This document shows positions 1-64,000 of a stretch of DNA of 64,000 nt, in pieces. Positions within the stretch are counted from its first letter, which is position 1. The number at the start of each line of letters is the position of its first letter. A model generated the notes under the pieces. That model worked only from the letters and a program-made list of their open reading frames with translations, did not search any database and was not told where the DNA came from. A program made the position numbers and the translations under genes. The DNA is from Spinacia oleracea (lineage: Eukaryota; Streptophyta; Magnoliopsida; Caryophyllales; Amaranthaceae), in NCBI RefSeq assembly GCF_020520425.1, contig NC_079487.1, forward strand, positions 132,082,385-132,146,384, written 5' to 3'.

Positions 1-3000
1 CTTGGCAGATGTCATTAAACCAATTGTCTTCAGGCAGTACACTGAGCATAATGATAAAAAAAAAAAGATCAGAATAAATCAATGATTCAGAATCAATATG
101 TATTAAAAATATACAGAGAGCTATTAGAAACGGAATTTACCTATATGGATCTCTGCCAGTTGCTTCAAATGCTGCTATTGCTTTAGATATTATGTCATTG
201 ATAACACGAACTAAATTGCGAGACAAGTAACGGCCTTGGGAAGCAAAGCAGATGACAAATTTCATATCTAAGTAAATCTGCGATGTTAAACCGGGGATTT
301 ATTTGTCACAAAATTATCTTATGAAAACAAAGGGGATAAAATCATAACAGTTCAAAAAGCCATGAGATAAGTCAAAAACAAACTTCGTAACAGTCCAAAA
401 AGAAGAAGAAGCAAGAAACTACTATCTGTCCCAAGACATGCATTAAATTTGAATCAGAATTCTAGCGAGATTTTCAAAAGGCAGCGCAAAGAAACATGAC
501 ATTCTATTTGACATTCTATTTGAAACGGTAGAATATGACATTCAATTTGAAATAGAAAACGAAGAACACAAGTTCTTATGGGAAGAAGCTTCAAAGTTGA
601 ACATCCATACCTGTTGAAGGGCAAGAGGGCCTAAAGGTTTAGGACCATCCTCAATATCATCCCAGAAGCTCTGATCTTGAGAAAGCCATAAGATGACAGT
701 CTCGGTGAGTTTCATCAACAGCAGCGTAGCAAATCTTTCTTTGCCCGCAAACATCTCTGTCGCAATACTAGCCATAGTATTGAGTTTGAAGAAAAGTTCC
801 TAAAACCATTAAAATCAGAGTAAGAAATAAAATATAGCTCTTATTTTAACATTTCCACAGAAAAGCTCAATTAAATGCAATCAGAAGAGGTTAAATCGTC
901 AAAGGAGTTCAATGACACTAAGGCTTTTCACAACATAGAGAAAACAAAATGCACAGACATCCGAAAGGTAGGAAATTAAGACACGTCGCCACTAAAATAC
1001 TTTACAAAAAGCTGAAAAAAGAGTCCCAGCCAGTAACAGGCGAAAGGGGAAACAAAACAAAAAATGGCAGACTGAACAGGCGTTGTGTCTGTATATTCAG
1101 ATATATGAAACATAGAAGAAGTTATTGAAAGTACCCGGAATATTGGCGAGGGGAACCATTCGTTATCTTCTGCACTTCCATCCATACTTATGTACATATC
1201 AGCAGAAAGATTGCTGTCACCCTCTTCTGTAAAAATAAGATCCAGAGCATGGAACTGACAGAAACTATTTTTGAGTCTATCAACTGAACTTAAAAGTCTC
1301 TTTTTCCATTCTCTGAGTTCGGGATTGCGATTTTGCCTATCAGCTTGATTACTTTGAGAAAATTTCATGGCTGCACGAGGAAGTAGCTCGTCAGCCAACA
1401 ATGATGCATTTGCCAGTAATGCAATTTGCTGGGCTTCATTCTCAGCCATTCTAACAATTTTGCTTCCAGCTCCTTCAAAACTTGCTTCTTCCTCTAAGGA
1501 GTTTGGTAATGCTTTGACGAGCATATTAACATATGAGTCAAATACCTGATAAACACCTTCTAATGTTTTACTTCCCAACTGCATACTCTGAAGGGGCCCC
1601 ACGTCGTCAAAAAAGTCCTGCAAACGTGCAAAATGTAGCACTCAGAATTGCGCTAGCCCTTCCAGGCTAATTATATGATGTGAACAGCAAAAACATTTTA
1701 GACAGTTGACAAGAGAAGTAACATTCAACAAGATATCAACCACCCAATGCAAATCACATCCATGGTAACAGTAGACGCCTATACAAAAAGTGAAAAGAAT
1801 ATATTGAGAAGACACACTGAATAATGAATAGAGCCACACACAAAAGATGAAGACCAAACTTATCAAAAAGTGTCAGTACTCAGCAAGTCAGCAGTGGGTG
1901 GCATCTTTTTTCTTTCAGGACACAGAGGTTCGGGTAAATCAAGTTATTCCATCATCAATTTTAGTGCATAACACAAGGAAATGGCTTTACTTGCCCATGG
2001 TTGGGAACTAACAAATGCCTCAATCTAAAGATTTTGGATCAGCTCGTAATGATCAAACTAGATTAACTCTTGTTTCCAATTTACCAGTCATTTGGGATGA
2101 AAATTTGACACAGTCCTCAAGAGTCCACATGAACACGAAGGTTGGACACCTCAATTTTAGCTCATCACATCACTACCTTTGTTTCTAATATATCCAAGGT
2201 CTGGGGTCCTCCTTTTGAAGGAATTCATGACTCGTCACTCATGAGGTAGTTAAGTGCATAAGCGGATGTTGAAATATTGAGAGAACCTTTTCCTAGTAGG
2301 CAAAAACCAAATGATGGGAGGGACGCTGGGAAGACTGAAAAGGTGAAATCAAGTTTCTCACTTAACAAAATAAAAATATATAAATTCCAAGAAAACCTAA
2401 ATGGATATACTCTGAAGTAACAGTAGAGGGAATGGAGGTTAAGAATATGGAATCACGAAATTTATACAATTTGCAGCTAAAAAAAGTTTGGCAAGATACT
2501 CAAGACTTTACTAAAAGGCGTAGAGCGGAGAATGGTGCCTAAGTGTATAATAAGGAAGATCTGGTTTGCACGCAGTTCAGAATGGCTTAGCTATCAAGAA
2601 TAATTAGTGGAAACGAGGCTGACGATTAAGGATCAAAACAGTCAAATACATGATAAATAAGGTACATGAATACATGCTTTCCCAAATCAGACAGAGAGAT
2701 TCTAATCAAGACTGAATAATATAAAATTTAGTATCATTTAGGAAGATTTGTAATTTTTTAGCAGAGATGGATTCAAGTTTAAGGGGATTCAAGAGTTGAT
2801 TAGACAGTTTTCACAAAAAAATAGTCAAAGCACAATTATCTGCAAAAATCTGAATCAGCCAAGTCGTTCTAAACGTTAAGATTCAAGCGAGACTGGGAAA
2901 ACAATTATTTGAGGAGGAGCATCACACCCTACCATACCATTAATGTTCACACCTATACCTTGCAGAGATGCACTTTCAGTAACATTTGACAAGACAAGAT

Positions 3001-6000
3001 CAACTCCTCACTACAGTGAAGACATTGACACTTAAATGAGAAGTTTGACTTTATTATAATATAATCTACAAATTGCCCAATGCAGACTCTTCTGACATCA
3101 CTGAGATGTTTTTAGACCACTGAAACAATTATCAGCGGGATAATAAAACGGAAAGAAGTACAACTAATGGGTTCCCAAATGGAGCAAAAGGGGCTTCAAC
3201 AAAAAACCGGGGGGAAAAAGGGGTAGCAAAGTGGAGAGGTATGAAGTTTTATCAGCTTCTGCTTCCCCCTTTCAATAAAAAATTGGATCCTAATACTGGA
3301 TTTTAAGGGATGCAATTTACTTCTTCAATAAGAAAGAAGATACAAAAATACAAGCACATTGACAACAATTGAATCCCATAGCGAGACGTTTCCATTACAA
3401 GGAGACATTTACTGACTTAAGTCTTGAACTATCATGTTGTTCCAATCACGTACACTTATTTTGTCTTTTGCAATATGCTCAATTGTCCGGTACATTTAGC
3501 CATATAATTTAAAACATTGAAACCACTAACATGCCCATCAGTCCATCATACCGCCCACCCCCTCAACCTCAAAATGATTTCGATAGGAAGCAATCAGATG
3601 AATTAAGTGGATTAAATTTGGTAAAAGATTCAGCAAAAATCGGGCAGATAGGGCACTAGACCCCATAGTCAATTATGAAAAAAAGTCAGTAATGGGATGG
3701 CATGTTCATTGATGGACAGTAGCAATGTAGTAGTATATACCAAAGAGGCAAAGACAAACCCGGTAGGAGGTGAGGAGGGCAAATGGTTAGAGATTTTTTC
3801 GTAACCTGTTCAACTAATCATCACTACTAGAAGTCTAGCACTCAAGGCCAATGGTTCTTTGTGTAATGTAAATATTGACTGTTGTTCAAGTTCAGGTCTT
3901 CAGTATTTTCCCTTTCTTCATGATTTAAGTAATCTAAGTTTAATCAGGACAACAAGACTTCTAGCTTCCCGAAATATGATATACAGACTGAGCAATAGCA
4001 AATAACCTCTTACATTCAAATTGAAAATATCTCCCATCATTATATAAAAAGACAGGAACGGAATATATGTTCAAATCACTAGTCATGCAACTCATTACAT
4101 ACAGATTGAAAATATCTCCCATCATTATATAAAAAGACATGAATGGATTATATGTTCAAATCACTAGTCATGCAACTCATTACAAACGAATTGAAAATAT
4201 CTCCATCAATATATAAAAGTCATGGATACAGTATGTTCAAATCACTACCCATGTCACTTAGATACCAATCTATAGTCAGAATGGGATTTATAGCAGAACC
4301 AAAGAAGAGAGATGAGGAGAGAGAGATAAAAAGATGGACCCAAGTGATGGGGGGAGGAAGCTTTCTAAAAAGGAAAGTGTTGCAATTAAATATAACATTT
4401 CACCTCTTTCCTAATAATTTGAAACATGCAAATTTATATATTTCTACATTTCCCCGTTTCTGCGTTTCCCTTTGCATTCTCCATTTATGTGCAAGATAGT
4501 CATACAAACTGACCCATAAACCAATAATACCGAACTGTGTCAAAGATCATGTCAAAGTTTTCCTTCAAATATACATAATTGAATGGGAAAATCAAGGAGT
4601 TTTAGACACCAAATGAGAGGCTCTAGCAGTCCAGCCTAATATCGTTGGGACTAATCAAACAACAGAAATCACTAACCTGGACCATCAAGATGAAACGATG
4701 AGCACTACTAGTAAGCTTATACTGGTATCCTGCCATGCCAGCTGTGCTCAAAGGCCTTCCAGACTGACGTCCAACAGTAGGTGGATATGTCAAAATCCAA
4801 TCATCAGCAGCAGCTAAGGCAGCAGTACTCTCCTCTATCCTTTTAAAATTAGCATCAACTGCTTGTTCAACACTAGGCCTGAAGAGTTTCATTAGTGTTG
4901 GACAAAGTGACAGACCACGACCTTCCAATAGTGAACAATGGCCTAAAGCTATCTGAACACACTCAGCAGCTGCTCTTAGACCTCCTGCAGCTGCTGATGA
5001 AGCTAATGCATGCCTTTTAACAAGGTGAGCAAATGCTTCTATTTGCTGGGTAGCCCATGTAACCAACTCAGAAGTGTAGGCTGGTTCGCCACCAAAGATG
5101 GTTAAAGAATCACTAGCTGCCTGAGCAATAGCAGAAAAAACTAGCTGGGAAAGAGCAGCTGTGTAGGCTCCACCGTACGAGCTACTTGATGGACGGACAC
5201 TTAGCATGTTATACTGGTAGCGTTGTAAATGTGCACTGAGAAGTAAAGTATGAGCACGAGGACCATCGCCGAGTTTTTTAAGAGCTGATACAGAAGCACG
5301 AAGCTCAGTACCACGAGTAGTAGGTTGGCATGCAGCTTCTACTAGCTGATCAGCAAACTTCTGTCTCCTTTCTCTAATAGCATATTCAAGGGATGTGATC
5401 ACATCTGGACTGAGTGTTTTCGTTTCCTTGGCTTCAGATGCTACGCGTTCTCCTTCATTGAGGGCAGTCAGAGCTTCATCCACTCTTCTTTCAGCTAACA
5501 ATACGTCTAGGTGATCAGGGAATTCAAGCAACCATTTCTCCAGGTCTGAAGGTTCCCTTTCTTCACTGTTACTCATACCATTCATTACAGATCCTTCAGA
5601 ACTAGATACCGTTGACGATTCCATGTGGACTCCCTCAGCTAGTCCATGTATAAGAGTTGCTTGAGTGGTTAAAAGGTTTCTGATGGAAAGAAGCTCCCCC
5701 TCTAGATCTGATATTTCTTTTGATGTACTGCATTAGAAAGCCCTAGCCGTTAAATATAGCAGGATGGAGATTTTTAATCCTGAGGATTCTTTCATCAGAA
5801 TAAATATACAATCCACAAGGACCACAAGGTTGAAGCTGCATTAGTAAGCATGTCATGCTAAAAAATAAAGCCAGAAGATTCAATCAGGACGCCATCTATC
5901 CATGACATATACACCGAGAAAATAAAAAGACACAAATAAAAATGATAGAAACCTTCCCTGCTTATACTTCTGAACCATTCACTAAGTACTCATAGTGAGA

Positions 6001-8001
6001 TCCTTTAGATCTTCAAAAAAATCTGTCCGATATATATTCTACCATGGTTATGCATGTATTATTATTCATGTCATAAGTTGGACAATCACAATTAGTCTAA
6101 CGATTTTCCTGCCATGACATGAAATAGAACATATGGAAACCGGTTCCCCAAATCAGATACTATAATAATCTGATAAAGAAAGAGGACGATACAAACTTCA
6201 GACAACCAAAACACAAAACATGTCAGCGTACTTTTTTACTCAAACAATTTCTTAATCATCCAGATTCTACTCTTCCTTTCCAGTTCCTCTTTCTTCCCCT
6301 TTATTGGGGAGGGGATGCAGGGTGAACATATTTTTCCAATAAATTGTACAAACCAGAAGAAATCATGTCTGATAAATAAAAAAGGGTTTTCTTAATTAAG
6401 TTTAGTGAAGTCGACTGAAATCTAACAAAAACGAAGAGGCAGAATAATATGGGGATTTTATTTTGGTAATTGAACTTATGGAAAGTCACCTGCCAATTCA
6501 ATAGATAATTAGACAACTAAAATTAAAGACATGTCAATCAGTTGATTGATAATGAGGCAAGCTAACACGAAATGTTAGAGAGTGGCGTATACTAGAAGTT
6601 ATAACAGGTAGCAGTACAATATTCAGTAGATACAGTCCCTACCGTATAAAAGCTGTATAGTTAGCATAAACACTTCTCCGCATTTCCTCAGCAGATGCCT
6701 TCTTTAGATCCATCAGATATGAGCATAAGTGCTTTATTTCCTGTATTAAAGCGCAGAATGAGTACTCATAATCATATTGCTGACAATCAAAACCAAATTT
6801 TAGAAAAAGCACGAAATTCGAATCACAGTGTCATCAGATCTCATGATTATATTGAATCTGAAAATGCCTTCCTTCACAATGAGGAATTTACTTCTAGCTG
6901 AAGGAAACCTAGTAAACCTCTAAGATTTAGGCCAGCAGCATCTCTACTCTCAAGAAGTATATGGAAGGGCAAGCAGAACGAAATAAATCATTCTTTTTTC
7001 GGATTTCAGAACAATATCCCCTTCACATTTCTCAGTAAACTTCATGTCAAAATTTGCATCCTACGAGGATGAAAAGCATCCTAAATTTGGGTGAGATTAC
7101 ATGCCAACTAAAATGGTTTTACCAAGAAACTACAGTGAATTCAAAAAAATTTCCTGGAAAAAGCATAGAAGACCGTTCCTAGTAAATAGCCTACCAACAC
7201 AAAAAATAAGTTGCTATCATGAAGTAATCCATATTATCCCATCATTTCATGGTCAAAAAAGTTTAACAAATAGCACATTTCGTAGCTAAGCTCAATCGAA
7301 CTGCTCATCCCATGACTTTTCTACATACATACATCCTTCAATTCCGTATTAACTTGTACAAATGCCACTGTAAAAATATCTTCTTTATACATACATTCCC
7401 AATTTACGAGGGAATCAACACTTTGTTGTGTAATCCGTAATAAATCCCAAAAATAGTACTACATTGGGTTCTTCTATATGGATATGAGTATCTCTGTACT
7501 TCCATTATGATTGTCCCTCAATTTTAGACACCCCTCTCTCTAAATACTCTTAGCAACTCTACTAAAATTGGCCGATACACATTCCTCCTATATTCGGCCT
7601 GTCCCAAAAACCATCATTCAGTCATCTGTTCATCCCTCCACCACTAAACCCCAAGTAGAATATTGAATTTCTTCCCCTCTTAATAATTTTTCATCTAAGA
7701 ATCAGCAGTAACAACAAGAAATACGACATTCCTAAGTCCTAACATACTTCAATTGAAATTTATAATATTCAGATAAATGACTACGAATTAAAATTAACGA
7801 ATTGAAAAACAAATTAAGCTCGTGATTATCAAAAGAAGAACCAATTACCTTCTCATTAAGAGAACATTTGGACTGAACATACGACTGAGGATCAAACCTA
7901 TCATTTCGAAACGCGTTTAAACTCTCTTCAAGTTTGGGCAAATTCTCCTTCGCCGGAGCACCGGAGTGACCTCGTGACCTCGGCACCTTCACCGCCGCCA
8001 T
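1..8001 (-). CDS. EXO84B: Exocyst complex component EXO84B (3' end off the window)
   Basis: This is a subunit of the octameric exocyst, which tethers secretory vesicles to the plasma membrane. I rebuilt seven exons with consensus splice sites and consistent phase: 8001-7849, 6740-6643, 5727-4677, 1617-1135, 799-611, 277-141 and 41-<1. The 717 codons seen compare with about 750-770 in plant EXO84B, so only a short C-terminus is missing. Exon 1 encodes MAAVKVPRSR and then FDPQSYVQSKCSLNEK. Exon 3 carries the conserved EKWLLEFPDHLDVLLAERR and the Ser/Ala-rich core. Exons 5-7 carry ERFATLLLMKLTETVILWLS, FVICFASQGRYLSRNL and LPEDNWFNDIC, as I remember them from Arabidopsis EXO84 proteins. The start at 8001 is the first ATG of an Ala/Lys-rich N-terminus. 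Introns are long (the one after exon 3 is about 3.06 kb) and one holds an 85-bp tandem repeat. Which paralogue (A, B or C) is inferred from memory of the family; membership of EXO84 is near certain. Confidence 0.93.
4021..4257. repeat. 85-bp tandem repeat, 3 copies, in an EXO84B intron
   Basis: The unit starting TTGAAAATATCTCCCATCA recurs at 4021, 4106 and 4191, a period of exactly 85 bp. Copies 1 and 2 are nearly identical and the third is more diverged and shorter. It lies in the 3.06-kb intron between exons 3 and 4 of EXO84B and encodes nothing I recognise. Confidence 0.85.
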
Positions 8002-8590
8002 TGAAACAACCCTTCCTACAGATCCGATCGCTCAAACAAAGCTGAAATTCTTCCAAAATTAGGGTTTTCACTACAGGAAAAAAAGAAAAGAAAAAGGGAT
8101 GATGATCGGAATAGAAAAGACAGGAGTTGAAGAGAGAGAGAAAACAAGAGTAGACGTCCCCGAAAAGAGAAAGAGAAAAGACGGCGCGTATGAGAAGAAA
8201 TTGCAGAGAAATGTTTCTCTCTCTAGAAATGGCGTGGTTTGGGGTGTTTCTCTCTCTAACAATCTCTATCCAAGGGGGGATTGCGGTTTGCTGAGGAGGA
8301 GTTGGTTGTTTGGTAGTGAAGGACAGGTCAGGTCAGGTCAGTCAGAAGAGGTGGAGGGTTGGTTTAACCGATTAAGGAGAAGTATCATTCAATTTTTTTA
8401 CAGTACTTTTTTGCCTTTTGGGACATTCTTTATTTTCTCTGCTTACAAGTAGTTATACTCTCTTTTTTCTTTTTCTTTTTTTTGTGTGTTTTTTTTCTTC
8501 TAATTTAAGCTTTTCAAGGTATCTCGAAAGAATTGCACAAAATAAAGGATATTTTAGTAACTTTACGTTTAAGTTGTTGATGGGGGTTTT
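8002..8590. promoter_or_regulatory. EXO84B 5' leader and promoter region
   Basis: The sequence immediately upstream of the EXO84B start codon is rich in CT tracts on the minus strand (8060-8260), as is common for plant 5' leaders. I see no convincing TATA box. The short open frames across it on both strands look like chance. It ends where MITE-derived sequence begins. Confidence 0.4.
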
Positions 8591-8594
8591 AGAA

Positions 8595-8754
8595 ATGACA
8601 TAATGTTACGTGCTTAACTAATTATTTCTAGTGTTTAACTAATTGATACTTAATTAATTAATTTTATTGCTTAACTTATATGATACCAAGGTGGTCTCTT
8701 GTATAATAACGCTTTATATAAAAGTTTGTAGATTTTTGAGATGACATAATGTTA
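8595..8754. mobile_element. Half of a palindromic Mutator-type MITE, flanked by a 14-bp direct repeat
   Basis: The stretch 8609-8735 carries the same GCTTAACTAATT...TTGCTTAACTTATATGA...AAGGTGGTCT series as one arm of the complete palindromic element at 62149-62590, but the other arm is missing. ATGACATAATGTTA occurs on both sides (8595-8608 and 8741-8754). It is a deletion derivative of that family. Confidence 0.6.
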
Positions 8755-8846
8755 GTCTTTTTTTAATTTTTAATACAAATGTCTGATGTTCAAGAACAAA
8801 TATTACATAGAAAACCACAAATATTGTACATGAGATTATTTTAGCA

Positions 8847-9171
8847 AAAGGTCTTGCGCGCACAAGGTGTACAATAAATTTATTGTACACCAAGATAACT
8901 TTTATGCAGTTTTTTATAACTTTAACCTACTTTTTTGCAACTTTTATATCATAAAAATAAAAAGTTGATAGATAAGCATTTTAAAAGGTTAAATGATTAA
9001 TTTATACATTATTAGTGATTTTGAAGAAATAATTTTTATTCAAATGGAAAAATTTATCACTAAAAAATAGATAACTTTTACATATACAAATGTAACTTTT
9101 AAGCATTGTGAGTCAACTTTTACCCCGGTGTACAATATTTATTGTACACCACTTATAAACAAGAATTTGTG
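8847..9171. mobile_element. MITE-like element with GTGTACAATAAAT hairpins at both ends
   Basis: The left end (about 8847) reads AAAAGGTCTTG, then AAGGTGTACAATAAA and its inverse. The right end, inverted, reads ACAAATTCTTG and then AAGTGGTGTACAATAAA. So both termini carry a related inverted repeat and a subterminal perfect palindrome. The interior is AT-rich and non-coding. I found no clear target-site duplication, so the family is unassigned. Confidence 0.55.
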
Positions 9172-10493
9172 TTATTTAAAAACTTGCTATTAGTTACACG
9201 TTTGTCATTGATATATACTTGCCACAATACAAGTTTGCCATTGGTTGCAAAAAGAGGTTTTTACCATGGATAAAACTAAAACCGCTAAAATAATCAAAAC
9301 TGAAATCAGCTTCCTGTTTTATGAAAACAAAAAACTCAAAACAGGAAATGATGCCGAACATGCCCTCAATTAGCGAACAATGATTTACTAGAGTGAGTCG
9401 CTAACTGAACTATAAGGGGGAGCATAAACCCATTGCCATTCACCCTTAGATTACTGGATTGGTGAATCTCACAAGGGAAAACTTAAAATTCTAGTAGACA
9501 AAAACAGCAAGAACTTCACAGCTTCCATCTCCCAGAAAAAATAGAAGAGTATGATCTAAGCCCTTCTTTATAACATATATTCCACCTGCTCAAGTGCTCA
9601 TACATACTCCATATATCAGTAACTTTGGAACACCATCAGCTGAGACAACTTGATCTTCGGTTAACAAAACTGATGGCAGGCAACCCCAGAAGGAAAAAAA
9701 AAATCAGGATATTTCAACAAGATTTAAGCATTAATCAATACATAATACACAGAAATAATTTCCATTATACCAGATTACCAGGTATGTGCAGTTTCAGCTC
9801 GGTGCAAAGACGAGCTGTATGCCTGTATCGTTAATCAACAAGATTACCAGGTATATCAGGATATTTCCATTATACCAGATTACCAGGTATATCAGGATAT
9901 TTCAACAAGATTCAAGCATTAATCAACTAGATTAACAAGATTTAAGCATTAATCGACAAGATTTAAGCATTAATCAACACACAGAAATAATTTGCATTAT
10001 ACCAGATTAGTAGATTACCAGGTATTTGCAACTCCAGCTTTGTGCAAAGAACAGCTGCATGCCTGTATCGTTTCAGTAAAACGATTGCGTCTTGTGATTA
10101 TTTAAGCAATCATTTTGCAGCACATTTCTTGCTCCCAATGGCATAATTTTCACTTCTTCATAAGAAACTCATAAAGCAAGAGGAATCGTGTGTGACAAAA
10201 AGTTCTGTTAGGAGAATGCTTCAGCTTTCATAATACTACTGCAAGGTTCACCTAGCAGAATCCTTTTCAAAGAATGCAACTTTAACCCTGTGTGTTTTCC
10301 TGTGTGTTTGATGAGAATATCCTCCATCTGTATATAATTCTACATGGTATCAGTAGAAAGACAAACGAATAACTGTAAATGGCCATCCTATGCAAGTCTG
10401 CAATCCTGACTCGGTGAGCACATAACTCTTAGCAATCTGAAATACTGTCCTTAACTCCTAAGGAGATTAAGCGAGTGATCTTCACTTCTTCAG
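9172..10493. other. Intergenic region with local sequence duplications
   Basis: No gene was found here. The block 9717-9840 (AAGCATTAATCAA, ACAGAAATAATTT, CATTATACCAGATTACCAGG, then the stretch ending GCCTGTATCGTTT) is repeated at about 9953-10071. Shorter copies of the AAGCATTAATC and ACCAGGTATATCAGG words lie between. The sequence adjoins the 3' side of the PPR gene and may include part of its 3' untranslated region. Confidence 0.5.
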
Positions 10494-10659
10494 TAGGGCT
10501 GTCAAAAACTGACCCGATTCAACCGATTTTTGACAAAAACCGAAGTGACCCGAAAAAAAAAGTCACACATTCAATCCGCATAAGCACAATGCACAACTAC
10601 ATTATCCGATTATACCCGAACCGATTATACCCGACCGATGACCCGATTTGACACCCCTA
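10494..10659. mobile_element. Small hAT-like non-autonomous element
   Basis: The termini are TAGGGCTGTCAAAAA on the left and, inverted, TAGGGGTGTCAAATC on the right. The 8-bp flanks TTCTTCAG (10486-10493) and TTCTCCAG (10660-10667) match at 7 of 8 positions, fitting a hAT target-site duplication. The interior is built of short GACCCGATT/CCGATTATACCCG words. It lies 10 bp beyond the PPR stop codon, so it is probably transcribed in that gene's 3' untranslated region. Confidence 0.75.
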
Positions 10660-10669
10660 TTCTCCAGTA

Positions 10670-12637
10670 CTACCAATAATCCCTGCAAGAGCAAGAACCA
10701 TTTTGAAAATGATGGAAACGATTTGTATCCCTCACAACAATTTCTCTTTCAATTACAATTGATGCAAATTTAAATGCTGAATGACAATCACCACATACTC
10801 GAATGTTCTTCTTAATTCGGATAGTGGATTTAGGCGGCGTGTTCAGACAAGCAAATGCCAAGGCAAGCTTTTCGCTGTGATGTTGCAATTTCACTTCTCT
10901 CTCATGCTCCTCTACAAACAAGAGAACATGACTTATATCTGGTACATAACCAATTCCTTTGATCTTTGCACATATACAATCCCACATCTCATAAATCTCT
11001 TTGCTTTGAGGATGAGTATCATCATCAGCAACAAACACATGAACTGAATTCCCAATCTCAACCCAGCTACAAGCAGGTTCCTTCCTTACCCTGCAATCTT
11101 TCATCATCTTTCTCACCTTAGCAACATCATTTCTTCTACCAGCCAAAGCATACATATTAGCAAGTATCACATACGGGCCTGAATCGTAAGGGTCAAGCTC
11201 AAAAACTCGTTCAGCTGCATAAACACCTAATTCCATGTTTCTGTGCATCCTACATGCACCCAACAGACATTTCCATATCTCTGCAACAGGATCCATGGGA
11301 ATATCCGTAATAAATCTCAGAGCTTGATCGAGTTTTCCCGCTCGTCCTAGTAAATCAACTATTGTGACGTAATGCTCAATTTTTGGGTCTAAACCATATG
11401 TTTTTTTCATCATCTTGAAGTAATACAGTCCTTGTTTCACAAACCCAGCATGGCTACAAGAAGTAAGCAAGCAAAGAAATGTTACCGCGTTAGGTTGTAT
11501 TCCAGTCTTTAGCATATTGTCAAATTGCTCCAATGATCTGTGCACAAGACCATGTTGGGCATATCCAGTTAACAATGAATTCCATGAAACAACATCTCGC
11601 ACCATCAATCTAGTAAATACCTTTTCTGCTTCCTCAACACTCCCACATTTAGCATACATATGAAGAAGAGTGTGCCCAACAAAAGCAATAAGCTTCACCC
11701 CATATTTTATCACATGAGCATGTATACACTTCCCTTGCTCCAAGACTCCTGTGTTGGCACATGCATTGAGTACAGTTGAATATGTGAAATCATTGGGCTC
11801 AAAATCTTCCCTTTTCATCCTTTGGAACAAACTAAGAGTTTCCTCTCCTCTTTCCTTTCGAGCATGGCCAGCCATTAGGGCATTCCAAGAAACCTCATTT
11901 TTGCTCACAAGTCCATCAAATACTGATTGCGCTTCATTCATAAGGCCACACCTTGCATACAAATCTACAAGAGAAGTTCCGACATAGACACTTGAATCAC
12001 AACCATATTTGATACAAAGGGTGTGTATATGCATACCATGCTTAGCACTACGTATTGTGTTGGAGGCCTTAAGGAGGCTAGAGAAGGTGAACTTGTTTGG
12101 TTTGAAACCAAGACAAAGCATCTTTGGAAATAAAGAAAGACCTTCCTCGGGCCTACCATTATGCGTATAAGCAATAATCATACTAGTCCAGGTGAATGTG
12201 TCCTTATACGGCATCTCATTAAAACATTTCCTAGCCTCATCTAAATTGCCACACTTAACATACATTTGTATGATGTTATTGAGAATAATAGTATCATCCT
12301 TAAACTCAGATGCAAGGACATTGGCATGAACTATTCTGCCTTCTCTGATATCACCCAACTCCATACATCTCTTCAACCCTCGTTCAACAACAAGTGCTCG
12401 TTGATTTTTTGTCCCAGAATCACTACTCTTGAGGAGAAGATCTTGATCGTGTGTTTGAAACGCGTCAAGAAGTCTTTCTTCTTCACATTCCAAAACATTG
12501 GGTTTGGTTGACAGGCGGCACACAGCCCGAGTTCCAAAGGAAGTTGAAATGTGTTCATGACATTCCCTCACAGAAATGAACCCTTTTAAATCGTTATAAG
12601 ACAATTTCCTCAAACAAAATGGTGTACTTCTTCTCAT
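10670..12637 (-). CDS. DYW-class pentatricopeptide repeat protein (At3g24000-like)
   Basis: This is an intronless 655-aa protein of the plant PLS-DYW PPR family, which acts in organelle RNA editing: the repeats select the transcript and the DYW domain is a cytidine-deaminase-like module. The N-terminus (MRRSTPFCLRKLSYNDLKGF) is basic and hydroxylated without acidic residues, fitting mitochondrial import. PPR repeats with WTSMIIAYTHNGRPEEGL, VSWNALMAGHARK and VVSWNSLLTGYAQHG patterns run from about residue 115 to 440. E/E+ motifs (IWKCLLGACRMHRN, EPACSWVEI) follow. The DYW domain has the zinc/catalytic HSE (587-589), CGDCH (615-619) and CSC, ending in DYW. From memory the sequence is closest to Arabidopsis At3g24000. 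All key deaminase residues are present. The start is the first in-frame ATG. The editing target cannot be read from sequence alone. Confidence 0.95.
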   Translation of the reverse strand: MRRSTPFCLRKLSYNDLKGFISVRECHEHISTSFGTRAVCRLSTKPNVLECEEERLLDAFQTHDQDLLLKSSDSGTKNQRALVVERGLKRCMELGDIREGRIVHANVLASEFKDDTIILNNIIQMYVKCGNLDEARKCFNEMPYKDTFTWTSMIIAYTHNGRPEEGLSLFPKMLCLGFKPNKFTFSSLLKASNTIRSAKHGMHIHTLCIKYGCDSSVYVGTSLVDLYARCGLMNEAQSVFDGLVSKNEVSWNALMAGHARKERGEETLSLFQRMKREDFEPNDFTYSTVLNACANTGVLEQGKCIHAHVIKYGVKLIAFVGHTLLHMYAKCGSVEEAEKVFTRLMVRDVVSWNSLLTGYAQHGLVHRSLEQFDNMLKTGIQPNAVTFLCLLTSCSHAGFVKQGLYYFKMMKKTYGLDPKIEHYVTIVDLLGRAGKLDQALRFITDIPMDPVAEIWKCLLGACRMHRNMELGVYAAERVFELDPYDSGPYVILANMYALAGRRNDVAKVRKMMKDCRVRKEPACSWVEIGNSVHVFVADDDTHPQSKEIYEMWDCICAKIKGIGYVPDISHVLLFVEEHEREVKLQHHSEKLALAFACLNTPPKSTIRIKKNIRVCGDCHSAFKFASIVIEREIVVRDTNRFHHFQNGSCSCRDYW

Positions 12638-13404
12638 GTATCACAAGAACAATAAAATAGCCAGAAAGTGTTGAACCCAGTAAATAGCTAGAGACTACAC
12701 AATACTAAACAAGCAGCATCATGAAATAAACAGCAGGCTATCTCTGACATTCTCCTACACCCCTGTAAGCATAAATGATGCAGAAAATTAGGAAAATCCA
12801 GTGAATCGGCACACTCTTGGACCATTTTAACAGAACTAGACAGTGAATTTGCACAACATTTTCTAAACTAAATCAATTGCGGAGTACACCCATGTTTTGG
12901 CTAGTGTTGTATAGGAATTTTTTGGATATTTTTAGCAATTTCAAACTAGTTCACCAGTAAATAATCTATCAAATGCAATTTGAACTATGTTTTTCTCCAA
13001 TCACTTGTCTTAATCGCCAGTGGTCCAGTATCTAACAAAAATTGAGCAGAATTGAAGAAATAAGAATGAACAAAGACGACCCCAGAAAATGAAATAGTCA
13101 ATTTCCATGACCCAAGTTCAAATTTCCAGATACATATGTCAGAAGTAACATACAAACACCTAATCAACTAAAACACAGATACCCAAATTTGAGAAATGTT
13201 AAATTGAAGAAAGATGAAGAACAGAATAAGAAAGAAAAAGAACAAAACTTTACCTTTTTTTTTAGAACTGAGCTGTTGTTTTGGTTCAACAATCAGAGGG
13301 AGCACTCGAGTTGAACAAGGAAAGGCGGAAAGAGGAGAGCTTTTGCAATTCATTCACTAAGCGAGGTTAAAAAAAAAAAGTCAAATGGAAAAAAACAAAA
13401 AGGA
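12638..13404. promoter_or_regulatory. Upstream region and probable leader of the PPR gene
   Basis: This is AT-rich non-coding sequence between the PPR start codon and the tRNA. On the minus strand near 13250 there is a donor-like AAAAAAAAG/GTAAAG at the end of a short open frame starting at 13353 (MNCKSSPLSAFPCSTRVLP). That could be a leader exon, but I see no proof that it is spliced to the PPR gene. Confidence 0.3.
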
Positions 13405-13476
13405 TGCGTCTGCCGGGAGTCGAACCCGGGTCTATTGCTTGGAAGGCAATTATCCTAACCGTTGGACTACAGACGC
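13405..13476 (-). tRNA. trnG-UCC (nuclear): tRNA-Gly (anticodon UCC)
   Basis: A 72-nt cloverleaf can be read on the minus strand. The acceptor arm GCGTCTG pairs with CAGACGC, with discriminator A. The D-arm region is TAGTCCAACGGTTAGGATA, the anticodon loop is CTTCCAA (anticodon TCC), and the T arm is CCGGGTTCGACTCCCGG with an intact B box GGTTCGACTCC. It has no intron and no encoded CCA. A T-rich tract just downstream on the minus strand (TCCTTTTTGTTTTT) fits a Pol III terminator. It looks like a functional nuclear, cytosolic glycine tRNA. Confidence 0.95.
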
Positions 13477-14932
13477 TTTGATGTTAATGTCATTCCCTTT
13501 AATTATTAAAAATAAACACCTAGTTTTTTTTATTTTACAACTTTTCCCTCCAAAGATCCAAGAATGAAGAATCATCCATCATGAATTACAGATCAAACAC
13601 TAACCAAACTATGAAATATGCTATAGTTGATTCCGAAATATCGAATTTCGATTTACGGAGTATGTTCAAAAGTCTAGTACGTAAATACTCGATCGAGAAC
13701 ATTAATTGTCATTGTCACTTTTAGACAGATGCAAAAAAGGTTGAATAACTCTAACCTAGAAGTATCTTAATTTCGGTTATGTGTTAAATCGTTCGAAAGA
13801 TACTTAACCGATTCAATTCATAATTCTAACAAAGGCAACAACAATGATGTGGGGATTATGAACATTCACACATGACATCTATATATGACCCATATTCAAA
13901 TTTAACAAAATTAAAAGAAACAAATGTGCATGATAGATGATGCAATATTGATGAATAAAACCATAGAGTTTTGAACTAGATTTTCTTTATTTTAATTTTT
14001 TTAGTGGCTATATGCTGAGTCAGAATATTGCTAAATCATAATTAAGGATATTTTTTTTAATATAAAGAAACTGGGCCAAAGCATAATACTTTTTCTCCAT
14101 ATTTTGTTTCGTTTTCTTAAATTTGACTTTGATTAAGAAGTGTATTAAGTGTAATTGTATGTCTTACCAATCTATTACGTCAGTGGCTACCCACTAATTG
14201 CAATACAGATTGTTAAGCTGGGAATTAGCTGTTTTTAGATCTCCACATTGTTAATATTTTGGCAATGTAGATTTTTACATGGGAAATAAATTATACAATC
14301 AGATGTACTTTGTGATGAAGCATAATACAATCAAACTAAAATCGGCTATATAATACCACATTGATAGTGTAACTCGAATAGTTGAATCGTACCTTAGTAG
14401 GTATAAACTCTTAGAAAGTTCTAATAGGCCACGGATCACATTAATTAATTTCTTTAAAGTTTTTTCCTCTTTTTCTGAAGATAAATTTCCATAAATTTAA
14501 TTATGAATTTCAGAATTTATGAAATAAACAAAAAAAACAAAAAAAAACAAAAAAAAACATAAAAGAAAGAGGAGCCGTCATTCAATAAATCAATGTACAC
14601 GGGCCTTATTAAAAAGTTTAAAAATATGAAAACTCTTCAAAAATAAAATCTCAAATACAACAAAAATAAAATTGCATATATTTGAACCTCTCGAGATCCC
14701 AAACCCTACTTCGACTCAGATTAATATTGGTTGTAACCTATAAGTTGGAAGGATACTGTTACTTGTTTTTAAATTTTATTGATTTTGAAAGTTTCTTTTA
14801 ATGGAAAATCTTACACCCACCCCATGATTTTTTGTTTAACAATAAATACCTCAATTTTTCAAAACATTATTATTTGTAATTTTCGTTGAACAAATTAGTT
14901 CTAATAAATCCACAATTTCGCATACAATAAAC
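13477..14932. other. Gene-free AT-rich interval upstream of the AVT1-like gene
   Basis: This interval separates the tRNA from the transporter gene. It is very AT-rich, with A-runs at about 14520-14565 (AAAAAAC repeats). I recognise no coding sequence or mobile element. The part nearest 14933 should contain the transporter promoter, but no clear TATA box could be singled out. Confidence 0.4.
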
Positions 14933-17900
14933 ATGGGGGGTGATTTCTCAGACTTTATATTCAAAGTGGATGATGAATCTGATAACGATGAAATTATTGA
15001 TATAATTGATGATCATGAAGATTCTTCGAGCATCAACGATGGAGAAAGTATTAGTCGTACTCATTATGGTAGCAGCGTCGTTGCTGATGGTAGCAGAGTC
15101 GTTGCTGATGGTCACTCCTATTCAGAACAATGGCCGCGGAGTTACAAGTACTAATACTACCTTTTTACATAACTTTGATTTATTTTTGTTTCCCTCTTAT
15201 GTTTTTGCTAATTAATTTGGATATTAAAGAATAATGTTGTTCTGTTTCGAAATAATTGTGAAATATACATACCAGTACTTAATTAATTCCAATTCAGGTG
15301 TTGAAAATCGTATAAATTGATACAATGTAGTCTGATTTTAGTCATGAAAACCTCGAAAAAAAAGTCCTTATGTATGTCAAGAATATCAAAGAAAACATGT
15401 AATATGTCATTTTGTTGCGCATGTAGTCTGATTTTAGTCCTGAAAACCTCGAAAAATGTCTGTGTATGTCAAGAATATCAATGAAAACCTGTAACTATGA
15501 TTTTTTTTTGTTTTGTTTCCTTCTTATGTTTTTGCTAATTAATTTGGATATGATAGAATAATGTTGTTCTGTTTCTAAAAAATTGTGAAATATACATAGC
15601 AGTACTTAATTAATTCGAATTCAGGTGTTGAAATTGAGAAATTGTATAAATTGATACAATGTAGTCTGATTTTAGTCATGAAAACCTCGAAAAAAGCCTT
15701 ATGTAGGTCAAGAATATCAAAGAAAACATGTAATATGTCATATTGTTGCGCGTGTATTGTGATTTCAGTCATAAAACCTCGAAAAATGTCTGTGTATGTC
15801 AAGAGTATCAGGATAACCTGTAACATGTGACTCAATTTGTTGCGGATGGATTTATCAGGCTATAAATTTGATACCATGTAGTCTGATTTCAGTCATAAAA
15901 ACCTCGAAAAATGTCTGTGTATGTCAAGAATATCAGGATAACCTGTAACATGTTACTTAATTTGTCGTTGATGGATTTATCATATGTCAAGAATATCAGG
16001 AAAACCTGTAACATGTGACTTAATTTGTTGCTGATGGATTTATCAGGTTATAAATTGATACAATGTAGTCTGATTTTGGTCATAAAACCTCGAAAAATAT
16101 CTATGTGTATGTCAAGACAAGAAAACTTGTCACGTTGGACATTGTTGCACAAGTTAGAGATGGATTTTATCATCCAATTCCTCAGGTTGCATTAGCTAGC
16201 AGTAGTTAACATGATAATGTAGTCTTATTTCAGTCATAAAACCTCGAAAAATGTCTGTGTGTGTTAAGAATATCAAAGAAAACCTGTAACCTGTGACTTA
16301 ATTTGTTGCTGATGGATTTATCAGGATATAAATTGATAACCATATAGTCTGATTTTGGTCATAAAACCTTAAAAAATGTATGTGTATGTCAAGAATATCA
16401 AGAAAAAACTCGTCACACATATTAGAGATGGACTTTATCATCCAATGTAGTTAACATGATATTGTAGTCTGATTTCAATCATAAAACCTCGAAAATTTTC
16501 TGTGTATGTCAAGAAAAAACTTGTATGATAGTGATTTTGCTTAATCTTTTTGGTTCCCTGATGTAATGCAGAGAAACAACAGACTCGCTCTCAATTGCTG
16601 CATCACCAAATGGCATTAACTTTCTTAAACAAGCACAAAACATAACTCAAAACATTACACAAAGCATAACCAATATTACTTCGAGCCATCAAGATCTCGG
16701 TGCCAAGGCGCCTTTGCTTACTCCTAATGATAAATCCAAAGAACAGTTTGACAAACTTTCTAGCACTTTAACATGGTCAACAATAGGGAAATCATCTTTC
16801 TTTCATACTTCAGGGGAACAGATTACTCATGGATGCAATGTCACACAAACTGTTTTTAATGGTAAAAACCTAAAATTCTGTTCCTTTAATCTGTTCTTTT
16901 TATTAGTTACATAGTCGTTTGATTCAATCTTGGTTTATATATGCATATCAGGGTTCAGTTTATTTGTTGGCATCGGACTTCTATCAGTGCCATCTACAAT
17001 ACAACAAGGAGGTTGGGCAAGTGTAGGATTATTACTTCTGTATGCAGGAATTTGCTATTTTACAGGCTATCTTCTGAGGAGATGTATGGAAATCAACAAA
17101 GACATCGTTACTTTTCCTGACCTTGGAGAAGCCGCTTTTGGAAACTTTGGCCGTGTTTTTGTATCTGTGAGTTTCACAGTCGTCTATCTGAATGTTTATG
17201 TTTTGAAATCTATTATGATCGTCTTCTAACAAACTTGTTTTTTTTGTTTTTTATTTTATGAATGTTATTTGCAGATCCTCTTCTATTGGGAGTTATATGT
17301 AAGTATGAATTGAATATCATGGTCTAGGAAGATTTTCGGGTATATTCTGCTATATTCTGCACTTGTTTACTGATAATTTTTTTTAATGCAGTTCAGTCTT
17401 GTGGAATTCGTTACGTTAGAATCATCTAATCTTGCTAAACTATTCCCAAATGTCTCCTTACAATGGGGTGGGATTTACCTTGGCCCGGTTTACTCTCTTG
17501 GAATAATTTCTGCTCTCATTGTTCTACCAATATGCTACCTCAGAGATTTTCGCAAAATCTCCTTCATTTCTGGTATACTGACATCAAACAATTCACCAAC
17601 ACTTAAAATTTCTATGGCTATCATAATGTAATCTCATCAATAAACTGTATAAACTCGACTTTTTGCAGCTGGTGGCGTACTTGGAGTAGTATGCATAGCA
17701 CTTTCACTACTTTTAGTCGGTACAACAACTGAAAACATTGGATTTCATCAAACTGGGCCTTTAGTGAAGTGGAATGGCCTTCCCTATGCTTTTGGTGTGT
17801 TCGGTTTTTGCTACTCCGGACATTCTATCCTTCCAAACCTGTATCATTCAATGTCAGACAAGAAGAAATTTCACAAGGCACTGACAATAATGTATGGATG

Positions 17901-18952
17901 ATTTGATTTGTGTTCTCTTCATTCTGAAAGTTGGAAATTTCAGTTCACTTCTTAGCTAGTCTTAAATTAATTCTGATAAGTTGAAATGCAGTTTTGCATT
18001 GTCTATCTCAGTGTACCTCCTCGTGGCAATTTCGGGGTTTCTCATGTTTGGTGAAGACACAGACTCTCAAATCACACTTAATCTACCAGCGAACTCTGTT
18101 GCTACAACAATTACTCTGTGGATGACGGTAAGTATTTATGTATGATTTTAATTATATCTTTAAACTATATGTCAAAATTTGTTCTGCTTGCAACTTATTA
18201 CTTCATTCATCTGTTTTTCAGGTTCTGAGTCCCTTCTTCAAATATCCTTTTCGAGTTTTCATATTTTTACCATTCTAATACACTTCTTTATAGTTATGTT
18301 ACGTTCCTATCTGTTTATGTTCCCTTAACGAGTGCATACATATCCCTTACTGTTAAACCCTTTGGCTAGGAGTCTAGAAGAGTTGTTACCACCACATTTA
18401 TCCAACAATTGGTGGTGCATAATTCCTCTAAGAACTGCTCTTGTAGTTTCGAGTGTCTGTGTTGCGTTCCTGGTACCCTTTTTCGGTATGTTATAGAGTT
18501 TAGACACTAACCGAAACATATATAAATATAACTTTTACTAACATTATGAATTGCAGGTTATGTGATGGCCTTTGTAGGATCGTTGGTGTGCTTACTAGCG
18601 GTAGGGTGACTAAAATATTGCTTAGCATCATTTGTTAACTTTCCAGACTATCTGACTTAAATCTTACCCTATATGTTTGTAAATGCAGTCTATTGTAGTA
18701 CCAGCTCTCGGCTATGTAAAAATAGCGAAAAATTTGTCATCCATACAGGTATTCCACATACTGCAGTGTTTCAGACACACCAAATGCTTTCTGATACAAT
18801 TTGTGTAAGAAAAAAAGAAAGAACTAACACTTTACTACAACTTTTGTGTGTATTTACAGATTATCATGTGCTATGCAGTCGCGGTGATGGGACTCACAGT
18901 GGCGGTTCTTGGGACGTATTCTTCAATCTACAACATCATCCACAGTTATTGA
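14933..18952 (+). CDS. AVT1: AVT1-type vacuolar amino-acid transporter, 12 exons
   Basis: This is a member of the amino acid/auxin permease superfamily (AVT1 branch), which moves neutral amino acids across the vacuolar membrane. Exons: 14933-15147, 16572-16861, 16952-17166, 17275-17298, 17392-17572, 17669-17891, 17992-18127, 18222-18241, 18340-18485, 18557-18600, 18689-18748, 18860-18952. They sum to 1,647 nt, an open frame of 548 aa, the usual family length. Residues 1-170 form an acidic, Ser-rich cytosolic tail. Membrane segments follow with hallmark stretches GFSLFVGIGLLSVPSTIQQGG, GYLLRRCMEINKD, YPDLGEAAFG-like FPDLGEAAFG, LPICYLRD, GHSILPNLYHSM and ARSLEELLP. All introns are GT-AG except 18242-18339, which is AT-AC with U12 signals; using it is what keeps the frame open. 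Exons 4 (24 nt) and 8 (20 nt) are micro-exons. Substrate specificity is inferred from the family. Confidence 0.92.
15189..16530 (+). repeat. Intron-1 minisatellite and 328-bp duplication in AVT1-like gene
   Basis: Intron 1 (15148-16571) is largely made of repeats. A first-order duplication puts 15189-15516 next to a copy at 15517-15840 (TTATGTTTTTGCTAATTAAT start words, offset 328). Within it and beyond, a core containing GTAGTCTGATTT, AAAACCTCGAAAAATG and GTGTATGTCAAGAATATC recurs about nine times, at roughly 15350, 15440, 15680, 15775, 15895, 16085, 16240, 16365 and 16480. A second word, TTGCTGATGGATTTATCAGG, accompanies several copies. All of it lies inside the intron and leaves the splice sites untouched. 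Confidence 0.85.
18242..18339 (+). other. U12-type AT-AC intron in the AVT1-like gene
   Basis: The intron starts ATATCCTTTT, the classical minor-spliceosome 5' splice site, and ends GCATAC. A TTCCCTTAAC branch-point motif lies at 18320-18329, with the branch A 11 nt from the 3' end. Removing these 98 bp joins AA to ATAT and gives ...SPFFKYPLLLNPLARSLEE in frame, which matches the KYA...P.A.SLEEL block of the family. No GT-AG choice in this interval keeps the frame and the conserved block. Confidence 0.88.
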
Positions 18953-20132
18953 CACACTGATACACAACATCTGACTCATTACGTAGATTAGATTTTCAAT
19001 TGAGAGATTTAATTATGACTAATTCCTTACAAAACCATATGTAATTATCCAATTTTGTACCATTTTTTCTGTTTTTTTCCCGTTTGTGTGTGAGCCCCAT
19101 AACAACCTACTGCATGATTTGCATCTAGTACTACCTATAACCCATGCCCCCATGTTGGTTACGTGAACCAACACTTCTCATCAGAAGTTGTCTTTGCTTT
19201 ATAGACATACTCTTACAATTTTTGTTTTTATTTCATCTAGATAATTCTAGTTACTTGCTTAGTAGGTTTTTCTAGATCATATTCTACTAGATTTTTTCCA
19301 ACACTATGCTATAAGTTGTAAATTTTTCTACACAATATTTTTAAAGTTATAATAGATAATATTTAGATTTTTCTAGATTAACCTTTTAACAAGTGTTCGA
19401 TCAGGGCTCGCGTAACTCTCTTGTTGCCAATAAACAAGAGTGCCCCTTCCAGAAACCCGTGTTCATGAGCTCCCCACACTCACCCACGTCCCGGACATCG
19501 TACCATATAAAGATTGTACGCTCTTGGGGTCTGTTTTAGCACCTTTTATTATTGAGATTTCATTCATTCATTAACTAAAATTATTAACCAAATGTAACGA
19601 GACAGTGTACCTCACATCCACACCATGATTGGAGGTTGATGAGATTGCAATGTAGGTAAAATTCCCTGGTGGGATGCCAAGTATTGTCACTATTTTATTT
19701 TAATAATATAATAACTGTAAACATAATTTAGTTACTGTCATTAATTCCTAATTTAGTAATTTAATTTCAACTTCCAACCTATATCATGCAATCAACATCA
19801 AGATTCAAGATACATTATTTTATCTTTTTTTCCATTGACCAATTTTGTATCCTCATTTCCTCTATCCTTGTAATCCAATCACACATACCAAACTCTCCAT
19901 CAAGAAAAGACTTTTTGTTAGAATATTTTTTATCCTCCACACCAAAACAAATTATTAAAGAAAGTGAGAATGTGCCAAGAAAAACTATGAACAAAAATAA
20001 CCCAACTTTATTAAGGGGTTGCATTAAACCCTTCATTCCACATTCTTAGAGTTAATTGAATAATTTTCTGCAACAAAATTCAATTTTCTGAAATTAATTA
20101 TATAACTAATTTCAGAAGTTGATATTCAGAAG
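18953..20132. other. Intergenic region between AVT1-like and DUF946 genes
   Basis: No gene is supported. The segment 19390-19560 is richer in GC than its surroundings and contains a TATAAAGATTGTACGCTC stretch, but I could not place it in a family. The rest is AT-rich and should contain the transporter 3' untranslated region on the left and the DUF946 promoter on the right. Confidence 0.35.
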
Positions 20133-22601
20133 ATGTTTTCATGCCAGCGCATAACTGGGACTTATTCTTTGAGTTTTCCTCCTTCCTTCACAAGTTTCTT
20201 ATTGCCAGCTCCTTTGCCTACCTGGCCTCAAGGTATGATTTTTCAATTCAATCTCTGAAATTGTTTGGTTTTTTTGAAGAATGAATTAATAATAGTGGGT
20301 TTTTGGTTGTAATTGGGTTTACGTTGAAAATATGTAATTTGATCAACTTTGAGTTATTTTTGTTAGACACTAGTGTACCCTCCTGAACTTGATGGATATG
20401 TAACATTCTACATTCACCAACCATTTTGATAGACAACAATAAATGGAGTTTATAATAATTGACTAATTTTGTATGTATGTTGGAGAAAGTCGATATCCAT
20501 TTTTCCTCAACATATGGAAATGGAATCTCTATGTCATTGGCGAAACTTGGCCAATAAAATAAGGGGCCAAGGTTTGAAACTTCAACCTTTTGTCGAATAT
20601 TCAATCAATATGTCATAATATTTTATATACATATTAGCCCTGATGGAAGATCTTCCTCTGTATATTGAACACTTGTTTTCTTATTATAAATCTCCTTACC
20701 ACTCAAATGCTACAATCAAAGTGGTGTTGAATAAAATTGAAATGTTACGAAGAAAACGAGACAATTTAATATGGGGTTGTACAAGCATTACCATAGATTT
20801 TGAGGAGAGATTCATCGTACTACATGTGGTATATATTAAGAATCACAATCATGGGCGAATCTACCAAGGACGCGTCTATCCTCTTTAGAATATTATTACT
20901 ATGATTAATATCAAAAATAAAGTTTTAGCTTGGTGGTATGTGTTAATGTGTTATTCCATATAAAGCTTATTTTCCTTAAAAGAAAATAAAATATATGAAA
21001 CACTCATGTTGTCCATTTCAATAATTACGTAATTTAAGTACTTATATCTACCAATGTATCATATTCTAAATTCGTGGATCCGCCACTGATCACAATTTCC
21101 CTCTTTTGTGTTGATTTTATTTTTACAAGGACGAGGATTTGCAACAGGAACAATAAACCTCGGAGACTTAGAGGTTACAGAAATAAGCAGATTCGAGTTT
21201 GTATGGGGATCTCATCTTTCACATGACAAACGAAAAAGTGTTTCATTCTACAAACCTTTAGGAATACCTGAAGGATTTTTCTGCCTTGGTCATTACTGTC
21301 AACCAAATGGCAAACCTTTAAATGGTTATGTTCTTGTAGCCAAAGATTTAGTGTCACAAAATCGCGGTATTACTGACTCTGACAATGAACCAGTATCAGT
21401 GTATTCACCAGCACTTTCAAAGCCTCTTGACTATACTCTAGTTTGGAATTCAGATGATGGCATGGCAATTCGCGACCAACCTTCTTTCTTTTGGGTACCG
21501 AAACCACCTCGTGGGTATAAAGCCCTAGGTTTTGTTGTTCTAACACGGCGAGGTAAACCTCATTTGGATGAAGTAAGATGTGTTAGAGAAGATCTTGTTG
21601 ATGATTGTGAGACTTCTGGTTTACTGTTTGAAACACTTTCAAAATTCAGAAAAATCTCTTTCAAAGTTTTTGAAACTAGGCCTTGTAATGGAGGTATGTT
21701 AGGGAAAGGTGTTTCAGTAGGAACCTTCTTCTGTAACAGTCAATTTACTGGTGGAGAAGAACCTTCTATTGTTTGTTTAAAGAATAAGAACTCAAAATGG
21801 CAACATGGATTACCTAATCTTGATCAAATCCATGCACTTATTCAGCATTATGGTCCAACCATTTTCTTTCACCCTAAAGAGGTTTACTTCCCATCTTCTG
21901 TCCCATGGTTCTTTGAACATGGAGCTTTGTTGTTCAAAACGGGTCAATCCACGGGCGAATCCGTCAATTCTGACGGGTCAAACCTTCCTAACAGTGGAAC
22001 AAATGATGGGGAATTCTGGTTAGATTTTCCATCAGATCATGATAAAAGAAAAGCTCTAAAGAGTGGTAGCCTTGAAAATGCTCAACTTTATGTTCATGTA
22101 AAACCAGCTTTAGGTGGTACTTTTATTGACATAGCAATGTGGTTGTTTTCACCTTTCAATGGACCATCAACCCTTAAAATTGGACCAACTAACATTTCAT
22201 TGAGAAAAACAAGTGAACATATTGTTGATTGGGAACATTTTACACTTCGTATAAGCAACTTCACTGGTGAGCTACATTGTATGTATTTCTCGCAACATAA
22301 TGATGGTCTTTGGATAAGTGCCTGTGATTTGGAGTTCATCGAAGGGAACCGACCTGTTCTTTACTCGTCTAAGAGCGGTCACGCTACGTTCGCTCACCCG
22401 GGGACTTACCTTCAAGGGTCCTCAATTTTGGGGATAGGTATAAGAGATGATTGTTGTAGAAGTGACTTCTGTTTGGATTCTAGTACACAATACCAAATTG
22501 TTGCTGCTGAATATCTAGGAAATGAAGTTGTTGAGCCTTCTTGGCTGCAATTTATGAGAGAATTGGTACCAAAGGTCATCTTTGACCAAGAAACTGTTTG
22601 A
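20133..22601 (+). CDS. DUF946 / VPS62-like protein
   Basis: Two exons (20133-20232 and 21130-22601) join in phase to give a 523-aa protein of the plant DUF946 family, annotated elsewhere as vacuolar protein sorting-associated protein 62-like. Its biochemical role is not established. The short first exon encodes MFSCQRITG and ends FLLPAPLPTWPQ, matching the family's LPAPIPQWPPG entry. Exon 2 begins GRGFATGTINLGDLEV and holds the whole domain, with conserved FEFVWGSHLS, YKPLGIPEGFFCLGHYCQ, FWVPKPPRGYKALGFVV, YGPTIFFHPKEVYFPSSVPW, HVKPALGGTFIDIAMW, VDWEHFTLRISNFTGEL, YSSKSGHATFAHPGTY and GIGIRDDCCRSDF. No signal peptide or membrane segment is apparent. The 897-bp intron may hold a degenerate mobile element. 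The first in-frame ATG was taken as start. Confidence 0.92.
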
Positions 22602-22609
22602 TCAAATAA

Positions 22610-23225
22610 TCAAAGAATACTAACTTTTTTTTTAAAATATTGTGCACCCTTATCCATCATCTAAATCACGGGTTAAATAGCTTCTTTTTGTTATACTGAA
22701 AATGGTTAAATAAATAGCTTTTTAGCTGCCTTATTAGAGCATCTCCAATTGTAGTTAGAAAATTGCTTAAAATGTATAAAAGTTTCAAGATAATAGCTAG
22801 ACCATTGGAGTGGAAATAATAAATTAGCTTGGCCAAGCAAATTAGCATAAACAAGCTAATCTGTTTGACAACTAGCTCCCAAAAGTTACTAAATAATTAA
22901 TTGACTAGTGAGATCAATTTAAATAACAAGCTAGTTGTTAGCCATTGGAGCACAAATTAGCTAGACAAAAAAAGCTTGAAATCTTATGTGATATAACAAG
23001 CTCATTGTCAAATTAGCTTGTCATTGGAGATGCTCTTAAAAGCCAACTTCTCCATCTTTGATTAAAATATTAAAAAAAAATCAAAGAATACTAACTTTTT
23101 TTAAAATACTGTGCACCCTTTTCCACAGTCTAAATCACGGGTTAATAGCTTCTTTTTTTTTTTTTACTGAAAATGGTTATATATTACTACGTAAAAGCCA
23201 ACTTCTCCATCTTTGATTAAAAATC
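22610..23225. repeat. Tandem duplication of the DUF946 3' flank, one copy split by a MITE
   Basis: The stretch from TCAAAGAATACTAAC through TGTGCACCCTT, CTAAATCACGGGTTA and CTGAAAATGGTTA at 22610-22710 recurs at 23081-23180 (offset 471 bp). The trailing AAAGCCAACTTCTCCATCTT recurs at 23039 and about 23195. Removing the 302 bp of MITE plus target duplication from copy 1 leaves a unit of about 169 bp repeated in tandem. Confidence 0.85.
22737..23035. mobile_element. Tourist/Harbinger-like MITE (GAGCATCTCCAATTG ends)
   Basis: The 299-bp element starts GAGCATCTCCAATTG and ends, inverted, GAGCATCTCCAATGA. It is flanked by TTA on both sides (22734-22736 and 23036-23038), the target of PIF/Harbinger-type elements. 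The interior is AT-rich with many AGCTAG/AGCTTG words and no coding sequence. It interrupts the first copy of a tandem duplication. Confidence 0.85.
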
Positions 23226-23730
23226 AAAAATAAAAGCTTAAACGTACAAGGAAAAGAAACATCTTATAAATGAGCTAACTTTCATTGTAGACATTTCTGT
23301 CAATGTTAGCAAGTGTTAGTTCACCACAACCTAGAAAGATATTATACTCCTCTATTCAATAGGAACAATGGGTAAGCCATTTCAAAATTTTTAAGGCTTG
23401 ATCCTTTGCCTAAAGGGGAAAAAATTACAGAAAGAGCAAGATCTTTCTTGATAATGGCACTATATAATTAGCTGCAGTACAAAATCAAGGATATTTGACA
23501 AGTCAAGTAAGAATTGCAGCAGAAGTTACTAGTTTGTTTGTTCACTTGGACAAATTTGTATCTTGACATCATTGTCCCCAATCCTTTTCTGCTGCAGAAG
23601 ATATTGATCAATCTGTGAATTCAGCAAGCTTTTATTATTGAAACAGATTAAACATAAACAGGTCTTGAGAGTTAAAAAAAAAAAAAAAAAAAAGAAAAAA
23701 AAGACAGGTTAAAAGAAATTAAATACCTTT

Positions 23731-26700
23731 TTATGTATCCTTAAGTACTAAATTATTTATCTGTTTTTCGTCGAGAAGATTTTTGCACCTCCCTTTGAGC
23801 TCCTTAAATCTGTCAACATCAAATTGGTACTTCTTGAACAGCTTCCTCTGCCTTGAAAGGAAGAGTGTCTTCATCAAGTCTTGGTATGTTGGATCTTTTG
23901 AGGTGATCATAAAGTAACCATAACCGATCACTAAACCGGTGGCTGTTGTGAAAAATGCAATCGGCTCCATCACATCCCACGAGAATTCCCAGAAAGTAAG
24001 ACGGAAGAAAAGCCCAACCTGCATTACAGCAACACCAAGGCCTGACCATAGTATCAAACGAACTTGCCTGTGTGCCTGCCTGTCAATTTCTTCCTTTCTT
24101 TCTTGTAACCTCTGCAGCTCCGCTCTCCTAGGATCGTCTTCTGGAGTTAAGGCAAGTGGGACCGAGCTCCTAACCAGTTCAACCACCTAGGGTACAAAAG
24201 AGGAAGGAAGACATAAATGAGATGGCGGGTGTGACCAGAAATCATGTCTACGATTGTGCGAAAATATCAGAGGGGATTTAGTGCTTTGAGAGCTGAAAAC
24301 AAGAGTGACTATGGTTTAAGGACAGAAATGTGCTTTGAATTAGCAAAAGAAATACAACATAGTTCTTTGATTCACTGTCTTATACCCTAAAAGTGACGTG
24401 AACACATTTAGGGAGCGTGTGATTCCCATTTTTCTTTGCTTAGTTTGTAAGGAAAATTGTTTCCAAGTGGTGGCATACAACTCTATCAAGGTGGAAAATA
24501 TTTTCCTTTTGAAAGTAAGGGGAAACACATTTTCCTCCCTCCTCCTTACCTCTCATCCTCCTCCCATCAACCCCACCCTTCTGTTTCCATTTTCCTTTTC
24601 TCTATAACTTTTCTTGTAATGAAACAAACAAAGGAAAAGTAGTTTGGAATTGTGTTTTCCGTCAAACCAAACGGAGCCTTTCTCTCGAAGATACAGAAAA
24701 AGACACAGAGCACTTATCATTGTCAAACATACCCTCCAAAAAACAAAAACAAATCCAGCACCAGAAGCTCTAACATCTACCTATCACTATCCAAAGCTTT
24801 CAATTAAGAAGGCCTGTATATATACTTGGAACAAAGAAAATTTACAGAATATTTGCTAGGAAAAAGCTAATAGTCAAGTTGTAAGAGGACAATAACCACA
24901 AATAAGAATGCAAATCTTAATTGGACGAGGGAATCTGATTCCTCTTCAGAAACATCCAAAGGGAAAGTCTCCCAACCTGTTGCTGCTCAGAAGTGCTGAT
25001 CCAAAATCAGCTTCGAAACTCCTCCTTTCACCTCAAAGGCTCAAACTACTTAGAAAAAGGTTGCTAAGCATTAAACAAGAATATAAATCCTAAATTCCTA
25101 ATTAGATACTGAACCTGATTCCTCTTCAAAAAGATCCAAATGAACAATCTGTTGGTATTCTTAAGAGCGGAATTACAGTAACCATTAGAGCTCCGTTTCT
25201 TTCCTCTTTTATTAGCCTTAACCTACAAAACCCTAGCAAGAACATCTAACATACTAGTTCATCAGTCATCATCACTATTTCAAGAAAAGATTATGGGTAT
25301 TTCAGAAATCATCCTAACTGCAACTTACCTACAACACAATTCAATCTATATATGACATCCCTTCCCTTCCCTCTCCCCGTCCCACTCCCACCCCACGTCC
25401 CCACCAAATCCCAAAAAAAAAAAGGAAGTAACAACAAAAACTTAAGAAAGCCGCATTCCTTTATAATCCTGCAAACAGCAAGCAAGATCACATGGGAACG
25501 GGCGGAGAGAGAGCAAAGCAAGTTCCTAACAAGTTGACAAGCGTTATGAGCCTAACATAACAATTGTGCATACTGCAGACAATCTCTTCATATGACATTT
25601 AGATTCCTCTATTAGTCTATATGATTAATCTCCGTGAATGACTTGTCAGAATCCTTTTAGACCCACCACCTTGAATTCCTCAAATACTACTCAAGGCTAA
25701 TCATAAACAGTAAAATAAACTAACAATACAACTTACTTATATTATACTGAACCAGTATCTAGATATTCACCTAGATTTTGTCTGACTGTGAAACCCTCCC
25801 ATGGGCTTACCACTCAGCACTAGATAGAGAAGCTCAAATTTCTTGTTCTCGTCCCCCAAAATATGTCTTGATATGACCACTTTCAAGTTGACAAAGTGTC
25901 AAACATGAGGTATCATGCTCAGAATTGCAAATAAATGGGTAAAAAAGAACCGTCTTCCGATTAGAGAGTGGATTAAGTATAGTCATAGCATTTAATCAGC
26001 TAGATCCCGCAATTTATAATCTCAACCCTCAATCCATTCCCCGGTTTTAGAAAGCATTTGACTGTTTGATCTTAATTACCAAAAACAGAGCAGCTTTTGC
26101 CCAGTTTCTCTAGGGTCTTGCTATTAAAGAAAGTTTAAGGATTAGTTTATGCAAGGCTCTACATGAAAGAAACTATCTAGATCAGATGGTATCCTGAGAG
26201 TGCTGGTTGGATGCTTAAAGAACGTTTGGTAATACACAAATAACATCAGCTGTGACTCCTATGATTCAGTATGATTGGAAAATCCTCTATCAAGATGAAT
26301 GTATACTAAATCGAAAGGTTCTAAGAAAGGGGTTAATAACAGCATTGCTCCTGAAATTGCTTTCATCCTTTGGTGACCCATACAAACTAGTGATTGGATC
26401 TTTGAAAATGGGGACTTAACATACATCAAAGATGAACACTGCACTCTACAACACACTATAACCACCTTTCCTTAGGATGTGAATCGCATGTGATTATGCT
26501 AGCAATCTTCCATACAAAAGAGCCCCTAGATAAGACATATACTCCATCTATCCCTTTTGTTTTCCCAAATTTCCTTGTTGGGATGTCCCCAATAATTGCC
26601 CCGTACTAAAAACGACCATGGGAACCACAACTCTACGCTCATAACCCTATTCAACCAAAATTATATTAAAAAAAATAGCTTGGGGCAAACAATTGGGGCG

Positions 26701-28331
26701 GAGGGAGAAACTGAGGTAGGCTAGCATCATAAATTAGGGTTAAATTTATTCAAGCTTGGTTGTTGAGGACTATGTATGAAAGAACTGGATTATGCAATTC
26801 GCACCAGGGGAATATTTTCGAACTTTTAAAAATAAACAGTTATGATATATGCAACCCTTAGGGGTCGTCCAAACATTAAATACACTCCTAAAGTGGTATT
26901 AAAAATAGGAATGCATGACAAAGTCACTCAGCAGTCGGTGTTATTAATGTTTCATTTATGCTTAATATTTCCACATTTAACTCCATATATATATATATGC
27001 ACCCGTGAATACATCATTTTCCAAAAATCAAAGCATAATCAACATCCTCAGTTGAGTTGTATTGGAATCATTATTTTGGCAGCATCATTTGTAATTGACG
27101 TAGGTGTACACAGGGGCACCTAGATGTTGTTGTTTGATATACATGTTCTTTCCGTTCTTGTTAAGCTTAAGCAGATGTCTTTCTTCTTTTTCCATGAAAT
27201 TGATTTCTTCTTGTACTATGAAAACCTCAATCACCAACACAAATATCTTTACCATCTTAATGGCTTAATGGCCAAAATATTGTAATTCAGAATCTTGATT
27301 ACAATCCTCAAAAACTTGACAAGCAACTACTCCAAAGTTCATACGATATAACACTAGAACCCTCACAAAATAGCAGTGTTCGACCCTTCGATCCAAATCC
27401 AACCCATGGACAATCAAAATATTTGAATCCAAATTAGCTTTCTATATGTTTATTGTTTAGAACAACCACAAACTCAATCATACTCCGGTTCCATCACAAC
27501 AGTCAAAAAAAATATTCACATAGTTAAAATCCAACAAATATAATTCGGTCCCCTCCACAAACTTACATTTAAATCCCTTCAAATTCACACGTTATCGTCC
27601 TCCCCCTCAAACTACATCATAACATCACAAACCTAACCTACCAAAACACACACAATTCCATTGTATCATCATTAACAAGTAACCACCATATTATTACTCA
27701 TATATCTGACCAAATTACATATTACCACTAGAATTAGCATCCTTCCATCATAAAATTAACACACCGAAACGCACAAATTTTCAATGTATAACCATCAACC
27801 AAAACACAATTACTAATGTTTCCTACAAATTTCCACATTACCACAAATAACAACAACAATAAACACGAACAAAAGAAGAAATCAACAAAATATTCAAAAT
27901 TAACCACAAAATTATACCTTATCGGGATGAAGATAAACTTTATCGCGAAAAAGCAGAACAACACCAGCATCATCCAGAACCTTCGCGAACGCAGCAGCTT
28001 CATCAACAGATCTCACAACACCCATACTCTCACAAGTTTTCAAAAGCTCCGAGTATCCAATCACCTCTTTACCTTGTTCTCCAAGCTTATTCTTCAACGC
28101 TTCTACATTCACCAATCGCATCAGTTTCTTCACTTCTCCTAGCGAAATCCCCGCTTCATTCTCTCTTCCGCCTCTCGCCGTCGCCATCACCGTATGATCT
28201 TCTCCGTGTTCGTCCGCCGAAGCCGTTGAAAACGCCGGAAACATCGGAAACCGCGACGGAGGAGGCAGAAAGTGGCGACTACGATGAGTCGCCGCCAATG
28301 TTAAGGTTCGTTGAAAATACGACCTCCACAT
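23731..28331 (-). CDS. MCU: Mitochondrial calcium uniporter protein (MCU)
   Basis: This is the pore subunit of the Ca2+ uniporter in the inner mitochondrial membrane. Two exons, 28331-27918 and 24186-23731, join in phase 0 to give 289 aa, within the size of plant MCUs. Exon 1 starts [20 protein letters not shown], an Arg-rich amphipathic presequence, followed by the N-terminal domain ending [10 protein letters not shown]. Exon 2 continues [10 protein letters not shown], then coiled-coil [14 protein letters not shown], a first membrane helix [20 protein letters not shown], the selectivity filter WDVMEP (208-213, with D209 and E212), a second helix and the C-terminal coiled coil. All pore residues are present. 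The 3,731-bp intron is unusually long for so small a gene. A whole MULE ends 293 bp before the start codon, so its regulation may be affected. Confidence 0.93.
24187..27917 (-). other. Long MCU intron without recognisable nested gene
   Basis: The single MCU intron has GTATAA at its 5' end and CCCTAG at its 3' end. No nested gene was found. A possible MITE spans about 24411-24678 (ends GGGAGCGTGTGATT and, inverted, GGCTCCGTTTGGTTT), with a CT-rich centre. A poly-A/CCC-rich tract is at 25360-25430. The rest is AT-rich with only short chance open frames. Confidence 0.5.
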
Positions 28332-28614
28332 TTTTTTTGTCTCTCTGTGGTTAACTTTCGCTCTCTAGAGTTTGTTAGAAGGTTTTCTCGTTCAATCTGC
28401 CATGGAGAGGAGGAGAACGTGGTGTAGCAATGGATGGTAGTTGCAAATAATTGAGGGAAAATGACGGAAAATGTCAAGAAGTTGGGCGAATGTTTAATTG
28501 AGGAATTAATGCCTTTAATTTGTGGGGTTATTTTTCTTTTTAAGTAAAGTAGATTTTTTCTTTAATTTACTTTCTTTATTTAGTGGTTTGTTTTAAATTT
28601 TTGTGATGAGGTTA
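28332..28614 (-). promoter_or_regulatory. Remaining MCU promoter / 5' leader
   Basis: Only 283 bp separate the MCU start codon from the 10-bp target duplication of the MULE. The part next to the gene contains CT-rich leader sequence on the minus strand. No sure TATA box could be seen. Confidence 0.4.
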
Positions 28615-30103
28615 TTAGTTTTGGGAGTTAAGCACATGAATGAGCCCCAAACTATCACTTTTTTCACCACTTGGGACTTGTTAACTTTTTTTTCACCCTT
28701 TGGGACCTGTGGTTGAGATTCCGGCCAGTTAACCCAACGTTAACCCACCTGAGAGAATTTACACTTTAAAAAAAATGAAGAATATTTAAAATGAAAAAGA
28801 AGTTGTTGGAAGCTGTGGGAACAATCAATTAATAGTTGATTACATTGTCTTTGTTCAACTATAAACCCCAAAAAAGACAGAGAAACAACTTCATTTGCCA
28901 AAACTCCAAAAATATTCAAGCATTTGCTGCAACTACAAAATCCAAAAAGACAACATTGTTTTGTTGCAAGCCCAAAACTCAAAAAATGACAGGAGTTATA
29001 AAATTCTTCAGATTGCATCCAACATTTCCCTTAGTTCCAAACATTCCTCCAACAACAAGCTGCATAGTTGAACATGAACAACAATGAGATAATTTGTGAT
29101 TGTCATAAAATTGCAAAGAAAAGAATTTCATGGCTGGGACAAAACAATAGCAGAATCCTCTAGTTTATTTTTTGGACTTTGCTGGCTTCTAAATAGTTTC
29201 AAAGCATGGTTAATGGTAGAGGTTTGAAAAATGTAAAATAAGTGCATGAAGAGGTTTTCCAAACCACTGTAAACTAAATAAGTAAAATATTGTATCATTG
29301 CGGTTTTGTGGACTTGATATTTACTATCTTACAATGTACCTTCGATTATTGGAATTGCAACTCAGAAAAATAAGACAGCAGAGTTCCGATATTTAAATCA
29401 GTTGAACAATATTGTTCAATGCTCAAATGATCCGAGAGCATGACAGTAATCCTAGTCTAGAAACAATACACACTTTAAAATAAAGAATATCCAGAACTTA
29501 GAAAGGGAAGCAATTTAGCTAGAAATTAACACGTAGTTGATCTCTTAGTTTATGTGGCTTACGTCCAAGTTTAGCTTGTATGAATGAAAAGACATAGGAA
29601 CAAATGCCATGAACAACTACCCACATTCCAATCGAGAGCTAGACTGCTAAATTCAGAAAAAACTACATTTATTTGCAGATTCTCATGAGTTTTTTTTATT
29701 TCCAACTAAATAATTTTTTAAAAATAAAACTATGTAAGAGTATTATTTCAACGTAGTTTATTATTTTTTCATATCTTTTAGAAATAAAACTATAAAAACA
29801 TGGCACTCATAAAGGCTTCGTAGTCTTCCGTATCTAGGCGTTAGACCACCTACGGTATTATGTTGTCTTTTTCAAGAAAAGTAATTTAAATTAAAATATT
29901 GGAAATAAATTGAAATTTCTTACCTTGTAATGGACTTAGAATAATTTTGTTGGTCCCTTATATAATGAGTCAAATACTGTGATACTTGTTCTGTTTGTTG
30001 TGTTGCTTACTTGACTTTCATTGAAGTTCAACATCTGCATCCACAAATCACATTAGTATCTTCAATTTGTAAATGAAAATGAAAATATTAGTAATTTATA
30101 TAA

Positions 30104-32836
30104 TCATAGAAAGCACATTACATTGGTTGCTTGTCTTTGGAATCCATTTGAGTATGAGAAAACACCAACACCCCCGTTGTGCATAGGGACAGTGTGGTGG
30201 GACTGTTGAGTTGATGTAGCAACACTTGCATCCCGCTTCTTCTGCTTAGGTGCATTCTGCTTTGGCTGCTTAGGTGCCTTAGGTGGTTGATCTGCCTTTA
30301 GTGGTGCAGAACACTTTCTCTTGTTGTGTCCTGCTTCACCACAGTTGCTGCACCTCATTGTAATCCCTTTTTTGGTCAACCTTGTACCAGTAACTTCTCC
30401 AACAGATGGCTTTCTTTTGACTGTAGGCCTATTGTGAATCTTTTTCACTGGAGGTGCGACTATGGAGGCATAGGGTGACTGAGGCCAATCTTGAGGGCCA
30501 TTAAGTGGCTCTAATGGGAATTCGTATGCCTTCAGATATGTGTTCTTTGAGAAGTAGTGTGATAAATAGTGTTCAGGCATTTCCTTAGCTTTCCATATCG
30601 CAGCAACTGCATGATTACATGGCACTCCACTTAGTTGCCAAGCATTGCAACTACATGTTCTTTCAAGCAAGCTCACCACATATCTTGTTTGAGATAAACC
30701 TTCTCTGACCCCATAACAGAAGTGACCATCCCAAAATGCAAGCCAACCCCTAGCATCAACCTTTGATTTCTCCAACTTTGCTTTTATCCTTGGGCATATG
30801 TCAACTTCTTTATTTGCAATGAAGTCCCTTTTTTTGTGTAGCCTCTCCATTAACCCTTCCCTAATGTCTTCAAGCATTGTTATGATTGGTTTATGCCTTG
30901 ATGATAAGATATAGGCATTGAACACCTCATTCATGTTATTGTCAATGCAATCACAATGAGAAGTTGTAGTAAAAAAGGCCCTCACCCACTTTTTATAGTT
31001 TCTCTTCTTTAAATCTGATGCAGCTTCTTTAGATATGTTAGCAAAGAGTTGCATGTTGGAATCATACTCAGCTTCTGTGGTGCTTTTTGCAATCTTCCAG
31101 AAACCTCTTCTATATTGCACTCCACCACCAAACACTTGCCTGAAATTACAGTAGACATGTCTGGCACAACATCTAGTATCTGCTTTAGGCCATATCAGAG
31201 AAACAGCATTGAGCAACCCTTTTTGTTGATCAGACATGATTGTGTAACCATGACCATCACTCGTTCCAAGGTCATCCGCCAGCAACTGTAAGAACCAGCT
31301 CCAAGTCTCAGTGTCTTCAACTTCAACACAAGCCCAAGCAATAGGGAACATTTGGTTGTTTCCATCCCTACCAACTGCTACAAGAAGTTGACCACCAAAG
31401 GGACCTTTCAAAAAACATCCATCAATACCAAAAAAGGGCCTGCATCCAGCCAAAAACCCCTTCTTAATTGCATTAAAGCAAACATACAAGCTCTTAAAAA
31501 CACCATTGTTCAGTTTGAACTTGATAGTGTTCATTGGATTTGTCCTTTTAATCTCTTCAGCATATCTATTTAGAAGACCATATTGCTCCTTATATTCACC
31601 AAGTATAAGTCCTTGTGCCTTTCTTCTAGCTTTCAGTGCAAGCCACAATGATGCCTTGACTCCTTTTTCAGCCCATAATGTGTCCACTATCTCTTGGCAT
31701 TTGATGTAAGGGTTGATCTTGAACTTTTGATGGTATATCTTTGCAATCCAAGCTGCCCTGATCTTCTTTACTACTGGTAACCTACCACAATTGTGCTGAG
31801 GAACAAGGGTCTTGACAATTAAGTGTCCTTTTCCTCTTATAAGTGAGGTGTACACATAGAAAGGGCACTTCTCTGCTTTACATCTAGCTCCAAGCTTCTT
31901 GGCATCATTCCTTGTGAAGTATGTATCTCTCCCAACAGACAAGCAATAGTTAGTCACTGCATCTCTAAACTCAACTGCGTTCTCAAACTCTTGACCTAAG
32001 TAGAACGGACAATCTTGTTCAAGCAACCCACCATCTGAGGTAACAATTGTCTTCCTCGCCTTCTGCTTTTTCTTTGGACATGGTTGTGCTAAGAGGTAAC
32101 CATAATCATCCTCATCCTCAGAATTTGGAGGGCTCTCAAATTCAGAAGATTCACCCTCATAATCAGAACTTCCTTCTTCAATATCCTTTCCCTTCCTCTC
32201 AGCTAGCCTTCTAAGTGATTTAACTTCATCCTCGAATGATTTCTCTTTCTTTTTCTCTTGTTGTATCATCATTCTTGCTTCTCTAACTTCGTCATCTTCA
32301 TTGTCAGAACCCTCCTCATCATAATCAATTTCACCTATCATATTACTACCACTTGCTCTGCCACTGTGCTCAAATAGATGACTCTGAGCAGTAAGATCAT
32401 CAATGAATTCAGAGTGTTCAGTGTTGAGATCTTCAATGAACTCAGCTTCTTCAGTAGTGAGATCTTCAATGAACTCGAGTTCTTCAACAAAGGCCTCAGG
32501 TTGTTCAATAGTGATATCTTCAATCAATTCTTCATCATGTTCTGTAAATACATCTAGCATCCTATACTCCTTTAGTAGACTAATGAACATTCCAAATGTA
32601 GTGTCATCATAACCTAAGAACATAATTCCTTGTTGAATGTCTTTCAAAGGGTCACAGTAGTGTGTCTTAATAATGTTATTGTAACCTAAAGAATTGATCA
32701 ATGTCCTAAGGTATCTCGGACTCAAATCACTAGGAAGGTCATTGACCAACTTCACATCACCCCCGAAATAACTTAATTTTGGATTGTTAACCCACTTTCC
32801 TCCGTGATGAATGACAATACACATTGGTATATCCAT
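30104..32836 (-). CDS. MULE transposase (MuDR family, PB1-like N-terminus)
   Basis: This is a transposase of the plant Mutator superfamily with no stop in 910 codons from the start chosen here. Numbering from an in-frame ATG at 32863, the parts are: a PB1-like plant mobile domain (IVIHHGGKW to LGYDDTTF, about 15-90); an acidic linker with repeated EFIEDL/EFIDDL units (129-158); the MuDR DNA-binding domain (about 284-362, with CKAEKCPFYVY); the MULE transposase core with catalytic D481 (FGIDGCFLKG) and D545 (MSDQQKGL) and CCARH; a SWIM zinc finger (CSCN...GVPCNH, 737-751); and a zinc knuckle CSNCGEAGHNKRKC (838-851). I prefer the start MDIPMCIVIHHGG at 32836 because an acceptor TTGGTACAG ends at 32840, just before it. 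A spliced leader from 33671 or further upstream is likely. Confidence 0.9.
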   Translation of the reverse strand: MDIPMCIVIHHGGKWVNNPKLSYFGGDVKLVNDLPSDLSPRYLRTLINSLGYNNIIKTHYCDPLKDIQQGIMFLGYDDTTFGMFISLLKEYRMLDVFTEHDEELIEDITIEQPEAFVEELEFIEDLTTEEAEFIEDLNTEHSEFIDDLTAQSHLFEHSGRASGSNMIGEIDYDEEGSDNEDDEVREARMMIQQEKKKEKSFEDEVKSLRRLAERKGKDIEEGSSDYEGESSEFESPPNSEDEDDYGYLLAQPCPKKKQKARKTIVTSDGGLLEQDCPFYLGQEFENAVEFRDAVTNYCLSVGRDTYFTRNDAKKLGARCKAEKCPFYVYTSLIRGKGHLIVKTLVPQHNCGRLPVVKKIRAAWIAKIYHQKFKINPYIKCQEIVDTLWAEKGVKASLWLALKARRKAQGLILGEYKEQYGLLNRYAEEIKRTNPMNTIKFKLNNGVFKSLYVCFNAIKKGFLAGCRPFFGIDGCFLKGPFGGQLLVAVGRDGNNQMFPIAWACVEVEDTETWSWFLQLLADDLGTSDGHGYTIMSDQQKGLLNAVSLIWPKADTRCCARHVYCNFRQVFGGGVQYRRGFWKIAKSTTEAEYDSNMQLFANISKEAASDLKKRNYKKWVRAFFTTTSHCDCIDNNMNEVFNAYILSSRHKPIITMLEDIREGLMERLHKKRDFIANKEVDICPRIKAKLEKSKVDARGWLAFWDGHFCYGVREGLSQTRYVVSLLERTCSCNAWQLSGVPCNHAVAAIWKAKEMPEHYLSHYFSKNTYLKAYEFPLEPLNGPQDWPQSPYASIVAPPVKKIHNRPTVKRKPSVGEVTGTRLTKKGITMRCSNCGEAGHNKRKCSAPLKADQPPKAPKQPKQNAPKQKKRDASVATSTQQSHHTVPMHNGGVGVFSYSNGFQRQATNVMCFL

Positions 32837-32839
32837 ATC

Positions 32840-33823
32840 CTGTACCAATAAAAAATGAAACAAAATAAAGTCATTATTTGGTTGAACCTAAAATAAGTGA
32901 AAGACACAATAAAAATGAAACATAATAAGGGATGATGATACTTTATTTGATCATCTAAAATGAAATGAGAAGTATTTAAACCTCACTGTTCACATCTAAT
33001 CATCTTGCAATCACTAACAAGAAATTTTAGCATGAAATTTTACACAATAAAATACACTTAGTCACACTCAAAAATATTCACTAAAGTCTCCATACCTAGA
33101 TAATATTATGTACAACAGAGGGAGAATGGAATTTCAAGTATAACAAAAGTGATATAGCATCATTAAGGGACTAGTTCCTTTGAGACCAACACACTGCCAA
33201 TGTAACTAGCTTTCATAACTTCACAACTTCGTAAATTCCTTATTGTCTTATTCAACGAGGTAAAATCACCTTAGTAGAACAAGACTACCTTTCCACTAAA
33301 AATTGGAAGAAAAGTAAAATTACCATCTAATATGTAGTTTGTTAAAAAGAAAAAGTATGCGGCTTCTCCGAAAGTCTTTCCAGCCCTTAGCATATCACCA
33401 ATTCATATATGATATTCATCAAAAATATCCTTCCCAAATCCTAACTTAAATCCAACAATTATTCATAAAACCATATTAAACACATTATAAACATAAGTAT
33501 ACCATATCTAAACATGTCAAGAACACAATTCAATAGCCACAACTTCATGATTATAAACCTTCCCCTGTTATACCATGAAAATACCCTTCCCAAACCCTAA
33601 CTAAAACCCACAAACTAAAACAATAGAATTTCATGATGATAAGAAAAAAATATATAACCAAAATACATACCTTGATGATTGTTGTGTTTTTAATCAAACA
33701 AAAACCGAGCTTGAAGCTTTGAAGGACCTTCAATGGAGTTTGTGATGTTTTAAGGGGATGGAGTTCGCAGGAAGTGAGGAAGCAGGGAATTGTCGTTTCT
33801 TTTCTTTTTGGGTGAAACAACAA
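32840..33823 (-). other. Probable leader exon and 5' intron of the MULE transposase
   Basis: A strong donor CATCAAG/GTATGT at 33671/33670 and an acceptor TTGGTACAG at 32840 define an 831-bp intron. The upstream exon carries an open frame from ATG 33823 (MLFHPKRKETTIPC) that would join phase 0 to the transposase frame (...TTIIK + DMDIPM) and add 51 residues plus D. It may be coding or just an untranslated leader; the protein family normally starts near MDIP. Confidence 0.5.
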
Positions 33824-34307
33824 TTTTTGTTTTTGGGTTACTGTACAACAAAATCAACCGACGTTTTTACGGCCCATAGTTAACCACAGTTAACAATTTC
33901 CAACTCAAACTCATTCTAGGTCCTAAACGGTGAGAAAAAAAAATATAGGTCCCAAACGGTGAAAAAAGTAATAGTTTAGGGCCCATTTGTTTGCTTAACT
34001 CTTAGTTTTGGTATGATTAGGGAGTTAAGGGGAAGGAATGAAGGATGTAGACCCAAAATCATAATAGATGAATCCAAGAATACCAATTTTTAAATAGATT
34101 TGGTTCACACTAAATTTATCGTGGACTGTGTCAAAATGAAGGTTACAAGTTGTTCCTAATTTATTTGACATGTTTATTAAGATTATTATGAAATAAAAAT
34201 ATATCAAATTAATGTCGTTGATACATATTGTACTTGAATAATATGATTTTAAGTCACAGTTATCTTTTAAAAACATAGGTTACTATGATACGAAAAAAAG
34301 TTACTAT

Positions 34308-34707
34308 GGGCGTGTTCAGCGGTAGCTTTTGAGGTAGCGGGTAGTGTTTTGACCGAGTCAAGACGCTACTTGTAAAATTTGTAAGTGTTTGGCGAGGTAG
34401 CGATTTAGGTAGCGGTTAGCGGTAGAGGTAGCGGTTGAGTAGCTTTTATCAAACGTTAAAATTAGTATCGTTTAAGGTAGCGGGTAGCGTTTGATAAATT
34501 TATAATAAAGTTTTAAATAATATTTCACCTTTTATTTTATTTTATAATATCAACCGCTACTTTTACCGAACACTCATATCAGTTACCCGCTACCTTTGAC
34601 AGCTAACCGTTACCCGCTACTATTGACCGCTACCCGCTACTCCAACCATTACCCACTACTGAACCGCTACCCGCTACCCGCTACCGCTACTTTTGCCGAA
34701 CAGGGCC
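34308..34707. mobile_element. MITE built of GGTAGCG words
   Basis: The 400-bp element starts GGGCGTGTTCAGCGGTAGC and ends, inverted, GGCCCTGTTCGGCAAAAG. The possible 3-bp repeat TAT lies on each side (34305-34307 and 34708-34710). Both halves are packed with GGTAGCGGGTAGCGG words in opposite orientation, so the whole is a foldback. The TIR resembles the GG-C-TGTTC ends of other TTA-target MITEs in this window. Confidence 0.75.
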
Positions 34708-35750
34708 TATATCTAAGAAATTTGGTGTTTATTCATTATTGTAACCATATGAACTATAAAAGTCTCTATATATGTAAAGAGGGTGCTATAGAAATTTTTT
34801 GATTTTGGGTTCACGTTAATACTATTGTGAACCATGTCCATGCAAGAATATCAAATAAAAAACATTTTATAAGATTTTGTATTTATGTAATACATTGCAT
34901 GCTTACTTGAATGATAGTGCAGCAATCCAAACTATTGATTTTTTCATTAAAAACATTTTCAAACAACATCTTTATAACATTATTCATAATATTAATATTG
35001 AATTGTTAATAGCCTTATTACATAATATTAATCAATAACTCTATTTTATGTATTATGGAATTGTTGTGACCTTTATCCTTTATTACCCAACATCATCGAC
35101 TAATGACATAGACACAATTCACACAAATAAATATTATATCATTTAAATATTTATGGATTTAGATAAATTTTAGGAGAGAGAGTAAAAATAATCATCAAGA
35201 AATAGAGTAACCAAGGAATGTTATTTCATCATGACATTACTAAACATCATTATCCACTTGAATCTAGTTTTCTAATAAAAAAAAAAACGATCTACTTAGT
35301 CAAAGAATTCAGCCCCCCTAAAAAAACACAAGTCAATTGAAATATCGCACATGAGGTTGTGGGCTAGTGGGGGTTGAAGATTGGTCTTCGTTAAAAGTAA
35401 TGGTGGTCCAATACTTTTGGTCTTTTACTATTTATATTTTTTGATGAAAACAAACGAAGTGTTTGGCTTCCTAATTTCTACCATTCTACATTTCTTGAAT
35501 ATTAGTCCTTTTATAATACGGAGTATAAGACAATCAAATAAATAAGGGGTTTAATAGGGATACAGGTTTACTTTGTAGCAAACAATTGAGCCATTTTATA
35601 TTTTTGAGGGTATAATGGGAATAAATGTTGGACAAATAAGAAAAGATTCAAAAATAGCTAATAAAGAAAAACAACTCAATACAGAAAGATGACTAACATT
35701 TAAGTATATGTTATTCCATATGTTTCTAACTAAATGTCTAGTTGGACTAA
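34708..35750. other. AT-rich gene-free interval
   Basis: I see no gene, RNA or repeat family that I can name. It has long A/T tracts and only short chance open frames. Confidence 0.4.
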
Positions 35751-36015
35751 GGGTGTGTTTTCTTCTCTTGAATTTTATGTATATAGTCTTGTCTTATTGG
35801 TCATGAACTTGACTTATCTTATGTTATCTTATTACCACATATCTTAAATTATTTATTTTATCTTATTAAAACTTGTCTTTTGAACTTATTGACCCTTATC
35901 TTATATTATCTTATATGAATTTATTGACCCTTATTTTATTTTATTTTATCTTATTTTATTTTATCTATTTTATTAGACCTGACATAGGTGAAAATAAGAT
36001 AAAGAGAACACAGCT
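35751..36015. mobile_element. MITE with TGTGTT ends and TAA target duplication
   Basis: The ends GGGTGTGTTTTCTTCTC and, inverted, AGCTGTGTTCTCTTTATC are flanked by TAA on both sides (35748-35750 and 36016-36018). The interior is a degenerate series of CTTATCTTATTTTA/ATTGACCCTTAT words. The same word type recurs at 63606-63822. Confidence 0.7.
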
Positions 36016-36171
36016 TAACATACTTGTCAATGCATAACTTTGATCACTATTGACTCAACTCTTATACCCTTAATACAAATGTAAACTACTATATGCAATG
36101 CATGCTCCTTCCGGGAGCTACTTTGAATACTTTGAAATCCAACATTATAAAAAATAAAAAATAATAAAAAA

Positions 36172-37345
36172 TGGGGTAAGGGTAAGAACAAAAAGGGGTT
36201 GGGCCTTAGTGGCCTGGAAGGGTATTTCTCAAACCAAAGAGGAGGGGGTGGGGATTAGATGTGCTAATAAGCTTAATAGAGCCTACTTATTGAAAGTCTG
36301 GTGGACGTTAATAGAGCAAGAAAAGAACCTAGCAGTTAATTTGTTTAAAAGATAAATATCGTAAATCTAAAAGATAAATATTGTAAATCCAATAAATGTT
36401 TTTGTGTCTTTGCTTCGGGTTCCCACTTATGAAAGGGGATGGGAAAAGTGTGTGAGACCTTCAAAGACATTCTTCATTGGGGGATTGGTGATGGTACTTC
36501 GATCTCTTTTTGACATGGAAATTGTAATAGTATTGGAGTTCTTAGATGCCAGATTTACGACCTAGACTTTCTAACTGTCTCGTAACTTTTGAGAAAAAAT
36601 GCATGGGTTTTTCTTCCCATTCCTTTTCTCTCCATGTTGTTTTGCAAAATGGTTGTGAGAGTGCTAACATCCCTGCTCAATGTAATAATCCCAAAGACTT
36701 TATGATTTTAGAATTTACTTCTACTGATAAGTTTCAATTTTCTGCTGCTCTTAAGGCTCTAAAACCTAATATTTTTGTTGAACATGCAGATTATTGAATT
36801 TGGTTGGATTTGGAAAGTTTGCACCTTGCCTAAACTTAGAGTCTTTATTTGTCTAGCTTTTCTCGACGGATTACAACACAAAATTTGAGACATAACACTC
36901 AATCAGATGCTTGTGACTATTGTAATAATACTCCCGAGGATACCTCCATATTCTTAGGGATTGCTCTCAAGCAAAATAGATTTGAAGTTTACTCAATGTT
37001 TTAAATGCTTTTCATGCAAACCCTCTTTCAGAATAGCTCTCGTCTAATCTCACCCATAATTTGACCCCTCAAACTGTTAATGTTGTCTTCCATGGCGAAC
37101 TATTTTCTCATTCTCTTTGTGAAAATTTTGGCTACAAAGAAATTAGAGGTTGTTCCTTCATCGTTTTACCTTACCTGATAGATGTTTCTTGAATTCCAAG
37201 CTAAAGCTTGAGAATTCTTCCTTAAGAAAACTCTCTAATAGGGCCAATTTGCAAGTCACTACTGCCCATTTTGATTGGTCTCCTCCTCCTCCTCAAAGTT
37301 GGTGGAAATTAAATTGTGATCCTTCTTTTCATGAAAATGGGTGAA
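36172..37345 (+). mobile_element. Broken L1-type LINE, 3' part of ORF2
   Basis: Conceptual translation of the plus strand shows the end of a plant LINE reverse transcriptase: GWALVAWKGISQTKEEGVGI followed by R-C-A-N-K-L-N-R-A-Y-L-L-K-V-W (36190-36300), the usual KW..VAW..IC.PK..GGLGIR block. IGDGTSISF follows near 36485. A zinc-binding region then appears (IEFGWIWKVCTLPKLRVFI, about 36790-36850). The start of an RNase H domain comes last (WSPPPPQSWWKLNCDPSF, about 37280-37335). Frames change and stops interrupt it, so it is a long-dead, 5'-truncated copy. Fossil LTR sequence follows directly. Confidence 0.75.
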
Positions 37346-37349
37346 TTTG

Positions 37350-37860
37350 TGTTAGAGTTATGGTAGATCTAGGCTTCTAGTATGTTTAGGAAGCTAGAGT
37401 TGTGTTAGTTTTGGAATCTAATAGAGTCTTAAACCCAATAGAGTTATGTTATGGTTTCCTATATAAATCAATGATGTAACCAGTTATGATTAAGCAGTTC
37501 AGTTATATTATCATCCATTAATATTATATTCTCAGTAGTTTATCATGGTATCAGAGCTGACGTTCCTGTCCCATTATCAACACCCAAAAAAGGAGGGTCT
37601 AGTGAATTGAAGAATGCAAGATGGAGAGGATTTGAAGATCTGTTTGGAGCAAGAAGCCCAACGGAATTGATTGCCCCAAGTAGGGGTCATTTGACCTCAT
37701 GTTGGAAGTCCAAAGAAGGCCCAACGAGAAAGTAGTGACCTAATCCAAATTGCAAGAAATAAGATGGGCTCACATGTGAGGGGGGAGTGTTAAGAGTATA
37801 ATCCACATGTGAGTTGAGACTAGTTGTCCCATATGGAAGAAATAGAGAGATATTGACTAA
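37350..37860 (+). mobile_element. Fossil LTR-retrotransposon piece (Copia-like, TRIM-sized)
   Basis: An LTR-like stretch of about 200 bp ends ...TTTATCA just before TGGTATCAGAGCTGA (37549 on), the initiator-Met tRNA primer-binding site typical of Copia-type elements. A purine-rich GAGGGGGGAG followed by TGTTAAGAGTATAATCC lies about 240 bp further (near 37778), where a 3' LTR would start. No gag or pol coding was seen, so it is a short, non-coding, broken remnant next to the LINE relic. Confidence 0.55.
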
Positions 37861-39599
37861 CATACAAGATTAGTAGGTTACTCCACCTATCACCAATTGT
37901 TTTTAGGATAGAAATCCGTCAGGCTTATATGCAGTCAATCTCTTCTCTTATACGGGCTTGTGTTAGACCCGATGAGTTTATCAATTTGCGGGCCTGGCAA
38001 GGTGTTGTTAGGGACAATCAAGCCACTACTGCCCCCATTTTATTTTCGTCTGTTATTTTTACTCCGTATCTGTTTTAATTAAATGCATTTTTAAAATTTT
38101 ACTCACGCTTACTTTGTTGGGTTGAATTAATTATTCAAACTAGGAAAAAAAAAAAGAATACAGATTAAAGCATAAAAAGGCGAGCAAGATTACCAAGGAG
38201 AACACTGGTTTCAAGATCTGGGTCCAAAGAAGCTGTATTTTTAAAATAGGGCCCAATGCGGATACCATTAGTCTTTTGGGCATACAACAACAAAGAGAAG
38301 TCCAAGGCTTGACTTTATAAAGCCCAACAATGAATTCCCAATAAGAGCCCAACTCAACCCATATTGGAATTTGGAAACGATATTTGCCTTTGATTTTGGA
38401 TTTCATCTTTTCACATGGAGTGTTAGCAACTAAACAACGAAATTAAATTCCCAAACGAAGACAATAAAAATGGTATCTCCTGCATTTTTTTTCACTTTAG
38501 AAAAAATAAGTTTCAGTTCTAATAAATTCACATATGTTGCAATCAAATACAATTATATTATGTTAGATTAATAAGTTTCAATCAGGTTTAATAATACTCT
38601 CTCAAGTTTACTTTCTTCTATTCGGGTCTGAGGTCCAATAAGTTCCAATCAAGTTTAACCATGTTCATCACTTACTAACATTTGTTTGCATGTCATCATT
38701 AAAACGATTTCTATACGGAAATTTGAGGTAAAAAATAGAGATTTGGTTAGTCAAAACCTTTGATAAAAGTGTTTGATTAAGAGGTTTGAGCTAGGGTTAA
38801 AAAAAATCGGACAAGAAAGAAAACATCGAGCATCCATGTTAGTTGCTAGAAATAATCAAATAGGACATTTTGTGCCCATTTCTTGTTATCCAATAAATAA
38901 TTGTATGTTAGCAATTGAGGTTGAGAACTTGAGATCGACTTGAAAGAAGTGCCTTATTATTATTATCCACTTTTCATATACATAAGATAGAGATTCAAAT
39001 CCAATTAAAATTGAAATAATAATGCATATATATGCATCGAAATAACACTTTTAATTTCTAATAATAATGTGTGTATGTGGAAGTAACGCCTTCTCTTACA
39101 CCTTCTTTGAGCCCATGCTCGAATGCTCCTCCTTGAGTTGATCATTTCCTATTTCAAAAAAAATTTATTGGGGCGTAAATGAAGAAGTGGTCATATTTTT
39201 CTATTGTTTTTATTGCATTTGAATGCAACTCATTTTTTTTAATTGTTATAATTGAAAATCAACATTTTCAAATAATAATTTTTAATTAAGGTCTAATAAG
39301 AAGTAGACTGAATGTTAAAAAAAAAAATTATAGAAATTGTGTGTTACACTGGAGCTAAGTAGTTATACATATTTCGTAAAACAATAATAACACGTTATTA
39401 TTAATTATCATAAAGATCGAAATTAATATCGATCCAAGCAAAAGGATAAATAAACTTCTCAACCGAGAAAATCTAGCGAGTCGAGCTCATTCGTTTAGCT
39501 CCGAGTTATATGGACTATATAATTAAATCCCAAAGGCCCAAAGATAAGAGGGTTGTGTTAAGTAAGAAGGAGGAAGTGTAAAATATCCTTTTTAATTAG
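37861..39599. other. AT-rich gene-free interval
   Basis: No host gene is supported. The start (37900-38030) could be a further LINE or LTR tail, but it shows no diagnostic motif. The remainder is AT-rich, with short chance open frames only. Confidence 0.35.
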
Positions 39600-39807
39600 T
39601 AGAGCTGGCAAACGCATCGTGTCGGATCATGTTCGTGTCGAATATAAACGGGTTGGAAAAGTCGTAACACTAACCCGGCCCATTTAATTAAACGTGGCGT
39701 GTCATGTTAACTCGTTTAATTAAACGGGACGACCTTGACACTAACCCGCATTTTTCGTGTCAGGTTCGTGTCGTGTTATCATGTCCTGTCAGATTTTGTC
39801 GACTCTA
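39600..39807. mobile_element. hAT-like MITE (TAGAGCTGGCAAAC ends)
   Basis: It starts TAGAGCTGGCAAACG and ends, inverted, TAGAGTCGACAAAATC. The interior is made of GTGTCGTGTC/AACCCGGCC words, a well-known type of plant repeat that I associate with hAT MITEs. The flanking 8 bp match poorly, so any target duplication is decayed. Confidence 0.55.
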
Positions 39808-42181
39808 CTTTTCAGAAGAGTAGATTTTATAAAAAACGTTTTCAACCCCAACTCATTGGAATTTGGAAGGGAGGTAGTGAAAGTGAAAGATAACCCGATA
39901 ATTATGATAGGGGTTAAGAATGAAGTTGCCAGGGCAAATGGTGCTGTATAAGTACAAAGACATGCTACATGCAACATGTTGCAATCTATTGCAGCACATG
40001 TTCCTTCTTTGATTTTGACATCACGTATATTTTTCGACGACCCCATCGAACGTACAACATTTTAATGCAATTTGTTTTCTGTTATTATATACCGAGAAAA
40101 GTCCATATATTTGTAATTAATTTCACCATTTTTTGTTGTTTCGCTAAAATATTACTATTAATCTTGACAAAAATAGGAAACAAGAGGATCTTAATTAGAC
40201 AATATATGTTTTTATTTGGTAATATATAGTCTGGAGTAAATTATAATTAGCGTATTGTAAATTATTTTTATTTTTTGCGTGGTTGCTGAACTTGTCTTTC
40301 CTTAAAAATATAGGGCTTTCTGGTTCTCATTTTTCAGTTGATATGAGATTGTAAATATATATTAATATACGACTATACGAGTATTATAAGTTCGATTCGG
40401 GTACACAAAATGTGTGTATCCGAATTTTTGGATCTGATCGGATACTCGATATAGTCATATCCAATTGAAAAAATTAGATTTTATAAAAAGAATATACGAA
40501 GTATATTGTAATACAGGGTACTCCGTATCATTTAGCAAAACCAATGTTAGAACATGATATTGACTAGATTACTAATAAAATTACAGTTTAATCTCTGGTA
40601 AAGTGACAGTGGATTACTACTTTTCTATTTACTTTAATAGATGTACATCAGATCGTTACCAGGTACCCATTATTTGTATAATGATACCCTTAACCGTACC
40701 CAATACCTGAATTTCAGACCGGATAACCACTTTTTTGAATAAGGATATCGGGGTATCGATTTTTCGAATAGTTTTTTCTCAACGCTATTGAAATGGCATG
40801 GCATACATAGTTTATGGGCCAAAATTTCTACATTGTAAATTTTAGGTTAAACGGTGTAACTAATGTTCGATACCGTCGTAGATCCATTATAGGTACGGAG
40901 TATTGACTATTGACCATTGACTATTGAGTAATGGTTTGTTTTAGGGATACAGTATTTGAATTCCCACTCTCCAGAATGGTAGCATTCAATAAATGTGAGG
41001 GAATCTGCAGCTGCAGGAGTTTAAAGAAAGAATGATGGACGGAGAAGTAAGCACGCGCACAAACATGCAAAAATGCAATGTAAGTAAATGTAACAGTTGC
41101 TATACTTAGAAGTCAACGCTAAGCAAGTTTTTAAGTGTGATCCAAGATCCAATCCATGTACATTATGTACCCATTGGATTGAATTTAAGACCCGTTTTTA
41201 TTTATTCTAAATCAAGTACAACTACTTCTTTCCATGACAAGTAAGTAAATGTTGTTTTTTTGGTTGGAGTGAAATATGCATTTATCTCCCCCCATATATA
41301 TATGTCCTTTGGGGCTTTTAAAAAGATAAACTTCACATATAATCATAGTGATTAATAAAGGGTTAGGAATCCCTAGAGATGATTATGTTTCTTTACTCAT
41401 GGCACGGGTCGGGCCCGTTAATGAGAAGGAACTAGGAAAACATGGAATTTGAGTTTTTTTTTTCAATAAGCAAAGAAAATCAGGTTAACATCTCAGCCTC
41501 TTAGGTTAAAAGAAAAAAAACATAATCCATGACATAGAATGATAGATTGACTTGAGTTGATCTTCGGTTTTGTCGATATAAAGTCCATCACTTGATTAGT
41601 TTTCCGACAATAATGGTTGATTATAAGGAACATTTGATGTCGAGTTGTTGTGTTATCGATCAATAAGGCCATTTTTTTTTTCCTCAAGAGACCTTGCCGC
41701 ACTTGATTTATGGATCGAGTAGATTACCACCAAATTGTCCCCTTCAATGATCACCAATTTGAATTGAACTTGATTCTTGATGGTTGAAGCATCGAAATTT
41801 GTTTTATACTCTATCGTCACCCCTCACATGAATGCCCTTTGGCTTGAAGTGTTGATGCAACATGGGATCCTCATACCCAACGCTAAATATTCCACGTATT
41901 TTAAAAGGTTGAGTGGATGGGATTTGAACTCGTGACTTTTGTGTCATGCTGGTTCTGATGCTATGTCAAAAGGATGAAAGGATCAACTCAACCAAAAGGT
42001 TAAATTGATGGTCGAAGCCTCAATATTAGTTTTATACTCCATTACGGAGAAAATGGAAAGTCATGTACATATGTGCGTATTTATATAGCTTAGAACAAAA
42101 CATAAGTCGAATTAACTATCCTATTAATTAAAATTAAAACTTAATCTTTGTGTTACTTAAAAATAGAAAGTTATGTATTAA
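39808..42181. other. Gene-free repeat-rich interval
   Basis: No coding gene was found. Segments with GGGTA.C-type words at 40390-40760 look like decayed non-autonomous elements. A tRNA-like B-box (GAGTTCAAATCCC on the minus strand, near 41930) with a partial A-box upstream may be a SINE relic between about 41860 and 42010. Confidence 0.35.
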
Positions 42182-42483
42182 GAGCAACTCCAATGGTTAC
42201 AAAATGGATCTGCTCACAAAAAAAATGAGCATGTAAGCAAGTAGTCCACCATTGGTACAACAATGACATAATCAGCTGTTAAAACCTTATAGCTATGTTG
42301 GGCTACGTAGCTCAAAAAAAAATATAGCTCAAAAAAATAAATTATTTAAATTAAAAATTATAGAGAGCTACAAAGTATTGTAACCCACCAATGTGATAAT
42401 TTATAGTTTTAATCAATTGTAGTTAGAAATTTGATGTGGCAAATTTAGCCACAACATCTTGTAGCTCACCATTGAAGTTGCTC
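42182..42483. mobile_element. Tourist/Harbinger-like MITE (GAGCAACTCCAATGG ends)
   Basis: This 302-bp element has ends GAGCAACTCCAATGG and, inverted, GAGCAACTTCAATGG, with TAA on both sides (42179-42181 and 42484-42486). It is of the same end type as the element at 22737-23035. The interior is AT-rich and non-coding. Confidence 0.85.
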
Positions 42484-42776
42484 TAAGTGGACGGAGGGAG
42501 CGACACCCTGCCGCCAGGGGGTGATGCCTAAAGGGCAATTAACTCAAAAACATGCAGAAGACAAACCCTTACACATCTTCATAGTTAATCGATTAAAATA
42601 ACACTAGAATTAAAGGTGGACAAAAACGCAAATTATTTGACGATCAGAATTTCCAAACCATATGAATTGTTTATGATGCAAACTTAAAGAGACGTAGGAG
42701 TATTCACTATTCAAGGACTGAAGGAGCATGTGTGTATGTTCCTTTAAAAAAAATAAAAAAAAAATATTTTTAATTA

Positions 42777-43046
42777 GGCTCCATTTTATTGGATTTATTT
42801 TGACTGGACTTATATTATCTGAATTTATTTGAATTTATCTGAATTTAACTGTACTTATTTTATCTGAAAAAAACTTAATTTGTCTAAAATAAACTAATTA
42901 TTTGTGTGTGAAAATGTCTGAAAAGAAAGCTTATTTTCGCTGAACTTATATTATCTGAACTTATCTGAATTTAACTGAAGTTATCTGAATTTAACTGAAC
43001 TTATTTTGTCTGAAATAAATTAAAATATGTCAAACATAACAAAGTC
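42777..43046. mobile_element. MITE of TTATCTGAATTTA words with TTA target duplication
   Basis: It starts GGCTCCATTTTATTG and ends, inverted, GACTTTGTTATGTTTG, with TTA on each side (42774-42776 and 43047-43049). The interior is a degenerate run of TTATCTGAATTTA and ACTTATTTTATCTGAA words. No coding sequence. Confidence 0.65.
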
Positions 43047-43916
43047 TTAGTTAATTTAATCCTATTTAACCTGTCAATGAACTCGTCTGTATTAACCAGT
43101 GATGATTTCTCAGTGCTTATTCTAATTAAGACTTAAGATTAAAGGATTGTGTAAAATATAATAGGTGGCGGGTTTGAATCTTTTCCTCTCTCATTTGTAA
43201 TCTCCGAATTGAAATAAATTATAAAACAAACTCGTTTATGCATGTGTATGGTAGTATCTAAAGAAAAAGTAGGCAATGAGCAAACAAATTAAAATATGGA
43301 TCCAACTGTAAAACCAAAAAGTGAGGAAATTGAAAGAGTTCACTACAATCATGGGTTTCACTCTTTGTTCTTTCACTTTTTCTATATAACTCGATCTTTT
43401 GCAATAAAGTACTTTGTTAATTAGCTATAGTCCACCTTCACTATACCTAGTTAATGATTCTAATTACTCTCATCAATCATTGATTAGCTTATGTAATCTT
43501 GTCGCCTTGCAAAATATATATATATGTACTCCCTGGCCTCCATTTTTTTTTATCGATATATGTTCCTGGTTCGATTGTGCTCATTTGTTAATGTACATAT
43601 TTGATCATCCATATTTTTTAATTTCGTATTAGTAAAGGTCATAAAATTTGATAATTTTAAAGCACTCAGTAAGGCGAAATTCAACAAAACCTAATATAAC
43701 TATGTTTTCTCTTATATATTAGAAATAAATTAATAGATTCTCTCAGATGTTAAAGATTACAAGATTCCAAATAACAAGCTAGAATATTAAGAAATGACTA
43801 GTGTGGGAGGAGAATCAAATAAGGTCACCAACAAGACTAATATGATTTGTCGATTGCTATATACGGATCCCCTCATTAACATGGTACGTACGTACACTTA
43901 CTTATCTAGAAGAAGC

Positions 43917-44230
43917 GCGGTAAGCAGTTGCAACAACATTTAGTTGTCGCAATCTTACGTGTCGCAGTTTAATTGGTATATATAGGCACCACGTAGGCTA
44001 TGAGTCATTATAATATTTTTACTATCAATGCATTACTTTTACTATGAAAATATGTAAATAAGGTAATCGATATATAGAAGGAAACACATTAGAATATTAA
44101 GATTTTCCTACCTTTTTTTGAAACATGTATAATATGATATATAAGTTAAATATTTTAGTTTCCAATTTAAATCATGATCCATAACCATGTCATGTCATCA
44201 TTGCGACACGGCTTAAAGGTCGCATATCAT
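43917..44230 (-). mobile_element. Decayed MITE, inverted partner of 44642-44972
   Basis: This copy of about 314 bp is the reverse complement of the element at 44642-44972. Shared words include TTAGTTGTCGCAATCTTACG, CCTACGTG/CACGTAGG, and ATGTCATCATTGCGACACGG. Both termini are eroded: only GGTCGCATATCATTTT remains at its right end. Confidence 0.75.
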
Positions 44231-44641
44231 TTTCGATTTTAATTAGATAAAAGGAGACAACTTTCTTCGAACATCTTAAATCAGAATTAGTTGCGTATAT
44301 AATTTTATTCATGAGTAAAGGATACAAACGTACACATAATGTTGTCTACACAGATCCTAACATACCAAAACTTTCTACTTATAAGGGTCATTTTCATTAT
44401 TATCATTTTCACAATTATCTCTATTAATAATGAGATAAATGCTATGTGACCACGCACTCTATTTATTTCTTTTTTAGGCCAACTTTTTTTTAAATTACAT
44501 TCTAATATTGGTGAACCTTTACCACATTTTTTTTAATAGAACTAATTATTTTCGTCATTTAATTTATGGGTATGAGGTTCCAAGACTTACAACACACCAA
44601 ATAAAGAAGAACGACCACCAATGTTATATCCTCAAACGAAA

Positions 44642-44972
44642 ATGATAAAGGTCGCAACATGCGACTTTTAAGCCGTGTCACAATGATGACATGACATTCT
44701 TATGTGTCATGATTAAATTGGAAACTAAAATATTTAATTTATATATCCTACTTTAAATGTTTCAAAAAAAGCTAGGAAAATCTTAATATTCTAATTTGTT
44801 TCCTTATTTATATCGACTACCTTATTTACATATTTTCATAGTAAAAATATTGCATTGATAGTAAAAATATTATTATGACTCATAGCCTACGTGTCGCCTA
44901 TATGTACCAATTAAACTGCGACACGTAAGATTGCGACAACTAAATATTGTCGCAACTTGCGACCTTTATCAT
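44642..44972 (+). mobile_element. 331-bp MITE with ATGATAAAGGTCGCAA ends
   Basis: Both ends read ATGATAAAGGTCGCAA and then a GCGAC palindrome. No obvious target duplication was found. Its partner lies in opposite orientation about 410 bp to the left, so a transcript through both could fold into a long hairpin. Confidence 0.75.
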
Positions 44973-45039
44973 CACCCTTATATAATGTTGTACACTTGTT
45001 CGTGAGTTGCGACATTGTGACATGGGTAATTGCTAATTA

Positions 45040-45240
45040 CTCCCTCCGTCTCTTTTCGTTCTTTACGTTTTCTTTTTTAGGTATTTCAAAATGTTTTTTA
45101 CATTACTTTTATATTATCACATAAATGACATAGTATTCTATCAAAATTTGTATCCAATTATTATTTTAACCGATTAAATTTATTGGGTCATTTAATCTCT
45201 CACACTTTTTCAATGGGACATTAAAATTTTCTCATTTCCC
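45040..45240. mobile_element. Partial Stowaway-like MITE
   Basis: The left end CTCCCTCCGTCTCTTTTCG at 45040, next to TA, is a Stowaway-type terminus. I found no matching right end, so it is truncated or decayed. The right boundary is a guess. Confidence 0.4.
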
Positions 45241-46590
45241 AATATCAGAATTTTGATATATTCAGATTTTGTCATTGAAATTCAATAAATCTACAAGTTA
45301 TTATCATAGTTTTTGCTTTTTTGTTAGTAATATTATATTTACTGGAGTTGAGTTGTTTGTGTTAAGGCTAGTACAATTTGATTTTTCATGGAGACTTATG
45401 AGATGTCGAAACAAGTATTTATCAATTCTTCCTACGAAAATCAACTTCATATATATATAAAAAGTTCGATAGATTCACTCAAGAAAGGCTATAATTCCGC
45501 CGTTTCATAATACAAGCATTTATTACTAATATGTAAAAAATTTATTTTTATTTTTAATTAATTATTGGGTGATTTTACAATGGCTACATCAATTTGGTGG
45601 CCATTATAAGCTTTTAATCTTGACCGTCTACGAAGTATCTCAATATATATTTTCAAAATATTTACTTCGTAATTTTATTGATATGCTATTAAAGATATTG
45701 ATGATCAAAAATAATATATAAATAGCGTTGAAAGTTAAGATGATGCATGCATTGTAAAACAGAAGAAGTACAAAACAATTGACGATTTGCAATTTGTATT
45801 ACTGTAAACCTTAATTAGCCTCCACTATAACAAGGTAGATTATGGGGGCGTATTTTTCATTTGATGAAACCTGGACTTATATGAACTGAAACTTATTGGT
45901 ACTGATTAAACCTATTTGACCGGATCAAACCTGATTGACCTGATAAAACCTAATCCGACCTAATTGCAAGAGAATAAATCCGAGAGAGCCAACTTATATG
46001 ACATGATAGGAATTTATAGGATCTGATTGAAACTTATTGACCAGATCGGGCTGGATTACAACTCATCTGAACATTTTGGAAAGTTGTACGTATATAATTG
46101 GTGTACTTTGTATTACAAATAGAACCTTTTTGTGTATGAAGAGCCAAATGATCGAGCATGCAATGGCAACATATATATATATATATAGCATATACGTATC
46201 CGAGACAATGTGACTAATGAGTACGGAGTACTCCTATTTAGGAACAAGTAGAGCATAATTAAAGAATAGTGTTAAAGAATTGAAAGCTCGATAAAAAGAT
46301 GATACGTACTCACATGGCATTAAATGAATAGAGATATGAAAGGTTTTTGGTTAGCAAAGCCCCCACCACACTCATCACTAATTCACTGCCCCTAAAGAGA
46401 GAGAGCAACTACCGTTTGCTGGGGCTGCCGTCGTCATCGATCTTATGGAGAACGTGATCTTGTGGTGTCGGTGGGAAACTTGTTCATTTATTTTTCTTTA
46501 AATTTTTATTTTTATTATTAATTATTATTATTATAGCTTGTTCACTTGATCTTGTAACTTGTTAAGCTTGTAACGTTTTGGTGTTTTCCC

Positions 46591-46646
46591 ATAATAATAA
46601 TAATAATAATAATAATAATATTAATAATAATAATAATAATAATAAT
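46591..46646. repeat. (AAT)n microsatellite
   Basis: An almost perfect AAT trinucleotide run of about 56 bp, broken once by ATT. It is likely polymorphic in length. Confidence 0.95.
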
Positions 46647-46931
46647 CCAACATGATCACATCAAATTATCAATGTGACTTACATTATATTAAAAATAAAA
46701 AAGAGTATTATTAGTTGCAGCATGGTCTATTTTGTGTGATTAGATTCTGTGGTCTCTACTCTTAAGAACTTGCTTCGTTGGATACTTGGATGGCCAAATC
46801 TCTACCATATGGGGTTGGTGGGTCCACTTTGTTACCAGATCCCCGTTGCTCGGAGAGACGGAAGACTCAGACTATCTGGCATATAACATTACTAATCTAC
46901 TATGGAGTATGGAGTATGGAGTAGTATTATA

Positions 46932-47190
46932 TACTTTCTCCGTATCAAAAATATGTTCCGTTTTCCATATTGCATCAGTATTTTGTTACCAAATGCTCTA
47001 TTTTAATTTCCACATTGCGTGATTTACAATGCTTTGACCGTTAATACGTTTAGTTGTATGTAATTAAACATTACAAAAAAAATGATCCTGCCTGATAATT
47101 TTTGTTTCATATGTATTCTGCAATGTACTAAAGCCGGTCAAAGTTGAACACTCGAATAGTAAATTGAAACATCTTTATAAAACGGATGAA
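46932..47190. mobile_element. Decayed Stowaway-like MITE
   Basis: The left end CTTTCTCCGTATC, then AAAAATATGTTCC, pairs loosely with the inverted right end ATTCATCCGTTTTATAAAGATG. The spacing and the end words suit Stowaway. The copy is old and has no coding sequence. Confidence 0.4.
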
Positions 47191-47597
47191 TTACATCATT
47201 TGTGATTTAGTTTGATTGTTAATTTGATCTTTACCAACTCCAATTTGTGATCCGAGGTATTCTACCTTTCCTTCCTCTACACTTATTTTCAAGAGTCTGG
47301 CCTGTGCAGTTTGGTTGGTTTACATGTGAAAGATATCGGTTTTGTAGAGTTAACTAATTGAGTCGTGCTTCTTACTAACAAAAAAAAATAAAAAAATTAA
47401 AATAGTTAGTAGAGTTATTGAGATTGTACTTTGCATATTGTTACTAGACTTGGAATCATTCACTGATTGGTACTTTCCTCAGCTCCCATTTTGTTTTGTT
47501 TCACAATATATCTTGATCAACATTTCCCCTCTGCGCGCGCCAAATTCACACTATAAAATAGTTAAATAAGGATTATTTAGTTTTAAGATTTTTTTTC

Positions 47598-47975
47598 ATA
47601 TTTACTGGAGTACTTACCTTTTAAGTTTCATGTTTTTGTATTTACCATCTTATAAAATGTTATTTCATATTTATCACTTTAATTTTATGAAAAAGTTTCG
47701 TATTCACCACCTTTTACCGAAATTCATCCTATTTTTCATCCATGTAAGTTCCGCTTAACTAACTTCTTTAATTTTTCTCCTCTTTCATTAGGTTTCCAAT
47801 TACATAAGTTAAATTAAATAGGGTTCAAAGGGACCGAAGGTTGGATGAAAACCGTTAAGAGGTAGTGAATTTAAAACTTTTCATAAAATAAAATTAAGGT
47901 GCAGTGGTAAATATGAAGTAGCATTTTATACGGCTGTAAATACAAAACCTAAAACTTAAAACGTGTTAAATATCA
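47598..47975. mobile_element. Foldback MITE with arms of about 130 bp
   Basis: The left arm (from about 47598: ATATTTAC, TTTTAAGTTT, TTTGTATTTACC, TATAAAATG, TTCATATTTA, TTAATTTTATGAAAA) is repeated in inverted order on the right, ending near 47975. The two arms are clearly homologous but diverged. No target duplication could be fixed. Confidence 0.6.
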
Positions 47976-48944
47976 AAATATTGTTAGTTTTACTTCAATT
48001 GATCAGCCTCAATCGAAGTTTCCAATTCTCGTTACAATTTTTTTTCTTTTCTTTAGGTTGGTTAAACAAACGTTCAAGTGTGATACTTCGTATAGCGTAG
48101 GGTTGGCTCCGTGGTAGTAGTATGGCCATAGTAAACCCTACGAGTATAAAATTTATACTTTCTCCGTTTATTTTTACTCGCAACGTTCGTCATTTTTACG
48201 AATGTCAATGCACAACTTTGATCATTATTATCTTTAATTCTCTTTTACTAAAAATTATAAATATTTAATATTTTAAAAATACCCATTAAGACGAATCTAA
48301 CAAGATCCCACATGACTATATTTTATCTTACGTATAAATCACCAATAATGATCAAAATAGAATATGTAAATAGTATAAAAATCACAAAAATTACGAGTAT
48401 TAAAAATCGGAAAAAATATATGGATCAAGTTATAAAATTACACTCGGATACAAAATAAACGACGCCGTATATGTAATTAACAAATTGAATTGGGAAATTC
48501 AACTTGTGTTAAAGTCAAAAAGTTGACACATAAATAATGGTGAAATATCCCCACGAGGTAGAGACCCAAATCGGAAGAGATTGTCTATTTGTCTCATGGT
48601 GACGTTTGTGTATAAGACTATAAGCAATCAGTTAAAGAGGTTGGCAAGTCACTAACTTCTTTGTGGTTTATCCAACTGTGTTTTTCGACATAAATATATA
48701 TATTAAATATATAATTAAAGGTTGATACACTTTGATGTGATTTTTCTAATGTAGTGTGTTTAATTAAAGAGAGAACAAAAAGTAGCATATAAACTAGCTA
48801 CTTAGCTGTTTCATTAGTGACCTAACAAAAGTAATTAAGGAATACAGTACATTTGGATGGATAAGGAAACTACAAAGTAATTAACCTACCGAAATTTATG
48901 GGAGGTTTAAGTATTCGCTCTTCCGCGCGTCTTCTGTGAGATAA

Positions 48945-49714
48945 GTCACACCATCAACTTGATGGTGTGACGAGCGCGAAACCAATAGCGTACCTCCCCT
49001 AAAATTATATAAAAAAAAAAAGGTAACAGATCTAAACTATAGAAGTAACTGATAACATAACTAAACTAAAAAAGTATCTCCTTTAAAATTATATATAAAA
49101 CAAAAAGTAACATGTCTAAACTATAGAAGTAACATACCTAAACTAAAAATGTATCTCCCTTAAAATTATTCCGTATAAAAAAAAAGTAACATGTCTAAAC
49201 TATAGAAGTAACATACCTAAAATAAAAATGTACCTCATCTAAAATTATATATAAAAAAAAAAGTAACATGTCTAAACTATAAAAGTAACATACCTAAACT
49301 AAAAAAGATACCTCCTCTAAAATTATTAAAAAAAAAGTAACATGTCTAAACTATAGAAGTAACATACCTAAACTAAGAAGGTATCTCCCCTAAAACTACT
49401 CCGTCTAAAAAAAAGTAACACGTATAAACTATAGAAGTAACATACCTAAACTAAAAAAGTACTTTCTCTAAAATTATTAAAAAAAAAAGTAACATGTCTA
49501 AACTATAGAAGTAACATACCTAAACTAAGAAGGTATCTCCCCTAAAACTACTCCGGATAAAAAAAGTAACATGTATAAACTATAGAAGTAACATACCTAA
49601 ACTAAAAAAAAGTACCTCATCTAAAATTATAAAAAAAGTAACATGTCTAAACTATAGAAGTAACATAACTAAATTCGCAAATGTGAACTGGTCTCATCAT
49701 CAGTTGATGGTGAG
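48945..49714. repeat. Minisatellite of about 75-80 bp, 9 copies, between two hairpins
   Basis: The unit with AGTAACATGTCTAAACTATA, GAAGTAACATACCTAAACTA and TACCTCxxCTAAAATTAT recurs starting near 49023, 49106, 49185, 49262, 49336, 49414, 49488, 49565 and 49637. A perfect 27-bp palindrome (GTCACACCATCAA and its inverse around one C) sits at 48945-48971. A similar imperfect one, CTCATCATCA/GTTGATGGTGAG, lies at 49693-49714. Spacing is variable, the units lack spacers, and the copies are diverged. Confidence 0.85.
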
Positions 49715-49766
49715 GACAGTCTCATATAAGAATTTGGGTTAGCTCTTTGGCTTGTTAGGAAACAAG

Positions 49767-49905
49767 TAGAGCTGTCAATTTCAACCGAACCCGTTGAATA
49801 TCCATCCACCCGGTTCAGACTATATGGACGAAAATTTAAAAATAAGCGGATGGTTGATGGATGGATCGAATATGGATGAAGGTGCATCCAACCCACCACC
49901 TGATA
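49767..49905. mobile_element. hAT-like MITE fragment
   Basis: TAGAGCTGTCAATTTCAACC at 49767 is a hAT-MITE-type end like those at 10494, 39600 and 50986. The GGATGG words that follow fit the class. No right terminus was seen, so this is a truncated copy with an uncertain right limit. Confidence 0.4.
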
Positions 49906-50408
49906 CATCAACCTATTACTTTAGTTGTATGATTTAATTTATCATCATTTACTTTCCTAATATATTTACTATTTTGAATAAAACTATAGTAGACATAAGC
50001 GTAACACAAAATATTGCGTTCCCTTACTATGATAACAAACCGATAAAACTAAGGTGTTGTTTGGTTGCAAGTGATTAGAGTGGGAAGTGTGACTTCCTAG
50101 GAAGTGCACATTTGTCATATTGTTTGGTTGACATGAAATTAATAAGATGGGGAAAGTAGAACTTCCTTTGGATTTGGAGTTCCCATGGGACAAGAAAATG
50201 TGGTTTAAGCTATCATTAATTCGTTACAGTTGATATATACCCTAATTAAACATCGAAGATGTAGGCAATACATACTCTAGGCTTTCAAGGAAAACCCTCA
50301 AAATCCCAATAATTGGAAATCTTGTTCAAAAGCCAATCATACATGAATTTATATCATTTAACCAAATAAGTATGAAAAGTACTTCTTAAGTAGACAAAAA
50401 ACAACTTA

Positions 50409-50467
50409 GGCTCTGTTCAGGGCCAATAAGATAAGATAAGTGAAATTCAGGTGAAAAGAACACTACC
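50409..50467. mobile_element. 59-bp miniature MITE with intact ends and TTA target duplication
   Basis: The ends GGCTCTGTTC and, inverted, GGTAGTGTTC are flanked by TTA (50406-50408 and 50468-50470). Only some 40 bp of AAGATAAGATAAG and AATTCAGGTG remain between. It seems a deletion derivative of the AAGATAA-word family at 35751 and 63606. Confidence 0.6.
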
Positions 50468-50779
50468 TTAGAATGCAAAACTTAACGAAAAGAACAACTT
50501 AAGTAGAAACCAAAACAAAACAAAAAAACAAAATCCGAAGCTATCTGTATTAATTTTAATTAAATAAAATCTTTGAGATACAATATGATTCATCTGTTCT
50601 ATAATGATGTTACAATTTCTACTATTCACGTTTATTAATGTACATTTTGTATTATTTATATCTCTAATTATATATAAGCAAAAATTATAAAATTTGATAT
50701 TATTAAAGTACTCATTTATACGAATCAAACAAGACAATATGTGATTTTTTTTTTCTTATGTATTGAAAATAATTTAGAA

Positions 50780-51530
50780 GATTCTGAATAGTGTCAAAAT
50801 TCTATCAAGGGGAGTAGCCCCTTGGCTTATTAAGTGATTAGCTCTCTCCTCTTTTATCAATGTGGGAATCTCACACGTGATGTTTCATGGGTTAGATCTT
50901 AACACTTCCCCTCACGTGTAAGGTCCCTTTTTAGTCCGGTCACGTGTGATGTTTCATGAGTCAGAATATCTTTATCACATGTGACTAGACCTGTCAAACG
51001 GATTGGTCGGGTCGGGTTGTAAAAAATATTTTCGAGTTTGGGTTTAATCGGGTCTGTCACTTACGGGTTCGGGTCTAAAAATGCAAAACTTTCGGGTTCG
51101 GGTCGTTCCAACGGGTTGAGAGGTTTTAAAACCTGCATTATATTTTTATTAATTTAGGTAATAAATATACAAAATACGGGCACAAATTAACAAATTTTCC
51201 TACACAAGTTTATATTTAGTCAAATTCAATCACAAAATGGCGTATAATTAATCATATTACACACAACAATAGTAAATAAACGTGTTTACTATGCTTAAAG
51301 TTCCTCATAATCTCATTTATTACTATAAATACAATGATTTTCAATCGGTCGGGTTAAAAACGGGTTCGGTCGGGTTTTGACCCATTACTTTTCGGATCGC
51401 TTGGATTTGAATAAAATCGGGTTGCAGGTCATAAAATCTTGTACAAGATCCAGTATTTTCGGATCGAATTCGGGTCGATTTTTGACAGGTCTACATGTGA
51501 CCCATATTGAGCAAGTATTTCCCTCATCCA
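50780..51530 (-). mobile_element. Fossil LTR piece, interrupted by a hAT-like element
   Basis: The words AACACTTCCCCTCACGTGT and TCACACGTGATGTTTCATGG are the complement of a polypurine tract followed by an LTR start, as also seen near 37778. Left of the inserted hAT element it covers about 50780-50985. It resumes at 51494 for a few dozen bases. It is broken, non-coding and old. Confidence 0.45.
50986..51493. mobile_element. hAT-like element with perfect 8-bp target duplication
   Basis: This 508-bp element starts TAGACCTGTCAAACGG and ends, inverted, TAGACCTGTCAAAAATC. CATGTGAC lies on both sides (50978-50985 and 51494-51501). The outer parts are built of GGGTCGGGTT/CGGGTTCGG words. The centre is AT-rich and no transposase is encoded. 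Confidence 0.9.
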
Positions 51531-51786
51531 ATTTTGTCCAAGTAAGTAAAATTTGAATTAGTGAGAGGAGCAATTTGAGCGTATATCACGTACGTATAGA
51601 GTGGTATACAGTCTGGTGTACACATGCATGCATGTGAAAAAGACACCCGGAATTTGGACATTTTCAAGGCCCAGTTCCGATTTCGGATCATTATTGTCCC
51701 TCCTGTCTTCCAAATCCTTTAAAATCTACCTTCTTTTTGTCCTTTCACCAACCCTTTACCAATTTCATTTTGGATAATTAATCTTT

Positions 51787-53080
51787 CGGATTTTTCATGA
51801 AATGACCTCGAGGTTTGCGTTAATGCACCAAATACCCTTAATGTTTCCCGAATGCACCAAATACCCCTGACGTATTAAAAAATAACACAAAATGCCCATA
51901 AAGCTAACGGACGTTAAGTTGCCGTTAGCGTAGGTTTATCCTTTTGCCCTTAATCAACCATTTAATCTATTAATTATAACATTAACCCTTAATTTAAGTA
52001 ATTAAACCCTTGATTATTAATTAAACCCTTAATTAATTTAATTAAACCCTTAAAAAATCAATTAACTACTCTATTATCTAAAAAAATCAATTGACCCCCA
52101 ATTTTTTTGGCTTCTCCACCACTGATCTGCTTCTTCACTTCTCTCCTCGTCTTTTACCCATCCTAATCAAACCTAATCAAACCATTCATCCCAAACCAAA
52201 TTCATCCGTATACCAATCAAATCCACCTTCAAATGGCACCGTTTTCGTGTCGATCTCGAAGCTCCGTTTCTCTGATACGTAACACCCACATTTTCAAGTA
52301 CAAGTGATGAAAACGCCGCTGATGTGTTCGGGCACCAACGGGAGTTGTCGGGTGTCCAATCGTTGGTTGAAAGTTTGTCACCTCCGACGAGGATAGCGAG
52401 TTCATCTTTGTTTTCGTTGCTTCTGTTGCTGGGTTTGGTTTAGGGTCTCGATTTGGGGGTTCCCGGAATGTTGTGATTGGTGTCGCGGTTGCCCTTGGAG
52501 CTGTCGGTGGGGCTGCTGCTTACGGTTTAAATTCTTGTATCCCTGAGACAAAATTTGATGATGAAGGAAGCGGATGGAAGAAGGTTGGTGGTTTCCATGG
52601 CACCTACCTCCACATCACCGACCACTGCTGCCGACGGCCGACCTCCCTCCTTCTTTCTTCTTCTTTAATTTCCCCCTTTCTTCAACTATCAAACACTTCT
52701 ACTACTTCTATTTTGTGATTTTGTGAAATTGATTTTTGGGAATTTAATCTTCTTCGAGTGTTTAGTGATACCAGGTATTCTCAATTTTGAAGATGATCCA
52801 ATTTCAGGGGAAAGGAGGAGAGAAAAAGGAAGGCCATGGACCCATGGTGCTGCCATTGAAGATCCAAAGAAAAAGTAAAAAGGGAAAAAAAAAGGGAAAA
52901 GGGGGAAAAAACTAAAAAAAATTAAGTTTAACGGAAAAGTTAACGGAATGGACGGAAAATGCTCATTATGGGCATTTTGTGTTATTTTTTAATACGTCAG
53001 GGGTATTTGGTGCATTCGGGAGACATTAAGGTTATTTGGTGCATTAACGCAAACCTCGGAGTCATTTCATGAAAAATCCG
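51787..53080. mobile_element. Pack-MULE-like element with 110-bp inverted repeats
   Basis: The left end CGGATTTTTCATGAAATGAC, followed by GCGTTAATGCACCAAATA, CGAATGCACCAAATACCCCT and GACGTATTAAAAAATAACAC, is repeated nearly unchanged and inverted at the right end. The arms are about 110-120 bp. TTAATCTTT (51778-51786) recurs at 53086-53094, separated from the right end by TTAAT; a 9-bp duplication is the Mutator signature. No transposase is present. The interior, 52080-52850, is richer in GC than its surroundings and contains an open stretch F-V-F-V-A-S-V-A then GFGLGSRFGGSRNVVIGVAV, ALGAVGGAAAYGLNSCIPE. That looks like captured gene sequence, which I cannot name. Confidence 0.75.
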
Positions 53081-53604
53081 TTAATTTAATCTTTTACCGT
53101 AAAATTTTTGTACTCCACGTCTCTTTTTGTTATTTATACTTTAAAAGTTTAAAATTTAAAGTAGTAAGAAAATAAAGCAATGAAGTGTTCGGATACATAG
53201 GTAAGAAGAATGAACATATTGAACTGCTAACTTGTATAAGTATTTACGGTCAATTTTATGAGGCCAATCTTTTATTATTGGGCAAGTCTTGCTTGGTATA
53301 GTTATTTAAATGACGATTTATCAATGCTTATATTCACCTTATAAGTTATAACATTCGAACTAAACTGATTTCGACCTGATTAAATCTGATTAACCGGTTA
53401 TGATATGATTATAACTTATCCGACCTATTCAGACCTGATTTCAAGAGTAAACTTATATTACCATTGTAGAATTTAGAGATCAGTCAGAATCTGATTTTAA
53501 CTTATATAAATTAAATTTATCGAATCTGGAACTATTTTTTCAAGGGTGAAGACACTCTATATTAATGAAAATATTTCAATGAGTGATCAAATAATATACT
53601 CGTA

Positions 53605-53888
53605 CTCCCTCTGTATTTATTTAAGGGATACACTTGTCTTTTCCGTCCGTATTTATTTAAGAGACACACTTGTCATTTTTAGTAACTTATCAACTCCACT
53701 ATCTAATTAAATAATATATCTACACTCCACCCCCACCTCCCACTCCCTAAAATGACATGGTCCCCATTTGTTTTTCTTATTAAAATATCTACTCAACCCC
53801 ACTTGTTTTATTACTTTATTTTATTCATTTTTTTTCTCTTAATTCCCGTGCCCGATCAAGTGTATCTCTTAAATAAATACGGAGGGAG
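53605..53888. mobile_element. Stowaway MITE with duplicated left terminus
   Basis: The ends CTCCCTCTGTATTTATTTAA and, inverted, CTCCCTCCGTATTTATTTAA have TA on both sides (53603-53604 and 53889-53890). The left terminal motif is repeated once inside (CCGTCCGTATTTATTTAAG near 53643). The interior is non-coding. Confidence 0.88.
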
Positions 53889-54138
53889 TAAAACGGAAGA
53901 TGGGATCTTCTTCTTTTTATTTTACCTGCTTCTTTTTGCTAACATCACCCACCCAATTGACCAATATTTTACTCCACACTCATCCCCATCAAATCTTGCT
54001 ACTAACTTCTAAGGGTAAAATTCAATAAATTTATGAAAACTAAAATTCCAGAAACCCAGAAATTCCCTTCTTACATGGCTTTTTTGTACTTTGCCACATG
54101 ACCCCATTTCAGATTTCACCCATTTTTGTTACCACTAG

Positions 54139-54866
54139 TATAAATAGAAGTACTACACTACAACAGTAGTATTTATTGTTATCACTTCTTTTCTCTCTGT
54201 TCTTTCTTCACCATTTACAGAAATCCCAAAAGCTTCAATTCCTTCAAATCTCAACCCTTTTATGGTTAAATTATTCGATCCTTTTTTTGGTAACAAAATA
54301 TTTGGTAAAGTTATTAGTGGTTTATAATTAAGGCAAATCATAGTGATTAATCCTTAATTATCCCACAAATAAGGTAGAACAGAATCAGTGCTTCAAAGAA
54401 CTTTCCTCCTATTTTGGTAATTTCCATGCTAGAGGGCCTTCCCCTTCTCTCTCTTATAGCCCCTTCTACAAGCTTTTTCAGAGTAGCCCAAGTAAACCTC
54501 TGTTTCTCTCTCTACTTTTCTCTCTCTACATTCTCTCTCTAGATTCTCTCTCTTCTGTCTTCTTCTATTGGCTTCTTTGCCTCTTTTTGCTGCAATTGTT
54601 GTGGAATGTTGTAGTGAATTGAAGTTTTTGTTTGTTTTTAAAACAATTTCTGCAATATTTTTGCTCTGTTTTTGGTGGATCTGCTAGTGTAATCTTCTGG
54701 GTAGTTGTGCAATTGAAAGAATCTTGCACACAAATGGCTGAAACTGGTGTGAAATTGTGAAAAAAAATCCTGATTTTAGGATCTGGGGTTTTCTGGGTTT
54801 TTTCTAATTTGAAGGAAAAATCAAAACTTCATAAATTATTGTAAGAAAAAAAAAGCCCCCCAAAAA
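54139..54866 (+). promoter_or_regulatory. CSLC promoter and 5' leader
   Basis: TATAAATA at 54139-54146 is a good TATA box. A long CT tract (TCTCTCTCTCTAC repeats, 54505-54560) precedes the start codon and is typical of plant 5' leaders. The distance from TATA box to ATG (about 720 bp) suggests either a long leader or an additional closer promoter. Confidence 0.5.
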
Positions 54867-57846
54867 ATGGTGCCTGGTATAGATATGAGTAAATGGTGGG
54901 CAAAAGAAGAGAGAAAGGGAACACCAGTGATAGTAAAAATGGAGAATCCAAATTACTCATTGCTAGAAATTGAGTCACCAGATTCAGCATTTAGGGCAGT
55001 TGATAAAGATAGAGGTAAAAATGCAAAGCAATTGACATGGGTTATACTGCTTAGGGCCCACAAAGCAGCAGGTTGTGTAGCTTGGCTTGGAAATGGGGTT
55101 TGGTCATTGCTAAGTACAATTAAAAAGAGGTTGATTTTAGGTGAAGGTGTTAAAATGGAGAATGACAAATCTGGCAAGGGGAAGTTATTGTACAGAATAA
55201 TTCTGGGTTTTCTTATTACTGCACTTGCATTCTTGGCATTTGAGTTGTTTGCACATTTCAATGGCTGGCATTATTACCTTCAATCAACCAGTTTACAACA
55301 CATGATACCTCGAACAATCGAGATTCAAGGGTTGCTCCATGAGGTGTATGTAGGTTGGGTCAATTTTCGGGTCGGGTATATTGCCCCTTTGATCCAGTCT
55401 CTATCCACCTTCTGTGTGGTTCTTTTCATGATTCAGTCCCTTGATAGGTTGGTGCTTTGTTTTGGGTGTTTTTGGATTAAGATGAAAAAGATTAAGCCTC
55501 AGTTTCAAGCTGAACCTTTTAAGTCTGATGATGCTGAGAATCCTGGCTCCTTTCATCCTATGGTTCTTGTTCAGATTCCAATGTGTAATGAAAGAGAGGT
55601 ACACTCACTCACTTTCTCATAAATCTTTAATTTGTTCTTATTATATAATCTTGTCCCACAATTTATACTGTATAATCATGTATTATGATTAGGATTGTGT
55701 AGTGTATAATTGTAATTTGAATTATTGGTGATTTAGTAATGATGGGGGGTTTTTGATTTTTTTTTTTGGTCAATTATTGTTTGTTTTTGTTTGATAGGTC
55801 TATGAACAATCAATTTCAGCAGTTTGTCAACTTGATTGGCCAAAAGACAGGATTCTTATACAAGTTCTAGATGATTCTGATGATGAAACTATCCAATGGT
55901 TGATTAAGAGTGAAGTCTCAAAGTGGAGTCAAAAGGGTGTTAACATTATCTACCGACATCGTTTGGTTAGGACTGGTTATAAAGCTGGTAATCTTAAGTC
56001 TGCTATGAACTGTGATTATGTTAAAGATTATGAGTTTGTTGCCATTTTCGATGCTGATTTCCAGCCTAATCCCGATTTCCTTGAGCAAACTGTCCCACAT
56101 TTTAAGGTGATTAGTATGGATGATTATGTGTTTTTGTTGTTGTTGTTGTTAAAAAACTGTAAAAAATAAAACTTGTTTCTGCTGGTGTTTTGAATGTATT
56201 GCAGGGAAATCCAGAAATTGGATTGGTTCAAGCAAGGTGGACATTTGTGAACAAAGATGAGAACTTGCTAACTAGGCTTCAGAATGTTAATCTTTGCTTT
56301 CACTTTGAAGTGGAGCAACAGGTTAATGGCATGTACCTCAACTTCTTCGGATTTAATGGAACAGCCGGAGTTTGGAGGATCAAAGCGTTGGAGGAGTCCG
56401 GTGGATGGCTCGAGAGGACGACTGTTGAAGATATGGACATTGCTGTTCGTGCTCATCTCCATGGCTGGAAATTCATCTACCTTGATGATGTCAGGGTAAG
56501 TTGACCTCAGTTTTCCTCATCAATGGTGAAACAGTGTGCCAAACATATCAGAAAGTTTCAGAATTATACAGATTTTGATGTACTTTTCCTGAATTTTGTG
56601 TCAATTTTCAGGTTTTGTGTGAACTTCCTGAATCTTATGAAGCATACAGAAAACAGCAACACAGGTGGCATTCCGGTCCAATGCAGCTCTTCCGTTTATG
56701 TCTTCCGGCCATCTTAAGCTCTAAGGTAGTTTTCAATTTACCTTCGCATCATAATCAGTAAAAATTGTTTTTTACCAATTAAAAAAATCGATAAATTATT
56801 TTTTACCACCTAAAAAATTAAAACTTATTTTTTTTACCACCTGTAAATGTATAAAAAAATAAATTGTTATGTGGGGCTCACAATTTCAATTTTCCTCCCA
56901 TTTTAAACACTCAGTCTGAATTTTTTGAAAAGAATGAAGTATTGGAAGAGAAGGGAGTTAAATACATGAATTTGTATAATAAGAGAAAATATAAGATAAT
57001 ATTACCGTTATTGTGGCCTTCCACACAACGGTTTCATTTTTTTTTTTTCATTTTTCACGCAGTAAAAAAAGTTTTAATTCTTTTTTCAGGTGGTAAAATA
57101 CAAGTTTTAGTTTTTGAGGTGGTAAAAAAACATTTTCCTCATAATTAACAGCTTAATAATATTGGTTGTTGCTTAAAAATGCATCTTAATATTTGCAGTT
57201 ATCATCATTGAAGAAAGCAAACCTGATCCTACTATTCTTTCTTCTAAGAAAACTGATCCTGCCATTCTATTCCTTCACATTGTTCTGCATCATTCTTCCC
57301 TTAACCATGTTCGTCCCAGAAGCCGAGCTACCAATCTGGGTCATCTGCTACATACCCGTTTTCATGTCATTCCTAAACATACTTCCTGCACCAGGATCAT
57401 TCCCCTTCATCGTCCCATACCTACTATTCGAGAACACAATGTCCGTAACCAAATTCAATGCCATGATTTCCGGGTTATTCCAATTGGGTAGTTCGTATGA
57501 GTGGATCGTTACCAAAAAAGCAGGCCGAGCCTCAGAACCCGACCTATTAGCCATGGAAGAAAGGGAAACAAAGGCAATGAATCAACCACAATTGTTCAGA
57601 GGTGCTTCCGATAGCGGACTTTCTGAACTGACAAAACTGAAAGAACATCAAGAATCAACCCCTAAACCCGATAAGAAGAAAACGAACAAAATATACAAGA
57701 AAGAGCTTACATTAGCCTTCTTATTACTCACTGCTGCTCTTAGGAGTCTGTTATCTGCACAAGGTGTGCATTTCTATTTCCTACTATTCCAAGGTGTTAC
57801 TTTCCTCCTTGTTGGGTTGGATTTGATCGGCGAGCAAATGAGCTGA
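54867..57846 (+). CDS. CSLC: Cellulose synthase-like C (xyloglucan glucan synthase)
   Basis: This is a GT2-family membrane glycosyltransferase of the Golgi that makes the beta-1,4-glucan backbone of xyloglucan. Five exons, 54867-55598, 55798-56106, 56205-56495, 56612-56725 and 57199-57846, all joined in phase 0, encode 697 aa, the usual CSLC length. The N-terminus has [20 protein letters not shown], diagnostic of CSLC. Membrane helices follow (about 115-135 and 185-205). The catalytic motifs are DD at 269-270, DAD (329-331), TVED (420-423) and QQHRW (459-463). The C-terminal membrane domain runs through [19 protein letters not shown], then [14 protein letters not shown] and a charged loop, ending in two more helices. 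All catalytic residues are present. Arabidopsis has CSLC4, 5, 6, 8 and 12; I recall CSLC12/5 as most similar but cannot decide. Confidence 0.96.
56760..57145. mobile_element. Foldback element in CSLC intron 4
   Basis: Left arm words TTTTTTACCACCTAAAAAAT, TAAAACTTATTTTTTTTACC and ACCTG are inverted on the right (CAGGTGGTAAAATACAAG, TTTTAGTTTTTGAGGTGGTA). The intron's splice sites (56726 and 57198) are untouched. No target duplication could be fixed. Confidence 0.55.
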
Positions 57847-60419
57847 GAAAAATAACAGATCATATATGGAATACAGATCATCTACACAATGCAGTTCAGT
57901 TCAGTTCATCTAATTTTCGCGATCAAAGACCGAGTTCATAGATGCAAATCGACTGCTAACGAGTACAGCTATGATTCAGAACAAGAGAATCATTTTCTCC
58001 TATAGATTTTTTTTTTTTCCTTATAAGTTTTTTTTTTTCAACATAGAAATTACTGTGTCAAATTAATTTATCAACTTATTATAGTGCTGTGAATTTGTTT
58101 TCTTGGAGGGGGGGGGGGGGGGTTAAAAATTGGTGAAATAGGTAAATTATGGGGGGATGAAAAAGAAAACCCATATAAAAGTCACCAAAGTAAAAAAAAA
58201 AAAAGTCATTCTTTTGCTTTTGGATCATATAAAGATACTGGAGTTTGTTATTATTTGGTTACCAAAATATTCTACCATCAGAAATTGTATGTAAGAACAT
58301 TGTAGATTTTGAGTGATGCTGAAGTTCAGTTCAGATGCATAAATTATAATGTATTATGTAAATCATGATACGGCTTATTCTAATACGAGTGTCTGACTCT
58401 CTCTATATATATATATACATTTACGGCAATGTCCTTACGTATATAATAATAATATATTATGTGTATTCAAGAGGCTAAATCGGTGGATCTTTTGCTTTCT
58501 CTCTCCTTTACTTATCATGTGTAGTGTGTTCTTGCATAATAATGATTGTTGTAATTGTTAATTAATCCATGATTAATGTATTAATTATGATGGTTGGGAA
58601 ATGATTAGTCTACTGTGTCGGCAGGGTAGTGTAGAATAAATAGGGGGATATGTTATAACTTATATGTTAGTGTTTATCACTTTTGTGTCCGCATCTTTGA
58701 TCATGATCTTGTTGCCCTCCGTTATTAGGACCGCTTTCTGAATTATGTCTTTTGAGTTGTGACATTGTTAAGAGAGGTCCATGAGTACATAACAAATATA
58801 CTTTCGTTTTAAAGTCCAGATATTTAATAATCGAAAAATACCCGAAGGTTAATTTTGACTCTAAAGTTGTCTTATTATTATATTCAGAAAACTAATTGTT
58901 CTTCTAATTGTTCATACGTATCTACTTTAATTTGTTTTGATTATAAAAGTCAAATTTTATTGTTTGATCATTTGCTGTATTGAGACCGATCTAATAAAAA
59001 TCTAACAACAATTTAATGTGAAATATGAATCAAATAGATACAAAGGTGACATAATATATTGACTACTATTATGTACAAATCTTTTTGTTTGTTTCAAATG
59101 ATTTGGTAATTTTCATTGAATAATTATGATTCATGATCATATCATATCAAATCTAACTACTCTATTTTATTCATAAATTGAATCAAATTACTCCATAAAT
59201 CAAGCTGATTGACAACTACTACTACAACTAAGCAAATTGTTAAAATAAAAACAAGTGATAATAGTAGAAAATTAAGGTGATAGTCTCTTCGATCTTCACC
59301 TTATTCTTATTGTTTATTCAGTATTTCATAAGACCCTACAAAAAAAATTCAGATCATGTCTTTTTTTTTCTTTTTCTTTTTCTTTTTCGACATAGAAATC
59401 GGATCATGTCCGAAAAAGCAAAAATATATAATACCAAAAATCATACAGACCAAGACCAGAAACTAAAAGAATTTAGATCAAACTTGACCAGACAAGCAAA
59501 AAGTCACTCTTTTTATTATTTTGTAAATAATTAAATTGGAATATTGAATGAGTGGGACATTGATAACAATACCCCAACTAGCGGCAATTCTTATGGCAAA
59601 TGTTGTTCCACTGGATCTTTGGTTAATCTCCGTAGCATATTCCCCTTGTTGCTCCACCTATTTTACAACTAACTCATGCCTACTTATTCAGCAAGGCATC
59701 TTGCCAAATACTTTTCCTCCCTTAAAAGTCATAGCCGAAGCTTCAAAAGAACACAAGCGCATATGTAAATGAATATGAAATCAATACAATTACGTATATT
59801 AAAGGTCGATCTGTATCAATGTACGTATGTATGGATCAAGATAGTTGAGGTAGCAAACATTTTATTATGGGACATACTCCTTATTGACTTTTCAATATCA
59901 AATTCACAAATTGGATTATTCTCAAATTGACAAAAATATAACTATCAAAACTCAAAAATGGAAAAGATTACGCGGTACTAAAATCAACTAGAATTAACTT
60001 AAAATTAGGTAGCAAGTTGTTAAGAAATGACATTACAAATACAGTAGTTCATGACTGTAATAGTAATTCCACCAACAACATTTATAGAAGTGACATGTTT
60101 ATATAGTTGCATGTTGTACTTTGACGTGACTGTCACATGTGCTTGTTAACTTTCAAGATTCTAACTAGACGTACATTATCATTCCTATACTTCCGTTAAC
60201 ATCTAACCAACACATGAAACAACGCATATTCTTTTGTGGCTATGGGAGTGTTTCGTAAATTGATTTTGGCACACCATTTTGTGAGTTAAATATGGAAAAT
60301 TATACTTTATAGTAATCATAATGAAGATAAAAGTGTGTCAAAATCATTTTGATCTCGAATGTTTCACATTGATAACAAAAAGAATGTGTCACTCTATAAA
60401 GGTAACGGTTAATTATTTC
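57847..60419. other. Gene-free interval downstream of CSLC
   Basis: The start holds the CSLC 3' untranslated region. A run of about 17 G (58106-58122) is notable in this AT-rich DNA and may be a sequencing or slippage hotspot. A 74-codon open frame at 59548-59772 (MSGTLITIPQLAAILMANVV) has no family that I recognise and is probably chance. The rest is AT-rich. Confidence 0.4.
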
Positions 60420-61558
60420 TAGGGATGCTAATGAGGTGGGGTGGTATAGGTGTTGTCCCTCTGTCCTGAACTCCGCCTAAAAGTTTCATCCTATTAGGTA
60501 TAATTTTCATCCTCATCTCCGCCTGAACGGATACAATTCCCGCCCATCAACTGCCTGGATATCCTTCACAACTAGGGATGGCAACGGGTAGGATTTGGAC
60601 CGGATCCTCTAAGATCGAGATCCAGATCCGTTTTTTGGGCAAGGATCCAGATCCTACCCGGATCCGCTGGGTAATGAAATTGAGGATCCAGATCCAGATC
60701 CGACGGATCCTACGGATTCGGGTCCAAAACGGATCCAAAACGGATCCTAACTTATTTTTTCATCAAACGACCTTAATTTTCATTTTAACCTTAAAACATA
60801 GTTTAATAAAACTTCAATAACAAAGCTATTTTTCCATACAAGCATTTACTAAAATAAAATTTAACAAATCCAACATAAATAATATTAAAAGTTCAAAAAC
60901 TTCAATAATACTACAAGTCTTAAGTCTTTACTTTTATATTTTTATATAAAAACGGGTAAACGGATCTGGATCCGGGTAATGACTTAGGACCCGATCCAGA
61001 TCCGTTTTTAAAACCAAGGATCCATATCCTACCCGGATCCGTCGGGTCCAAAAATTGAGGATCCAGATCCGTTGAAAACGGATCTGGATCCACGGATCCG
61101 GGTCGGTTCCATTACCCACTGCCATCCCTATTCACAACCCATACCCGCCTAATTTTTCTTATTTAGCAAACACCTTACAACATATATACCAGGGAAAAGT
61201 ACCCCCATAACAAAAAAAATCCAAACTAACACATTTAAAAGATAACCTTATTTCATATTATCACATACATACAAATCCAAACAAATGAAAAAAACGTTTT
61301 CAATTTTATATCTTCTTTAAAAATTTCAATTCACATAGGAAAGGATAATCGGATAGGATTAACGGGTATGAAGCGTGGCTGGCGGGCATGGGGCGGGTCC
61401 AACACAAAATACACACTGCCCCTTGACCCCCATCGCCTATCAGTCTGTCACCCATATAGCGAATACGATTTTTGTACCCATTCTCAGCCCCATCGCCCGC
61501 CTAGTTGGGGAGGACGCGAGGCGGGTCTCCCATGAAATCGACCTCACTGACATCCCTA
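60420..61558. mobile_element. Outer hAT-like element (host of a nested insertion)
   Basis: It starts TAGGGATGCTAATGAGGTGG and ends, inverted, TAGGGATGTCAGTGAGGTCG. The flanks ATTATTTC (60412-60419) and GTTACTTC (61559-61566) agree at 6 of 8 bases. The sequence has GGGCGGG/CCCGCC words typical of this repeat class. It is split by the element at 60573-61130; without that insertion and its extra 8 bp, it would be about 573 bp. Confidence 0.75.
60573..61130. mobile_element. Inner hAT-like element made of GGATCCAGATCCG words
   Basis: The ends are TAGGGATGGCAACGGGTA and, inverted, TAGGGATGGCAGTGGGTA. A perfect 8-bp TTCACAAC flanks it (60565-60572 and 61131-61138). Both arms consist of GATCCAGATCCG/ACGGATCC words; the centre is AT-rich. 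It is 558 bp and encodes no transposase. Confidence 0.92.
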
Positions 61559-61584
61559 GTTACTTCCCCTAGTAGTGCTACGTA

Positions 61585-61832
61585 CTCCCTCCATTTCGAA
61601 ATAATTGGGACAATTTACCTTTTCACGCTTGCAAATGTAAATGTTTGGAAATTAATATCTCTAATTTTCTATTCGTAAATTAGCTGATATTTCGAAAGTA
61701 TATATACGAAAAAAAACAAGACATAATACGACTATGTTTTTTCTTGCACATAAATCCCAAATGCTGATCAAATTGAAATTTGTGAGTAGTATCAAAAGTC
61801 AAAGTGTCCATATTATTTCGAAACGGGAGAAG
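61585..61832. mobile_element. Stowaway MITE
   Basis: The ends CTCCCTCCATTTCGAAATAA and, inverted, CTTCTCCCGTTTCGAAATAA have TA on both sides (61583-61584 and 61833-61834). It is 248 bp and AT-rich inside. Confidence 0.85.
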
Positions 61833-62029
61833 TATGTTGTTAAGGCAGAACCCTTTTATTCTTGTAAATGGACTCTCTAAAACATACCATAACCCAAGCC
61901 CGTATGTAACGCTAATATATGGATCACAAGATCGAATAAAACTTGCTTCTACGCATTAGCAAATATTAATGGGGGTACATGTACACTTATACAATCAATA
62001 TGAAAGGAGAACAAAATGGTTAACAATCA

Positions 62030-63202
62030 GAGCACGTACATTGGTTGGCTCTTCAAAAGAGTTATTTGAGGGCTCTCCATTCTCTCTCTACCATTATCTC
62101 TCTACAAGATACACTCAAAATCCATTCCTAAAAACACCCAACATTGATCGGCAACTTTTGTGTAAGACCGCCTTACCGGAAAGACCACTTTGATTGCTTA
62201 ACTAATTTATTTCCTTGCTTAACTAATTAGTTTTAGTGCTTAACTAACTAGTTCAAGTGTTTAACTAAATAGTTCCAGTGTTTAACTAATTAGTTTCAGT
62301 GCTTAACTAATTGATTTCATTGCTTAACTTATATGACAACAAGGTGGTATTTTTTGTAAGACCGCCTTATGTAAAAGTTAAACTTTTATATAAGGCGGTC
62401 TTATACAAAAGACTACCTTGGTGTCGTATAAGTTAAGCACTGGAACTAATTAGTTAAGCATTGAAATCAATTAGTTAAGCAATGAAACTAATTAGTTAAG
62501 CACTAAAATTAATTAGTTAAGCAATAGAACTAATTAGTTAAGCAATTAAAGTGGTCTTTCCGGTAAGGCGGTCTTACACAAAAGTTTCCGAACATTGATT
62601 GGTTCTTCAAATGAGCTCTCCAATATTTTTTACCATTTGGTGGTCCCATGTCAATTCTTCATTTATTTTATATATATCAAACAATGTTAATATTTATTGG
62701 TAATAATAATAAGTTAAGTAATTATGATAGAAAATTTTAGGTTACTGCAATATTAACAATAATTAGATTTCATTTTCAACCAATGGGTTAAAAAGAAGAA
62801 GACAAAATAATTTTAGTTGCAAATAAATAGCCCAATATTAGGCTTGTTAAATAGGGAAGGAAAAAAGAAAAAGTAACCATTATTGTAGATTTTCCGTAAA
62901 AGAAAATTAAACATATTAGTTTTTCATTTTATTGAATCATAAATATAAAATGTAAAAAAGTTACTACTTAATTGTATTTTTACCCAAACTTACTATCTAC
63001 TTTAAAAAAGTTACTCCTCATTTTTCAACAAGAACCAACTCTTGGAGGGCTCTTGGGCAAGAGCTATCTTGAAGTAGCTCTCCATGAAGAGCTACTGAAG
63101 AGCCCCTCAAGAACCACTCAAGAGCCCCAATGTTGGCCAAGAGTTAGTTCTTGTTGGAGAGCTACTTGGAGAGCCACTCCAAGAGCCCCAATGTACATGC
63201 TC
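62030..63202. mobile_element. Harbinger-like element (host of a nested insertion)
   Basis: The ends are GAGCACGTACATTGGTTGGC and, inverted, GAGCATGTACATTGGGGCTC, with TCA on both sides (62027-62029 and 63203-63205), a variant of the TTA/TAA target. Subterminal regions are full of GAGAGCTACTTGGAGAG/AAGAGCCCC words. It encodes no protein I recognise. The element at 62149-62590 is inserted in it. Confidence 0.78.
62149..62590. mobile_element. Palindromic Mutator-type MITE with perfect 9-bp target duplication
   Basis: This 442-bp element is nearly a perfect inverted repeat end to end. Its arms start CGGCAACTTTTGTGTAAGAC and CGGAAACTTTTGTGTAAGAC and share GCGGTCTTAC and seven or so spaced GCTTAACTAATTAGTT words. 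AACATTGAT flanks it on both sides (62140-62148 and 62591-62599), the 9-bp Mutator signature. It would extrude as a long cruciform or give a long hairpin RNA. Confidence 0.92.
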
Positions 63203-63605
63203 TCAGTTTACAATCAATACGATGAAGAACAAAATGGTTACCAAATCAATTTAGAATTGCTTGATTTAGATTATAGGTGTTTGGTTGATGGGAGAGAGGA
63301 GAAAAAAAAATAAGATTTTAAAGGTGAATTAGAGGTTTGAGTATTTCAAAAACCTAATGAAAATGTTTGGTCAAGAAATATCTGAAAGCGAGTTTTGGGA
63401 TGAAAAACTAATTTTAAAAAAGCTTAATATTAAATTTTTACCTTTGAAGAAATGGGTGTCAACTGACAATTTTGTCGTAATATTGTCTAAAATTACAATA
63501 TTTATCAACCTTAGGTCAATGTTCTTAAAGGTCACTTTACACCTTAACAACAAACGAACAGTTAATATACCAAGGCTCTGCTCTCTCCATATTATTTTCA
63601 CTTAT

Positions 63606-63822
63606 TTCGGGTCTAATAAGGTAAGATAAAATAAAGACTAATAAGTTCAGATAAGATAAGGTAATTATTACATAAGGTAATTCTATAAGTTCCAATAAGA
63701 TAAGATCGATAAGATAAAATAAGATAAGATAAGGGTCAATAAATTCTGATAAAATAAGATAAGTTAAGGATAGATAAGTTCAGGATCAATAAGATAAATA
63801 AAATTCAGGTGAACAGAACACT
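63606..63822. mobile_element. Partial MITE of AAGATAA words
   Basis: It is a degenerate run of AATAAGATAAGATAAG, AGTTCAGATAAG and GGGTCAATAA words, ending AATTCAGGTGAACAGAACAC and TGCGC. That is the right end of the family at 35751-36015 and 50409-50467. No matching left end was seen. Confidence 0.55.
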
Positions 63823-64000
63823 GCGCAAATCCACTTTATAAAATCAGCTAATTTAACCAACTAATCTAACCTAGTTAAAAGAAACAACTACAACTACTCC
63901 GTAATTATCAAACATGACCATAAGTACTTTTAAGGTTGTTTGGAATAGTTTATGTACTTTGTGATTATTCGAAAATTCTACAACGAACCAAATTGGGATT

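Follow-up and report, generated by a model that had tools for sequence, protein, structure and literature searches.

The window analyzed here, a 64-kb stretch of Spinacia oleracea DNA, contains an intact Aa_trans gene on the plus strand (14933–18952), whose 12 exons form one frame of 548 codons. Scanned without exon 1, the predicted protein matched Pfam Aa_trans (PF01490) over profile positions 3–409 of 410 (E 2.1e-56). On the strength of its SLEEL-type motif we take the gene to be a member of the AVT1 group of the AAAP family, and it resembles that group in plants both in carrying the Aa_trans domain end to end and in its KY(A/P)....P.A..LEEL-type block. Ten of the 11 introns have GT-AG ends, none of these with a U12-like donor, and intron 8 has AT-AC ends. 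Elsewhere in the window, the minus strand carries an open frame for an Exo84-like exocyst subunit (4626–5732), an uninterrupted 656-codon PPR protein with E, E+, and DYW motifs of the organelle RNA-editing type (10670–12640), a tRNA gene scoring 73 bits (13405–13476), an open frame for a mitochondrial calcium uniporter (23731–24186), and an open frame of 927 codons (30104–32887) whose MuDR DNA-binding, MULE transposase, and SWIM domains predict either a Mutator-like element or a gene of Mutator-like descent. A Vps62-domain protein is encoded on the plus strand downstream of the transporter (21090–22598). The features of the transporter gene are as follows.

14933–15147, plus strand: exon 1, with the putative start ATG and an acidic N-terminus, joined to exon 2 in phase 2
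16572–16861, plus strand: exon 2, with GT-AG borders and an open frame
16952–17166, plus strand: exon 3, encoding the bulk of the Aa_trans domain's first part
17275–17298, plus strand: exon 4, a small exon of 24 nt (ILFYWELY) with GT-AG borders
17392–17572, plus strand: exon 5, from the gene assembly
17669–17891, plus strand: exon 6, from the gene assembly
17992–18127, plus strand: exon 7, from the gene assembly
18128–18221, plus strand: intron 7, an ordinary GT-AG intron (GTAAGT...TTTTTCAG), read from the sequence
18222–18241, plus strand: exon 8, a 20-nt microexon encoding VLSPFF plus two bases of K
18242–18339, plus strand: intron 8, a predicted U12-type AT-AC intron of 98 nt in phase 2, from sequence signals and the open frame
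18242–18251, plus strand: predicted U12-type 5′ splice site ATATCCTTTT, from the motif
18321–18329, plus strand: predicted U12-type branch site TCCCTTAAC, 8/9 against TTCCTTRAY
18338–18339, plus strand: predicted 3′ splice site AC, 11 nt past the branch A
18340–18485, plus strand: exon 9, starting A-TAT-CCC (K/Y/P) and encoding PLARSLEEL
18557–18600, plus strand: exon 10, from the gene assembly
18689–18748, plus strand: exon 11, from the gene assembly
18860–18952, plus strand: exon 12, carrying the stop codon TGA

Exon 1 is the least certain of the exons, as it was placed on frame alone, without homology support. At the place equivalent to exon 4, a 24-nt exon ending GAGCTATAT could also be read in a paralogue described below (L014). 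Intron 1 contains a degenerate minisatellite (15325–16515) with units of ~63, 92, and 125 bp; in a genome search that skips common words, one stretch of it gave six matches, all at its own locus.

Introns of the U12 type have the consensus (A/G)TATCCTT at the 5′ splice site and TTCCTTRAY at the branch site. The donor core at 18242, ATATCCTT, matched the former exactly. The branch region TTCCCTTAAC occupies 18320–18329 and its branch site agreed with the consensus at eight of nine positions (one mismatch), placing the branch A at 18328. An earlier note on this DNA had proposed a minor-class AT-AC intron at exactly these coordinates (18242–18339) in an AVT1-like gene, with a branch motif 11 nt from the end and an AC 3′ end. 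Both the signals and the frame agreed with that proposal: 11 nt follow the branch A to the end of the intron, and the AC lies at 18338–18339.

Joining 18241 to 18340 produced VLSPFFK-YPLLLNPLARSLEELLPPH in a single frame that was open through to the stop, the codons at the junction being AA|A-TAT-CCC (K-Y-P) followed by LLLNPLARSLEELLPPH. Removal of the intron left the block KY(5)P.A.SLEEL intact, so the note's further claim that frame and block are restored together was also borne out. When the intron was retained, translation continued as SPFFKYPFRVFIFLPF and then met a stop, with the frame ending 11 codons past the split lysine codon. A frameshift or sequencing error in the TTT at 18361–18363 was considered and dropped, since the AT-AC junction restores the frame exactly. 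Because ATATCC is present at the donor and again at the start of the next exon, seven pairs of cuts yield an identical mRNA, and only the pair at shift 0 has AT-AC ends. We therefore placed the cut at 18242/18339 by the consensus and the AT-AC ends, the mRNA sequence being the same for all seven pairs.

To estimate how often such signals arise by chance, we simulated 60 single strands of 64 kb, matched to the window in dinucleotide make-up, and allowed introns of up to 1500 nt. Donor starts with an exact donor, branch site, and AC occurred 0.05 times per 64 kb, rising to 0.72 per 64 kb when up to one branch mismatch was allowed, which is the match level of the real site. At that same level the window itself contains three donor/branch/AC combinations on the plus strand (two of them from the 18242 donor) and four on the minus strand. 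The AT-AC motif alone is thus within chance for 64 kb; the motif being insufficient by itself, the site is secure because of the restored frame and two paralogues.

We found these paralogues by searching the genome of the window with the core of the transporter as query (51 matches) and reading two intron-rich genes, L014 and L015, around the intron site. L014 (C1:36.0 Mb; 51% identity to the window protein over 356 columns) has the 20-nt exon GTGATTAACCCATTTACAAA, the donor ATATCCTTTC, the branch site TTCCTTGAC, and an AC end, with an intron of 121 nt. L015 (C3:60.27 Mb; 42% identity over 290 columns) has the 20-nt exon GTGGTCAATCCGTTTACAAA, the donor ATATCCTTTA, the branch site TTCCTTAAC, and an AC end, with an intron of 1103 nt. 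The donor ATATCCTTT was exact in both and the branch site matched at 9/9 positions in both, with 10 nt from branch A to intron end in each, compared to 11 nt in the window gene. In both genes coding resumes with A-TAT-GC (K-Y-A), nucleotide and phase (phase 2) being those of the window gene, and in all three genes the AT-AC intron is preceded by a 20-nt exon that itself follows a GT-AG intron. Sharing of position, phase, and three signals with L014 and L015 would not be expected by chance and, at the level of sequence, is the decisive evidence.

An alternative is that the major spliceosome cuts this stretch at GT-AG sites, either from a donor at 18132 or 18229 to the AG ending at 18332 (MHTYPLLLNPLARSLEEL) or from 18128 to 18382. 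The earlier note had held that the gene runs into stops when read by GT-AG rules, which proved nearly, but not fully, right: 17 of the 307 GT/GC-AG models across the region stayed open to the stop, all three of these pairings among them. What stood was that none of the 307 kept KY(5)P.A.SLEEL whole. The 18132–18332 and 18229–18332 models retained YPLLLNPLARSLEEL and placed MHTY where SPFFKY would be, losing the K and the residues before it, and the strong donor at 18128 used with the AG at 18382 skipped the microexon in frame at the cost of part of the domain. Each GT-AG model thus loses or alters a block that both intron-bearing paralogues have in closely similar form and that the intronless paralogues show in a looser version (KYAL...P...). 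In addition, the AG ending at 18332 lies just 4 nt past the U12-type branch A at 18328, and the 20-nt exon and AT-AC signals common to three genes are left unexplained by GT-AG models. We consider major-spliceosome cutting very unlikely to be how this stretch is spliced, and it is more plausible that GT-AG products are minor or stress isoforms. The breaking of the conserved block by GT-AG splicing might also be taken to mean that the locus is a pseudogene or an assembly error with coincidental U12 signals. We give this almost no credence, given 12 exons in one frame with borders that are all GT-AG or AT-AC, and the same arrangement at two separate loci.

The distribution of the intron within the family bears on its age. 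Of the 17 genes compared, three had an intron of the same position and phase, and these three fell together on one side of the tree; at the other 14 AVT1-like loci the site was uninterrupted in a translated alignment. In 13 of these 14 intronless loci the DNA reads straight through the site as KYAL or KYEL; the remaining one, L020, lacks three residues there and did not match the read-through pattern. An unrooted FastTree phylogeny of the 17 genes separated the three intron-bearing from the 14 intronless genes with a split support of 1.000, although some rows were incomplete (166 to 372 of 380 columns for the intronless genes, 290 for L015, and 356 for L014). The comparison and the tree were made without fragment or near-duplicate matches (e.g., C1:96065802, C5:2316458, C6:3050540, C5:2285076, and C5:2308381), without L001–L008, L011, and L012 (some of which coincide with later loci), and without L022, L023, and L032–L042 as members of other subfamilies. 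Among the intronless loci, L016, L030, and L031 appeared broken or partial. At 3561–3865, L016 contains two similar tandem copies of one segment (ISPLSKY, then ISLLPKYALL) with parts missing, and it is probably a decaying gene.

From these sequence comparisons, the intron very probably predates the split of the window gene from its two diverged paralogues and was inherited by one transporter subclade. The earlier note had raised the question of whether the intron is ancestral; its presence with identical position and phase in two diverged paralogues of this genome answers that question in part, in favor of an old origin. A gain of the AT-AC intron within the subclade, rather than a loss from the intronless clade, would accord with the fully supported separation of the two groups, and the ATAT repeat found at both intron ends in all three genes would fit insertion at a short duplication. 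The tree is unrooted, however, and wholesale intron loss would fit the intronless paralogues, most of which have an unbroken C-terminal half and two of which have almost the entire domain in one piece. Stasis of minor introns in land plants, as described in PMC10639083, also counts against a gain, and we regard a gain as somewhat unlikely. Close to the equivalent place, members that we take to be of the AAP, AUX1, and related types carry introns of the ordinary GT-AG kind. The window junction falls at about Pfam profile position 287/288, as extrapolated from an upstream piece that reaches 282 and a downstream piece that starts at 288, and the AAP- and AUX1-type exon ends fall at about 275 to 299, with overlaps. 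Positional homology with other AAAP subfamilies was tried as a reading and not adopted; identity of position, like a U12-to-U2 conversion, may or may not hold.

In the minor spliceosome, the AAGGA of U6atac and segments of U12 and U11 pair with the donor and the branch site. The window's genome contained two loci for U6atac, three for U12, and one for U11 above the Rfam cut-offs. AAGGA was present in both U6atac copies, GTAAGGAA in the one copy read of the three U12 loci, and AAAAGGG in the single U11 copy. No U4atac was found in this genome among the 49 candidates scored out of 47,826 from a first look. The 14 control genomes gave no match for U11, U12, U6atac, or U4atac, and these controls are therefore silent on the sensitivity of the search.

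Taking this evidence together, we conclude, with a probability of roughly 95%, that the intact AVT1-like gene carries at 18242–18339 an inherited AT-AC intron, which the minor (U12-dependent) spliceosome is predicted to remove. The signals, the restored frame, the conservation in paralogues, and the matching snRNA motifs are read from the DNA, and from them we infer that the intron is spliced out in the plant and that the snRNAs pair with it. In minor splicing generally, U11/U12 recognizes the donor and the branch site together, U6atac then takes the place of U11, and the intron is released as a lariat. At this locus, U11 and later U6atac would pair with ATATCCTT and U12 with the branch site, and splicing would join the 20-nt exon (18222–18241) to exon 9. 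By analogy, if splicing failed, 18127 might be linked in frame to 18383; this join, one of the 17 open GT/GC-AG models, would delete the stretch from VLSPFFK to SLEE.

The intron shares its terminal dinucleotides, donor, branch site, and short distance from branch to end with known plant U12-type AT-AC introns, and differs from them in nothing of kind. PMC7367187 puts the AT-AC share of U12 introns at 26% for Arabidopsis, 23% for soybean, 22% for rice, and 13% for maize, and PMC5716242 gives 81 AT-AC pairs in Arabidopsis representative transcripts. No title or abstract opening among the papers searched tied a U12 intron to AVT1-like transporters. By term search, “transporter” was absent from the main text of PMC2426677, PMC4892727, PMC3422263, PMC5716242, and PMC6865273, and the literature passages searched named neither the host gene nor the 20-nt upstream exon. 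Counterparts of the intron in Arabidopsis may well be in print already. The intron belongs to a rare, known class and is unexceptional within it; this analysis adds the conservation of the 20-nt exon and the contrast of presence and absence within the family, the window gene being intron-rich with a U12 intron, unlike the 14 AVT1-like paralogues examined that are uninterrupted at the site. One practical outcome is a model for genes of this subclade of transporters, genes that predictors limited to GT-AG introns would be liable to get wrong.

The arrangement of a major intron directly upstream of a minor one recalls the exon bridging between adjacent minor and major introns covered in PMC8034651. 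That work concerns vertebrates, whereas the bridging exon of the window gene is merely 20 nt and cross-talk across it would be a matter of analogy. Cross-talk of the two spliceosomes could be probed in the three genes of this genome as a compact natural system: in each, a 20-nt exon separates a major from a minor intron, the minor introns range from 98 to 1103 nt, and 14 examined paralogues have no intron at the site. It is doubtful, though conceivable, that the unit of major intron, 20-nt exon, and AT-AC intron serves the transporter subclade as an ancient switch under selection. If it were, the 20-nt exon would be definable only with the minor spliceosome assembled on the AT-AC donor, and minor-spliceosome activity would gate production of the full-length transporter, with failure leading to an early stop or to an in-frame, domain-deleting skip.

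The start of exon 9 (18340–18348) reads ATATCCC, a copy of the donor ATATCC, and the window protein therefore has KYP where the examined paralogues have KYA or KYE. KYP was found in the window gene only among the 17 genes, L020 having YA after a short gap. One G-to-C change or local conversion would explain the KYP of the window gene.
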